Assembly (NCBI GenBank): GCA_017379935.1
Contig: JAFNVC010000025.1
Coordinates: forward strand, 1 to 44,216
Direction: 5' to 3'
Length of the DNA stretch: 44,216 nucleotides
Origin: Clostridia bacterium
Lineage (GTDB): Bacteria; Bacillota; Clostridia; Oscillospirales; Acutalibacteraceae
Part shown: in pieces, positions 1 through 44,216 of the stretch
Numbering within the stretch: the stretch's first letter is position 1
Layout of the letters: the number at the start of each line of letters is the position of its first letter
The notes under the pieces: model-generated
What the model saw: only the letters and a program-made list of their open reading frames with translations
What the model was told of the DNA's origin: nothing
Databases searched by the model: none
Program-made: the position numbers and the translations under genes

Positions 1-31
1 ATTAAGAATAAAAATGAAAGGAGCCGATAAA

Positions 32-883
32 ATGGCTAACAAAAAGTTAAAAGCACCGGTAAACATTCCGGTAGAAAAAATTCATCCCTTTGAGGGACAT
101 CCGTATAAAGTTCTTGACAATGACGAAATGAATAATCTCATTGAAAGCATACAGCAGAAAGGTGTTATCTCACCCATTGTTGTAAGACCTTTAGAAAATA
201 CAGACGATGAATATGAACTTATCTCAGGTCACAGAAGATTGAGAGCATCAGTGAAAGCAGGGCTGGAAACAGTACCTGCTTTAATTTATGCCGTGAGCCG
301 TGATGAAGCAGCTATTATGCTCGTTGACAGCAATCTGCATAGGGAGCATATTCTGCCAAGTGAACGAGCTTTTGCTTACAAGCTGAAGCTTGAAGCATTA
401 AGCCATCAAGGGCAAACTTCTCGCCAAGTTGGCGAGAAGTGGAGCGTAACACAAGTAAGTGAGTCTGCAAAAGAGAGTGAACGACAGATACACCGCTATA
501 TCCGTTTAACCTATCTCATCCCCGAACTGCTTGACCTTGTTGATGAAAAACGAATAGCATTTACACCTGCAGTAGAACTTTCCTATCTAAATGAGGTAGA
601 ACAGGCGGATTTAGTTGAAGAAATCCGTGTATGTGATGCTACGCCAAATCTATCTCAGGCTCAGAGGCTTCGTGCAATCAGCAGAGAGGAAGGTTTAACA
701 CCTGAGCATATTGGTGAAATCTTGGCAGAGGAAAAGGCTAATCAGCGAGAGAAAATCAGGATCCCTGCTGAAAGAATACGAAAATACTTTCCGAAAAGCT
801 ACACAACCGAACAGATTGAAGAAGCAATCATTAAAATCTGTGAAAGCAGATACAGAGCCCGTCAGGGCAGAGATGCGAGATAA
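32..883 (+). CDS. ParB/Spo0J-like nuclease-domain DNA-binding protein of an integrative element
   Basis: This 283-residue protein has the ParB N-terminal fold signature: an IPVEKI.PF opening, the GHRRLRA motif at residues 66-72 and NLHREHILPSERA at about 101-113, followed by a helix-turn-helix region near residues 140-175. ParB-family proteins bind DNA and CTP in partitioning; copies carried by conjugative elements such as the Tn1549 family are thought to help maintain or regulate the element, but the role here is inferred. I chose the ATG at 32 because AAAGGAG lies 9 bases before it; the in-frame ATG at 14 has no such site. It lies 11 bases before the next gene with an AAGGAGG between them, so the two are probably cotranscribed. 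Confidence 0.85.
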   Translation: MANKKLKAPVNIPVEKIHPFEGHPYKVLDNDEMNNLIESIQQKGVISPIVVRPLENTDDEYELISGHRRLRASVKAGLETVPALIYAVSRDEAAIMLVDSNLHREHILPSERAFAYKLKLEALSHQGQTSRQVGEKWSVTQVSESAKESERQIHRYIRLTYLIPELLDLVDEKRIAFTPAVELSYLNEVEQADLVEEIRVCDATPNLSQAQRLRAISREEGLTPEHIGEILAEEKANQREKIRIPAERIRKYFPKSYTTEQIEEAIIKICESRYRARQGRDAR

Positions 884-894
884 GGAGGTAGCCT

Positions 895-1170
895 ATGATT
901 AAAAATTACGATTTAACAAACAGTCACATTGCTATATGTGGGATGGGACGTATTGATAACAGTAATGGAATTGAACTTGAAGAATACGCTATTCCTCAAG
1001 GCAGAGAAACTGTAAAGCGCCCACCGGTTCAAAACATTCCAAAACAAATTAATATATCAAGAAAAATCGGTAGGACTGTATATGATGTCACCGCAAATTT
1101 TGATATAGAGAGCAAGCGTTCCGTGCTGCAACAGTTTAAGCAGTTGATACTTTCAACTAAAGTAGAATAA
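895..1170 (+). CDS. Small TnpW-like transposon protein
   Basis: A 91-residue protein with a strong AAGGAGG site immediately upstream. Its C-terminal half (IGRTVYDVTANFDIESK followed by a Leu-rich helix) resembles the short TnpW-type proteins found next to TnpX recombinases in Tn4451-like elements; that match is from memory of the family pattern and is moderate. The function of TnpW proteins is not well established. Its position between a ParB-like gene and a large serine recombinase supports a role belonging to the element. A perfect 9-bp stem hairpin separates it from the recombinase gene, so it may be the last gene of its transcript. Confidence 0.65.
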   Translation: MIKNYDLTNSHIAICGMGRIDNSNGIELEEYAIPQGRETVKRPPVQNIPKQINISRKIGRTVYDVTANFDIESKRSVLQQFKQLILSTKVE

Positions 1171-1192
1171 TCACAGAATGGATGAGAATTGT

Positions 1193-1231
1193 CGAGCGTT
1201 ATATAATGTCAAAGACAAATCGTAACGCTCG
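1193..1231 (+). terminator. Hairpin between the TnpW-like gene and the recombinase
   Basis: CGAGCGTTA at 1193-1201 is perfectly complementary to TAACGCTCG at 1223-1231, with a 21-nt loop, followed by GCTTTTC. The T-tract is weak, so it could terminate, attenuate or stabilise the recombinase transcript. A TATAATG sequence lies inside the loop. Confidence 0.45.
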
Positions 1232-1257
1232 GCTTTTCAAAGAAAGGAGTTTTAATT

Positions 1258-2970
1258 ATGGCAAAGAAAGCCGAGAATAAACAAAAAATAACAGCTCTTT
1301 ATTGCCGTTTATCCGTTGAAGATATCAGAGACGACGATAAAAACAGCAAAAAGAAAGGTAATACCGATGAGTCTAACAGTATAACAAATCAAAAGCAAAT
1401 TCTATCTCAATACGCTAAAGAACACGGATATTTACACCCTGAATTCTTTGTAGATGACGGTATTTCAGGTACAACCTTTGACCGTCCTGAATTTCAACGT
1501 ATGCAAAAAATGGCTGAAAACGGAGAAATTGAAACTATTATTGTAAAAGATCTTTCCCGTTTTGGTCGTGAACAGGTTGAAATGGGTAGGCTAACCCAAA
1601 TTGTATATCCTTCACTTGGTGTAACATTTATAGCTATTCAGGAAAATGTAAATACGGCAGAAGGTACTGGTCTCGAAATGATGCCTTTTTACAATATATT
1701 TAACGAATGGTATGCAGAACAAACAAGTAAGAAAATAAAGGCTGTTTGGAAAGCAAAAGCCGATAATGGAGAAAGAGTTTCTGCTTCCATACCTTTTGGG
1801 TATATAAAAAGTGTAGATGACCCTAAACAGTGGATTGTAGACGAACCTGCCGCAAAAGTTGTAAAGTATATTTTCGAATTATGCCTTGCAGGGCTGGGAC
1901 CTTCACAAATAGCAAAGCGATTAGAAAGCGAAGAAATAATTACACCCACCGAATATTGTTATCGTAATGGGCGTAAGTGTTCTAATCCAAGACCTGAGAA
2001 TCCATACAGATGGGTATCGGACTCAGTTATTCACATTCTTGAAAATCGTCAATACACCGGATGTACAGTTAACTTTATGACATCTTATGTAAGTTTTAAA
2101 GTTAAGAAAACAGTATATCACCCCGAGGAGGAATGGAATATAATCCCAAACACTCAAGAAGCTATTATTGATGAAGATACTTTTGAAAGAGTTCAGGAAT
2201 TACGTAAAAGTCGCCGACGAAATTCTGCTACGGGAAAAACAAGTATTTTTTCAGGACTTTTATATTGTGCTGATTGCGGCTCGAAATTATATTATTGTGC
2301 AGCAAAAAGCATTGAGGACGGAAAAGAATTTTATCGTTGCTCCCAATATAAAGAAAAGCGTGGTTCCTGTACAATTCATTTTATCCGTGATGCGGTATTA
2401 AAAGAAATTGTTCTTGACACAATAAAAGCCGTAGCCAAATATGTTACTGAATTCGAACCGATATTTCTTTATCTGTACGCAAAGCATAACACTGCCAATA
2501 GGGAAATAAATATTCGTATGATGAAACAAAATGTAGAAAAAGCTCAAAAGCGTATTTCTGAATTAGATAAACTGATTGAAGGTCTTTATGAATATAATCT
2601 TCTTGGCAAGGTTTCGGACGAACGATTTTATCGTATGTCGGCAAATTATGAAAAAGAACAAAAAGAATTGCTTGCCGCAGTAGAAAACAACAAGCAAGCA
2701 ATTAAAACAGCTGAACAAGAGAAAATAGACCTTGATGCTTTCTTAAAAGCAATTCGTGGTTGCACCGAATTAAAAGAATTAACACCAACTCTTGTAAACA
2801 CATTAATAAAGAGAATTGATGTTCATAACAGCATCAAAGGTGAAGATGGATTAAAGCATGTTCCTGTTGATATCTCATTTACTGCGGCGGGTATCATAAA
2901 TATTCCGACAGAACAAGAGATTCTTGAAACAATTCAGGAAATGCGTGAAAATCCATTAAAAACCGCTTGA
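1258..2970 (+). CDS. Large serine recombinase, TnpX type
   Basis: A 570-residue site-specific recombinase. The N-terminal resolvase domain has the nucleophile Ser19 in the context ALYCRLSVED, the DDGISGTTFDRP segment at about 66-77 and the DLSRFGRE motif with Arg101. A middle recombinase domain (about 185-320) leads to a zinc-ribbon (CADCG at about 336 and a second Cys pair near 360-371), then a long coiled coil (about 425-500) and a C-terminal tail. This order and length match TnpX-like transposases of the resolvase/invertase superfamily, which excise and integrate elements through a circular intermediate. AAAGGAG precedes the ATG. All motifs are intact, so it is probably active. Confidence 0.93.
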   Translation: MAKKAENKQKITALYCRLSVEDIRDDDKNSKKKGNTDESNSITNQKQILSQYAKEHGYLHPEFFVDDGISGTTFDRPEFQRMQKMAENGEIETIIVKDLSRFGREQVEMGRLTQIVYPSLGVTFIAIQENVNTAEGTGLEMMPFYNIFNEWYAEQTSKKIKAVWKAKADNGERVSASIPFGYIKSVDDPKQWIVDEPAAKVVKYIFELCLAGLGPSQIAKRLESEEIITPTEYCYRNGRKCSNPRPENPYRWVSDSVIHILENRQYTGCTVNFMTSYVSFKVKKTVYHPEEEWNIIPNTQEAIIDEDTFERVQELRKSRRRNSATGKTSIFSGLLYCADCGSKLYYCAAKSIEDGKEFYRCSQYKEKRGSCTIHFIRDAVLKEIVLDTIKAVAKYVTEFEPIFLYLYAKHNTANREINIRMMKQNVEKAQKRISELDKLIEGLYEYNLLGKVSDERFYRMSANYEKEQKELLAAVENNKQAIKTAEQEKIDLDAFLKAIRGCTELKELTPTLVNTLIKRIDVHNSIKGEDGLKHVPVDISFTAAGIINIPTEQEILETIQEMRENPLKTA

Positions 2971-2985
2971 AATAAGGAAAATGGC

Positions 2986-3003
2986 GTAGCCCTGACGGGC
3001 TAC
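2986..3003. terminator. Short hairpin between the convergent recombinase genes
   Basis: GTAGCCC and GGGCTAC form a 7-bp stem with a 4-nt loop just after the TnpX-like gene. There is no T-tract, so termination is only possible, not shown. It lies where the end of the first element is expected. Confidence 0.35.
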
Positions 3004-3029
3004 ACCGCAACCTGTTTCCAGACTGTCCT

Positions 3030-4520
3030 TTAGAGTGCGACTCTGAAGAATCGTCTTTTTTCTGGTGGGAGACTAATACTTATATCCGAACATTTTATTA
3101 TTTCTACAGGGACGGTGTCTGCGCCGTCCCTGTAATTGAATACAATCAAAAGTTTATCGTCATAAACTATAACTGAATTTATAAAAATGTCTATCAAACG
3201 CTTTCTTCCTGAAAGACTCTCTATATTGAGGTTTCTGAGGTCGTTAAACCAACGGATGATATCTTCTTTTGAAAGTGTCGGTTTGCTGAGTTCTTCTTTA
3301 GCAATAAGAATTTCTGTTTCATTCCTCTCAGCTTCAAGTTGTTGCAATCTTTCTTTAGTTGAAGAAGTATACAGACCGTCTTCAATCGCAGTAACAAGAT
3401 TATTTATCTTCTTGACAATTTCTTTCAATTGGGCTTTGAGTGTTGGCAATACAACATTTTCAGTTTTCTGTTCTTTAAGAATATAATCTGCTATGTTCCC
3501 AATCACCTCATCACTCAAGAGAAAATTCTTAATCTTTTCAATCACTAAATCCTCAAGCTCTTCTTTCTTGAGTCCTTTTCTCTTTGTACAGCCTTTCTTA
3601 CGCTTGGCGTTTATACATTTATAGTAGCGGTATTTGTTGCCGTTACGGCTTGTCCCTATTTCTCCCACCCACAGAGAGCCACAGTCATTACAAATAAGTT
3701 TTGTTGTAAGCAGGTAATCATCACTTGCTTTATGTCTTGCTGTTGCTTTTTTATTTCGGGCAAAAGTCTTCTGAACTTCATTGAATAACTCTTCGGGAAC
3801 AATTTGAGGTATTTCTCCTTTATTCACAACATCACCGTATCTGTACTCACCTAAATACTTCCTGTTTTTAAGCAGATTAGTCATTGTTGTTATTGACATT
3901 TTCGTTCCGAGAGTGTTTCTCATTCCTTTGTTGTTTAAAATCTGCACAATTTCTTTGATGGTGTTTCCTTCGCGATATAACTTAAAAGCTTCAACAACAA
4001 ACGGTGCCGTTTCAGGGTCTACAACATATTTTCTGTTTGCATCAATCTTGTAACCGATAGTCAGCGTTCCGCCGTTAAACTTACTCTTAAGTGCATTTTC
4101 ATGATGACCTCTTTTAACTTTCTGAGCAAGTTCTTTGGAATAATACTCAGCCATACCTACAAGTACTGATTCCAAAATAACACCGTTGGGTTCATCTGAA
4201 ATATATTCGGTCGCAGAAAGAACTCTAACCCCATTATTGCTCAGTATGGCTTTGTATATTGCACTATCATATCTGTCACGAGAAAATCTGTCGAGCTTCC
4301 ACACAATAACATGGTCGAAGTTTTTACTTGAACTATCTCTAATCATTCTTTGAAAATCAGGTCGATTGTCTGTTCGTGCTGAACGTGCCCTATCAATATA
4401 TGTACCTACAATATTGAGGTTGTTCTTATCAGCATAAGCTTTACACTCACGCAGCTGACCTTCGATTGATTCTTCACGCTGAGAACTGCTCGAATATCTT
4501 GCATATATGACTGCATTCAT
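3030..4520 (-). CDS. Second large serine recombinase
   Basis: A 496-residue recombinase in the resolvase/large serine recombinase family. The N-terminus reads VIYARYSSSSQ with the likely nucleophile at Ser10, followed by WKLDRFSRDRYDS in the catalytic domain. A recombinase domain follows, then a zinc-ribbon (CNDCG and a later Cys pair), a coiled coil and a basic C-terminus. The ATG at 4520 is preferred over that at 4526 because GGAGGA then sits 7 bases upstream. It converges on the TnpX-like gene with only 59 bases between stop codons, and it differs from that protein in length and sequence, so the two are not recent duplicates. An 11-bp perfect inverted repeat lies within its last codons. 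Confidence 0.92.
   Translation of the reverse strand: MNAVIYARYSSSSQREESIEGQLRECKAYADKNNLNIVGTYIDRARSARTDNRPDFQRMIRDSSSKNFDHVIVWKLDRFSRDRYDSAIYKAILSNNGVRVLSATEYISDEPNGVILESVLVGMAEYYSKELAQKVKRGHHENALKSKFNGGTLTIGYKIDANRKYVVDPETAPFVVEAFKLYREGNTIKEIVQILNNKGMRNTLGTKMSITTMTNLLKNRKYLGEYRYGDVVNKGEIPQIVPEELFNEVQKTFARNKKATARHKASDDYLLTTKLICNDCGSLWVGEIGTSRNGNKYRYYKCINAKRKKGCTKRKGLKKEELEDLVIEKIKNFLLSDEVIGNIADYILKEQKTENVVLPTLKAQLKEIVKKINNLVTAIEDGLYTSSTKERLQQLEAERNETEILIAKEELSKPTLSKEDIIRWFNDLRNLNIESLSGRKRLIDIFINSVIVYDDKLLIVFNYRDGADTVPVEIIKCSDISISLPPEKRRFFRVAL
3105..3134. repeat. Perfect 11-bp inverted repeat inside the 3' end of the second recombinase gene
   Basis: TACAGGGACGG at 3105-3115 pairs with CCGTCCCTGTA at 3124-3134 across an 8-nt loop. 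It is GC-rich in an AT-rich gene. It could be an att-site arm or an RNA hairpin; coding constraint alone is a possible but less likely cause. Confidence 0.6.
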
Positions 4521-4591
4521 TTTCATTCCTCCATTCTGGATTTAATATAGCGCGCTTTTTCGCATTTGTAAAGGCCACAGCCTTTACTTTT

Positions 4592-4780
4592 TTAAGATAA
4601 TAAATTAAGAGTGTTTTCATTTTCTGAATTCCTTTCTTGTTTTTCATAATACGCGAGAATTTCCGGCAAGAAGTATCTCGCCAATTCTTCATATGCACTT
4701 TTCGGAATGTTTTCCGTTCCTTCCTTAATTTCAACTTTCATAACCTCCCCAACCTTTCCTTTCGTTGGGTTCTTTGACAT
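4592..4780 (-). CDS. Small acidic protein upstream of the second recombinase
   Basis: A 62-residue protein starting at ATG 4780, 7 bases after AAAGGAGG; a second possible start at 4741 is preceded by GGGGAGG. The main body (VEIKEGTENIPKSAYEELARYFLPEILAYY) is predicted helical. Small proteins of this kind are common just before clostridial large serine recombinases; whether this one acts as a directionality factor is speculation. An 86-residue frame overlapping it (4474-4734) has poorer composition and no good ribosome binding site. Its start lies inside the 3' end of the upstream minus-strand frame, which suggests translational coupling. Confidence 0.6.
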   Translation of the reverse strand: MSKNPTKGKVGEVMKVEIKEGTENIPKSAYEELARYFLPEILAYYEKQERNSENENTLNLLS

Positions 4781-5867
4781 TAACACACCTCCTTTCGTAG
4801 GGTTTTCTTTTTAATTTGCTAATCTCGTCGAAATAACCTTTTTCAATTGTCTGATAGTATGCATAAAGCTCCAATAATCGACCTTCATTACTTAACAAAT
4901 GCTTAATTTGATATGAAGAAAAACAAAAACTGATATTCTCGCTACTATTACGGTTGTTAAGTTTAATTATGTAGCCTTTGTTAACGAGATAATTAAATGC
5001 ATTTTGGGCATTTTTAAACTCCTCACTATCTTTCGACTCGTTTTCTGACAGTTTGCCTTCATTTTTTAATTCTGCTCTTACCATATCCCATGTAAAATCA
5101 TTAACAATCAAGGAATCAAAAACAATTTGTATAAACATTCCGTTAGATATAAAATTAATTCTAGAGTCATCAATTAATGAATATGGGTTCTCAAACAAAC
5201 TTAAAAAGGCTTTTCTAGTTTCTCCTGTAGATTTGAATGAAACCTTAAGCATAGAAGAATTATGTTCATAAATTGCACCATCATCTATCATTCTTACTTT
5301 GGAAGAGGATAAAAACTCAAATGTTTTTTCTATGCTTTTTCTACAAAACGACGGAACAAACATAGTGGTAAGCACTGTCTTATCTTTACAGTTTTCTTTA
5401 ATAGAAAGGTCAATTAAAAGATTATCTTTTTCCGTTTTCTTCTTAATTGCAGCACAAAGAGCTTTCCACCCTTGAGCTTTTTTATAACGTTCCGTAGGCA
5501 CTTCACCAAAATAGCATTTTTTCCAAATATCTTTATAATCTTTATGCAGTTCCGGTTCTTGATAAACGCTTAATCTACCTTGAGCAAGGAACATATCTTC
5601 AATATGAAGATGCGTATTAAAAGGAATGTCAGAAAACCAGATATATCCATCTTCATTGTCTTCTGTTTGAAAAGATTTCTTCATCGAATTAAACTCATAA
5701 GTAGGAATAGTAAGACCTTCAATTGAATAAATTGCTCCGCTTATAAATTCATCATTGATTTCTATTGCCGAGAATCTGGAAGAAGATTTTTGATTAGTTT
5801 CAAAAGTTTTCTTAATTCTTGAAACTAAATCTTTCTGATTTTTAATTTCAATAACGAGTGGATTGTC
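4731..5867 (-). pseudogene. Unidentified gene, 5' end missing at the junction
   Basis: The open frame runs without a stop from 5867 to 4731, but the first ATG (5684) lies about 60 codons inside it and there is no convincing ribosome binding site there. The stretch before that ATG looks like ordinary coding sequence, including LVIEIKNQKDL near the start, so I read this as a gene whose 5' end was removed rather than one starting at 5684. The rest is polar and Phe/Tyr/Asn-rich, with no signal peptide or membrane segment. I do not recognise the family. VIEIK resembles the E-x-K half of PD-(D/E)xK nucleases, but this is weak evidence. Its last 17 codons overlap the start of the next small gene. 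Confidence 0.6.
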
Positions 5868-7064
5868 TTATATTTCGGACTTCAGCTTGCAGGAAAAACA
5901 GCTATATTAACAGATACTGATATACCTTATGAAACGTTAATTGATCTTTGCAACAAATATAATACATCAACAGTTATAGATGGTTTCAACAGAAACAATC
6001 AGACCGTCAGTATATCTCATCCTGAACTTATCAATAATAATCATGCTACAGGTGCTTCAGTGACTATACAAGATGGTTCACAAATATCAACCGTTATATT
6101 CACATCTGGCACATCTGAAAACATACCTAAAGGTGTTGCTCTTAGTGAATCCGGGATTCTCACTTCCGCTTTTTATGGTCATCGTGCAGTTAACATAACC
6201 AATACCGATACACTTCTGCATATATTGCCATTTCACCATGCTTTTGGCTTGGCTGCAGAGGTAATTGCTCCCATTATGTCTAAAACGACTTTATGCTTTG
6301 GTGATAATCTCGGTACCATCGTAACCGATATAAATCATTATAAAGTGACCGCAATTTATGCCGTACCTCAAATCATACAAGGTTTGATGTTTTATCTAAA
6401 AAAAAGAGAATTACCCACCTTAAAAAAGATCACCAACGGTTCTGCTCCACTGAACAAGGAAATAGTTGAATCAATTTTATCTTATGATTTAAACCTTCAT
6501 CTTTCTTATGGCTTATCAGAATGTTCTCCATGTGTTGCAGTATCAAAACCTCTTGATGCTTTTGATGAATATTACAGCGGTAATATATTGCCTTGTTGTG
6601 ACATCACAATATCTCCCGACAGTGAAATCTGTGTTTCAGGAACAAATGTAATGCTAGGATACTATGACGGAAACAATGTAAATAAAGAGAATATTCATAA
6701 CGGACTTTTATACACTGGAGATACCGGTTATCTTAAGAACGATAAATTGTATGTTACCGGAAGGTTTAAAGACATTTTAGTTTTTAATAATGGCAAAAAA
6801 TACAACAAATCTTTCTTTGAGAAAAAAATCCTAGATCTTACATGTTCAAAGGAGTGTTTTGTGTTCGCAAGTGAGGATAGACTTAATATTATTCTCTACA
6901 AACCTGAGGAAATGTTTGATTTAAAAACGATAATTGAAGCTATGCCACAAGGCATTAAACTTGGTGATGTTTATGAAAGATTTGATACTTTAGCAAAAAA
7001 CAAGTTAAAGAAAGTTGTTAATTTACCAGAAATCCAATTATTGAACTGTAAAAAATTATACTAA
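5853..7064 (+). pseudogene. AMP-binding (acyl-adenylate-forming) enzyme, 5' end missing
   Basis: The frame contains the core motifs of the adenylate-forming superfamily: TSGTSENIPKGV (ATP-binding loop with a small change from TSGTTGxPKG), YGLSECSP, YTGDTGY and GRFKDILVF, and a C-terminal Lys-rich segment where the catalytic Lys is expected. These enzymes activate carboxylic acids as acyl-AMP. Homology-like sequence (NEWIVLYFGLQLAG) begins abruptly at about 5853; roughly 80-120 N-terminal residues normal for the family are missing, and the only start candidates are internal (GTG at 6060). The missing part would be at the other end of the inserted element. It ends 139 bases before the repeat-peptide gene, so it may once have belonged to that cluster. 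Confidence 0.75.
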
Positions 7065-7099
7065 ATACTATCCCCCTAAAACAGAAAATTATGCTTCGT

Positions 7100-7119
7100 A
7101 TATTATTAATACATAATAT
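7100..7119. promoter_or_regulatory. AT-rich palindrome upstream of the repeat-peptide gene
   Basis: ATATTAT at 7100-7106 and ATAATAT at 7113-7119 form a 7-bp inverted repeat in the 139-base gap before the precursor-like gene. It could contain the -10 region (TAATAT), but no clear -35 is visible. Confidence 0.3.
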
Positions 7120-7203
7120 TCAGGCGAGGAGATTTATGTCATGATTTACAAAAGCATACCACCTTAGCTAATAAAAATAATTTAATAGGAAGGAGGTGCA
7201 AAG

Positions 7204-7494
7204 ATGGGAGATTCAAACGGAGGCAGTTCATATAGCTACGGCAATGGTTATACAAGCTACAGCAATGGCAATAGCTCTTATGACCACGGAAACGGCTATA
7301 AGACATATTCTAACGGCGGTTCAAGCTACAGCTACGGCAACGGATACACAACATACAGTGATGGCGGTTCAAGCTTTAGTTACGGTAATGGTTATACAAC
7401 ATACAGTGATGGTGGCTCAAGCTTTAGCTATGGAAACGGATATACTTCTTATAGTGGAACATCCGGAACACCGAGTGGCGGCGGTGGTAAATAA
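7204..7494 (+). CDS. Tandem-repeat Tyr/Gly/Ser/Asn peptide, candidate RiPP precursor
   Basis: A 96-residue Cys-free protein. After MGDSN come five 16-residue repeats of the form GGSSYSYGNGYTTYSD, then a TSGTPSGGGGK tail. Repeat 2 is the most divergent (DHGNGYKT in place of SYGNGYTT); repeats 3-5 are nearly identical. There is no signal peptide, membrane segment or long leader. A perfect AAGGAGGTG lies 6 bases before the ATG, so high translation is likely. The radical SAM gene follows after 51 bases, which suggests a precursor modified by that enzyme. YGN and YSN/YSD occur in most repeats and fit the aromatic-X-Asn/Asp pattern of three-residue cyclophanes, but no modification is proven. It could instead be a small structural repeat protein. 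Confidence 0.75.
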   Translation: MGDSNGGSSYSYGNGYTSYSNGNSSYDHGNGYKTYSNGGSSYSYGNGYTTYSDGGSSFSYGNGYTTYSDGGSSFSYGNGYTSYSGTSGTPSGGGGK

Positions 7495-7505
7495 AAAAAT
7501 AAAAA

Positions 7506-7529
7506 GGGTGGTGGCCGTCACCACCACCC
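7506..7529 (+). promoter_or_regulatory. 9-bp hairpin between peptide gene and radical SAM gene
   Basis: GGGTGGTGG (7506-7514) and CCACCACCC (7521-7529) are perfectly complementary with a 6-nt loop. No T-tract follows; instead the ribosome binding site AAGGAG begins within two bases. This arrangement fits a transcript-stabilising or attenuating element that makes much more precursor than enzyme. Confidence 0.7.
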
Positions 7530-7545
7530 GAAGGAGTAAAATAAA

Positions 7546-8565
7546 ATGGCAAATATTATGATAAATGAAATATGTAATTTAAGATGCCCATATTGTTTTG
7601 CAGATGAATTTGTTAATAAAAATCCCAAAGAAATGTCAATGGAGGATTTTGATACTGCATTAAATTTTGCGCTCTCATCAGGATATGATGAAAGAATAGG
7701 TTTGATAGGCGGAGAACCAACTCTACATAGTCACTTCAAAGAAATCCTTATAAAATTAATTAATGATAACAGAGTAAAAAACGTTACTATTTTCACAAAT
7801 GGTGTTAAAATAAATGAATATCTGAATGAAATTTCTCATCCTAAAATTCATTTGCTTATAAATTGCAATTCTCCTGAAAATATGGAAACAAAGGCTTATG
7901 AAACTATGGTTGCAAATATCAAAGAAATGATATCAAACAGATATTATAAAGAAAAAATCACTTTAGGTATAAATATGTATAAACCCGATTTTGATTACGA
8001 ATATATACTTGAATTATTGAAACAATTTGACTTGAAATCCGTCAGAACTTCAATCTCTGTGCCTAATGATTTAGCCTACCTTGTAAATCCCTTGAATTAT
8101 TTTAGTATAATGAAGCCTCGTGTTCTTGAATTTTTCGACAAATTAAAAGATGCAAATATTATACCATTCTTTGATTGTAATGCTATGCCTGTTTGTATTT
8201 GGTCAGAAGATGAACGAACTCGTATATTGCAGGATTTCCCTGAAGTAAAAAACAAAACCAACATCTTTAACACTTATGTTTCTTGCAGTCCCATAATCGA
8301 CATTCTTCCGGACTTAACAATTATTCGTTGCTTCGGACTTTCAGAACATACAAAAAAGAAAATTTCAGACTTTAAAAACATTGAAGATGCACGAAATTAT
8401 TATGCAAGAACAATCGATTCGTTTGCTTGTAATACTTACCATTCTAAAGAATGTATCTCCTGTTATGAAAGAGAAAACGGAAAATGTAATGGAGGTTGTT
8501 TGTGTTTCAAAATCAAGGATATCAAAAAAATTAACAACTTCTGTAATTCGTTGTATAAGGAATAA
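7546..8565 (+). CDS. Radical SAM enzyme with SPASM-like C-terminus, candidate peptide maturase
   Basis: A 339-residue enzyme. The 4Fe-4S/SAM motif CNLRCPYC (Cys10, Cys14, Cys17) lies almost at the N-terminus, followed by GGEP at 55-58. The C-terminal region (about 246-330) has C-x13-C with a PDLTIIRC ending, then CISC-x7-C-x3-C-x-C, close to the SPASM auxiliary-cluster layout used by peptide-modifying radical SAM enzymes. No RiPP recognition element precedes the radical SAM core. The gene follows the Tyr/Gly repeat peptide with a hairpin and AAGGAG between, so the peptide is the obvious substrate; the reaction is unknown. With no Cys in the peptide, thioether (sactipeptide/ranthipeptide) chemistry is excluded. 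Confidence 0.85.
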   Translation: MANIMINEICNLRCPYCFADEFVNKNPKEMSMEDFDTALNFALSSGYDERIGLIGGEPTLHSHFKEILIKLINDNRVKNVTIFTNGVKINEYLNEISHPKIHLLINCNSPENMETKAYETMVANIKEMISNRYYKEKITLGINMYKPDFDYEYILELLKQFDLKSVRTSISVPNDLAYLVNPLNYFSIMKPRVLEFFDKLKDANIIPFFDCNAMPVCIWSEDERTRILQDFPEVKNKTNIFNTYVSCSPIIDILPDLTIIRCFGLSEHTKKKISDFKNIEDARNYYARTIDSFACNTYHSKECISCYERENGKCNGGCLCFKIKDIKKINNFCNSLYKE

Positions 8566-8648
8566 AAGTGCCACAATTCTCAACTTCACACAACATCCAT
8601 CTCCGTCTGAAAAACTTTTAAATAAGAAAGCTATTTGTATAAAGATAA

Positions 8649-8694
8649 AAACCAGATAACACGGTGTTGTTCATGTTATCTAGTTTGGTTTTTT
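8649..8694 (+). terminator. Rho-independent terminator after the radical SAM gene
   Basis: AGATAACA and TGTTATCT form an 8-bp stem, extended by partial pairing of AACC with GGTT, and a run of T follows. It lies 84 bases after the radical SAM stop codon and closes the peptide/radical SAM unit. Confidence 0.75.
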
Positions 8695-8741
8695 CAAGAT
8701 TGAATTATGCTGTTTTTTTGGTGATTTTTGTGTTATTTAGT

Positions 8742-8806
8742 GACTGTTTGAAACAGTCGCAAATACTCTGAACCCTCGTAGAATCAACGGTTTCGGCTAT
8801 TCAGAG
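8742..8806. repeat. Two nested palindromes between the island and the tRNAs
   Basis: GACTGTTTGAAACAGTC (8742-8758) is a perfect 8+8 palindrome. Then CTCTGAA (8766-8772) pairs with TTCAGAG (8800-8806). They lie in non-coding DNA between the island terminator and the tRNA terminator. An att-site or an operator is possible; neither is shown. Confidence 0.45.
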
Positions 8807-8817
8807 ATAAACAAAAA

Positions 8818-8854
8818 ATCCGAACGCTTCACCAATTGGTAAAATGTTCGGATT
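8818..8854 (-). terminator. Terminator of the tRNA transcript
   Basis: AATCCGAAC and GTTCGGATT are complementary 9-mers. Reading the minus strand the stem is followed by a T-rich run, as expected for a terminator just after tRNA-Tyr. Confidence 0.75.
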
Positions 8855-8863
8855 ATCCTTTGC

Positions 8864-8948
8864 TGGTGGGTGAGGGTGGATTCGAACCACCGAAGTCACT
8901 GACGACAGATTTACAGTCTGTTCCCTTTGGCCACTCGGGAACTCACCC
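8864..8948 (-). tRNA. tRNA-Tyr (GUA)
   Basis: An 85-nt tRNA with GGGTGAG acceptor pairing to CTCACCC, discriminator A and an encoded CCA. The anticodon loop reads CTGTAAA (anticodon GTA), the T-loop GGTTCGAATCC is intact, and the long variable arm is typical of bacterial tRNA-Tyr. Confidence 0.96.
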
Positions 8949-8960
8949 ATATAAAAATAA

Positions 8961-9036
8961 TGGAGCTGGTGGACGGACTCGAACCCCCGACCTGCTGATT
9001 ACAAATCAGCTGCTCTACCAACTGAGCTACACCAGC
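8961..9036 (-). tRNA. tRNA-Thr (UGU)
   Basis: A 76-nt tRNA with GCTGGTG acceptor stem, encoded CCA, anticodon TGT in the loop TTTGTAA, and GGTTCGAGTCC T-loop. It is 12 bases upstream of tRNA-Tyr and shares its promoter. Confidence 0.96.
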
Positions 9037-9052
9037 GTCTCAACGCTCGTAT

Positions 9053-9081
9053 ACTATACCATAACCAAAATATTTTGTCAA
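9053..9081 (-). promoter_or_regulatory. Promoter of the tRNA-Thr/tRNA-Tyr unit
   Basis: On the minus strand TTGACA (9076-9081) and TATAGT (9053-9058) are separated by 17 bases, just upstream of tRNA-Thr. This is a near-consensus housekeeping promoter. Confidence 0.85.
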
Positions 9082-9207
9082 CACTTTTTTTGAAAAATTT
9101 TGATTATTTTTTCAGACATATTTTCATTCCTGAAATACCGTAAAAGCCTATGCTTTCAGCTTAACAAATTTTAATTTGTCGGGGAGATGAAATGTCACAG
9201 AAACCCA

Positions 9208-9355
9208 GCCTCCCTTGCCTAAAGGGAGGGGGACCACGAAGTGGTGGAGGGATAGTTTGAGACACAAAGGAAAACACATCAGAAAATAAATCTTGTTAAT
9301 GTATCCCTCCGTCTTTTGCTTCGCAAAATCCACCTCCCTTTAGGCAAGGGAGGCT
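9208..9355. repeat. Inverted-repeat element (MITE/REP-like)
   Basis: The 23 bases at 9208-9230 are the exact reverse complement of 9333-9355 (core CTCCCTTTAGGCAAGGGAG). Inside these arms a second pair (GGTGGAGGGATA and TATCCCTCC) also points inward. The remaining centre is AT-rich and has no believable gene. The stretch 9037-9412 otherwise holds only the tRNA promoter. Similar non-coding repeats are widespread in gut Clostridia, but mobilisation is only inferred. Confidence 0.75.
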
Positions 9356-9412
9356 ATGCTATACTTAAATTCAATCAAAAATTAACATCCCGACAAATTC
9401 CAATTTACCGTG

Positions 9413-10027
9413 TTATTTTCGGATTTTTCTTGCGACGAGTTTATTGGAAGCATGTTTGTGAAGCGATACACCGGGGTGCTTTTCTTCGAATTCATAAGAC
9501 AGAAACTGCAGAATTTCCCAATCCTTATACAATTTTTTAAGCTCACCGTCCTTTGCCATACCTACGGCGTAAGGCGCGATATCAGAAGTCGGAGGAATAT
9601 TATCATTGAACATCTGAATAATGTGAATGCCGCCGAGCTTCGTATTCTGCTGTGCTTTTAAAATAAAGTTTTTCCATTCCTGTTCGGGTACAAAATGGTA
9701 AACACCAAACGACATCACAAGGTCATACTGCTTTTCAAAATTAAACTCCTGTAAGCTTTTTACCTGCGAATTGATTTCAAGCTTTTCGTTGTCGGATATT
9801 CTTTTAAGTTTTTCAATCGCTGTCTCAGATATATCAAAAGCATCAATATTTTTGAATCCCTGCCGTGCAAGGTAAACCACATTTTTTCCGTCTCCGCATC
9901 CAATATCCAGTACTGCACCCTTTTCGTTAAAAAGATTTTCAAAATCTGTAACAGTCTTGTTTGGAGATGAGCCAAATAAAAATGTTGTATCGCTTTTAAA
10001 GGCTTTTTCCCAGAAAGATATTTCCAT
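9413..10027 (-). CDS. Class I SAM-dependent methyltransferase
   Basis: A 204-residue protein with the Rossmann-type SAM motif VLDIGCGDGKN near residues 40-50, followed by the acidic strand end IDAFDISETAIEKL and a later DLVMSFGVYHFV segment. The composition matches small-molecule methyltransferases resembling TehB/UbiE-type families; substrate unknown. The ATG at 10027 is preceded by AAGGGG; upstream in-frame codons lie inside the terminator of the preceding gene. It sits downstream of the ceramidase-like gene but is separated from it by a strong terminator, so it is expressed separately or by read-through. Confidence 0.85.
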   Translation of the reverse strand: MEISFWEKAFKSDTTFLFGSSPNKTVTDFENLFNEKGAVLDIGCGDGKNVVYLARQGFKNIDAFDISETAIEKLKRISDNEKLEINSQVKSLQEFNFEKQYDLVMSFGVYHFVPEQEWKNFILKAQQNTKLGGIHIIQMFNDNIPPTSDIAPYAVGMAKDGELKKLYKDWEILQFLSYEFEEKHPGVSLHKHASNKLVARKIRK

Positions 10028-10043
10028 AAGCATTCCCCTTATA

Positions 10044-10069
10044 CAAAAAACCACCGCCGAAGCGGTGGT
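10044..10069 (-). terminator. Terminator of the ceramidase-like gene
   Basis: ACCACCGC and GCGGTGGT form an 8-bp stem with a CGAA tetraloop (10050-10069), followed on the minus strand by six T. It directly follows the stop codon at 10077. Confidence 0.88.
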
Positions 10070-10076
10070 TTAAAAT

Positions 10077-11942
10077 TTATCTTACGCTTTCAACAAGTGA
10101 TACGAACTCGCCTGCTACCTTAGAAGCTGTGTGCTCACCAAAGGAGATAAGGCACCATGTATCTGTGTCGAACTCGTCGTTCTTTTCAGAATATTTCATA
10201 CCTGCCATTACGTACTCGGGATCGGGCTCGATGTAGCCGATAGCGTCGTTCATAAGGTCAAAGATGATAACATTCTCACCAAACATCTCGCGGTATGAAT
10301 CGTACTCGAAGCCTTCAAGGCCTTTGCCGCCGTTGAGGATTTCACCATAGTGCTCACCGGGAGAGATAAGAACCTTGAGAGAATCGCCCAATTCCATATA
10401 AGCGCACTCTGTTACCTCGTAATACTTACCTGTTGCCTTATCGTAAAGGAAGAAGTAATCTGTAATACCAACCTTACCGATGATATCAAGAAGAACGTTT
10501 GAAACCTCGATAACATACTGCTTGTTCTTAACGTTAAGAAGCGGAGCAACCTCTTCCTCGCCGACAGGTGTCCAGCCCTCATACCATACGGTATAGTTCT
10601 CCTGGCCCTCGTACTGTGCTACACCGAGGTAATCGCCGTACATAAAGTTAAGCTCTTTACACTCAGCCTCAGTCTTATTCATACCGAGGAGCATATAGCC
10701 GATTTCGTAGCCGTAGCGTACAGCCTCTTCGTATCTGTTGAGGTCGAGACCGTCGTTTGAATAGTGGCGGTCATATGTGATTGTACCTACTGCACCCTGA
10801 ATGAAGATGAAGTTATAGCCTGCATCGTTAAGAACCTGCTCTGTGTAGGGGATAAAGTCAGCAGAAATAACTGTGTGGCCGAAGCCTGAATTTTCGGGAT
10901 GAACACCGAAGGTTGTAATCATTGTGGGAGTTGCACCCTTCTGATCGGGTGTAAACTCAAGACGGTACATATTGCCGTCATAGTTATACGGAGCAGTTCT
11001 GTCGCGAAGGTACTCGCTGCCGATATCCATCTTTGCAAGCTCAAGCTTACCTGTCTTCATATCAGCATAAGCGTCCTTGATTGACTTTGCAGTCTGATCA
11101 ATTACTGTCTGGAGGAACTTACGGTCAACGCCGCTCTTAAGACCTGCAAGACCGAGTGTGCCGAAGGTAAGGTTGCTCAGAACATTGCCGACTGTGTTAT
11201 CCCAAACACCCTGAAGGTCGATACCTGAGTGAGTATGTGTAACGCCGACATTGATGCTGACGATGTTGTTAGCCTTTGCAAAATCTGCAACAGCCTCGCG
11301 GATGAGTCTTACGTCAGCGTTAGCGATACCGATAGCATCGAGAACACAGAATGCAACGTTGCCTCTGCCTGTGCCGTCGTTCATAATGATTGTACGAACC
11401 CAGAGTCCGTCGAAGGTCTCTGTTGTTTCAGCCATAAGGCCGTAACCGCCCATTGTATAGGGAACTGTACCGAAATCATCGGGAAGGATTGACTCCTGAG
11501 CGTAACCGAGGCTCCACCGTGCGCCCTGTGCAGGCTCATCAAGGAACTCCTCCATACCGGGGAGGAAGTTCGGATGCTCGTCAAGATTAAAGCCCTCATA
11601 ATCGTTCAAAGCAGGTGTTGCGGGAATTACAAGGCCGAGAGCCTTACCGATAACCGTGATAAGAACGTTCGAGAGTGTGTTGACAACCTTTGCAAGGAAG
11701 TTCATAAAGAGAGTCTTGAAGCTTGTTGATGAAAGTGACTCGAACTTGTCACCGAGACCTGCAGCCATATCACCGAGACCGCTGAGATCAACATCAGCAA
11801 AGATGTCATCAAGGCTTGTGTTTGTGTCTTCAACAATAGCTGTATCGTCGGCAGGAACTTCAGCAAAAGCCGTAACTCCGACAGGAATCATAAGGCTTAA
11901 GCAAAGAATAACCGAGATAACAGAAAGAAGTACTTTTTTCAT
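10077..11942 (-). CDS. Secreted neutral/alkaline ceramidase-like protein
   Basis: A 621-residue protein starting at ATG 11942 with AAAGGAG upstream. A Sec signal peptide (KKVLLSVISVILCLSLMIPVGVTAFA) is followed by an acidic linker, an amphipathic hydrophobic segment (FLAKVVNTLSNVLITVIGKALG), and then a region like the neutral/alkaline non-lysosomal ceramidase N-terminal domain, including the metal-site-like VTHTHSGID. Family members hydrolyse the amide bond of ceramide. The position where the family has the catalytic Ser motif (GDxSP) appears to read GAVGTITYD, so ceramidase activity is uncertain and another amide or ester may be the substrate. It has its own promoter and terminator. Confidence 0.75.
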   Translation of the reverse strand: MKKVLLSVISVILCLSLMIPVGVTAFAEVPADDTAIVEDTNTSLDDIFADVDLSGLGDMAAGLGDKFESLSSTSFKTLFMNFLAKVVNTLSNVLITVIGKALGLVIPATPALNDYEGFNLDEHPNFLPGMEEFLDEPAQGARWSLGYAQESILPDDFGTVPYTMGGYGLMAETTETFDGLWVRTIIMNDGTGRGNVAFCVLDAIGIANADVRLIREAVADFAKANNIVSINVGVTHTHSGIDLQGVWDNTVGNVLSNLTFGTLGLAGLKSGVDRKFLQTVIDQTAKSIKDAYADMKTGKLELAKMDIGSEYLRDRTAPYNYDGNMYRLEFTPDQKGATPTMITTFGVHPENSGFGHTVISADFIPYTEQVLNDAGYNFIFIQGAVGTITYDRHYSNDGLDLNRYEEAVRYGYEIGYMLLGMNKTEAECKELNFMYGDYLGVAQYEGQENYTVWYEGWTPVGEEEVAPLLNVKNKQYVIEVSNVLLDIIGKVGITDYFFLYDKATGKYYEVTECAYMELGDSLKVLISPGEHYGEILNGGKGLEGFEYDSYREMFGENVIIFDLMNDAIGYIEPDPEYVMAGMKYSEKNDEFDTDTWCLISFGEHTASKVAGEFVSLVESVR

Positions 11943-11964
11943 ATTTCTATCTCCTTTCAATCGG

Positions 11965-11976
11965 ATGTGTACACAT
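11965..11976. promoter_or_regulatory. Perfect palindrome in the leader of the ceramidase-like gene
   Basis: ATGTGTACACAT is a perfect 12-bp palindrome between the -10 box and the ribosome binding site, flanked by GGATG and CATCC that can also pair. It is placed where a repressor would block transcription. Confidence 0.4.
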
Positions 11977-11995
11977 ACGCATCCATATTAAAGTA

Positions 11996-12023
11996 ATTAT
12001 ATCACAAATTTACAAATTTACAA
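11996..12023 (-). promoter_or_regulatory. Promoter of the ceramidase-like gene
   Basis: Minus-strand TTGTAA (12018-12023), a 16-base spacer and TATAAT (11996-12001), about 55 bases before the start codon. Confidence 0.65.
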
Positions 12024-12060
12024 TATAAAAGTGAACGGCTGTTTTTTGTGTAAAATAACG

Positions 12061-12085
12061 AAGAGGATGCATTTTGCACCCTCTT
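12061..12085 (-). terminator. Possible terminator after the GtrA gene
   Basis: AAGAGG-A-TGCA and TGCA-C-CCTCTT form an imperfect hairpin six bases after the gtrA-like stop codon. The T-tract is poor. Confidence 0.45.
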
Positions 12086-12090
12086 GGAAT

Positions 12091-12585
12091 TTATTTCTTT
12101 TTAAATATCAGCAGCTTACTGAAAATATAGTTAAGAAGAACAACGATAACCGCAAGTATAGCCTTGATTATGAACTCACCGCCGACAGGTCCGATAGTGA
12201 GAGGTACATCGAGATGAAGCCATTTTATCATAACAAGCAGTCCCAGCTCCTCAATGCCGAGAGTCAGAACTCTTGCGCCCGCGAAGGAGGGAATCTCCTT
12301 TGCAAGAACAGCGGGCTTCCAGCTTTTGCTTTCAAAGACAAAAAGCTTGTTTGTGACATAGGCAAAAATAACCGCCGCCAGCCACGCAATAACGTTGGAA
12401 ACCATAATATCAACAAATCGGTTAAAAACCGCGAGCGTGATAAGATTCACAACCGTTGTCAGCACACCGAAAAGCAGATAGAAAAATACCTCTCGGGAAA
12501 TTACCTTACGGATGATATTCATCAGCTTTTCACTTTTTACAAGCCTTGCACAGATTCCGTGGATTTTTTCAAAAAGCCTGTCCAT
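12091..12585 (-). CDS. GtrA-family membrane protein
   Basis: A 164-residue protein with four predicted membrane segments (starting near FFYLLFGVLTTVVNLITLAV, VIAWLAAVIFAYVTNKLFVF, the LGIEELGLLVMIKW region and AILAVIVVLLNYIFSKLLIF). The NKLFVF and N-Y-x-x-S-K-x-x-x-F motifs are typical of GtrA proteins, which are thought to help move lipid-linked sugars across the membrane for glycosylation of cell-surface polymers. No glycosyltransferase is adjacent, so the partner is unknown. The ATG at 12585 is used because AGGGGG sits 7 bases upstream; the codon at 12591 is too close to it. Confidence 0.88.
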   Translation of the reverse strand: MDRLFEKIHGICARLVKSEKLMNIIRKVISREVFFYLLFGVLTTVVNLITLAVFNRFVDIMVSNVIAWLAAVIFAYVTNKLFVFESKSWKPAVLAKEIPSFAGARVLTLGIEELGLLVMIKWLHLDVPLTIGPVGGEFIIKAILAVIVVLLNYIFSKLLIFKKK

Positions 12586-12630
12586 AAGCATCCCCCTTGT
12601 TTCTGTACTCGTTCAAATGAAGCTTCAATA

Positions 12631-12659
12631 AGTATAATACCTTTAAACACCTCTGTCAA
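12631..12659 (-). promoter_or_regulatory. Promoter of the GtrA gene
   Basis: Minus-strand TTGACA (12654-12659), 17-base spacer and TATACT (12631-12636), near-consensus. Confidence 0.8.
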
Positions 12660-12672
12660 GCAAATAGATACT

Positions 12673-12698
12673 TGCATTTTTTTCTAACTGTGTTAGAA
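12673..12698 (+). promoter_or_regulatory. Promoter with overlapping dyad for the redox/Mrp operon
   Basis: TTGCAT and TAGAAT are 16 bases apart, and the inverted repeat TTCTAAC-TGT-GTTAGAA (12682-12698) covers the -10 box, a typical repressor position. It lies 33 bases before the first gene of the operon. Confidence 0.55.
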
Positions 12699-12730
12699 TA
12701 CTTTATTGAAGATTAAAAGGAGGCGAAACA

Positions 12731-13186
12731 ATGTCAGAGAGAACTCAAAGAGCGGTCGAGCTTTTCAAGAGCGGTTTCAACTGTTCACAGTCGGTTTTCG
12801 CTGCCTTTGCAGGCGAATTCGGTATGGATGAGGAAACGGCACTCAGAGTTTCTGCAGGTCTCGGCGGCGGTGTAGGCAGAGCGCGTGAGGTCTGCGGTGC
12901 AGTCAGCGGTGCGGCTATGCTCGTCGGCTTTAAGCACGGCGCGGTCAGCGGTGACGATGCCGAAGCAAAGCAGAAATGCTACGAGGTTGTTCAGCAGATT
13001 ATTGCAGAATTCAAGAAGAATAATCCGTCAATCGTCTGCCGTGAGCTTCTTGCTCTCGGCGAGGGTGAAAATACCAACCCCGCTCCCGAAGCAAGAACAG
13101 AAAGCTATTATAAAAAAAGACCCTGCGTTCAGCTCGTAGAGGATGCCGCAAGGGCAGTAGAAAAAGTATTATTTAAGGAGAATTAA
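12731..13186 (+). CDS. C_GCAxxG_C_C family redox protein
   Basis: A 151-residue protein matching the C_GCAxxG_C_C family by its FNCSQSV opening Cys, glycine-rich GLGGGVGRAREVCGAVSGA segment and later conserved Cys (IVCREL, RPCVQL). Family members are thought to be redox-active or metal-binding, some with selenocysteine in place of a Cys; here all positions are Cys. No signal peptide. AAAGGAGG precedes the ATG. The Mrp-type ATPase starts 2 bases after its stop codon, so the two are cotranscribed and probably translationally linked, suggesting a shared Fe-S or redox role. Confidence 0.85.
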   Translation: MSERTQRAVELFKSGFNCSQSVFAAFAGEFGMDEETALRVSAGLGGGVGRAREVCGAVSGAAMLVGFKHGAVSGDDAEAKQKCYEVVQQIIAEFKKNNPSIVCRELLALGEGENTNPAPEARTESYYKKRPCVQLVEDAARAVEKVLFKEN

Positions 13187-13188
13187 TT

Positions 13189-14007
13189 ATGGGTTGTTCA
13201 GGAAATTGCTCAAGCTGCTCATCAAGCTGCAGCGAAAAAAAGGATCTGCACGTACCGTGCAACGAATACAGTAAGATAAAAAAGGTTATCGGTGTTGTAA
13301 GCGGTAAGGGCGGCGTTGGTAAATCGCTCGTCACATCAATGCTCACAACGGCAATGCAGGTCAAGGGCAACGCCTGCGCTATTCTCGATGCCGATATCAC
13401 AGGACCGTCAATCCCCCGCGCATTCGGTGCAAAGGGTCCTGCAATGCAGAACGAAATAGGTCTGCTCCCCGCACAGTCAAAAACAGGCATCAAGCTAATG
13501 TCAATCAACCTTCTTCTTGAAAAGGAGGATCAGCCCGTTATCTGGAGAGGTCCCGTTATCTCGGGCGTTATCCAGCAGTTCTGGCAGGAGGTTTTCTGGG
13601 GCGACGTTGACTATATGTTCGTCGATATGCCTCCGGGAACAGGCGACGTTGCGCTTACAGTTTTCCAGTCACTCCCCGTTGACGGCATTGTTATCGTAAC
13701 AACTCCGCAGGATCTCGTTACGATGATTGTCAAGAAGGCTGTCAATATGGCAAATATGATGAACGTGCCGATTCTCGGTATCGTTGAAAATATGAGCTAT
13801 CTTGAGTGCCCCGATTGCGGAAAGAAGATTTCTGTTTTCGGTGAAAGCAAGCTTGACGAGGTTGCCAAGGAATTGAATATCCCCGTACTCGCAAAACTTC
13901 CCATCAGAAGTGAAATTGCAGGTCTCGTTGATAAGGGCGCAGTTGAGCTCGCAGAGCTTAAGGAGCTTTACGACGCAGCTGATAAAATCAGCGAAGCACT
14001 TAAATAA
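13189..14007 (+). CDS. Mrp/ApbC-type P-loop ATPase, Fe-S carrier
   Basis: A 272-residue ParA/MinD-superfamily ATPase. The deviant Walker A GKGGVGKS lies at 39-46, with MPPGTGDVALT and ENMSYLECPDCGKKI (the CxxC that bridges an Fe-S cluster between subunits) downstream. Mrp/ApbC/Nbp35 proteins carry Fe-S clusters to apo-proteins. The N-terminus has an extra Cys group (Cys3, 7, 10, 14) and a fifth Cys at 24, which could hold a further cluster. This recalls the N-terminal Cys motif of Nbp35 but with different spacing. Cotranscribed with the preceding Cys-rich protein and the following gene (3 codons apart). Confidence 0.92.
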   Translation: MGCSGNCSSCSSSCSEKKDLHVPCNEYSKIKKVIGVVSGKGGVGKSLVTSMLTTAMQVKGNACAILDADITGPSIPRAFGAKGPAMQNEIGLLPAQSKTGIKLMSINLLLEKEDQPVIWRGPVISGVIQQFWQEVFWGDVDYMFVDMPPGTGDVALTVFQSLPVDGIVIVTTPQDLVTMIVKKAVNMANMMNVPILGIVENMSYLECPDCGKKISVFGESKLDEVAKELNIPVLAKLPIRSEIAGLVDKGAVELAELKELYDAADKISEALK

Positions 14008-14019
14008 GAGGTGTTGGAA

Positions 14020-15057
14020 ATGGCAGGTATTTTTGAAAAAATAACGGCAGTTTTTATGTCGCTTGTTACCGCAATTTCACTTTTACCGATAAATCTTGTA
14101 AAGACCGTTACGAGCGACGAAAATCTGACTGCAAGGCTTATTTTCAATGAGTATTACGGCGAAGCGGAAAAATTCTGCGAAAATCCCGACACGGACACGG
14201 ACTTTGTTCCGCAAGGTCTCACATACAGCGATTATCTTGACAGAATCCTTATCTGCGGTTATATGAACACCGAGGGCAATTCGAGAATTTACGTCATCAA
14301 TCCCGAAAGCGGTGAAACTGAAAAGTATGTTTCACTCATCGAGGTTGACGGTGACGGATACACGGGACATTGCGGCGGTATTGCAACGTTTGAGGGCAAT
14401 GCATGGGTTGTTTCGGGCAAATATGCGCGCCGAATTTCTCTTGATGCTCTCAGGGATGCGGAAAACGAAGCATCCGTTCAGTTCATCGACCGCTTCAACA
14501 CAGGTACGAGAGCATCGTATGCTAACTGCACGAACGGTATTCTCTGGGTCGGCGAATATCACAAAAACGGCAAAGATTACGTCACCGAGGACAGCCACCA
14601 CCTCACCTCACCAAACGGCGAAGAGATGTGCGCATGGACCTGCGGCTACGTTCTCGAAAGCGGTAACCCGCAGGGCTTCACCTACAACGGCAAATCGAAG
14701 GATATTGTCACCCCCGATTTTATTCTTGAGACAGAATCAATGTGTCAGGGCTTCACTCAGCTTCCCGACGGCAGATTCGTAACAAGTATTTCGGGTAAGA
14801 TGACAAAATCCGAGCTTAATTTCTACGAAAACGTGCTCGACGGTGAGGCTGACAGCACGGTTGAGGTTTCAGGCAAGGACGTTGACATCTACTACCTCGA
14901 TTCAACAGCAATGCTTGATTCGCTCAAGGCACTCCCCCGCTCCGAGGGTGTTGACGTGTACGGCGGCAAGCTCCTCGTTCTCTACGAATCAGGCTGCAGA
15001 AAAATGCTCGCTTCACAGATTGTAAGAACAGATTATGTCTGGAGTCTTTCATTTTAA
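14020..15057 (+). CDS. Exported or membrane-tethered propeller-like protein of unknown function
   Basis: A 345-residue protein. The N-terminus has one hydrophobic segment (ITAVFMSLVTAISLLPINLV) that fits a signal or anchor. The rest has repeated patterns (FVPQGLTYSD, GGIATFEGNAWVVSGKY, ANCTNGILWVGEYH, CQGFTQLPDGRFVTSI) of the kind found in beta-propeller proteins. I do not recognise a family. The ATG at 14020 is chosen because AGAGGTG lies 7 bases before it. It is the last gene of the redox/Mrp operon and is followed by a terminator, but its apparent export does not fit Fe-S delivery, so it may just share the promoter. Confidence 0.75.
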   Translation: MAGIFEKITAVFMSLVTAISLLPINLVKTVTSDENLTARLIFNEYYGEAEKFCENPDTDTDFVPQGLTYSDYLDRILICGYMNTEGNSRIYVINPESGETEKYVSLIEVDGDGYTGHCGGIATFEGNAWVVSGKYARRISLDALRDAENEASVQFIDRFNTGTRASYANCTNGILWVGEYHKNGKDYVTEDSHHLTSPNGEEMCAWTCGYVLESGNPQGFTYNGKSKDIVTPDFILETESMCQGFTQLPDGRFVTSISGKMTKSELNFYENVLDGEADSTVEVSGKDVDIYYLDSTAMLDSLKALPRSEGVDVYGGKLLVLYESGCRKMLASQIVRTDYVWSLSF

Positions 15058-15064
15058 TTAAAAT

Positions 15065-15098
15065 TAAGCGGTACGGATTTTCCGTGCCGCTTTTTGTT
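15065..15098 (+). terminator. Terminator of the redox/Mrp operon
   Basis: GCGGTACGGA and TCCGTGCCGC pair (one G-T) around a short loop and are followed by five T. Confidence 0.88.
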
Positions 15099-15141
15099 GC
15101 AGAAAAATCCCTTAAATGCTATACTTTATTCAGAAAAACGC

Positions 15142-15172
15142 TTGACATTCACCTAAGGTAAAAGCTTATTAT
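15142..15172 (+). promoter_or_regulatory. MerR-type promoter with 19-bp spacer and operator dyad
   Basis: TTGACA (15142-15147) and TATTAT (15167-15172) are 19 bases apart, longer than the usual 17, and the dyad ACCTAAGGT (15151-15159) sits in the spacer. This is the classic layout activated by MerR-family regulators, which twist the DNA to align the two boxes. It drives the regulator gene itself. Confidence 0.75.
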
Positions 15173-15194
15173 TGTATCGAAGGGAGGCAGATTT

Positions 15195-16490
15195 ATGAAA
15201 ATCAAAGAGGTAATTGAGCAGACGGGACTGACCGACCGCGCCGTCAGGCTTTATATTGACAGCGGTCTTCTCAACCCGAGCATTACGGAATCGTACAGCG
15301 GAAGAAAGAGCATCGACTTTACCGAAACGGATGTGCAGAAGCTGCAGAATATCGCTCTGCTTCGCAAGGCAGGCTTCCCGATAGAAAGCATAAGGGGCAT
15401 AATCGAAAACAACGGGACAAAAGATATTATAGAAGGCTTCATCGCCGAAGCCGAGGCGGATATCAGCTACAAGACAGAAATTGTAGAAAAGCTTAAAAAC
15501 ATTTCACTTGATGACAATGTCACGATAGAAGAAATCTGCGCTTCGCTTTCCTCCACGGTCGAAGAAAACGAAATCCCCTCCGAGGACGTCAAGCTGACCG
15601 TCAAAGAAATTCTCAAAAAGATTTTGTCGATTGCTCTCGCGGGTCTTGTATTGATTTTTTCGGTTGTGTTTCTCGTCGAAAACTTTATCATATCCTTCGA
15701 CTACCGTTATCTCTGCTACAATCCGCAAAACCTCGTTACTCTGCTCGTTCAAGCCTGCTGGCTTATTCCGATTGCGTTATCCGCAACAATAATCATCAAA
15801 AGCACGGGCAGACGCTTTATTAAAAACAGCACCGGCAAGCGCAAAAGGCGGACGGCTTTGCTGATTGCATTTTCCCTTGCAAGCTTTATGCTGCAGTTGC
15901 CCGCTTCTTTTCTTTTTTCGTTTTTTATTCCGCCGTTTTATTCACAGACAACGGATATTGAGAATTATCTGAAGTTTGACGAATATGTTGAAGCAGAATT
16001 TAACTACAATTACAGCTACCTTCCGTTATACGACGTTTTCCCCCGCAGAGTTCCGACAAGTGCGTCACACAATTCCGACACGACGAAATATCTTTACAGA
16101 CTTATGCCCTGCCCGACCTGCAACGGAACGGTTGACGTATACGCCGAGTGGGCTTTACCGAGCGCCGAATATGAAGCTGCAAAGAAGCGCCTGCCGAGAT
16201 ACGACGTCGGGCTTGAAGAATATATTATCGAAATTTCAGGACTTGACGATACAACCGAGGAGGAGAAAGAATATTTAATAAGCTCTGCAAAAGAACACTC
16301 TGAATATAAAACCGAAGACAACGGCGACTGGACAATCACCTTCTATAGAAAGGAAGAGGGCAAAATGGACCATTCATATCTTATCGCTGCATACAACGAT
16401 AAGGAGCAGAAAATGCGCTATATAGCATCATTCTGCTGCGCCCATCACAGCTCCGACACCGAGCCGTTCTATCTTTCGCTTGAATGGTAA
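15195..16490 (+). CDS. Membrane-anchored MerR-family one-component regulator
   Basis: A 431-residue protein. Residues 1-70 are a MerR DNA-binding domain (IKEVIEQTGLTDRAVRLYIDSGLL... with a wing and RKAGFPIESI), and 70-130 a helical linker. Three membrane segments follow at about 150-170, 184-205 and 218-245. The C-terminal 185 residues, which this topology places outside the cell, hold a CPTC motif (RLMPCPTCNGTVDVYAEW) and further Cys near the end. Most MerR proteins are soluble, so this is an unusual membrane-bound form that could sense an outside signal such as redox state, metal or envelope stress. The GGGAGG site precedes the ATG. No cotranscribed target is visible; it may regulate itself and distant genes. 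Confidence 0.85.
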   Translation: MKIKEVIEQTGLTDRAVRLYIDSGLLNPSITESYSGRKSIDFTETDVQKLQNIALLRKAGFPIESIRGIIENNGTKDIIEGFIAEAEADISYKTEIVEKLKNISLDDNVTIEEICASLSSTVEENEIPSEDVKLTVKEILKKILSIALAGLVLIFSVVFLVENFIISFDYRYLCYNPQNLVTLLVQACWLIPIALSATIIIKSTGRRFIKNSTGKRKRRTALLIAFSLASFMLQLPASFLFSFFIPPFYSQTTDIENYLKFDEYVEAEFNYNYSYLPLYDVFPRRVPTSASHNSDTTKYLYRLMPCPTCNGTVDVYAEWALPSAEYEAAKKRLPRYDVGLEEYIIEISGLDDTTEEEKEYLISSAKEHSEYKTEDNGDWTITFYRKEEGKMDHSYLIAAYNDKEQKMRYIASFCCAHHSSDTEPFYLSLEW

Positions 16491-16529
16491 AAGTTATTTT
16501 TTCCATTTTCTTTAACAAATTTTTTCAGT

Positions 16530-16561
16530 TGTATTTTCACTCATATCGAAAACAATAACTA
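16530..16561 (+). promoter_or_regulatory. Possible forespore (sigma-G-like) promoter of the spore protein gene
   Basis: TGTATT and CAATAACTA resemble sigma-G boxes with a spacer near 17 bases, about 40 bases before the start codon. The match is imperfect; spore-protein genes are normally sigma-G dependent. Confidence 0.35.
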
Positions 16562-16600
16562 ATGCAAGCGCAAAAAGTTCTTCAAAAGGAGTGAAACACA

Positions 16601-16792
16601 ATGTCAAGCAACAAGAACGTAGTTCCCGAGGCTAGAGAGGCTCTCAACCGTTTTAAGATGGAGGCTGCTTCTGAGGTAGGCGTTAACCTTAAGCAGGGTT
16701 ATAACGGCGACCTCACATCTAAGCAGGCAGGCTCTGTCGGCGGTCAGATGGTTAAGAAGATGATCGAATCCTACGAAAAGAATATGAAATAA
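16601..16792 (+). CDS. Alpha/beta-type small acid-soluble spore protein
   Basis: A 63-residue protein with the conserved SASP regions: FKMEAASEVGV, which contains the germination-protease (GPR) cleavage site, and GYNGDLTSKQAGSVGGQMVKKMI. These proteins coat and protect DNA in dormant spores and feed amino acids to the germinating cell. It is monocistronic with AAAGGAG upstream and a strong terminator downstream. Its presence indicates that the organism forms spores. Confidence 0.95.
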   Translation: MSSNKNVVPEAREALNRFKMEAASEVGVNLKQGYNGDLTSKQAGSVGGQMVKKMIESYEKNMK

Positions 16793-16805
16793 CTTTTCAT
16801 TAACA

Positions 16806-16846
16806 AGAAAAAACTGCTGTTGAAGCTTCAACAGCAGTTTTGTTTT
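16806..16846. terminator. Bidirectional terminator
   Basis: ACTGCTGTTGA and TCAACAGCAGT form a long perfect stem flanked by A and T runs on both sides, between the convergent spore protein gene and the DUF4474-like gene. Confidence 0.9.
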
Positions 16847-18018
16847 TACCATGTAAGGGTAACGTCAAGACCGTCAACCTCGTAGCTGATATTTCGGATT
16901 TTATCAAGCGCCTCGGTTGCCGCCGCGAGCATTTCCTCATCCTTCATCGTGATTGTGGAAACGATAGTGAGCGAGTGCGGAATATATCCCGTGTCGCTGA
17001 GCTGGAAGCCTGTCACCCACCAATGAAGTGCCGCAGGTCGCGAGAAAAGAAGGTCATCGCCGTGGTAAACATCCATACTCATAACGAGCATATCCTCGTC
17101 CGATGCACAATCGTAGAACGTACCCGACTTGCTCTCGTCGCGGGTATAAACACCGACCTCACCGCCGTTTGCGATTGCGTAACGGCCCTTCCAGAGCTGG
17201 AGCATCCAGTCCTTGCCGTCATAGTTGAACTTAACACGCTGGGTTGTGTAGTGGAAAAACGCGGGTGTGAGATAGCAGAACACATCATAGAAAATGTTGA
17301 AGCCAAGCTCTCTCTGCCATACGTTGATACCAGTGTAGATTACGTTATCGTCAAAATCGATATGATATCCGATAAGTGCCGGCTCGCCGTTACGGCCGAC
17401 GAAGGAATTTTCCTCGGAGTCGTAGAAAATGCCGGAGAAGGAGCCATCCTTTCTGCCGTCGCGGTACGTGATTTCAATACCGAGCTCGTGAAGATTCGGA
17501 CTTCCCTCAACCTGCTTTGTGACAAGCTTTACCTCATCAACAATACCAAGCCATACGGAAACCATACGGACAACAACGCCCATAACCGCATTGCCCTCAG
17601 CAAAATAATCGCCTGAAACGCTGTTAAGATATTTCTGCGTTTCGGGAATATCAAGTCTGAGAGTAGAGGTCAGAAGCTCAGCGTACTGATTGGACTGCGG
17701 AAGATTATTGTAAATCTTGCTGAAATCAACGCCCGTAGTGTTAAGCACGCCCTCAACGATTCCAGAAATCATATTATCCGTCGTGATAACAAGCTTTTCC
17801 TCGTTAAAGATTTTTACTCCGAGAATAGCGTTGATCTGCTCGTTGAAAACGAATATTGTTTCGAGAAATGCACCGATATCAAACATCGGGTAGCCGTTCT
17901 GCCAGATGTCAATGATATCAAGCTTATTCTTCTTTTCCTGAGCCGCGCCGACAGGAACCGCCGCAGCTGAAAATACAGTTATAATTACAAGAAGCATTGC
18001 AATAATTCTTTTCTTCAT
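16846..18018 (-). CDS. Secreted DUF4474-like protein
   Basis: A 390-residue protein with a Sec signal peptide (KKRIIAMLLVIITVFSAAAVPVGAAQ). The C-terminal half (RVKFNYDGKDWMLQLWKGRY, NGGEVGVYTRD, LHWWVTGF) matches my recollection of DUF4474 domains in secreted clostridial proteins; function unknown. The first half has amphipathic hydrophobic stretches (FLETIFVFNEQINAILGVKI) and no wall-anchoring motif. GGAGGCG lies before the ATG, and a near-consensus promoter is seen upstream. It shares its promoter region with the divergent rsmE gene. Confidence 0.75.
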   Translation of the reverse strand: MKKRIIAMLLVIITVFSAAAVPVGAAQEKKNKLDIIDIWQNGYPMFDIGAFLETIFVFNEQINAILGVKIFNEEKLVITTDNMISGIVEGVLNTTGVDFSKIYNNLPQSNQYAELLTSTLRLDIPETQKYLNSVSGDYFAEGNAVMGVVVRMVSVWLGIVDEVKLVTKQVEGSPNLHELGIEITYRDGRKDGSFSGIFYDSEENSFVGRNGEPALIGYHIDFDDNVIYTGINVWQRELGFNIFYDVFCYLTPAFFHYTTQRVKFNYDGKDWMLQLWKGRYAIANGGEVGVYTRDESKSGTFYDCASDEDMLVMSMDVYHGDDLLFSRPAALHWWVTGFQLSDTGYIPHSLTIVSTITMKDEEMLAAATEALDKIRNISYEVDGLDVTLTW

Positions 18019-18047
18019 TTTTACGCCTCCTAAAACATATCGTTTCT

Positions 18048-18076
18048 ATTATATGCCAATTCGTCGGATTAGTCAA
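18048..18076 (-). promoter_or_regulatory. Promoter of the DUF4474-like gene
   Basis: Minus-strand TTGACT (18071-18076), 17-base spacer, TATAAT (18048-18053). Confidence 0.85.
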
Positions 18077-18121
18077 CTTTTGCCCTTTGAAAAAATTTCG
18101 CAGAATACGACACACTTTGCA

Positions 18122-18150
18122 TTGAAAAAAGCTCTGTCTGATGATATACT
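18122..18150 (+). promoter_or_regulatory. Promoter of the rsmE operon
   Basis: TTGAAA (18122-18127), 17-base spacer, TATACT (18145-18150), 32 bases before the rsmE start. Confidence 0.8.
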
Positions 18151-18181
18151 GAAAAACAGAAAAATAAAAGGCGGAAAAAAT

Positions 18182-18928
18182 ATGTTTCATTTTTTTGTTT
18201 CACCTGAAAACGTGACCGAAAACGAAATTACGGTTGTCGGCAGTGACGTAAACCACATAAAGAACGTTCTGCGAATGAAAATCGGCGAAAAATTCGTTGC
18301 AAACGACGGCAACGGCGCAAGCTATTGCTGTTCAATACGCGAAATTTACGACGACAGAGTCGTTGCGGATATCGGGGACGGTCAGCTGATGAGCAACGAG
18401 CTTCCCGTAAAGCTTGTGCTTTTTCAGGGACTTCCGAAGGCGGACAAGCTCGAGCTTATCATCCAGAAGGGCGTTGAGCTCGGTGTGAGTGAGATTTATC
18501 CCGTCGAGATGAGCCGTTGCGTTGTCAAGCTCGACGATAAAAAGAAAAAAAGCAAGACCGCACGCTGGCAGTCTATAAGCGAAAGTGCGGCGAAGCAATC
18601 GGGCAGAACGGTTATCCCCGAAATTCACGAGCCCGTCAGCTTTGCGAACGCGCTTAAGATTGCAGAGAGCTTCGATCTGCTTCTCGTTCCCTACGAATGT
18701 GCAGACAGCATGTCCGCGCTCAAGGAAAAACTCGATGCCGTCAGACCGAATATGACAATAGGCATTTTCATCGGTCCCGAGGGCGGCTACGAGGAAAGCG
18801 AGATTGAAAAAGCGAAGGCTTCGGGCGGTGAAATCGTATCGCTCGGCAAGCGTATTCTGCGAACGGAGACCGCAAGCATCGCGGCTCTCTCGATATGTAT
18901 GTTCAATATTGAATCTAATCTTTTATAA
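18182..18928 (+). CDS. rsmE: 16S rRNA m3U1498 methyltransferase RsmE
   Basis: A 248-residue SPOUT-class methyltransferase. The N-terminal PUA-like part reads MFHFFVSPENV...HIKNVLRMKIGE, and the knotted C-terminal part has SMSALKEKL, IGIFIGPEGGYEESEIEKA and the SAM-pocket SLGKRILRTETASIAAL, all diagnostic for RsmE. It methylates N3 of U1498 in the small-subunit rRNA. ATG 18182 matches the normal family N-terminus; the longer frame to 18053 runs through the promoter. The RNA cytosine methyltransferase follows 11 bases later, making an RNA-modification operon. Confidence 0.95.
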   Translation: MFHFFVSPENVTENEITVVGSDVNHIKNVLRMKIGEKFVANDGNGASYCCSIREIYDDRVVADIGDGQLMSNELPVKLVLFQGLPKADKLELIIQKGVELGVSEIYPVEMSRCVVKLDDKKKKSKTARWQSISESAAKQSGRTVIPEIHEPVSFANALKIAESFDLLLVPYECADSMSALKEKLDAVRPNMTIGIFIGPEGGYEESEIEKAKASGGEIVSLGKRILRTETASIAALSICMFNIESNLL

Positions 18929-18939
18929 AGGACAAAAAT

Positions 18940-20289
18940 ATGTTACCTTCGGAATTTTTGACACGGATGAAGGAACTGCTCGGTGATGATTATGATGCTT
19001 TTATAAAATCGTATGACGAGGCACCCGTGCGTTCATTCAGAATAAATACAAATAAAATAAGCGAAGAGGATTTTCTGAAAATCAATCCCTTCGGCGGCGA
19101 GAAAATCCCGTATGCGGAAAACGCTTACTATTTTGATTATGACAAAATCGGCAACCACCCCTACCACCACGCAGGAATGATTTACATTCAGGACCCCGGT
19201 GCGATGAGTGCTGTTGCAAGCGTTGACATTCAGCCCGATTGGAAGATTCTCGACCTTTGCGCCGCACCCGGAGGCAAATCCTCACAGGCGGCAGATAAGC
19301 TGACAAACGGTATGATTGTCTCCAACGAGATTGTCCCCTCGCGCTGTAAAATTCTCACAGGAAATATGGAGCGTCTCGGCTTTAAAAACGCCGTCACGAC
19401 CTGCGCTGATGCAAAGAGACTTTCGTCACTTTTCGGCGAGGAATTCGACCTCGTTATCGTTGATGCTCCCTGCTCGGGCGAGGGAATGTTCCGCAAGGAT
19501 GAGACGGCAATCAGCGAATGGTCACCCGCCAACGTAAGGCTTTGCGCCGAAAGGCAGGAGGAAATTCTCGGCTACATACACAGCACAGTCAGAGAAGGCG
19601 GACACCTTCTCTACTCCACCTGCACATTTTCACTCGAGGAAAACGAAATACAGGTTGACAATTTTCTTTGCGAGCATCCCGAGTTTGAACTCGTACCCGT
19701 CAGGGAATGTGTAAAGGCAAGCACCGCGGACGGAATAAGCTTTGACGGCTGCAGAACGGAAAACATCTCGGAATGCCGTCGGTTTTATCCTCACATTTCC
19801 AAGGGTGAGGGTCAGTTTGTTGCATTGCTTAAGAAAAATTCAGGCGGCGGATTTTCACAGAAAAGAGAAAACGCTCTTGAGGAAATCCCCAAAAGCGAGC
19901 AGAAGATTGTTTTCGATTTTCTTGACGCAACACTTACCGATTACGATAAAAAATGCGTAAAAAAATACAAGGACAGCATCGTATATTTCGAGCCCGATTT
20001 CGTTGTGCCGAAGGGTGTTGCATTCTCCTGCGGTGTAACGGTCGGAACGGTTCAGAAAAATTACGTTCAGCCTCATCATCAGTTCTTTATGGCTATGGGC
20101 GAGAGCTTCAGACGAAAAATCAATCTCACTCCCGACGAAGCGGAAAGCTACCTCAAAGGCAACACTATCCCCTGCAACTGCGAAAACGGCTGGGCAGTTG
20201 TTACGGTTGACGGATGCGCCCTCGGCGGTGCAAAGGCGGTCAACGGCACGGCAAAGAATCATTATCCCAAGGGATTAAGGAAGAATTAA
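18940..20289 (+). CDS. rsmF: rRNA cytosine-C5 methyltransferase, RsmF-like
   Basis: A 449-residue NOL1/NOP2/Sun-family enzyme. The SAM motif LDLCAAPGGKSSQAA, the motif DAPCSGEGMFRKD (motif IV Cys) and the nucleophile motif YSTCTFSLEENE are all present. GMFRK after the PC motif and the extra C-terminal RNA-binding extension (from about 290) are typical of RsmF (YebU) rather than RsmB. It forms 5-methylcytosine in 16S rRNA. It follows rsmE in the same operon, preceded by AAAGGAC. Confidence 0.9.
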   Translation: MLPSEFLTRMKELLGDDYDAFIKSYDEAPVRSFRINTNKISEEDFLKINPFGGEKIPYAENAYYFDYDKIGNHPYHHAGMIYIQDPGAMSAVASVDIQPDWKILDLCAAPGGKSSQAADKLTNGMIVSNEIVPSRCKILTGNMERLGFKNAVTTCADAKRLSSLFGEEFDLVIVDAPCSGEGMFRKDETAISEWSPANVRLCAERQEEILGYIHSTVREGGHLLYSTCTFSLEENEIQVDNFLCEHPEFELVPVRECVKASTADGISFDGCRTENISECRRFYPHISKGEGQFVALLKKNSGGGFSQKRENALEEIPKSEQKIVFDFLDATLTDYDKKCVKKYKDSIVYFEPDFVVPKGVAFSCGVTVGTVQKNYVQPHHQFFMAMGESFRRKINLTPDEAESYLKGNTIPCNCENGWAVVTVDGCALGGAKAVNGTAKNHYPKGLRKN

Positions 20290-20310
20290 GCAATCAAGAG
20301 GTGAAATCTT

Positions 20311-20991
20311 TTGGTGAATGGAAAAGATGAATTTTTTGAACAATGCAAATTTGACTTGTTGACTAAGTATGAGGATGAAATTGTATTTTTTAAAGAAAAA
20401 AATTATAAATTGATTTTTAAGTTTAGGAATAATCGTGATGAGCTCTCTTCTTATTGTGACAGTTTAAATTCAAAACTATGGGAAAGATCTTTTCCTTTGC
20501 TTGCTGCAATTGTTGGCTTTTTTAAAAGAATATGGATAAAAAGCTTTGGCTCAAGCAGGAAGAAAAAATTTGTAAAAACCCAACAACTTTGGATAGTTGC
20601 AGAGATTTATCCGTTGTCAATAAATAGAAATGAAGCAATGCAAACAAAGCAGTGGATTTCATTTTGCGGACGTATTGCTGAGTTTAAAATGCACTCCAAG
20701 CACAAAATGCAACAGCGAAAGAAAAAAGACTTTTGGTTTGAGATATGGCTCAAAAGAAAAAAGAAGCTAATATGTAAACTTTCGATGAAAGAGTTTTATA
20801 AAAAGCATAGAAATGATTTTTTGATGAGAACCTTCTTTTATCATAGATATAAATTGCTTTTCAATAAATCTATAAGAAAAGGTTATCCGGTTATATCGCT
20901 GATATTGGTCGTATTACTTTTAGCTTTGTATTTATATTTAGACATCAGTTTAGCTGTGGACTTGTATGAAAGGTTTGGTATGCATATTTAA
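20311..20991 (+). CDS. AT-rich unknown protein with C-terminal membrane anchor
   Basis: A 226-residue Lys/Phe-rich protein with one clear membrane segment at the C-terminus (VISLILVVLLLALYLYL). Most of it is basic and predicted to be cytoplasmic. I do not recognise the family. The start is taken as TTG 20311 because GAGGTG lies 7 bases upstream; GTG 20314 is an alternative. It is 21 bases behind the rsmF-like gene but its base composition and codon use are far more AT-rich, suggesting recent acquisition. Confidence 0.65.
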   Translation: MVNGKDEFFEQCKFDLLTKYEDEIVFFKEKNYKLIFKFRNNRDELSSYCDSLNSKLWERSFPLLAAIVGFFKRIWIKSFGSSRKKKFVKTQQLWIVAEIYPLSINRNEAMQTKQWISFCGRIAEFKMHSKHKMQQRKKKDFWFEIWLKRKKKLICKLSMKEFYKKHRNDFLMRTFFYHRYKLLFNKSIRKGYPVISLILVVLLLALYLYLDISLAVDLYERFGMHI

Positions 20992-21039
20992 AGAAACGGA
21001 GACTGCCGCGTAGCAACCGAGGATTTATTTTTCCGGAAC

Positions 21040-21420
21040 GCACAAATGCGATCCTACAATGCAAAGTAAACTTCGCGTATCATTCTGAGGCTTTGCGGAA
21101 GAATCTTTATACTCTACCATAAGATCCTTCACTTCGTTCAGGATGACACACACTTGAAATATATTCTGATAAATTAAATTGGCAAATTTCGCGGGGCGAG
21201 ACCCCACCCTACCGCACAGGTATAAGCAATCGCCTTCTTTGGAAAGAAGGTGGCGCGCGCAGCGTGACGGATGATTGATTGCTGATTTAAATTTTCTTGT
21301 CAATCCTCAGTCCTTCGGACAGCCTCTAACGGAGGCCTCCCCCTTTGTCGCTTACGCGATATTCCCCCCCACACTGTGGGGAATCGGCCTTTCCAAAGGA
21401 GCCACCACAGAGAAATCGAC
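21040..21420. repeat. Cluster of non-coding imperfect inverted repeats
   Basis: The 490 bases from 20992 to 21481 have no convincing gene. About 21078-21150 has TCATTCTGAGG against CTTCGTTCAGGATGA, an imperfect hairpin often repeated in gut Clostridia genomes. At about 21230-21250 CCTTCTTTGGAAAGAAGG is a near-perfect palindrome. At 21361-21384 ATTCCCC and GGGGAAT pair. The arrangement looks like a scar of several small repeat insertions. The 92-codon minus-strand frame here is a by-product of these repeats. Confidence 0.55.
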
Positions 21421-21436
21421 ATCAAAAAACAAAAAT

Positions 21437-21471
21437 AACGCTGTACCGAAAATTATTCTCGGTACAGCGTT
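21437..21471 (-). terminator. Terminator after the small membrane protein
   Basis: AACGCTGTACCGA and TCGGTACAGCGTT are perfectly complementary; on the minus strand a T-rich stretch follows. Confidence 0.9.
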
Positions 21472-21481
21472 TAACTGTTTA

Positions 21482-21706
21482 TTACAGTCCAACTCCGTTT
21501 TCAAGCAAAGTCTTTACATAATCCAGAAATGCATCCGGCTGTAACTCTGGAATATTTAACATACTTTCAAATAACTCTGTGTAGAAATCGGGATTAAAAA
21601 GTGACGGTAAAACCTCAATTCCTAATTCAAAAACCAACATCGGGATACAAACAGCGGCAATTAACGCCACGGGGATAGCACCCATAAGTGCTGCAAGAAA
21701 AGACAT
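21482..21706 (-). CDS. Small hydrophobic membrane protein
   Basis: A 74-residue protein with one membrane segment (LAALMGAIPVALIAAVCIPMLVFELGI) and an acidic amphipathic tail. CAAGGAGG lies 7 bases before the ATG, and it has its own promoter and a strong terminator, so it is a real gene despite its size. I do not recognise a family. The single hydrophobic helix plus amphipathic helix could be a membrane-active peptide, a small regulator or a toxin-like protein, but nothing nearby looks like an antitoxin. Confidence 0.75.
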   Translation of the reverse strand: MSFLAALMGAIPVALIAAVCIPMLVFELGIEVLPSLFNPDFYTELFESMLNIPELQPDAFLDYVKTLLENGVGL

Positions 21707-21737
21707 AAAATTACCTCCTTGATTTGTTTTATTTTCT

Positions 21738-21766
21738 ATATAATACTACCCCCCCCGAAAAATCAA
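21738..21766 (-). promoter_or_regulatory. Promoter with homopolymer spacer
   Basis: Minus-strand TTGATT (21761-21766) and TTATAT (21738-21743) are 17 bases apart, and the spacer contains eight consecutive G (21749-21756 on the plus strand as C). Gain or loss of a base would shift the spacing of the two boxes. Confidence 0.6.
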
Positions 21767-21820
21767 GACTAATTTTTACAGTGGGAGTTATTTCTGACCG
21801 TTCGGGCACAGAGAAATACT

Positions 21821-21851
21821 AAAAAGGCAGAAACGCGAGGTTTCTGCCTTT
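21821..21851 (-). terminator. Terminator of the phosphatase-like/SIS/TM2 operon
   Basis: AAAGGCAGAAAC and GTTTCTGCCTTT form a long stem with a small loop, followed on the minus strand by a T run. Confidence 0.9.
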
Positions 21852-21865
21852 AAATATTTCTGAAA

Positions 21866-22267
21866 TCAATCCTTAAGCGGTTTGCCATCTGCATCGAACA
21901 TCTTACCCATAAAGATGTTCACGGCGTCAACGATTGCCCAAATTCCGACGCCAAGCGGTGCAACGAAGGTCCACGAAAGAGCGAGTGACAACACGAGCTG
22001 AATGATACCCTTCTTAGTGTAGCCGAGATAAAAGCTGTGAATACCGAGAGAACCGACAAGAATCGCGAGCACGCCCGCAATAATTTTTGATTTCTCACTT
22101 TCCGGCTTTGATACCGCACAGCCGCAGTTAAGGCATACTGCCGCACCGGGTGTTATTGAAGCTCCGCAATTTGAGCAGAAATTCTCGCCCTTACCCTTGG
22201 CAACGCCGCAGGCGGTGCAGAAATCTGCTACGTCACTGATTTCTTTTCCACAATTCTTACAGAACAT
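21866..22267 (-). CDS. TM2-domain protein with two N-terminal zinc ribbons
   Basis: A 133-residue protein. Residues 1-55 hold paired Cys motifs (CKNCG, CTACG, CSNCG, CLNCG) forming two zinc-ribbon-like knuckles. The rest is a TM2 domain: two membrane segments (IIAGVLAILVGSLGIHSFYLGY and the ALSWTFVAPLGVGIWAIVDAV region) with the typical G-x-H-x-F-Y-L-G turn. Such proteins are common and mostly uncharacterised in Clostridia. AGGAGG lies before the ATG. It is the third gene of an operon behind the SIS isomerase-like gene. Confidence 0.88.
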   Translation of the reverse strand: MFCKNCGKEISDVADFCTACGVAKGKGENFCSNCGASITPGAAVCLNCGCAVSKPESEKSKIIAGVLAILVGSLGIHSFYLGYTKKGIIQLVLSLALSWTFVAPLGVGIWAIVDAVNIFMGKMFDADGKPLKD

Positions 22268-22300
22268 AATCGTTCCTCCTTTTCTCTTCCTTTTGTTGGG

Positions 22301-22942
22301 CTATTCCTTAAAAAAATACTCCTCAACCGTCGCGCAGAGTGCGTGGTAAACGGGAAGATGAAGCTCCTGAATCATATAGGTTTCGTCCTCGTCCACGACG
22401 ATTGAAATGTCACAGATTTCCTTAAGCTTACCGCCCGTTTTGCCCGAAAGCGCAACCGTTGTTATGCCAAGTGACTTCGCAACCGCTGCCGCGGCATAAA
22501 CGTTTTTCGCGTTGCCCGAGGTGCTGATGCCGAGGAAAACGTCTCCCCTTCTGCCAAGGCCGAGCACCTGCTGTGCATAGACAAGGTCGGGGTCGCAATC
22601 GTTTGCAAATGCCGTTGTGAGCGCCGCACCGCTGTTGAGTGCAATCGCGGGCAAGCCCTGCTGGAGCTTTTCGATTCCAAGCTCAGAAAGCTCGGGTACA
22701 AATTCGAGCATTTTTGCTTTTTTATCCGCAGGAATCGGACGCTTTTTGAGAAAGCCCTTCATCAGCTCGCCGACGATATGCTCCGCATCCGCACAGCTTC
22801 CGCCGTTACCGCAGACGAGAAGCTTGCCGCCCGCTTCATAGCTTTTTATAACCGCCTCGCACATAAGGCGGATTTCTTTTTCGTTCGATTTGAGCACGGG
22901 ATAGCGCCAGATAAGCTGTGTAACAAAATCCATATTACTCAT
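22301..22942 (-). CDS. gmhA: SIS-domain phosphosugar isomerase, GmhA-like
   Basis: A 213-residue protein with the GmhA pattern: GKLLVCGNGGSCADAEHIVGELMKGF near residues 40-65, ALTTAFANDCD, LGISTSGNAKNV and a C-terminal EELHLPVYHALC-like segment. GmhA converts sedoheptulose 7-phosphate to D-glycero-D-manno-heptose 7-phosphate for cell-surface heptose. The start at 22942 overlaps the stop codon of the upstream gene (ATGAGTAA), indicating translational coupling. No other heptose genes are nearby, so a related sugar phosphate could be the substrate. Confidence 0.85.
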   Translation of the reverse strand: MSNMDFVTQLIWRYPVLKSNEKEIRLMCEAVIKSYEAGGKLLVCGNGGSCADAEHIVGELMKGFLKKRPIPADKKAKMLEFVPELSELGIEKLQQGLPAIALNSGAALTTAFANDCDPDLVYAQQVLGLGRRGDVFLGISTSGNAKNVYAAAAVAKSLGITTVALSGKTGGKLKEICDISIVVDEDETYMIQELHLPVYHALCATVEEYFFKE

Positions 22943-23609
22943 ACAAAAACTCCTCAATATTGAAATCGTCAATATCGTCAAATTCGTTTTCGCCCTCAAC
23001 CTCGGGAATCTGTGCGATAACCTCGAACTTTCTTCCCTGCGACCAAAGTGACGGTGTGACGCGGATAGTGTAGCCGTAGCCGCCGGGTGTCAGCCACTCG
23101 TGCATCGAAGCCTCGGGCAGACCGAACATCGCGAGAAGCGCCATAATGACACCGCCGTGAGTGACGATCGCCGTCTTCGTGATGCCTGACTGAATAACGC
23201 CGTCGATAACCTTGATCATCGTCTGTGCAAGACGGCTCGAGAACTCCTCGTTAGTCTCGCCAAACGGCGGTGACACGCCCTGCTTGCCCGCAAGCCAATC
23301 GGGGAAAACGGGATGATTTTCAAGCTCCTCTGCCGTTTTACCCTCGAATTCACCGAAGTTATATTCGATAAATCCGTCAATTATGATAGGGTCGCAGTTC
23401 GGGTAAATGAGCTTTGCTGTCTGAGTGCAGCGCGAGAGCGGACTTGAGAAAACAGCCTCAACAGGCGGATATTTATAGTCCGTCTTCATCTGTGCAATCT
23501 GCTCGATACCCTCGTCGCTGAGGGGCTCGTCAATGTGGCCGATATATTTACCGCCCACATTGCCTGCCGTTATTCCGTTTCTTATAAGTTGGATGTAATA
23601 AGACTTCAT
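22935..23609 (-). CDS. Histidine phosphatase-like protein lacking the nucleophile His
   Basis: A 224-residue phosphoglycerate mutase/histidine phosphatase-fold protein. The motif near the N-terminus reads LIRNGITAGN instead of the family RHGxT: the codon is AAC, so the catalytic His that becomes phosphorylated is Asn. Other family features are kept: FSSPLSRCTQTA with its Arg, the acidic EYNFGEFEGK and the second His in AIVTHGGVI. It is probably inactive as a phosphatase by the usual mechanism and may bind a phospho-ligand or regulate its neighbour. It is coupled to the GmhA-like gene. In heptose pathways a phosphatase normally follows GmhA, but from another family (GmhB). Confidence 0.82.
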   Translation of the reverse strand: MKSYYIQLIRNGITAGNVGGKYIGHIDEPLSDEGIEQIAQMKTDYKYPPVEAVFSSPLSRCTQTAKLIYPNCDPIIIDGFIEYNFGEFEGKTAEELENHPVFPDWLAGKQGVSPPFGETNEEFSSRLAQTMIKVIDGVIQSGITKTAIVTHGGVIMALLAMFGLPEASMHEWLTPGGYGYTIRVTPSLWSQGRKFEVIAQIPEVEGENEFDDIDDFNIEEFLYE

Positions 23610-23621
23610 TTTGTTTTCCTT

Positions 23622-23869
23622 AGGGTGGCGGTAATGACCCGAACCGTGTTTTTATCGGATGATTTCCGCCACATTTTTGTTTATATACTTGTTTTTGTCT
23701 TTAGCTTATAAAATCTTTTTAATAAAAATCTTCGACCCGAAAGTTAAGGATTTTCAGATAATTTTTGGATGTTGAGGGTGCCGACAGGCTGGCGCCTGTC
23801 AAAGCCGAAACGCCGAAAAGGGCTGAAAAGACTCACTTTCGGGCAGGTTCGGGTTGTTGCCGTCACCCT
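23622..23869. repeat. Inverted repeat flanking the gap between glgA and the next operon
   Basis: AGGGTGGCGGTAATGACCCG and the following AACC at 23622-23645 match the reverse complement of 23846-23869 at 20 of 24 positions, and a further CCCGAAAGT pair lies inside. The centre holds GACAGGC/GCCTGTC with a 4-nt loop. The right arm begins at the glgA stop codon, so it may serve as a 3' structure for the glycogen operon or be a small inverted-repeat element. Confidence 0.5.
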
Positions 23870-25284
23870 TTTAACATTGCCTTGTAGAGTTTGATATACG
23901 TGTTAGCCGAGCGGCCCCAGCTGTAATCACATTCAAGTGCGCGCTGTGTAAGTGCTGCCCAGTCGTGGTTGTAGTAAACCGTCAATGCACGGCGGATAGC
24001 GTCGAGCATATCGTGAGCATTATAGCTCTTGAAGGTAAATCCGTTACCCTCGCCGTCACCGCAGTCAGAGATTGAATCGCGCAGACCGCCCGTCTCACGG
24101 ACAATGGGAACTGTACCGTAACGAAGGGCAACCATCTGCGAAAGTCCGCAAGGCTCACTCTTCGACGGCATAAGGAACATATCCGCGCCTGCATAAATCT
24201 TTCTTGCAAGGTCAGGGATGAAGCCGATACGAAGACCGACCTTATCGGGATACTTCGCCGCGATGTCTCTGAAGAAGCTTTCGTATTCGTAGTCACCCGA
24301 GCCGAGAACGACAAGCTGCATTTCGCTCGTTGAAAGAAGCTCGTCGAGAATGCCCTTGACAAGGTCAAGACCCTTATGAGCAACAAGGCGGGAAACCATA
24401 CCGATAATCGGCACATCTGCCCTTACGGGAAGACCCATAACCTGCTGTAAATCCTCTTTGTTGAGCTTTTTATCCTCGGGATTCTTTGCGGAATAGTTCG
24501 CGCGGATACTCTTGTCCGTCTCGGGGTCATAGCCGAGAACATCGATACCGTTGAGAATACCGCTTAACTTATAGCGTCTCTCGTTGAGGATTCCGTCAAG
24601 TCCGTGCGAATACCACGGGTCGAGAATTTCGTCGGCGTAGGACTGGCTGACAGTAGTAACCTTGTTAGCGCATTCGATTGCGCCCTTCATAAAGTTGACA
24701 CAGCCGTCATATTCGAGAAGAGATGAATATTCGCCGGGGATACCGAGAACATCCTCGAGGATTTCCTTGCCGTAAACACCCTGATACTGAATGTTGTGAA
24801 TAGTGAAAACTGTTTTTATATTTTCATAGCCCGGTGAATTTGCATACATTGCGGAATAGTAGACGGGTGTAAGCGCCGTCTGCCAGTCGTTACAATGGAT
24901 GATATCCGGCTTGAAGTCGATGTACGGAATAATCTCAAGAACCGCTCTCGAGAAAAATGCGAAGCGCTCCGCATCATCGTACTGACCATAGATTGTATCA
25001 CGCTTGAAATAATACTGATTATCAAGAAGATAATAGATAACTCCGTTATGCTTTGCCTCAAAGATGCCGCAATACTGACGGCGCCATGCAACGGGGACAC
25101 AGATGTGAGTGATGAACTTCATCGTATCCTTAAGCTCCTGACGGATAGTGTCATAAAGAGGCATAACAACACGGCAGCCGATAAGTCTCTTGCGGAGTGC
25201 CTGAGGCAGAGAGCCTGCTACATCGCCGAGACCGCCGCTCGCCATAAAGGGCAGAGCTTCACTTGCTGCGTATAAAACTTTCAT
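23863..25284 (-). CDS. glgA: Glycogen synthase GlgA
   Basis: A 473-residue GT5-family ADP-glucose glucosyltransferase. The N-terminal loop reads PFMASGGLGDVAGSLP, followed by IIHCNDWQTAL and, in the second Rossmann domain, GMVSRLVAHKGLDL and the SKSEPCGLSQMVALRYG donor site with the catalytic Glu. The position of the Lys in the E. coli KTGGL motif is Ala here, as I recall from some clostridial GlgA proteins. It extends alpha-1,4-glucan chains. It is the last gene of glgB-glgC-glgD-glgA, 18 bases after glgD, with GGAGGTT before the ATG. Confidence 0.95.
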   Translation of the reverse strand: MKVLYAASEALPFMASGGLGDVAGSLPQALRKRLIGCRVVMPLYDTIRQELKDTMKFITHICVPVAWRRQYCGIFEAKHNGVIYYLLDNQYYFKRDTIYGQYDDAERFAFFSRAVLEIIPYIDFKPDIIHCNDWQTALTPVYYSAMYANSPGYENIKTVFTIHNIQYQGVYGKEILEDVLGIPGEYSSLLEYDGCVNFMKGAIECANKVTTVSQSYADEILDPWYSHGLDGILNERRYKLSGILNGIDVLGYDPETDKSIRANYSAKNPEDKKLNKEDLQQVMGLPVRADVPIIGMVSRLVAHKGLDLVKGILDELLSTSEMQLVVLGSGDYEYESFFRDIAAKYPDKVGLRIGFIPDLARKIYAGADMFLMPSKSEPCGLSQMVALRYGTVPIVRETGGLRDSISDCGDGEGNGFTFKSYNAHDMLDAIRRALTVYYNHDWAALTQRALECDYSWGRSANTYIKLYKAMLKG

Positions 25285-25302
25285 AATTCAAACCTCCTCA
25301 CG

Positions 25303-26415
25303 TCAGATTACGATACCCTTACCGATGTAAACGGGGAAGTTCTCATCACCCGAAAGCACCTTGTTCGGCTTGATAACGATATCCTTATCAGCAACAACAC
25401 AGTTAAGCTGAACGTCATCGCCGACATAAGCGTTCTGCATAAGCACGCAGTTCTTGACAACCGTGCCCTTGCCGATATGAACGCCGCGGAAGAGAATACT
25501 GTTCTCTACCTTGCCCTCGATTACACAGCCGTCGGCAATGAGTGAATTCTTAACCTCAGAGCCGAGACCGTAGATTGCGGGAACGTCATCCTTAACCTTT
25601 GTATATACGGGCTGCGTACGGCAGAGTGCATTTCTGTTCTCCTTATCAAGCAAAGCCATATTAGCCTCGAAGTATGACTGCATACCGTCGAGCATTCTGA
25701 CAAAGCCGGTAACCTCGTAGCCGTAAATCTTGAGCTTCTTGATGTTTCTCTTGAGAATATCGTCCGTGAAGGAATGGTAGCCGAGGCTGATCGCTTCGTT
25801 GACAAGTCTTTCAAGAAGAGACTTTCTCATAAGCACGATATTAATTGAATAGTTCGCAACGCCGTCCTTGAGTCTGCGGGAAACGGATTCAATCTTGCCG
25901 TCCTCCTGAACATCGAGAACCGCAAGCTCGGCGATATCAGGTGTCTCACCATTAACATAAGCGATTGTGATATCAGCACCCTTTTCCTCGTGGAAAGCGA
26001 AAAGCTTTTTAAGATTGAAATTATAAAGTGCATTACAGTCGCACATAAGAACATATTCCTCATCGGAATACTGCAGGAAATTCATAACGCCTGCAATCGC
26101 CTCTATTCTGCCCTTGTAAAGACCTGTGTTTGCGGAGTTGAACGGAGGAAGAATGTAAAGACCGCCGTTCTTTCGTGAAAGGTCCCAGGCACGGCCGTTG
26201 CCGACATGGTCCATAAGAGACTGGTAGTTGCTCTTCGTGATGATGCCGACCTTACCCATTCCGCTGTTTACCATTGCAGAAAGGTTGAAGTCGATAAGAC
26301 GGTAGCGTCCGCCGTAGGGCACAGAGCCCATTGAACGCATTGAAGTAAGTTCGTTGAGATAATTATCAAAATTGTTTGAAAAAACAAGTCCGAGTACGTT
26401 ATTGGCTCTCATCAT
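25303..26415 (-). CDS. glgD: GlgD, glucose-1-phosphate adenylyltransferase regulatory subunit
   Basis: A 370-residue GlgC paralogue. It keeps the [15 protein letters not shown] and GNGRAWDL segments and the C-terminal left-handed beta-helix ([16 protein letters not shown]...), but the N-terminal GGxGxRL nucleotide loop is replaced by [15 protein letters not shown]. In Firmicutes GlgD pairs with GlgC and raises its activity. Its ATG at 26415 overlaps the glgC stop codon (ATGATG with TGA), so the two subunits are translationally coupled, consistent with a fixed ratio. ATG 26412 is an alternative start. Confidence 0.94.
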
Positions 26416-27626
26416 TCTGCCCCCTTTACATCTTCGCCTATCATAGCCTTGGGTTCAACGCAGGCACCCTTGCCGACCGTAACATTGGGTCCGACAACAG
26501 CAACGCCCCAATCGTCAATGTTTGCAACATCTTCAGGACGCTTGCCGACCTGTGCACCAGCCTCAACGGTGACGTTTTCGGCAACGATTGCATACTGCAC
26601 CTTTGCGCCCGCCTTGATTACACTGCCGGGCATTACGATTGAGTCCTTGACAACTGCGCCCTCTTCAACCTCAACATTGGCAAAAAGAACGGAGAAATCA
26701 ACCTCACCCTCGATTTCGCAGCCCTCTGCGATCATCGAATTCTGCACCTTTGCCGTATCTGCAACATAGTGCGGGCAGGTTACGGGGTTCTTTGCATAAA
26801 TCTTCCAGCTTGAATCCGTAAGGTCAAGGTCAACCTGAGGATTGAGAAGGTCAAGGTTTGCCTCCCAGAGGCTGTCGATTGTACCGACATCCTTCCAATA
26901 GCCGTCAAAGGCATAAGCGAACATTCTCTCGCCCGCCTCGTGCATTGCGGGGATGAGATCCTTACCGAAGTCGTTGCTGGAATTCTCCTTTGCTTCATCA
27001 TCAAGAAGGTACTGACGAAGCTTCTTCCAGCTGAAGATATAAACACCCATCGAAGCCTTGTTTGAACGCGGATTCTTCGGCTTCTCCTCGAACTCGGAGA
27101 TTGAGCCGTCCTCGTTGACTAACATAAGACCGAAGCGTGAAGCCTCCTCCCACGGCACCTCGAGCATCGCGATTGTGCAATCGGCATTCTTCTCCTTGTG
27201 GAAGGCAAGCATTTTTGAATAATCCATCTTGTAGATATGGTCACCCGAAAGAATGAGCACATAGTCGGGATCGTATCTGTCGATGAAATTGATGTTCTGA
27301 TAAATTGCGTTTGCAGTACCCTTGTACCATTCTGTACCCTGAATCTGCTGATACGGAGAGAGGATATGCACACCGCCGTCGGCTCTGTCAAGATCCCATG
27401 CCTGACCGTTACCGATGTAATCGTTGAGCTCAAGCGGCTGATACTGGGTAAGCACGCCGACCGTATAAATACCTGAATTTACACAGTTTGAAAGCGGGAA
27501 ATCGATGATTCTGTACTTTCCGCCGTAGGGTACGGCAGGTTTCGCAATGTTCTTCGTCAGGATACCGAGACGGCTGCCCTGACCGCCTGCAAGAAGCATT
27601 GCAATACATTCGTGTTTGCGTGACAT
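26412..27626 (-). CDS. glgC: Glucose-1-phosphate adenylyltransferase GlgC
   Basis: A 404-residue enzyme making ADP-glucose, the committed step of glycogen synthesis. Its nucleotidyltransferase domain begins [19 protein letters not shown], with [20 protein letters not shown] and [14 protein letters not shown], then [11 protein letters not shown] and FEEKP, and it ends in a left-handed beta-helix. ATG 27626 is used because AAGGAGG lies 8 bases upstream; the frame extends to 27668 without a better site. It follows glgB by 16 bases. Confidence 0.96.
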
Positions 27627-27642
27627 TATGCTGCCTCCTTTT

Positions 27643-29568
27643 TTATTTCGTCGCATTTTTTGCGGCATTTTCTTTCTTCTTTCTTGGGGTTGGCGCTTTG
27701 AGATATATTACACTCAGACCCGGAAGGTCGAGCGAAATGCTGTTATCGAGACCGTGCATCGGCGTTTTTCTGCTCCTTACGCTGCCCGTCGTTCCCATAC
27801 CCTTACCGCCGAATTCCTCAGCGTCGGTATTGAGAAGCACCTTATATGCTCCCGGTTTCGGAACACCGATACAGTAGTTTTCGCGTCTGACGGGAGTGAA
27901 ATTGCACACGGCAATAACCTCCTTGCCGTCCTTATCGATTCTTCGGAAGGCAATAACGGAATTATCAACATCGTCTGCGCTTATCCAGTTAAAGCCCGTC
28001 CAGTCATAATCCACCTGCCAGAGCGCAGGAGTTGCTTTATAAAGAGCGTTGATGGTTTTAACGAAATGCTGCAGCTGACGGTGAGCCTCGTAATCAAGCA
28101 GCAGCCAATCGAGGCCCTGCTTATAATTCCATTCGATGAACTGACCGAATTCCTGACCCATAAACATCAGCTTTTTACCGGGATGAGCCATCATATAACC
28201 GAGGAAGGAGCGCACACCTGCGAATTTTTCCTCATATTCACCCGGCATTTTACCCATAAGCGAGCACTTGCCGTGAACAACCTCATCGTGCGAAATCGGA
28301 AGAACGAAATTCTCCGAAAAGGCATAGAAGAAGGAGAAGGTCAGGTTGTTGTGATTGAACTTGCGGTGAATTCCCGGTAACGAGAAATAGCGCAGACAAT
28401 CGTTCATCCAGCCCATATTCCACTTGAAGTTGAAGCCGAGACCGCCGTCGCTGACGGGCTTCGAAACCATCGGCCACGCTGTGCTTTCCTCGGCAATCAT
28501 CAGCACGTCACCGTATTCACGGAAGATCGCCGTGTTAAGCTTCTGCAAAAATTCAACCGCTTCAAGATTTTCATTTCCGCCGTTTTTGTTCGGTATCCAC
28601 TGACCGTCCTCCCGGCAATAGTCAAGGTAAAGCATCGATGCGACCGCGTCCACCCGCAGACCGTCGATGTGGTATTTATCAAGCCAGAAAAGTGCGCTTG
28701 AGGTGAGGAAGCTTCTGACCTCGTTTTTGCCGTAGTCAAAAATCCTTGTGCCCCACTGCTTATGCTCGCCCTTGAGCATATTCTCATACTCATAAAGAGG
28801 CTGACCGTCGAACTCGTAAAGTCCGTGCGCATCCTTCGGGAAGTGGGCAGGCACCCAGTCGAGAATGACGCCTATCCCCGCCTCGTGGCACTTGTCAACG
28901 AAATACATAAAATCCTTCGGCTCGCCGTAGCGCGAGGTGGGAGCAAAATATCCCGTGACCTGATATCCCCATGAGCCGTCGAACGGATGCTCGCTTATCG
29001 GCAGAAGCTCGATATGAGTATAGCCCATTTCTTTGACATATTTTGTCAATTCATCGGCAAGCTGACGGTAAGAATAAAAAATTTCTTCTCCGTGAACCTT
29101 CCACGAGCCGGCATGAACCTCGTAAATATTCATCGGGTTATCGTAGGCAGGCTTTTGCTTGCGGCTTTTCAGCCACCTTGCATCCTTCCACTCATAACCC
29201 TCGATATCATAGAATTTTGATGCCGTGTCGGGACGCGTATCCGAATGAAAGGCGTAAGGGTCAGCCTTGAGAATCCGTCTGCCGTCCGCCGTAGTTATGC
29301 AGAACTTGTAGGTGTCGAATTGCTTTATGCTTTCAACAAAGCATTCCCACGTTGAGCCGTCGGCAAGGCGATACATATGATTTGCATCATTGTCCCACCC
29401 GTTGAAGTCGCCGACAACACTGACAGCCTGCGCGTGCGGTGCCCATACGCGGAAAACAGCCTTATTGCCGTCCGCACGGTGAGCGCCGTAGAAATCGTAA
29501 GCCTTGGCGTTATTGCCCTGATGAAAGAGATAAACAGGAACGTCATGCGGATTAAAATCCCTGTTCAT
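27643..29568 (-). CDS. glgB: 1,4-alpha-glucan branching enzyme GlgB
   Basis: A 641-residue GH13 enzyme. The N-terminal CBM48-like domain has [21 protein letters not shown], and the catalytic barrel has [23 protein letters not shown] (nucleophile Asp), [11 protein letters not shown] (acid/base Glu) and [11 protein letters not shown]. It makes alpha-1,6 branches. The ATG at 29568 follows AAGGAGGGG; the frame upstream crosses the promoter. It is the first gene of the glycogen operon. The C-terminus has a Lys/Asn-rich tail ([16 protein letters not shown]). Confidence 0.96.
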
Positions 29569-29612
29569 TAAAATCCCCTCCTTAGCAAAAATACAAACAC
29601 TTATACATCTAT

Positions 29613-29641
29613 ATTTTATCAAACTGCAAAACAAAATTCAA
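29613..29641 (-). promoter_or_regulatory. Promoter of the glycogen operon
   Basis: Minus-strand TTGAAT (29636-29641), 17-base spacer, TAAAAT (29613-29618), 45 bases before glgB. Confidence 0.78.
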
Positions 29642-29707
29642 GTTGTTTTGACCATAATATTCAAAGGATATGTAGAAAAATATCGACCATTTTGTGTATT
29701 TTGTTAC

Positions 29708-29749
29708 AAAAAAAGAGTCTCCCGACAGATATATCCATCCGTCGGGAGA
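29708..29749 (-). terminator. Terminator of the purple-acid-phosphatase-like gene
   Basis: TCTCCCGAC and GTCGGGAGA form a 9-bp stem, with a T run on the minus strand after it. Confidence 0.9.
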
Positions 29750-29769
29750 TTAATTTGTTTATTTAAGAA

Positions 29770-31254
29770 TTAAAACAAGCCCTTGATTGCCTGCGGAAGA
29801 AGAACTGCAACGTAGCTGTAAAGCATACCGATAATCTCTGAAACGATGTTTGAAACATAAGCTGCGATATTTGAAACGTTGTCTGTCGGAAGGTCTGTCG
29901 GCTCGAGCTCTGTCTTCTGTGAAAGGTCCTTCTTGATTGCATACTGATCGATGAGAGAGATTTCCTGAGTCTCGTCGTCAACAAGATATGACTTGATGAT
30001 AACCTTGTCACCGTCAACAACAGTTGTCATAAAGCAGCCGCCCATATCTCTTGTTGAGAGATTGAATGCGCAAGCATCGCCGATAGGATCGATAGCATCC
30101 TCGTTGATGCCGTATCTCTTTGTGCCTGCTGTTGAGGGAAGGATGTGAACTGTGCCGTCGGGGCTGTTTGCGAAAGTAACCTCTTCGCCCTTGTAGTTCT
30201 CTGTAACATAAGTTACGTTTTTAACAACGTCGTCACCGTTTACGGGATGTGAACGGTAGTAAACGTGGTCGTGACCTGCATATACAAGGTCGATATCAAG
30301 CTCCTCGAAGATTTCGCCGAGGACGTTACGCATAATGATTGTATCGGGCTTGTTGATGTTCTTACCCTGTGAGAAGAGAGCTCTGTGCATAAGAACGATT
30401 TTCCAGTCTGCATCGGAAGCAGACATATCGTTGATGAGCCAGTTTCTCTGTGACTGTGACATCGGATACATATCGTTTGTGTTGAGAACTGCGATATGAG
30501 CGTTGCCGTAATCATAAGAATAATAAACACCGTTTACCCAGTTAACGTTTGACTCTGTGTTCGGGTTTGAAAGGTTGAACATTGAGTTGAAAACGTTGAT
30601 GTTGAGCTTGTTTGTGATGTTGCCGTCGTGGTTACCTGCAACGGGAGCAACAGTTGTTGCCATATTGTTGAATGCAAAGTTATTGAAATACCAGTCCCAC
30701 TCATCGTTTGTATTGTCGTTGACATAGTCGCCGAGAGTGATTGTGAACTCTGAGCCCGGGAGAGTTGCCATAGCGCCCTTGAGAGTCTCTGCAGCCTCTG
30801 CGAAATTCTCGTCGCTGCTTGCCTGAACGTCAGCGATTGTGATGAAGGAGAAGGAGTCGTCACCGTCGTCTGTAACGAATGTGCCTGCATCACTCCAGAG
30901 ATCCTTTGCCTTATCGCCTACGCGGTATGTATACTCTGTGCCTGCTTCAAGGCCGTCAACAGTTACCTTATGGCAATACTGATCGCGGAACTGATAAATG
31001 TTATCTGAAGAATAAACAGCAGCGCCTGCGAATGAGCCGTTGAAATCAGCTGTCTTTACGATCTGAACGTCAGCTTCTGAATAAATTTCGGTATACCAGC
31101 AGAAGCCTCTTGAGGTTTCAGCATCGCCGTTGAAGGAAACGCTTACTCTCTTGACAGCGTCTGTCTCTTCTGCAGATGTCGCCATAGCTGAGCCGCCGAA
31201 AACAACTGCAAGGCAGAGCATAACTGCAAGAATTCTTTTAGAAATCTTTTTCAT
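29770..31254 (-). CDS. Secreted purple acid phosphatase-like metallophosphoesterase
   Basis: A 494-residue protein. A Sec signal peptide (ISKRILAVMLCLAVVFGGSAMATSA) is followed by a fibronectin-type N-terminal domain (TVDGLEAGTEYTYRVGD) and a calcineurin-like catalytic domain with IADVQ, LGDYVND, VAGNHDG, VLMHRALF and VYAGHDHVYYR. This is the layout of bacterial purple acid phosphatases, which cleave phosphomonoesters using two metal ions. The C-terminus ends in an amphipathic or hydrophobic stretch (IVSEIIGMLYSYVAVLLPQAI) instead of a wall-anchoring motif, so it may stick to the membrane. AGGAGG lies upstream. Confidence 0.88.
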   Translation of the reverse strand: MKKISKRILAVMLCLAVVFGGSAMATSAEETDAVKRVSVSFNGDAETSRGFCWYTEIYSEADVQIVKTADFNGSFAGAAVYSSDNIYQFRDQYCHKVTVDGLEAGTEYTYRVGDKAKDLWSDAGTFVTDDGDDSFSFITIADVQASSDENFAEAAETLKGAMATLPGSEFTITLGDYVNDNTNDEWDWYFNNFAFNNMATTVAPVAGNHDGNITNKLNINVFNSMFNLSNPNTESNVNWVNGVYYSYDYGNAHIAVLNTNDMYPMSQSQRNWLINDMSASDADWKIVLMHRALFSQGKNINKPDTIIMRNVLGEIFEELDIDLVYAGHDHVYYRSHPVNGDDVVKNVTYVTENYKGEEVTFANSPDGTVHILPSTAGTKRYGINEDAIDPIGDACAFNLSTRDMGGCFMTTVVDGDKVIIKSYLVDDETQEISLIDQYAIKKDLSQKTELEPTDLPTDNVSNIAAYVSNIVSEIIGMLYSYVAVLLPQAIKGLF

Positions 31255-31355
31255 TGGAATGTCCTCCTAAGTATTTTTGCATTATATATTATACACTATT
31301 TGTCAATGCACGGATTGATGTAAAATATGCTTTTGCGTTTGTGCAAAATAACAAG

Positions 31356-32330
31356 TTATTCCTCTATGCGGAATTTGCGGAACATTACGTTTCTGCGGTA
31401 ATGTGTATATGTAAGGTATACGAATTCACCGTCAGTCACCGCCGCGGGGTAGGAATACTCCGCATCCTTGTCCTCGTCACGCTCGACATCCACGGGCGGG
31501 AGGAAGGTTTTTCCGTTATCCTCGGTCACGGCATAGGATATGATGTTTCTGTCACCCCAGCCTGCCTCAGCGATGGGATTGTGGAAAACAACAACCTTTC
31601 CGTCGGGAAGCTGAACGCAGTCGATACCGCTGTTGTTGTTCGGCAGGTCGGTTTTCTCGGCGGGTGTCCAATGCACGAGATCCTCACTTTCGCTTCGGAA
31701 AACAAAACCCTCCGTTGAACGGAGAAGCGCAAATACCCTGCCGTCTGCCTCCCAGAGTGTCGGCTGAATGATGCCCTTGCCCTGTGCCTTGCGGTGGTTG
31801 AATTCGATTTTCTCACTCTTCTGCCACGTTTTGCAGTCGTCCCTCGAAAAATCAACTAACGCATCCCAATGTCTTGCATTCTCAACAGATGCGGGCGCAA
31901 CTGTTGTGCCGTCCTTCAGGGTTATTGCCTTATTCTTAACAGGGCCGCGTCCGCCCGAGCGGTCGCCCTTTACAAGCTCAACGGCATCCGTCCACGTTTT
32001 ACCGCCGTCCGTTGACGTGCGTACAAAGGTGCGCCAGATAGGTATTCTTTTGCCGACCTTGAAAAAGAGATATATCACGCCGTCCTTTTCATAAAGCACG
32101 GGATTCCAGCACGGAACATCCTTCGTAAAGGACATCTGCACGGGGTCGGACCATTTACCGTTTTCATAAGTACAGAGATAAATACGGACGTCATCCTTGC
32201 CCTCCTCGGTGCCTGCAAAAAATGCACACAAAACTCTGTCGCCGACCTTGAGCACGGTCGAAGCGTGGCACTGTGCAAAGAATTTACCTTCTTCAAAAAT
32301 CAATCCGTTTTCGATTTCAACAAGCTTCAT
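31356..32330 (-). CDS. Cytoplasmic sialidase-fold (BNR/Asp-box) glycosidase-like protein
   Basis: A 324-residue protein with BNR/Asp-box patterns (STDGGKTWTD, SRDDCKTWQKS, TEDNGKTFLPP) and GKGIIQPTLWEADGR and RNVMFRKF segments of six-bladed sialidase-fold enzymes. It has no signal peptide. It starts 2 bases after rhaA, so it most likely acts on rhamnose-containing oligosaccharides taken up by the cell rather than on sialic acid; that substrate is inferred from context. The classic Arg triad cannot be confirmed by eye. Confidence 0.8.
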   Translation of the reverse strand: MKLVEIENGLIFEEGKFFAQCHASTVLKVGDRVLCAFFAGTEEGKDDVRIYLCTYENGKWSDPVQMSFTKDVPCWNPVLYEKDGVIYLFFKVGKRIPIWRTFVRTSTDGGKTWTDAVELVKGDRSGGRGPVKNKAITLKDGTTVAPASVENARHWDALVDFSRDDCKTWQKSEKIEFNHRKAQGKGIIQPTLWEADGRVFALLRSTEGFVFRSESEDLVHWTPAEKTDLPNNNSGIDCVQLPDGKVVVFHNPIAEAGWGDRNIISYAVTEDNGKTFLPPVDVERDEDKDAEYSYPAAVTDGEFVYLTYTHYRRNVMFRKFRIEE

Positions 32331-32332
32331 AA

Positions 32333-33577
32333 TTATCTCTCCGAAAGCACTTCAGCTTCGTATTTTTCGATTTCTTCAAACCACTTTTCACCGACAGGAA
32401 CACCGCAGCGCTCGCAGTATTCGTTCCACACGTCGGCAAACGGATATGTCTTGTATTCCTCCTGCAGAGCGAGGAGCTTTGTTGTATTTGCGCTGTCCTG
32501 AAGCGCCTTCAGCTCAGCGTGCGGAGTGAGAAGTGCATTGAGCATAGCCTTCTGCACGTTGCGAAGACCGATTACCCAAGCCGCAACGCGGTTGATTGAC
32601 GCGTCAAAATAGTCTGTTGCAATAAACACGCGGTCAAGTGCATCGTTTGCAACGATTTCCTTTGCGATTTCCTTTGTCTCATCGTCAAAGATAACAACGT
32701 GGTCGCTGTCCCAACGTACACCGCGCGTAACGTGAAGAGCAATCTTTTCGTTAAAGAGAAGGAGTGAGGAAATCTTATCGGAAACAACCTCTGTCGGATG
32801 ATAGTGGCCGTTATCCATAAGCGGTGTAATACCCTTATAATTCACATAAGAAAGGCTGAATTCTGCCGAGCCTACAGTGTAGGACTCAAGACCGATACCG
32901 AACACCTTTGACTCGAGAGTGATATAAACCTTTGACTTGTCATAGGGCATCTCAAGAATCTCGTCAAGACTCTTTTTAAAGCGTGCGCGGGGTGCAAGGC
33001 GGTCAGCGGGGATATCCTTATATCCGTCGGGAATCCAGATATTCATAACGCAGGGAACACCTGTTTCATTTGCGAAATATTCCGCAATCTTAAGGCATGC
33101 CTTACCGTGATTTACCCAGAAAGCACGCACCTCTTCGTCGGGAGAGGAAAGTGTAAGGTTATCCTTTACCATCGGATGTGAGAAGAAGGTGGGGTTAAAG
33201 TCGATACCCATTCCCCTTGCCTTTGCATACTCAACCCATTTTGCAAAATGCTTCGGCTCGATTGCATCTCTGTCCGCAAATTCGCCGTTTTCGAAAATAG
33301 CGTAGCAGGCGTGAAGATTGAGCTTCTTTTTGCCGGGGATGAGTGAGCAGGCCTTGTCGATATCTGCCATAAGCTCCGCAGGAGTTGTAGCCTTGCCGGG
33401 ATAGTTACCCGTAGTCTGGATACCGCCGGAAAGTGCCTCCTTCGAGTCAAAGCCGACAACGTCGTCGCCCTGCCAGCAGTGCATTGAAATCGGCAATTCT
33501 GCAAGCTTTGCAATAGCCGCATCGGTGTCAATTCCGATTTTTGCGTATAAATCCTTTGCATATTCGTAACGTGTCAT
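32333..33577 (-). CDS. rhaA: L-rhamnose isomerase RhaA
   Basis: A 414-residue enzyme matching RhaA closely: PISMHCWQGDDVVGF, GGIQTTGNYPGKA, LNLHACYAIF, GIDFNPTFFSHP, MNIWIPDGYKD, PLMDNGHYHPTE and HVTRGVRWDSDHVV hold the metal ligands and sugar-binding residues. It converts L-rhamnose to L-rhamnulose. No kinase or aldolase (rhaB, rhaD) is adjacent, so the rest of the pathway lies elsewhere. GGAGG lies before the ATG, and it is the first gene of a two-gene operon with the sialidase-fold protein. Confidence 0.96.
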   Translation of the reverse strand: MTRYEYAKDLYAKIGIDTDAAIAKLAELPISMHCWQGDDVVGFDSKEALSGGIQTTGNYPGKATTPAELMADIDKACSLIPGKKKLNLHACYAIFENGEFADRDAIEPKHFAKWVEYAKARGMGIDFNPTFFSHPMVKDNLTLSSPDEEVRAFWVNHGKACLKIAEYFANETGVPCVMNIWIPDGYKDIPADRLAPRARFKKSLDEILEMPYDKSKVYITLESKVFGIGLESYTVGSAEFSLSYVNYKGITPLMDNGHYHPTEVVSDKISSLLLFNEKIALHVTRGVRWDSDHVVIFDDETKEIAKEIVANDALDRVFIATDYFDASINRVAAWVIGLRNVQKAMLNALLTPHAELKALQDSANTTKLLALQEEYKTYPFADVWNEYCERCGVPVGEKWFEEIEKYEAEVLSER

Positions 33578-33656
33578 TGTAAAACCTCCGTTTTTAAACT
33601 ATCACATACATCTAAATATTAACACAATACATTTAAAAAAACAATAACAGATTGAC

Positions 33657-33685
33657 TTGAATACAGTTAAATTTTGGTTTAAAAT
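33657..33685 (+). promoter_or_regulatory. Promoter of the peptidase E gene
   Basis: TTGAAT (33657-33662), 17-base spacer, TAAAAT (33680-33685), 31 bases before the start codon. Confidence 0.75.
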
Positions 33686-33716
33686 AAAAATAACAAACTT
33701 TCTCTGAGGTGATTTT

Positions 33717-34385
33717 ATGGGTAAGATTATTGCTGTCGGCGGCGGACGCTACGATGACGGTGAAATCAAAAACATTCTTGAATACATAGCATCCTGCGCG
33801 AACAAGGAAAACCCTTCCGTGCTTTTCCTCCCGACCGCGGGCTTTGACGACATTGAGGGCGACGAGCATATCCGCGACATCTTCCTCGGCTGCGGTTGCA
33901 GCTTCGATTATCTTTTCCTGACGGACAAAACACTGACAAAGGATGATATCCGCAACAAAATTCTTTCGTCGGATGTCATTTACGTCGGTGGCGGAAATGT
34001 TGAATTTATGATGAACACATGGAACGAAACGGGTGCATCCGACATTCTCCGCGAGGCGTACGAAAAGGGCATCGTTATGTCAGGCTACAGCGCCGGCGCG
34101 GTCTGCTGGTTCAACGAGGGCTATGACGATTGCGGCCCTGACAGAAGCTTTATTTTCTGCAACTGCCTCGGCATCCTCCCCTACTGCGCGTGTCCGCATT
34201 TCGAGGGTAACGGCTGGTATAACTTCAAGGATGAAATCAAAAACCGTCCGATGTCGGGTATCGGCATCGAGAACGGCGCGGCGCTCATTTTCGAGGACGG
34301 GAAATTCAGCACAATGCACGGCAACGACGTCGGTTATGTGTGGTTTTTCAACAAAGATAAGGATTATGCGGGCTCTAAGCTCTGA
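33717..34385 (+). CDS. Peptidase E-like (family S51) protease
   Basis: A 222-residue S51-family protein. It has IIAVGGGRYDD at the N-terminus, VIYVGGGNVEFMM and the nucleophile elbow VMSGYSAGAVCWF with the Ser, followed by GIGIENGAAL. Peptidase E cleaves Asp-X dipeptides; related proteins act on cyanophycin-type or other peptides, so the substrate is open. There is no signal peptide. AGGTG lies before the ATG, and it is divergent from rhaA with its own promoter. Confidence 0.88.
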   Translation: MGKIIAVGGGRYDDGEIKNILEYIASCANKENPSVLFLPTAGFDDIEGDEHIRDIFLGCGCSFDYLFLTDKTLTKDDIRNKILSSDVIYVGGGNVEFMMNTWNETGASDILREAYEKGIVMSGYSAGAVCWFNEGYDDCGPDRSFIFCNCLGILPYCACPHFEGNGWYNFKDEIKNRPMSGIGIENGAALIFEDGKFSTMHGNDVGYVWFFNKDKDYAGSKL

Positions 34386-34391
34386 TTTTAA

Positions 34392-34420
34392 TTGACTAAA
34401 AATTCCGTTTGTGATAGAAT
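34392..34420 (+). promoter_or_regulatory. Promoter of the second metallophosphoesterase gene
   Basis: TTGACT (34392-34397), 17-base spacer, TAGAAT (34415-34420), 38 bases before the start. Confidence 0.78.
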
Positions 34421-34458
34421 ATTTGCGCAAATTACGAATATTTCAGGAGGTATTCACT

Positions 34459-35646
34459 ATGAAAAAGATTCTCGCAGTTCTTCTTGCGATCGTGATGATG
34501 CTTTCACTTGCATCCGCTTCCTTCGCAGCAGACTCAGACTACACTCTTCAGTTCGGTGAGGACGGCAAATTCGAGCTTATGATCGTTGCTGACCCGCAGG
34601 ACGGCTTCCCCATTGAGGAAGATTTCAAAAACGCTTTCAACCAGGCTCTCGACAAGGCTCAGCCCGACCTCGTAGTTTTCCTCGGCGATATCGTTATGTC
34701 CGCTGAAACAGACGAGGAGTACTGGGCAGGCTATGCAGACCTTCTCAATCCCCTTGTTGACAGAGACATCCCCTTCACACTCGTTTTCGGTAACCACGAT
34801 GACCAGGATGCTCACAAGGGCTCAACAAAGGACGAGAAGCTCGCAAAGTATATGTCATTTGACAACTGCCTCGCTTACGATGCAGATCCCGCACTCCACG
34901 GCTCAGGCACACACAACCTCGAAATCCTTTCATCAGACGGCACAAAGACAGCTTACAACCTCTGGATGATGGACAGCGGTGACTACATCGAGGGCGGCTA
35001 CGACTGCGTTCGTGCTGACCAGCTCGAGTGGTACAAGGGTGTCAGCGAGGAGCTTGAGGCTGCAAACGGCGGCAAGGTTCCCTCACTTATGTTCCAGCAC
35101 ATCGTTCCTGCAGAGGTAGCAAAGCAGGTTATGTTCACAGTCAAGGGCGACCTCGGCTCTCTCGGCTCAACAAACTTCTCAGACGGCACAGCAGCTACAT
35201 ACCTTCCCAACATCTTCGGCTTTGAAGAAGGCTGGATGTTCGAGCAGGCTTGCCCCTCACCCGACTGCGAGGGTCAGTGGGATGCAATCAGCGAGCGCGG
35301 TGACGTTCAGGCTGTATTCTTCGGCCACGACCACATCAACACATACGTTGCAAACGTTAACGGCATTGATGCTGTCAACGTTCCCGGCTCAACCTACAAC
35401 TCATATTACGATATGCTCGCTCAGGGCTTTATGGTAATTTCTCTTGACGAGAACGACCTTTCAACTTATGAAAGAACAATGCTCTACACGTCAGAGCTTG
35501 CTCTTGAGGAAGGCTCAAAGCTCCCCGAAGGCAACCACGGCAAGGCATACTATTGGTTTGCAAACATCCTCAGACCCTTGATGAACTTCATCGTTAAGGC
35601 TATGAGAGTAGCTCTCTTCCCGTTCTTCTTCTGGGCAGCAGCATAA
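34459..35646 (+). CDS. Secreted calcineurin-like metallophosphoesterase
   Basis: A 395-residue protein starting at ATG 34459 with AGGAGG upstream. A signal peptide (KKILAVLLAIVMMLSLASASFA) precedes a metallophosphoesterase domain with IVADPQDG, VVFLGDIVM, VFGNHDDQD, the QHIV region and FFGHDHINTY, so both metal sites look intact. It resembles Dcr2/PhoD-like phosphoesterases. The C-terminus ends in a hydrophobic segment (IVKAMRVALFPFFFWAAA) rather than LPXTG, suggesting membrane association. It is not closely related to the phosphatase at 29770-31254. Confidence 0.88.
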   Translation: MKKILAVLLAIVMMLSLASASFAADSDYTLQFGEDGKFELMIVADPQDGFPIEEDFKNAFNQALDKAQPDLVVFLGDIVMSAETDEEYWAGYADLLNPLVDRDIPFTLVFGNHDDQDAHKGSTKDEKLAKYMSFDNCLAYDADPALHGSGTHNLEILSSDGTKTAYNLWMMDSGDYIEGGYDCVRADQLEWYKGVSEELEAANGGKVPSLMFQHIVPAEVAKQVMFTVKGDLGSLGSTNFSDGTAATYLPNIFGFEEGWMFEQACPSPDCEGQWDAISERGDVQAVFFGHDHINTYVANVNGIDAVNVPGSTYNSYYDMLAQGFMVISLDENDLSTYERTMLYTSELALEEGSKLPEGNHGKAYYWFANILRPLMNFIVKAMRVALFPFFFWAAA

Positions 35647-35661
35647 GTCTATACAGCAAGC

Positions 35662-35690
35662 AACCGCACTCCGAATGGAGTGCGGTTTTG
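35662..35690 (+). terminator. Terminator of the second metallophosphoesterase gene
   Basis: AACCGCACTCC and GGAGTGCGGTT form an 11-bp stem with a GAAT loop, followed by T-rich sequence. Confidence 0.92.
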
Positions 35691-35737
35691 TTTTGTTTTT
35701 TGATAATTAAAATTTTAACAAAATACAGAAAAAACTC

Positions 35738-35766
35738 TTGCTTTTTATAATATAGTATGTTAATAT
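35738..35766 (+). promoter_or_regulatory. Probable promoter of the lysine operon
   Basis: TTGCTT (35738-35743), 17-base spacer, TAATAT (35761-35766), 24 bases before the riboswitch. Confidence 0.5.
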
Positions 35767-35790
35767 ATCCGCAAGTTAATAAAAAATTAA

Positions 35791-35953
35791 CGATAGAGGC
35801 GCATCGCATTATCAGTAGCAACTGTTTTAAGAGCCGCGGCAAGGCTTACGGCAGTTGTGAAAGGAATCGTTGCCGAAGGCAGCCGAAGCCAAGGCTGTGC
35901 TGGTAGTCGGGAATAATATCCCGCCTATTGTCGCTTATGCGGAGAGCTATCTT
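35791..35953 (+). ncRNA. Lysine riboswitch (L box)
   Basis: The leader of dapA has the conserved L-box segments in order: GATAGAGGCGC, the AGTA loop region, GTGAAAGGAATCGTTGCCGAAG, a GGGAATAATATCCC hairpin and GGAGAGCTATC, where GATAG and CTATC form stem P1. Lysine binding to this RNA class stops transcription of lysine synthesis genes. A terminator hairpin follows before dapA. Confidence 0.93.
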
Positions 35954-35990
35954 ATAATTTTTCACGGCTGTATTGCCGGAATAATTCGGG

Positions 35991-36016
35991 TAGTCGATGC
36001 AAATCGGCTATTTTTT
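35991..36016 (+). terminator. Riboswitch-controlled terminator
   Basis: TAGTCGAT and ATCGGCTA pair (one G-T) around GCAA and are followed by six T, 36 bases before dapA. Confidence 0.82.
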
Positions 36017-36051
36017 ATTGCTTGCAATTTTAACCTTAAGGAGTTTTTAAA

Positions 36052-36942
36052 ATGACAGAAAACAGCGTTTTCAGAGGTGCGGCTACCGCCCTTATCACAC
36101 CGCTCAATGCTCAGGGCATTGATTACGAGAATTTCGGCAAGCTTATCGACTGGCAGATCGACGAGGGTATCGACTCTCTTGTTATCTGCGGTACAACAGG
36201 TGAAGGCTCAACACTTTCCGACGAGGAGCACAGAGATGCTCTTGAGTTCGCATACAAGCGTGCTGCTGGCAGAGTTCCGATGATCGCAGGTACAGGCTCT
36301 AACGATACCGCTTACGCTATCGAGCTTACAAAGTTCGCCTGCGAGCTCGGCTACGAGGGTATGCTTCTCGTTACACCCTACTACAACAAGGCTACACAGA
36401 ACGGTCTTATCAAGACCTTTACAGCAATCGCTGACGAAAGCACAAAGCCCTGCCTTCTTTACAACGTTCCGTCAAGAACAGGCGTTAACATTGAGCCTGC
36501 TACATACGGCGTTCTTGCTGACCACCCGATGATCACAGGTATCAAGGAAGCAAGCGGCAACATCTCCAAGATTGTTGAAACAATGGCAATCGTCGGTGAC
36601 AGACTCGACCTCTACTCAGGTAACGACGACCAGATCGTTCCCCTTCTCGCTCTCGGCGGTTCAGGTGTTATCTCCGTTCTTTCAAACGTTTTCCCGAAGG
36701 AAACTTCACAGATGTGCCACAAGTTCTTTGAGGGCAAGACAGACGAGGCTCTCAGGATGCAGCTTGACTATCTCCCCCTTATCAACGCACTCTTCTGCGA
36801 GGTTAATCCCATCCCCGTTAAGGCTGCTATGGCTGCTATGGGCTTCGGCGAGGATTATCTCCGCCTTCCGCTCACTCCGATGGAGGATGCACACAAGGCT
36901 AACCTTCTCGCTCTTATGCGTCAGCAGGGGTTGAACGTATGA
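36052..36942 (+). CDS. dapA: 4-hydroxy-tetrahydrodipicolinate synthase DapA
   Basis: A 296-residue class I aldolase. ATALITPLN, the GTTGEGSTLSDEEH motif, VTPYYNKATQNGL, YNVPSRTG with the Tyr, and GIKEASGNI with the Schiff-base Lys are all present. It condenses pyruvate with aspartate semialdehyde, the first step specific to lysine. AAGGAG precedes the ATG, and its last 4 bases overlap dapB. Control is by the upstream riboswitch. Confidence 0.97.
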   Translation: MTENSVFRGAATALITPLNAQGIDYENFGKLIDWQIDEGIDSLVICGTTGEGSTLSDEEHRDALEFAYKRAAGRVPMIAGTGSNDTAYAIELTKFACELGYEGMLLVTPYYNKATQNGLIKTFTAIADESTKPCLLYNVPSRTGVNIEPATYGVLADHPMITGIKEASGNISKIVETMAIVGDRLDLYSGNDDQIVPLLALGGSGVISVLSNVFPKETSQMCHKFFEGKTDEALRMQLDYLPLINALFCEVNPIPVKAAMAAMGFGEDYLRLPLTPMEDAHKANLLALMRQQGLNV

Positions 36943-37673
36943 TAAAGGTACTTATTAACGGCGCCTGCGGACGTATGGGCAAGGAGGTCGAAAGACTCGT
37001 AGAATCCTCCGAGACTATGACCGTTGCTGCAAAGATCGATAAAATGGCGGCTGAAAGCGGATGCTATACGGACATCAACGATTTCAGCGGCGAGGCAGAC
37101 GTTATCATCGACTTCTCAAACCACCTCGGTACAAAGGACCTTCTCGACTATGCCGTGAAGAACAGCATTCCCACGGTTGTCGCAACGACAGGCCACACTG
37201 ACGAGGAGCTTGAATATATCAAGAATGCAGGCGAAAAAATTGCCGTTTTCCATTCAGCAAATATGTCACTCGGCGTTGCTCTTCTTTGTGAGCTTGCCGT
37301 AAAGGCTGCGGCAACGATGCCCGATGCCGATATCGAAATCGTCGAAACTCACCACAACCGCAAGCTTGACGCTCCGAGCGGAACTGCGCTTATGATCGCA
37401 AATGCAATCAGGACTGTACGCGAGAAGGCTCAGCTCGTTTTCGGCAGAGAGGGTATGCAGAAGCGTGAGAAGGACGAAATCGGTGTTCATGCCGTCAGAC
37501 GCGGCAACATCGTCGGCATCCACGAGGTACTCGTTTCAACCGACAGCCAGACAATCACCCTCAAGCACGAGGCACATTCACGTGCGCTCTTCGCAGAGGG
37601 AGCAGTCTCCGCGGCTGAGTTCATCCTCGGCAAGGGTGCGGGACTTTACAATATGAACAGTATTGTTGAATGA
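36939..37673 (+). CDS. dapB: 4-hydroxy-tetrahydrodipicolinate reductase DapB
   Basis: A 244-residue enzyme with the nucleotide-binding INGACGRMGKEV at the N-terminus, VVATTGHTDEE and the catalytic EIVETHHNRKLDAPSGTAL (His-His and Lys). It reduces the DapA product with NAD(P)H. It overlaps dapA by 4 bases (ATGA), and its stop overlaps the beginning of the frame that leads into ddh. Confidence 0.97.
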   Translation: MIKVLINGACGRMGKEVERLVESSETMTVAAKIDKMAAESGCYTDINDFSGEADVIIDFSNHLGTKDLLDYAVKNSIPTVVATTGHTDEELEYIKNAGEKIAVFHSANMSLGVALLCELAVKAAATMPDADIEIVETHHNRKLDAPSGTALMIANAIRTVREKAQLVFGREGMQKREKDEIGVHAVRRGNIVGIHEVLVSTDSQTITLKHEAHSRALFAEGAVSAAEFILGKGAGLYNMNSIVE

Positions 37674-37684
37674 GAGGTCTTACT

Positions 37685-38668
37685 ATGATAAGAATTGGTA
37701 TAGCGGGCTACGGCAACCTCGGCAGAGGTGTTGAAGCCGCTGTTAAAAATAATCCCGATATGGAGCTTGTTGCGGTTTTCTCGCGAAGAGATCCCGACAG
37801 CGTAAAAATCAGAACTGAGGGTGTCAAGGTATATCCCTATGACAAAATCACAGACTATAAGGATGATATCGACGTCATCATCAACTGCGGCGGCAGTGCA
37901 AGGGACCTTCCCGAATCCACTCCCGCTATTGCAGAGAATTTCAACGTCATCGACAGCTTCGATACACACGCACGCATCCCCGAGCACTTTGCAAACGTTG
38001 ATGCAAGCGCGAAAAAGGGCAACAAAATCGCAATCATTTCCGTCGGCTGGGATCCGGGAATGTTCTCACTCAACCGACTTTATATGAACGCTATCCTCCC
38101 CAACGGTAACGATTACACATTCTGGGGCAAGGGCGTAAGTCAGGGTCATTCTGATGCAATCCGCCGTATTGAGGGTGTTGTTGATGCGCGTCAGTATACC
38201 GTACCCGTTGAGAGTGCGGTCGAGAGCGTCAGAAACGGCGAAAATCCGACACTTACAACAAGACAGAAGCACACGAGAGAGTGCTATGTTGTTGTTGAGG
38301 ACGGCGCAGACAAGGCAAGAATTGAAAACGAAATCAAGACGATGCCCAACTATTTCGCAGACTACGATACAACGGTGAATTTCATCACCCTCGAGGAGCT
38401 TCAGCGCGACCATATGGGTATCCCCCACGGCGGAAGCGTTATCCGAAGCGGCTTTACAGGCTTTGACCTCGAGACAAAGCACACTATCGAATACAGCCTT
38501 AAGCTCGAGTCCAACCCCGAATTTACGGGAAGCGTTCTCACCGCTTATGCACGCGCGGCTTACAGACTCAGTCAGAACGGCGAGTCGGGCTGTAAGACGG
38601 TTTTCGACATCGCTCCCGCACAGCTTATTGCACAGTCGGGCGAGGAAATCCGCGCACATATGCTTTAA
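37685..38668 (+). CDS. ddh: meso-Diaminopimelate dehydrogenase Ddh
   Basis: A 327-residue enzyme: MIRIGIAGYGNLGRGVE (NADPH loop), VFSRRDPDSV, INCGGSARDLP, NVIDSFDTHARIPEH, SVGWDPGMFSLNR and KGVSQGHSDAIRR match Ddh. It makes meso-diaminopimelate from tetrahydrodipicolinate in one NADPH- and ammonia-dependent step, bypassing the acyl branch (dapD/E or LL-DAP aminotransferase). ATG 37685 has GAGAGGT upstream. Its presence in the operon indicates that this organism uses the dehydrogenase route. Confidence 0.95.
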   Translation: MIRIGIAGYGNLGRGVEAAVKNNPDMELVAVFSRRDPDSVKIRTEGVKVYPYDKITDYKDDIDVIINCGGSARDLPESTPAIAENFNVIDSFDTHARIPEHFANVDASAKKGNKIAIISVGWDPGMFSLNRLYMNAILPNGNDYTFWGKGVSQGHSDAIRRIEGVVDARQYTVPVESAVESVRNGENPTLTTRQKHTRECYVVVEDGADKARIENEIKTMPNYFADYDTTVNFITLEELQRDHMGIPHGGSVIRSGFTGFDLETKHTIEYSLKLESNPEFTGSVLTAYARAAYRLSQNGESGCKTVFDIAPAQLIAQSGEEIRAHML

Positions 38669-38674
38669 TTCCCT

Positions 38675-38708
38675 GTAACCGCTAATCGTTCGGGTTAGCG
38701 GTTACTTT
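38675..38708 (+). terminator. Intraoperonic hairpin before lysA
   Basis: GTAACCGCTAA and TTAGCGGTTAC form an 11-bp stem with a 9-nt loop followed by TTTT, in the 57-base gap between ddh and lysA. It could lower lysA expression relative to the diaminopimelate genes, which must also feed the cell wall. Confidence 0.75.
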
Positions 38709-38725
38709 TGAAAGGATGTTTTAAA

Positions 38726-40021
38726 ATGATCTGCAACAACCTCGGCGTAAACGAGAAGGGTCATCTTACCTTTGCAGGACACGATACGGTTGAGCTTGCT
38801 CAGAAGTATCAGACACCTGCATATATAATGGACGAAAATAAAATCAGAGAAAAGTGCCGTATTTATAAATCCGCTATGAGTGAGTTCTTCGGCGGTGATT
38901 CAATGCCGCTTTTCGCGAGTAAGTCACTCTGCTTCAAGCGCATTTATGAGATTATGCGCGAGGAGGAAATGGGAATTGATGTTGTTTCCCCCGGTGAGCT
39001 TTTCACAGCCGTAAAGGCAGGCTTCCCGATGGAAAGAGCATATTTTCACGGCAACAACAAGACCGATTTTGACATCGCGTTCGCAATCGAAAACGGTATC
39101 GGATATTTTGTCTGCGACAATGTCGAGGAGCTGAATGCTATCGACCGCGAGGCAGGCAAAAAGGGTATAAAGCAGAAGATTATTCTCCGCCTGACACCCG
39201 GTATTGACCCGCACACTCACGCTAAAATCAGCACGGGCAACGTCGATTCAAAGTTCGGCGCGGCTATCGAGACAGGACAGGCTAAGGAGCTTGTTGAGCT
39301 GGCGCTTGCAAAGGAAAACATTGCGCTTATGGGCTATCATTGCCACATCGGCTCGCAGATTTTTGAATATGATCCGTTCTGCGACGCGGCTGTTATAATG
39401 ATTAAGTTTCTCGCAGATATGAAGAACGAGCTTGACTTTAAGGCAAGCGTGCTCAACCTCGGCGGCGGTATGGGTGTCAAGTATGTTGAAGCCGACCCCG
39501 AAATCGACTACGCAAAGAATATCGAGGGTATCGCAAGCCTCGTTAAGTCCGAGTGCGAAAAGCACGGTGTTGCAATGCCGACAATCCTTATGGAGCCGGG
39601 CAGAAGCATCGTTGCGGATGCAGGTCTCACCCTCTACACCGCAGGCACGCGCAAGGAAATCAAGGGCTTCAAGAATTACGTTTCAATCGACGGCGGTATG
39701 CCCGACAACCCCCGTTATGCACTTTATCAGTCAGCCTACACGGTTATGGTTGCCAACAAGGCGAACGAAGAGGCGGACTATGAATGTACGATAGCAGGCC
39801 GTTGCTGTGAAAGCGGCGACCTGATTCAGGAGGGCGTTAAAATCCCGAAGCCTGAGCGCGGCGACACGATTGCCGTCCTCACGACAGGCGCATACAACTT
39901 CGCAATGTCCTCCAACTATAACGCAATCTGCAAGCCTCCCGTGATTATGCTCGACGGTGAAAACGACTACGTTGCCGTTAAGCGCGAGAGCTTCGACGAC
40001 CTTATTGCGAGACAGGTATAA
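38726..40021 (+). CDS. lysA: Diaminopimelate decarboxylase LysA
   Basis: A 431-residue fold-III PLP enzyme. PLFASKSLCFKR holds the PLP Lys, GYHCHIGSQIF and VLNLGGGMGVKY the barrel ligands, LMEPGRSIVADAG and AGRCCESGDLI the phosphate and substrate sites, TGAYNFAMSSNYNA the C-terminal Tyr. It converts meso-diaminopimelate to lysine. ATG 38726 follows AAAGGATG. It is the last gene of the lysine operon. Confidence 0.96.
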   Translation: MICNNLGVNEKGHLTFAGHDTVELAQKYQTPAYIMDENKIREKCRIYKSAMSEFFGGDSMPLFASKSLCFKRIYEIMREEEMGIDVVSPGELFTAVKAGFPMERAYFHGNNKTDFDIAFAIENGIGYFVCDNVEELNAIDREAGKKGIKQKIILRLTPGIDPHTHAKISTGNVDSKFGAAIETGQAKELVELALAKENIALMGYHCHIGSQIFEYDPFCDAAVIMIKFLADMKNELDFKASVLNLGGGMGVKYVEADPEIDYAKNIEGIASLVKSECEKHGVAMPTILMEPGRSIVADAGLTLYTAGTRKEIKGFKNYVSIDGGMPDNPRYALYQSAYTVMVANKANEEADYECTIAGRCCESGDLIQEGVKIPKPERGDTIAVLTTGAYNFAMSSNYNAICKPPVIMLDGENDYVAVKRESFDDLIARQV

Positions 40022-40028
40022 AAGATCA

Positions 40029-40060
40029 AAGGAACTGTTCAGTCGGACAGTTCCTTTTTG
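40029..40060 (+). terminator. Terminator of the lysine operon
   Basis: AAGGAACTGT and ACAGTTCCTT pair perfectly and are followed by five T. Confidence 0.92.
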
Positions 40061-40089
40061 TTTACATTTAAAAGCGTTTGTGATAAAAT
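40061..40089 (+). promoter_or_regulatory. Promoter of the 568-residue unknown gene
   Basis: TTTACA (40061-40066), 17-base spacer, TAAAAT (40084-40089), 23 bases before the start codon. Confidence 0.7.
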
Positions 40090-40111
40090 ACCCTTGAATT
40101 GAGGTGGTTTT

Positions 40112-41818
40112 ATGAAAATCAACATCGACAGCATTAGCAATCCTACCGCTTGCGAATGCGCTGTTGCTTACGAAGCGGCAACAGATTCTTTTGAACAGGA
40201 GCCCGTTTCCGCTGATATAAATACGCAGAAAAAAATCTGTAAGTGGATGCAGAAATACTACATGTCCCGCGAAGCATTCGGAGAGCTTTTTGCTGAAACT
40301 GATGAGAAAATGAGTGACTCCGAATTTCTTGAGCTTGCAAAACAATGCTTAGATAAGGTGCGAATGCTTCAGGAAGCGGAAAAAGAAAAATTCAGAAAAT
40401 ATGCAGTTAATCTTAACGAAGAAACAAGAAATGCTGTTGAAAAAATAGTTAACGATACCCTATATTTCACCCATTTTTATAAAGAGGGCAATAATATAAA
40501 AATCCCTGTCGACAGTGCACCTTCTTTCACCCACTTTTTAGTACTGGAAAACGCAGAAAATGTGCCCGAAGTTGCATTCCATCATTTATGGAATGCGGAA
40601 GTCTCCTTCGATAACGAATCAAATCGCTACATTTTAAGCGGCGTTCTCGATAATTGGGATACCGATACGGAATCGGATTTTGAAATAACCTTTTCAGATG
40701 CACACACCGAAATAACCGTGATGAGTGCAGTATCCGCTTTTTGGCATGAATCGCCGTGGGACTATCTTATCGAAATTGCCGAAAACATTATCAGAAAATA
40801 CAGCTTCTCGGCAGATTACCTCAACAAAAAAGAAAAGGATCTTCTACCGCTGTTAGCGGAGCTTTGCAAGTTTTCCGTATACGCTCACAAGCCCGAAGAA
40901 TTCAACACGGCAGATTTTTCAAATTTAAAAGGATATCTATCTAAATACCAATACACAAAAGCATTAAAGGCGTTGAGCAAAGTTGAGGAAAAGTATTTTT
41001 CTAAAAACTATTTAGCGCTTTCATCAAATTTCGTAAGTATGCTTAACCGTCAGAAATACGAGCCCTTGTGGCGCGAATTATTTGCACTCATAGCTGATAC
41101 ACAAAAGGATTATCCGCAGTATGCCCCTGCCTTTTACAACGAAGCGGTTCTGGAGCAGGCGCGCAAAAAAATCCAACAGCTTATGGAGGCGAACGGCTAT
41201 ACAGGGACTTATCCCGACTTTATAAAAACAGGCTCACTGAAAGGAATCCGCACGGTTAATTCTTACAACTCTCCGTTTACTGTCGGTTTTGAGAAAAATG
41301 TCGTTTACCATATTCATTGCACAGAGCAGTTGCTTGAACAAGAAATATCAATCAATATCGTCTGCGGAACAGAACTGTTAAAGGAATACGAAAATTCGGG
41401 AGACATTTTCTCGTGTATGTTTGCCGCAAACGGCCGCAGACTTTTCAGCACGATTACTTTTAATGTGTATGACGGCGAAAAATCATTTGTTAATAAGACA
41501 GAAAAAATCGTTGCCACGGCTATCAAAAAAGCTGAACTCCAAAAGCTCACAAAGCAGGAACGAAAGGAGTTCAACAAGCCGACACCTTCGCTCGTCTCAG
41601 TTTTTCTCTTCTGCTTATTCGTGCTTGGTCTGGGCTTTGGAATCTTATTTACAATCGCCATGATAGGCTTCACTTTCCTGATTGAAATTATCGACGGCGG
41701 TAACACTGATTTGTTATCCTTTATAATAGATGAGCTGTGGCTGAAAAGTTTCCTTTTCTCGTCTCTTGCTTTCGGCGGCGGAATGGGCATATTTATGGTA
41801 TTGGCTTTAAAAAGGTAA
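40112..41818 (+). CDS. Unknown protein with two C-terminal membrane segments
   Basis: A 568-residue protein. About 475 residues are predicted soluble, mixed alpha/beta, with no motif I recognise; near residue 180 a YILSGVLDNWD stretch suggests a ligand-binding or immunity-type domain, but this is weak. Two membrane segments lie at about 495-525 and 545-565, so the N-terminal part is probably cytoplasmic. GAGGTGG precedes the ATG, and it has its own promoter and shares a bidirectional terminator with the convergent 239-residue gene. Confidence 0.75.
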   Translation: MKINIDSISNPTACECAVAYEAATDSFEQEPVSADINTQKKICKWMQKYYMSREAFGELFAETDEKMSDSEFLELAKQCLDKVRMLQEAEKEKFRKYAVNLNEETRNAVEKIVNDTLYFTHFYKEGNNIKIPVDSAPSFTHFLVLENAENVPEVAFHHLWNAEVSFDNESNRYILSGVLDNWDTDTESDFEITFSDAHTEITVMSAVSAFWHESPWDYLIEIAENIIRKYSFSADYLNKKEKDLLPLLAELCKFSVYAHKPEEFNTADFSNLKGYLSKYQYTKALKALSKVEEKYFSKNYLALSSNFVSMLNRQKYEPLWRELFALIADTQKDYPQYAPAFYNEAVLEQARKKIQQLMEANGYTGTYPDFIKTGSLKGIRTVNSYNSPFTVGFEKNVVYHIHCTEQLLEQEISINIVCGTELLKEYENSGDIFSCMFAANGRRLFSTITFNVYDGEKSFVNKTEKIVATAIKKAELQKLTKQERKEFNKPTPSLVSVFLFCLFVLGLGFGILFTIAMIGFTFLIEIIDGGNTDLLSFIIDELWLKSFLFSSLAFGGGMGIFMVLALKR

Positions 41819-41827
41819 TTATAACGG

Positions 41828-41866
41828 ACAAACCCGTAGTTTTGTGACTACGGGTTTGTGTTTTTA
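41828..41866. terminator. Bidirectional terminator
   Basis: ACAAACCCGTAGT and ACTACGGGTTTGT are perfectly complementary, with T-rich sequence after the stem on the plus strand and A-rich sequence before it. Confidence 0.9.
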
Positions 41867-42583
41867 TTTTCTTTTAAACAGCTTGTCAAAAATTTTGTGC
41901 AAGCCCTTTTCGATAACTCCGCTCGGCTCGGGCTGGAGGGGCTTTCCTCCGTTTGACCTGTATTCCATTTCCTTTTCTTTTAACGATGCAACTATGTGTT
42001 CCTCGGAAAAATGCCATTTCAGTCTGCCTGCCTTTTTAAAGCTCGGCACAGTAAAGGCGAAAAACAAAAACGCAATTACAAAAAGCAACCATATTGAGCC
42101 ACTCAGGATAATACCCACCAGCGCGGGTATTAACGCCCACAAAAAAGACGAAAGACAGATGAGATAAAACAAGCTTCTTCTCTTCTGCTTTTTTGTATCT
42201 GTCGGAAGGTATTTGGTATTCAGGACTTTAACTTTTTCCGAATTAAGGTACACCGAATTATAGATAAATTGTCGGTGGTCATCGCGTGCCTCGAGGTTGT
42301 CAACTGAGATTACTTTCACCTCATCCGAGCCGTACACTTCAATCTCGAATTCAGCATCATAGTTGATATCGTTTATGATGCCTTCATCATCGGTCCAGCC
42401 GTCAACCAGTAAATCAAAAAAGTTATAATACAGGTGGTTTTTCTCCCCTGTAAATATCTTCATATTAAATCTTTCACGAATATCAACCGTTACGGTTTCG
42501 TTCTGTCTGATAAAATATTCTTTACCGCCACACAAAACCTTTATTTTCTTGTATGATGTGTTATTCAACAAATTTACAAGCAT
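41864..42583 (-). CDS. Unknown membrane protein
   Basis: A 239-residue protein. Residues 1-125 form a soluble, beta-rich domain (LVNLLNNTSYKKIKVLCGGK, FIRQNETVTVDI), followed by two membrane segments (FYLICLSSFLWALIPALVGII and SIWLLFVIAFLFFAFTV) and a basic cytoplasmic tail. I do not recognise a family. It converges with the other unknown membrane protein gene; both combine soluble domains with paired C-terminal membrane helices, but they are not visibly homologous. Confidence 0.75.
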   Translation of the reverse strand: MLVNLLNNTSYKKIKVLCGGKEYFIRQNETVTVDIRERFNMKIFTGEKNHLYYNFFDLLVDGWTDDEGIINDINYDAEFEIEVYGSDEVKVISVDNLEARDDHRQFIYNSVYLNSEKVKVLNTKYLPTDTKKQKRRSLFYLICLSSFLWALIPALVGIILSGSIWLLFVIAFLFFAFTVPSFKKAGRLKWHFSEEHIVASLKEKEMEYRSNGGKPLQPEPSGVIEKGLHKIFDKLFKRK

Positions 42584-42604
42584 TTTCTCACTTCCCTTTA
42601 CGTG

Positions 42605-42633
42605 ATTGTATCACTCCGTTTTCCCCTTGTCAA
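42605..42633 (-). promoter_or_regulatory. Promoter of the 239-residue membrane protein gene
   Basis: Minus-strand TTGACA (42628-42633), 17-base spacer, TACAAT (42605-42610). Confidence 0.8.
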
Positions 42634-42719
42634 ACCGCACAAAAATCCTTTATTTTTCAAGGCCTTCGGGGGTGTTTTTAACATTCTTTAAAATACCTGA
42701 AAAAACTTGCAAAAACCGC

Positions 42720-42748
42720 TTGACTTTACCACACTAATGTGGTAACAT
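42720..42748 (+). promoter_or_regulatory. Promoter with perfect 8+8 operator dyad
   Basis: TTGACT (42720-42725), 17-base spacer, TAACAT (42743-42748). The spacer holds TTACCACACTAATGTGGTAA (42726-42745), an 8-bp perfect inverted repeat with a CTAA centre that also overlaps the -10 box. A repressor bound here would block RNA polymerase, and the gene it drives encodes a TrpR-type repressor. Confidence 0.82.
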
Positions 42749-42804
42749 ACCGTCATATTGTTTTATGGAAATATGTATATTTCTACCCGAAAGTGGTGAG
42801 TTTT

Positions 42805-43089
42805 ATGAACATTCGCAACGAAAATATCGACAAGGTCTTTGAGGCTATCCTCTCGCTCGAAAATCTCGACGAATGCTATCGCTTCTTTGAGGATATCTGC
42901 ACCATCAAGGAGATTCAGGATATCGCTCAGCGTTATGAGGTTGCGCGCCTTCTGACCGACAAGAAAAACTATAACGAGATAACAAAAGCCACGGGTGCTT
43001 CCAGCACGACGATCACCCGAGTCAACAAATGCCTTATGTACGGCAACGACGGCTACAAAATGGTTATCGAAAGAACAACTAAGAATTGA
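42805..43089 (+). CDS. YerC/TrpR-family transcriptional repressor
   Basis: A 94-residue protein matching the YerC/YecD branch of the TrpR superfamily: LDECYRFFEDICTIKEIQDIAQRYEVARLL followed by a helix-turn-helix (NYNEITKATGASSTTITRVNKCL). TrpR itself binds DNA with tryptophan; comparative genomics links some Firmicutes YerC-type proteins to histidine synthesis genes. The ATG at 42805 follows GGTGAG and fits the family start. It lies 9 bases before hisZ, which supports a role in controlling the histidine operon by histidine or a pathway signal. Confidence 0.88.
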   Translation: MNIRNENIDKVFEAILSLENLDECYRFFEDICTIKEIQDIAQRYEVARLLTDKKNYNEITKATGASSTTITRVNKCLMYGNDGYKMVIERTTKN

Positions 43090-43098
43090 GGTGGCATA

Positions 43099-44216
43099 AT
43101 GTTCAGCGCAAGCTTACTTAAAAATGAAGAAAAGGCTGTTTTTGCCCTTCGTTCTCTTTATCAGAAATACGGCTACACGCCGTTCAAAATGAGCAAGTTT
43201 GAGGAATATGACCTTTACGTCCGCAACAAGGATTTCCTCGTTTCCGACAGCGTTATCACCTTCACGGGTATGAACGGCAAGCTCCTTGCCCTCAAGCCCG
43301 ACGTTACACTTTCTATCGTCAAGAACACTAAGGACATCCCCGACACGGTACAGAAGGTCTATTATAATGAAAATGTCTACCGTGTTTCAAAAAGCACACA
43401 GGACTTTAAAGAAATTATGCAGACGGGTCTCGAGTGCATCGGCAACATCGACGATTACAACATCTTTGAGGTAATTATGCTCGCCGCCAAGAGCCTTGAG
43501 GCTATCAGCGACAGCTTCGTGCTCGACCTTTCGCATATCGGCATCGTTTCCGCCGTTATCGATTCAATCGGCTGTGACCGCGAGACGGGCAAGGCACTTC
43601 TTAACTGTATCGGCGAGAAAAACCAGAGCGGTATTGAAAAAATCTGCTCCGAAAAGCATGTGTCCCCCGAAGGCTGTCAGAAGCTCGTTGCCCTCGTCGG
43701 CACCTACGGCAAAATCGGCAGGGTACTCCCCGCTCTCGAAGAAATCTGCGACACGGCAGAAACAAAATCCGCTCTCGCACAGCTCGCGAGCATCTGCGCA
43801 CTTCTCTGCGCGAGCGGACTTGAGGATAAAATCAACATCGATTTTTCAATCGCAACGGATATGCGTTATTATAACGGCGTTGTTTTCCAGGGCTTTGTGG
43901 AAAACGTTCCCACAGGTGTTCTCTCGGGCGGTCAGTATGACAATCTTATGAAGAAAATGGGCAGAAAATCGGGTGCAATCGGCTTTGCCGTTTACCTCGA
44001 CACGCTCGAAAGACTTGGTCTTACGGATAAGAAATATGACGTGGACACCGTGCTTCTCTATGACGAAAACAGCCCCTGGGCAGACATCTCAAAGGCGGTA
44101 AGCGAGCTTACAGGCGCAGGCAGAAGCGTTATGGCACAGAAAAGCATCCCCGAAAGCATCAGATACAGACAGCTTTTAAAGCTCAACGGCAAAGGAGTGG
44201 AGATTCTTGAAAACAA
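43099..44216 (+). CDS. hisZ: ATP phosphoribosyltransferase regulatory subunit HisZ (partial, runs off the end)
   Basis: An open frame from ATG 43099 to the end of the window (372 codons, no stop). It has the HisRS-like catalytic-core fold without anticodon domain: a class II-type GYTPFKMSKFEEYDLY start, ALKPDVTLSIVK (motif 2 region), VYRVSKSTQDFKEIMQTGLECIG and, later, DMRYYNGVVFQGFVENVPTGVLSGGQYDNLM. HisZ works with the short HisG to start histidine synthesis. GAGGTGG precedes the ATG. hisG and the rest of the his operon probably follow outside the window. Confidence 0.9.
   Translation, partial: MFSASLLKNEEKAVFALRSLYQKYGYTPFKMSKFEEYDLYVRNKDFLVSDSVITFTGMNGKLLALKPDVTLSIVKNTKDIPDTVQKVYYNENVYRVSKSTQDFKEIMQTGLECIGNIDDYNIFEVIMLAAKSLEAISDSFVLDLSHIGIVSAVIDSIGCDRETGKALLNCIGEKNQSGIEKICSEKHVSPEGCQKLVALVGTYGKIGRVLPALEEICDTAETKSALAQLASICALLCASGLEDKINIDFSIATDMRYYNGVVFQGFVENVPTGVLSGGQYDNLMKKMGRKSGAIGFAVYLDTLERLGLTDKKYDVDTVLLYDENSPWADISKAVSELTGAGRSVMAQKSIPESIRYRQLLKLNGKGVEILEN

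Follow-up and report, generated by a model that had tools for sequence, protein, structure and literature searches.

Is the short tyrosine-rich repeat peptide encoded directly before a radical SAM gene in a Clostridia bacterium the substrate of that enzyme, and what would be done to its tyrosines? We explored this question in 44,216 nucleotides of contig JAFNVC010000025.1 (assembly GCA_017379935.1; the whole stretch is called the window below), from a probably anaerobic source bacterium, and at homologous loci of other genomes.

The peptide gene, its repeats and its neighbours

The precursor-like peptide gene (7204..7494, plus strand) stands behind a strong ribosome site (Shine-Dalgarno AAGGAGG, 7190..7196, plus strand) and has no longer in-frame start in the ORF list. 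Its 96-residue product is free of cysteine and runs from a few initial residues through five 16-residue Tyr/Gly/Ser/Asn repeats to a GGGGK end, with two lysines, one within repeat 2 and one C-terminal. Consistently with this layout, GNGY recurs five times at a spacing of exactly 16 residues (offsets 12, 28, 44, 60 and 76), and the single array found by TRF in the window is made of 48-base units inside this gene. Compared in frame, the five units gave a pS of 0.90 and a pN of 0.25; since this large synonymous divergence goes with a small amino-acid divergence, and the ratio is 0.28 in frame but 1.40 and 1.54 when the strand is read in its two alternative frames, the repeats are old and have been kept as protein, and the array described in the initial annotation goes beyond chance.

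Fifty-one bases (7495-7545) separate the peptide gene from the radical SAM gene (7546..8565, plus strand; 339 amino acids), which has an intact reading frame and a ribosome site of its own. The ORF list, TRF and the GNGY spacing thus bear out the arrangement first reported, and both genes, like the constraint on the repeats, were observed directly. The gap holds a G+C-rich hairpin (7506..7529, plus strand; -18.9 kcal/mol; over 7485-7560, z is -2.97 and none of 200 shuffles did as well), which is terminator-like solely if read on the minus strand. Regarding the features by which a RiPP pair is recognised, a small precursor gene kept beside a maturase gene was found here, and a leader or recognition domain was not; some RiPPs lack both. 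Judged from sequence, the peptide is probably the substrate of the enzyme encoded 51 bases downstream.

Directly upstream of the peptide gene lies a fragment on which the initial annotation was silent, an AMP-binding acyl ligase without its N-terminus (5868..7064, plus strand; PF00501, residues from 6060). Of the ligases compared with it, the one in a cluster of genome G054 matched best (148 bits; next 134), and not reciprocally. Near 5866 (5860-5870) the ligase abuts an ORF on the minus strand (4731-5684) whose frame stays open up to the junction, which is either a mobile-element edge or an assembly chimera. Two large serine recombinase genes, identified by Pfam scan, lie on opposite strands at 1258-2970 and 3030-4526, preceded by an ORF that is ParB-like by eye. 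Behind the enzyme gene, tRNA-Tyr and tRNA-Thr genes (8864-9036, minus strand) were the only Rfam matches in 5600-9200; the presence of a tRNA-Tyr beside a tyrosine-rich peptide system is probably a coincidence.

A radical SAM enzyme and its auxiliary cysteines

The enzyme was assigned by PF04055, conserved cysteines, alignment and predicted fold. CNLRCPYC occupies residues 10-17, as first noted (PF04055 E 5.8e-17). Besides this CxxxCxxC core, we directly observed eight auxiliary cysteines, spaced as CX5C (C211, C217), CX14C (C247, C262) and CX2CX7CX3C (C303, C306, C314, C318) and conserved within the enzyme family as judged over 20 rows and in an 11-row alignment. The seven-cysteine pattern of SPASM domains reads CX9-15GX4C, CX2CX5CX3C and a last C; the window enzyme does not match it and has no conserved last cysteine. 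When six window proteins were scanned, PF13186 (SPASM) was absent from the enzyme at E up to 1, and TIGR04085 (cut-off 27) was not among the best 25 of 44 NCBIfam rows for the window proteins (lowest 19.7 bits). The same scan of six proteins is the scope within which the initial remark that no protease or transporter is visible can be read. The "SPASM-like" set of the initial annotation therefore holds for the presence of auxiliary cysteines but not for their spacing or for a SPASM model match; the pattern, by sequence comparison, is the family's own.

The window enzyme remained below every NCBIfam cut-off, including those of the cyclophane-maturase models. Its best rows, MoaA, viperin, TrsS and PapB, were all far below, with 49.9-50.8 bits against the MoaA models (cut-offs 231-325; no full-length membership) and 46.6 bits against viperin (cut-off 180). 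A pVip match is confined to residues 2-114, and a defence (viperin) function was rejected because the match is limited to the core. Pfam gave no PqqD/RRE-type domain in the enzyme, in agreement with the earlier statement that a recognition domain is lacking.

A structure predicted from six sequences (mean pLDDT 71.7), followed by VIA comparison, suggests a fold nearest to peptide-modifying radical SAM enzymes. SPASM or twitch enzymes are among the folds closest to it, with viperin and MoaA coming next, within about 2 Z units, in a model whose residues 294-339 have low confidence (below 50). The solved structures of SuiB, SkfB and anSME share 12-15% identity with the enzyme model, whose C-terminal cysteine region is unreliable. 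An AlphaFold2 model made with the window, L002 and L003 sequences (mean pLDDT 59.7; residues 236-339 mostly <50) yielded TigE (TM 0.38) as the sole Foldseek match with E no higher than 0.001, and we did not count this match as evidence. When PDB profiles were searched with the enzyme family, all matched stretches ended by position 187 of 334, that is, within the radical SAM core.

Homologous loci and their repeat peptides

Homologues of the enzyme are rare. Counting the window genome each time, matches occurred in 2 of 198 relatives (E 1e-15), 3 of 394 genomes of the order (E 1e-20), 3 of 391 of the class (profile, E 1e-30), 5 of 398 of the family (searched with the G054 enzyme, E 1e-20) and 4 of 299 of the phylum (profile, E 1e-50), in draws that overlap. 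In narrower groups, homologues were present in one of seven genomes in the genus of G1045, six of 25 in family f197 and one of the 11 searched in the G521 family; two Clostridiales MAG contigs and one PLSDB plasmid also gave matches, and two genomes (G1313 and G1337) carry two copies each. No match at E 1e-5 was found in INPHARED phages. Among the best 3 of 78 viral loci, which were those examined (L088-L090), the same radical SAM family was present on two phage-type contigs of IMG/VR, as two tandem copies in L088 (3840-6107) and, in L089 (64-2039), with a terminase gene (PF03237 1.8e-29) close by.

A search for repeat peptides beside the enzyme family, which the initial annotation had proposed, found a tyrosine-rich repeat peptide within 0.9 kb of the enzyme at 11 of 20 homologous loci, namely the window, G054, G1045 and eight loci of family f197, and none at the other nine. 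These nine speak in part against the initial interpretation, which had named enzyme homologues without a repeat peptide as grounds for refuting it. The recurrent pairing is a direct observation; because the eight f197 loci are near-copies, we count three unrelated kinds of repeat peptide rather than eleven events. The same 5x16 design as in the window was seen in G054, a genome of the same family, whose enzyme (45-46% identical) lies near a 100-residue Tyr/Gly peptide with five units exactly 16 apart; its wording is unlike that of the window peptide, yet the architecture is shared, as is the GG[GS]GK end, and each of the two peptides has one further lysine. The wording best common to both is SYG, found in 4/5 window and 5/5 G054 repeats. 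In this genome the gene run reads peptide, ACP-like protein, enzyme, GNAT, Cys-rich protein, U32, GNAT-like protein (by eye) and ligase.

The G1045 peptide (116 aa) is of a (YYSDT)n type, in which about 40 residues precede two blocks with nine YYS[DE] units in all; nearby genes encode a DUF5685 protein, a protein with a weak U32 match and a radical SAM enzyme that resembles DynA and sulfatase maturases and has no SPASM model match. The proteins of the eight f197 loci are larger (243-310 aa as listed), with YSN/YGN runs and N-termini that look signal-like by eye. They are accompanied by a U32 gene and by a 484-504 aa radical SAM enzyme; L041 was the one locus in which the U32 and SPASM models were run, and both matched there. 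These YSN-run proteins sit on the far side of genes for pilin-like proteins and a prepilin peptidase (Peptidase_A24 match in L041). The near absence of a leader, described for the window, holds there and in G054 (a few residues) but not in G1045 (about 40 residues) or f197 (a long, signal-like N-terminus by eye).

The nine loci without a repeat peptide were G1073, G521, L002, L003, G371, G319, G585, a Chlorohelix plasmid and G948, the homologues of L003 and G371 being located on contig ends. G1073 has U32 and Cys-rich protein genes and a weak polyprenyl-synthase match. The G521 locus (L024 9000-19000) places a 48% identical homologue amid several radical SAM genes, including one for a SPASM enzyme, together with M16 peptidase genes (two scanned and matched, a third by eye) and a weak squalene-cyclase match. 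A Mo oxidoreductase stands beside the G585 homologue, the distant G948 cluster includes an ACP (PF00550 5.9e-10), and a small ORF before the Chlorohelix homologue is PqqD-like by eye with no Pfam match. In L002 and L025 the homologues, respectively 45% and 26% identical to that of the window, adjoin genes for a molybdopterin oxidoreductase (PF00384 matched at each locus); this company points to a different role for some members of the enzyme family.

Tyrosine-rich low-complexity ORFs were also sought in two scans, which covered the fetched stretches only. A first scan of 12 loci returned three, each in the enzyme's cluster. A second scan, whose uniform rule was fixed when the peptides were already known, returned 13 among 2137 ORFs (354322 bases, 23 loci), of which 11 lay within 864 bases of an enzyme gene and the remaining two sat at the threshold of 0.70. 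On the enzyme tree, with good support for 3 of its 17 inner branches, presence of a peptide required four changes, and 12 of 500 shuffles were as low.

The window could also hold no working pathway: it would then be an operon remnant without its partners, or a chance neighbourhood in which the enzyme serves another protein, perhaps as at the Mo-oxidoreductase loci. The junction beside the two recombinase genes fits this reading, as does the lack of a match in all 17 same-genus genomes listed (E 1e-15), of any U32 match in the window assembly at E 1e-6 and of a second radical SAM partner like that of G1045 or f197; searched with the second enzyme of G1045 (E 1e-8), the assembly yielded as its sole match a sulfatase-maturase-like protein, just below the model cut-offs and adjoining a sulfatase-like gene. 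Against it, both frames are intact with ribosome sites and the repeats are under constraint, and since the assembly is incomplete (84.84%), absences from it carry little weight. We consider this reading unlikely.

Possible modification of the tyrosines

The window peptide contains eight [YWF]-X-[ND] motifs; the "up to about nine" sites of the initial annotation thus come to eight, the ninth depending on a single His-Gly-Asn. Tyr-X-Asn/Asp is present in all three kinds of peptide, as YGN, YSN and YSD in the window, YSD in G1045 and YSN or YGN in f197. Under free shuffling, motif counts as high arose in 2 of 5000 cases for the window, 0 of 5000 for G1045 and for each of three f197 proteins tested, and 1503 of 5000 for G054. 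Shuffles that keep the repeats were as high in 1079 of 20000 cases for the window (p about 0.05) and in 9085 of 20000 for G054, where an excess is absent. A precedent comes from YxdB, which recognises YxD and joins Tyr C3 to the Asp beta carbon, according to the accessible text of PMC11002830.

We propose that the peptide is the substrate and that its tyrosine motifs are modified, each 16-residue repeat once or more, most likely to cyclophanes; taken as a whole, this proposal seems to us evenly balanced. Because there is almost no leader, the enzyme would bind the repeats directly and then work along the chain on the Tyr-bearing motifs. If radical chemistry joined the Tyr ring through a C-C bond to the Asn/Asp beta carbon at i+2 (YGN, YSN, YSD), up to eight three-residue rings would result. 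Tyrosine is the likely site of modification, and the cyclophane product is a tentative assignment: the motif in three kinds of peptide and the YxdB precedent weigh in favour of both, as they do for the pairing of peptide and enzyme, against the borderline p value and the missing excess in G054. The cyclophane is further weakened because another radical SAM enzyme in G1045 and f197 might do the linking. Like the triceptides made by XncB, OscB, MscB, YxdB and YhhB, the window peptide has aromatic-X-Asn/Asp motifs, but the enzymes of that class are described as SPASM-type in the available portion of the same source (PMC11002830), and since the window enzyme matched neither SPASM nor the cyclophane-maturase models at cut-off, we do not class the system as a triceptide.

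The SYG wording invites a different chemistry. Spliceases act at an XYG motif with loss of tyramine, and here a tyramine equivalent could be excised at SYG, leaving an alpha-keto-beta-amino residue per repeat. SYG stands in nearly all repeats of both 5x16 peptides, yet G1045 has a single YG, before its repeats, and most f197 repeat units are YSN, which makes such excision highly improbable.

U32 genes beside the enzyme raise the question of oxygen-independent tyrosine oxidation. PF01136 matched in G054 (6.3e-26), G1073 (1.4e-24) and f197 (1.7e-11, scanned in L041; the other seven loci are alike by eye), and weakly in G1045 (0.0072, below cut-off) and the phage contig L089 (1.1e-4, just below cut-off, adjoining the enzyme gene). 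Among named families, the G054 and G1073 proteins come closest to TrhP and UbiU, below cut-off, and their cysteine spacing resembles the CX6CX16CX38C of UbiU (PMC6747719, as far as its text was available); against PDB profiles the U32 set gave one chance-level row (E 0.098). A radical SAM-U32 cassette might thus hydroxylate the ring (DOPA-like), with or without later cross-linking. Hydroxylation of aromatic residues by a metalloenzyme before radical SAM coupling is known in biphenomycin-like RiPPs, which differ in using an MNIO, a B12-dependent radical SAM enzyme and an FHAFRF motif (PMC12257519, from the portion available). Several points stand against this cassette. The window assembly itself lacks a U32 match, G1073 has a U32 gene and yet no repeat peptide, and the U32 oxidases described in the available text of PMC6747719 and PMC11574389 (UbiU/UbiV, TrhP) act on quinone precursors and RNA; our literature search returned no peptide substrate of any U32 oxidase. 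For the second Cys-rich protein of G054 and G1073, neither Pfam nor NCBIfam gave a match, and its candidacy as a UbiV homologue was unsupported (profile against the U32 set, probability 1.1%). Tyrosine oxidation by such a cassette is accordingly improbable as an account of the window; under the cyclophane proposal, a U32-type Fe-S protein would add a further step in some relatives, ring hydroxylation being the natural guess. We infer the functions of all partner genes.

The G054 run also holds a protein that contains LGxxS and resembles ACPs (PF00550 E 0.006, short of the cut-off), a GNAT (PF13420 1.2e-11) and an AMP-ligase (PF00501 7.2e-35), so the products might instead be acylated peptides, with ligase and ACP loading an acyl group, GNAT placing it on lysine and the radical enzyme being ancillary. 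The shared lysine-terminated ends with one further lysine, the ligase fragment directly upstream in the window and the ACP of the G948 cluster are in line with this idea. Yet by eye no ligase or ACP lies near the enzyme in G1045, G1073 or f197, the ligase of the window is cut short and not reciprocally tied to that of G054, and no ACP adjoins the window genes; acylation as the main pathway is very unlikely. If tyrosine modification is the core reaction, these G054 proteins would add steps to it, of which acylation is the natural guess.

That one repeat precursor can be modified many times is known, since TvgA showed it: in the poly-cyclopropylglycine system TvgA/TvgB a single radical SAM enzyme acts repeatedly on a short-repeat precursor, as proposed here, but the accessible text describes TVGG repeats, valine chemistry and dioxygenase and transporter genes, and no Tyr repeats (PMC9062424). 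The pairing of Tyr-repeat peptides with this enzyme hints at a little-known route to changing many tyrosines per chain. In a wider and quite improbable reading, a sparse but broad cassette of an eleven-Cys radical SAM enzyme, often with a U32 Fe-S oxidase, would oxidise or cross-link tyrosines in Tyr/Gly/Ser/Asn repeat peptides and in larger, apparently secreted proteins. Such a cassette, of which phage contigs would carry relatives, would be an O2-free counterpart of adhesive proteins built on Tyr cross-links or DOPA.

An uncharacterised radical SAM family, set apart by its auxiliary-Cys pattern, gains three candidate substrates, Tyr-repeat peptides of different wording, so that its chemistry can be asked directly. 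Cross-linking or hydroxylation of tyrosines all along the peptide, if it occurs, would yield modified Tyr-rich polymers without oxygen, and nearly leaderless repeat precursors would bear on how enzymes without a recognition domain find their substrates. Open-licence PMC papers yielded no description of this enzyme family, of a 5x16 Tyr/Gly peptide with a C-terminal lysine or of its U32 company, and no relevant paper on U32 together with radical SAM RiPPs or on DUF5685; judged by titles and the openings of abstracts, the remaining papers dealt with different systems.

A DUF5685 protein (PF18937 1.8e-24) was also seen, with a DynA-like SPASM radical SAM enzyme, after three tandem small ORFs at the G371 locus (L074 7472-7979; 47-57 aa as listed), which end in DWTY[SNG]D...CCC and are preceded immediately by a HELAH protein; these small ORFs are likely a separate precursor family.
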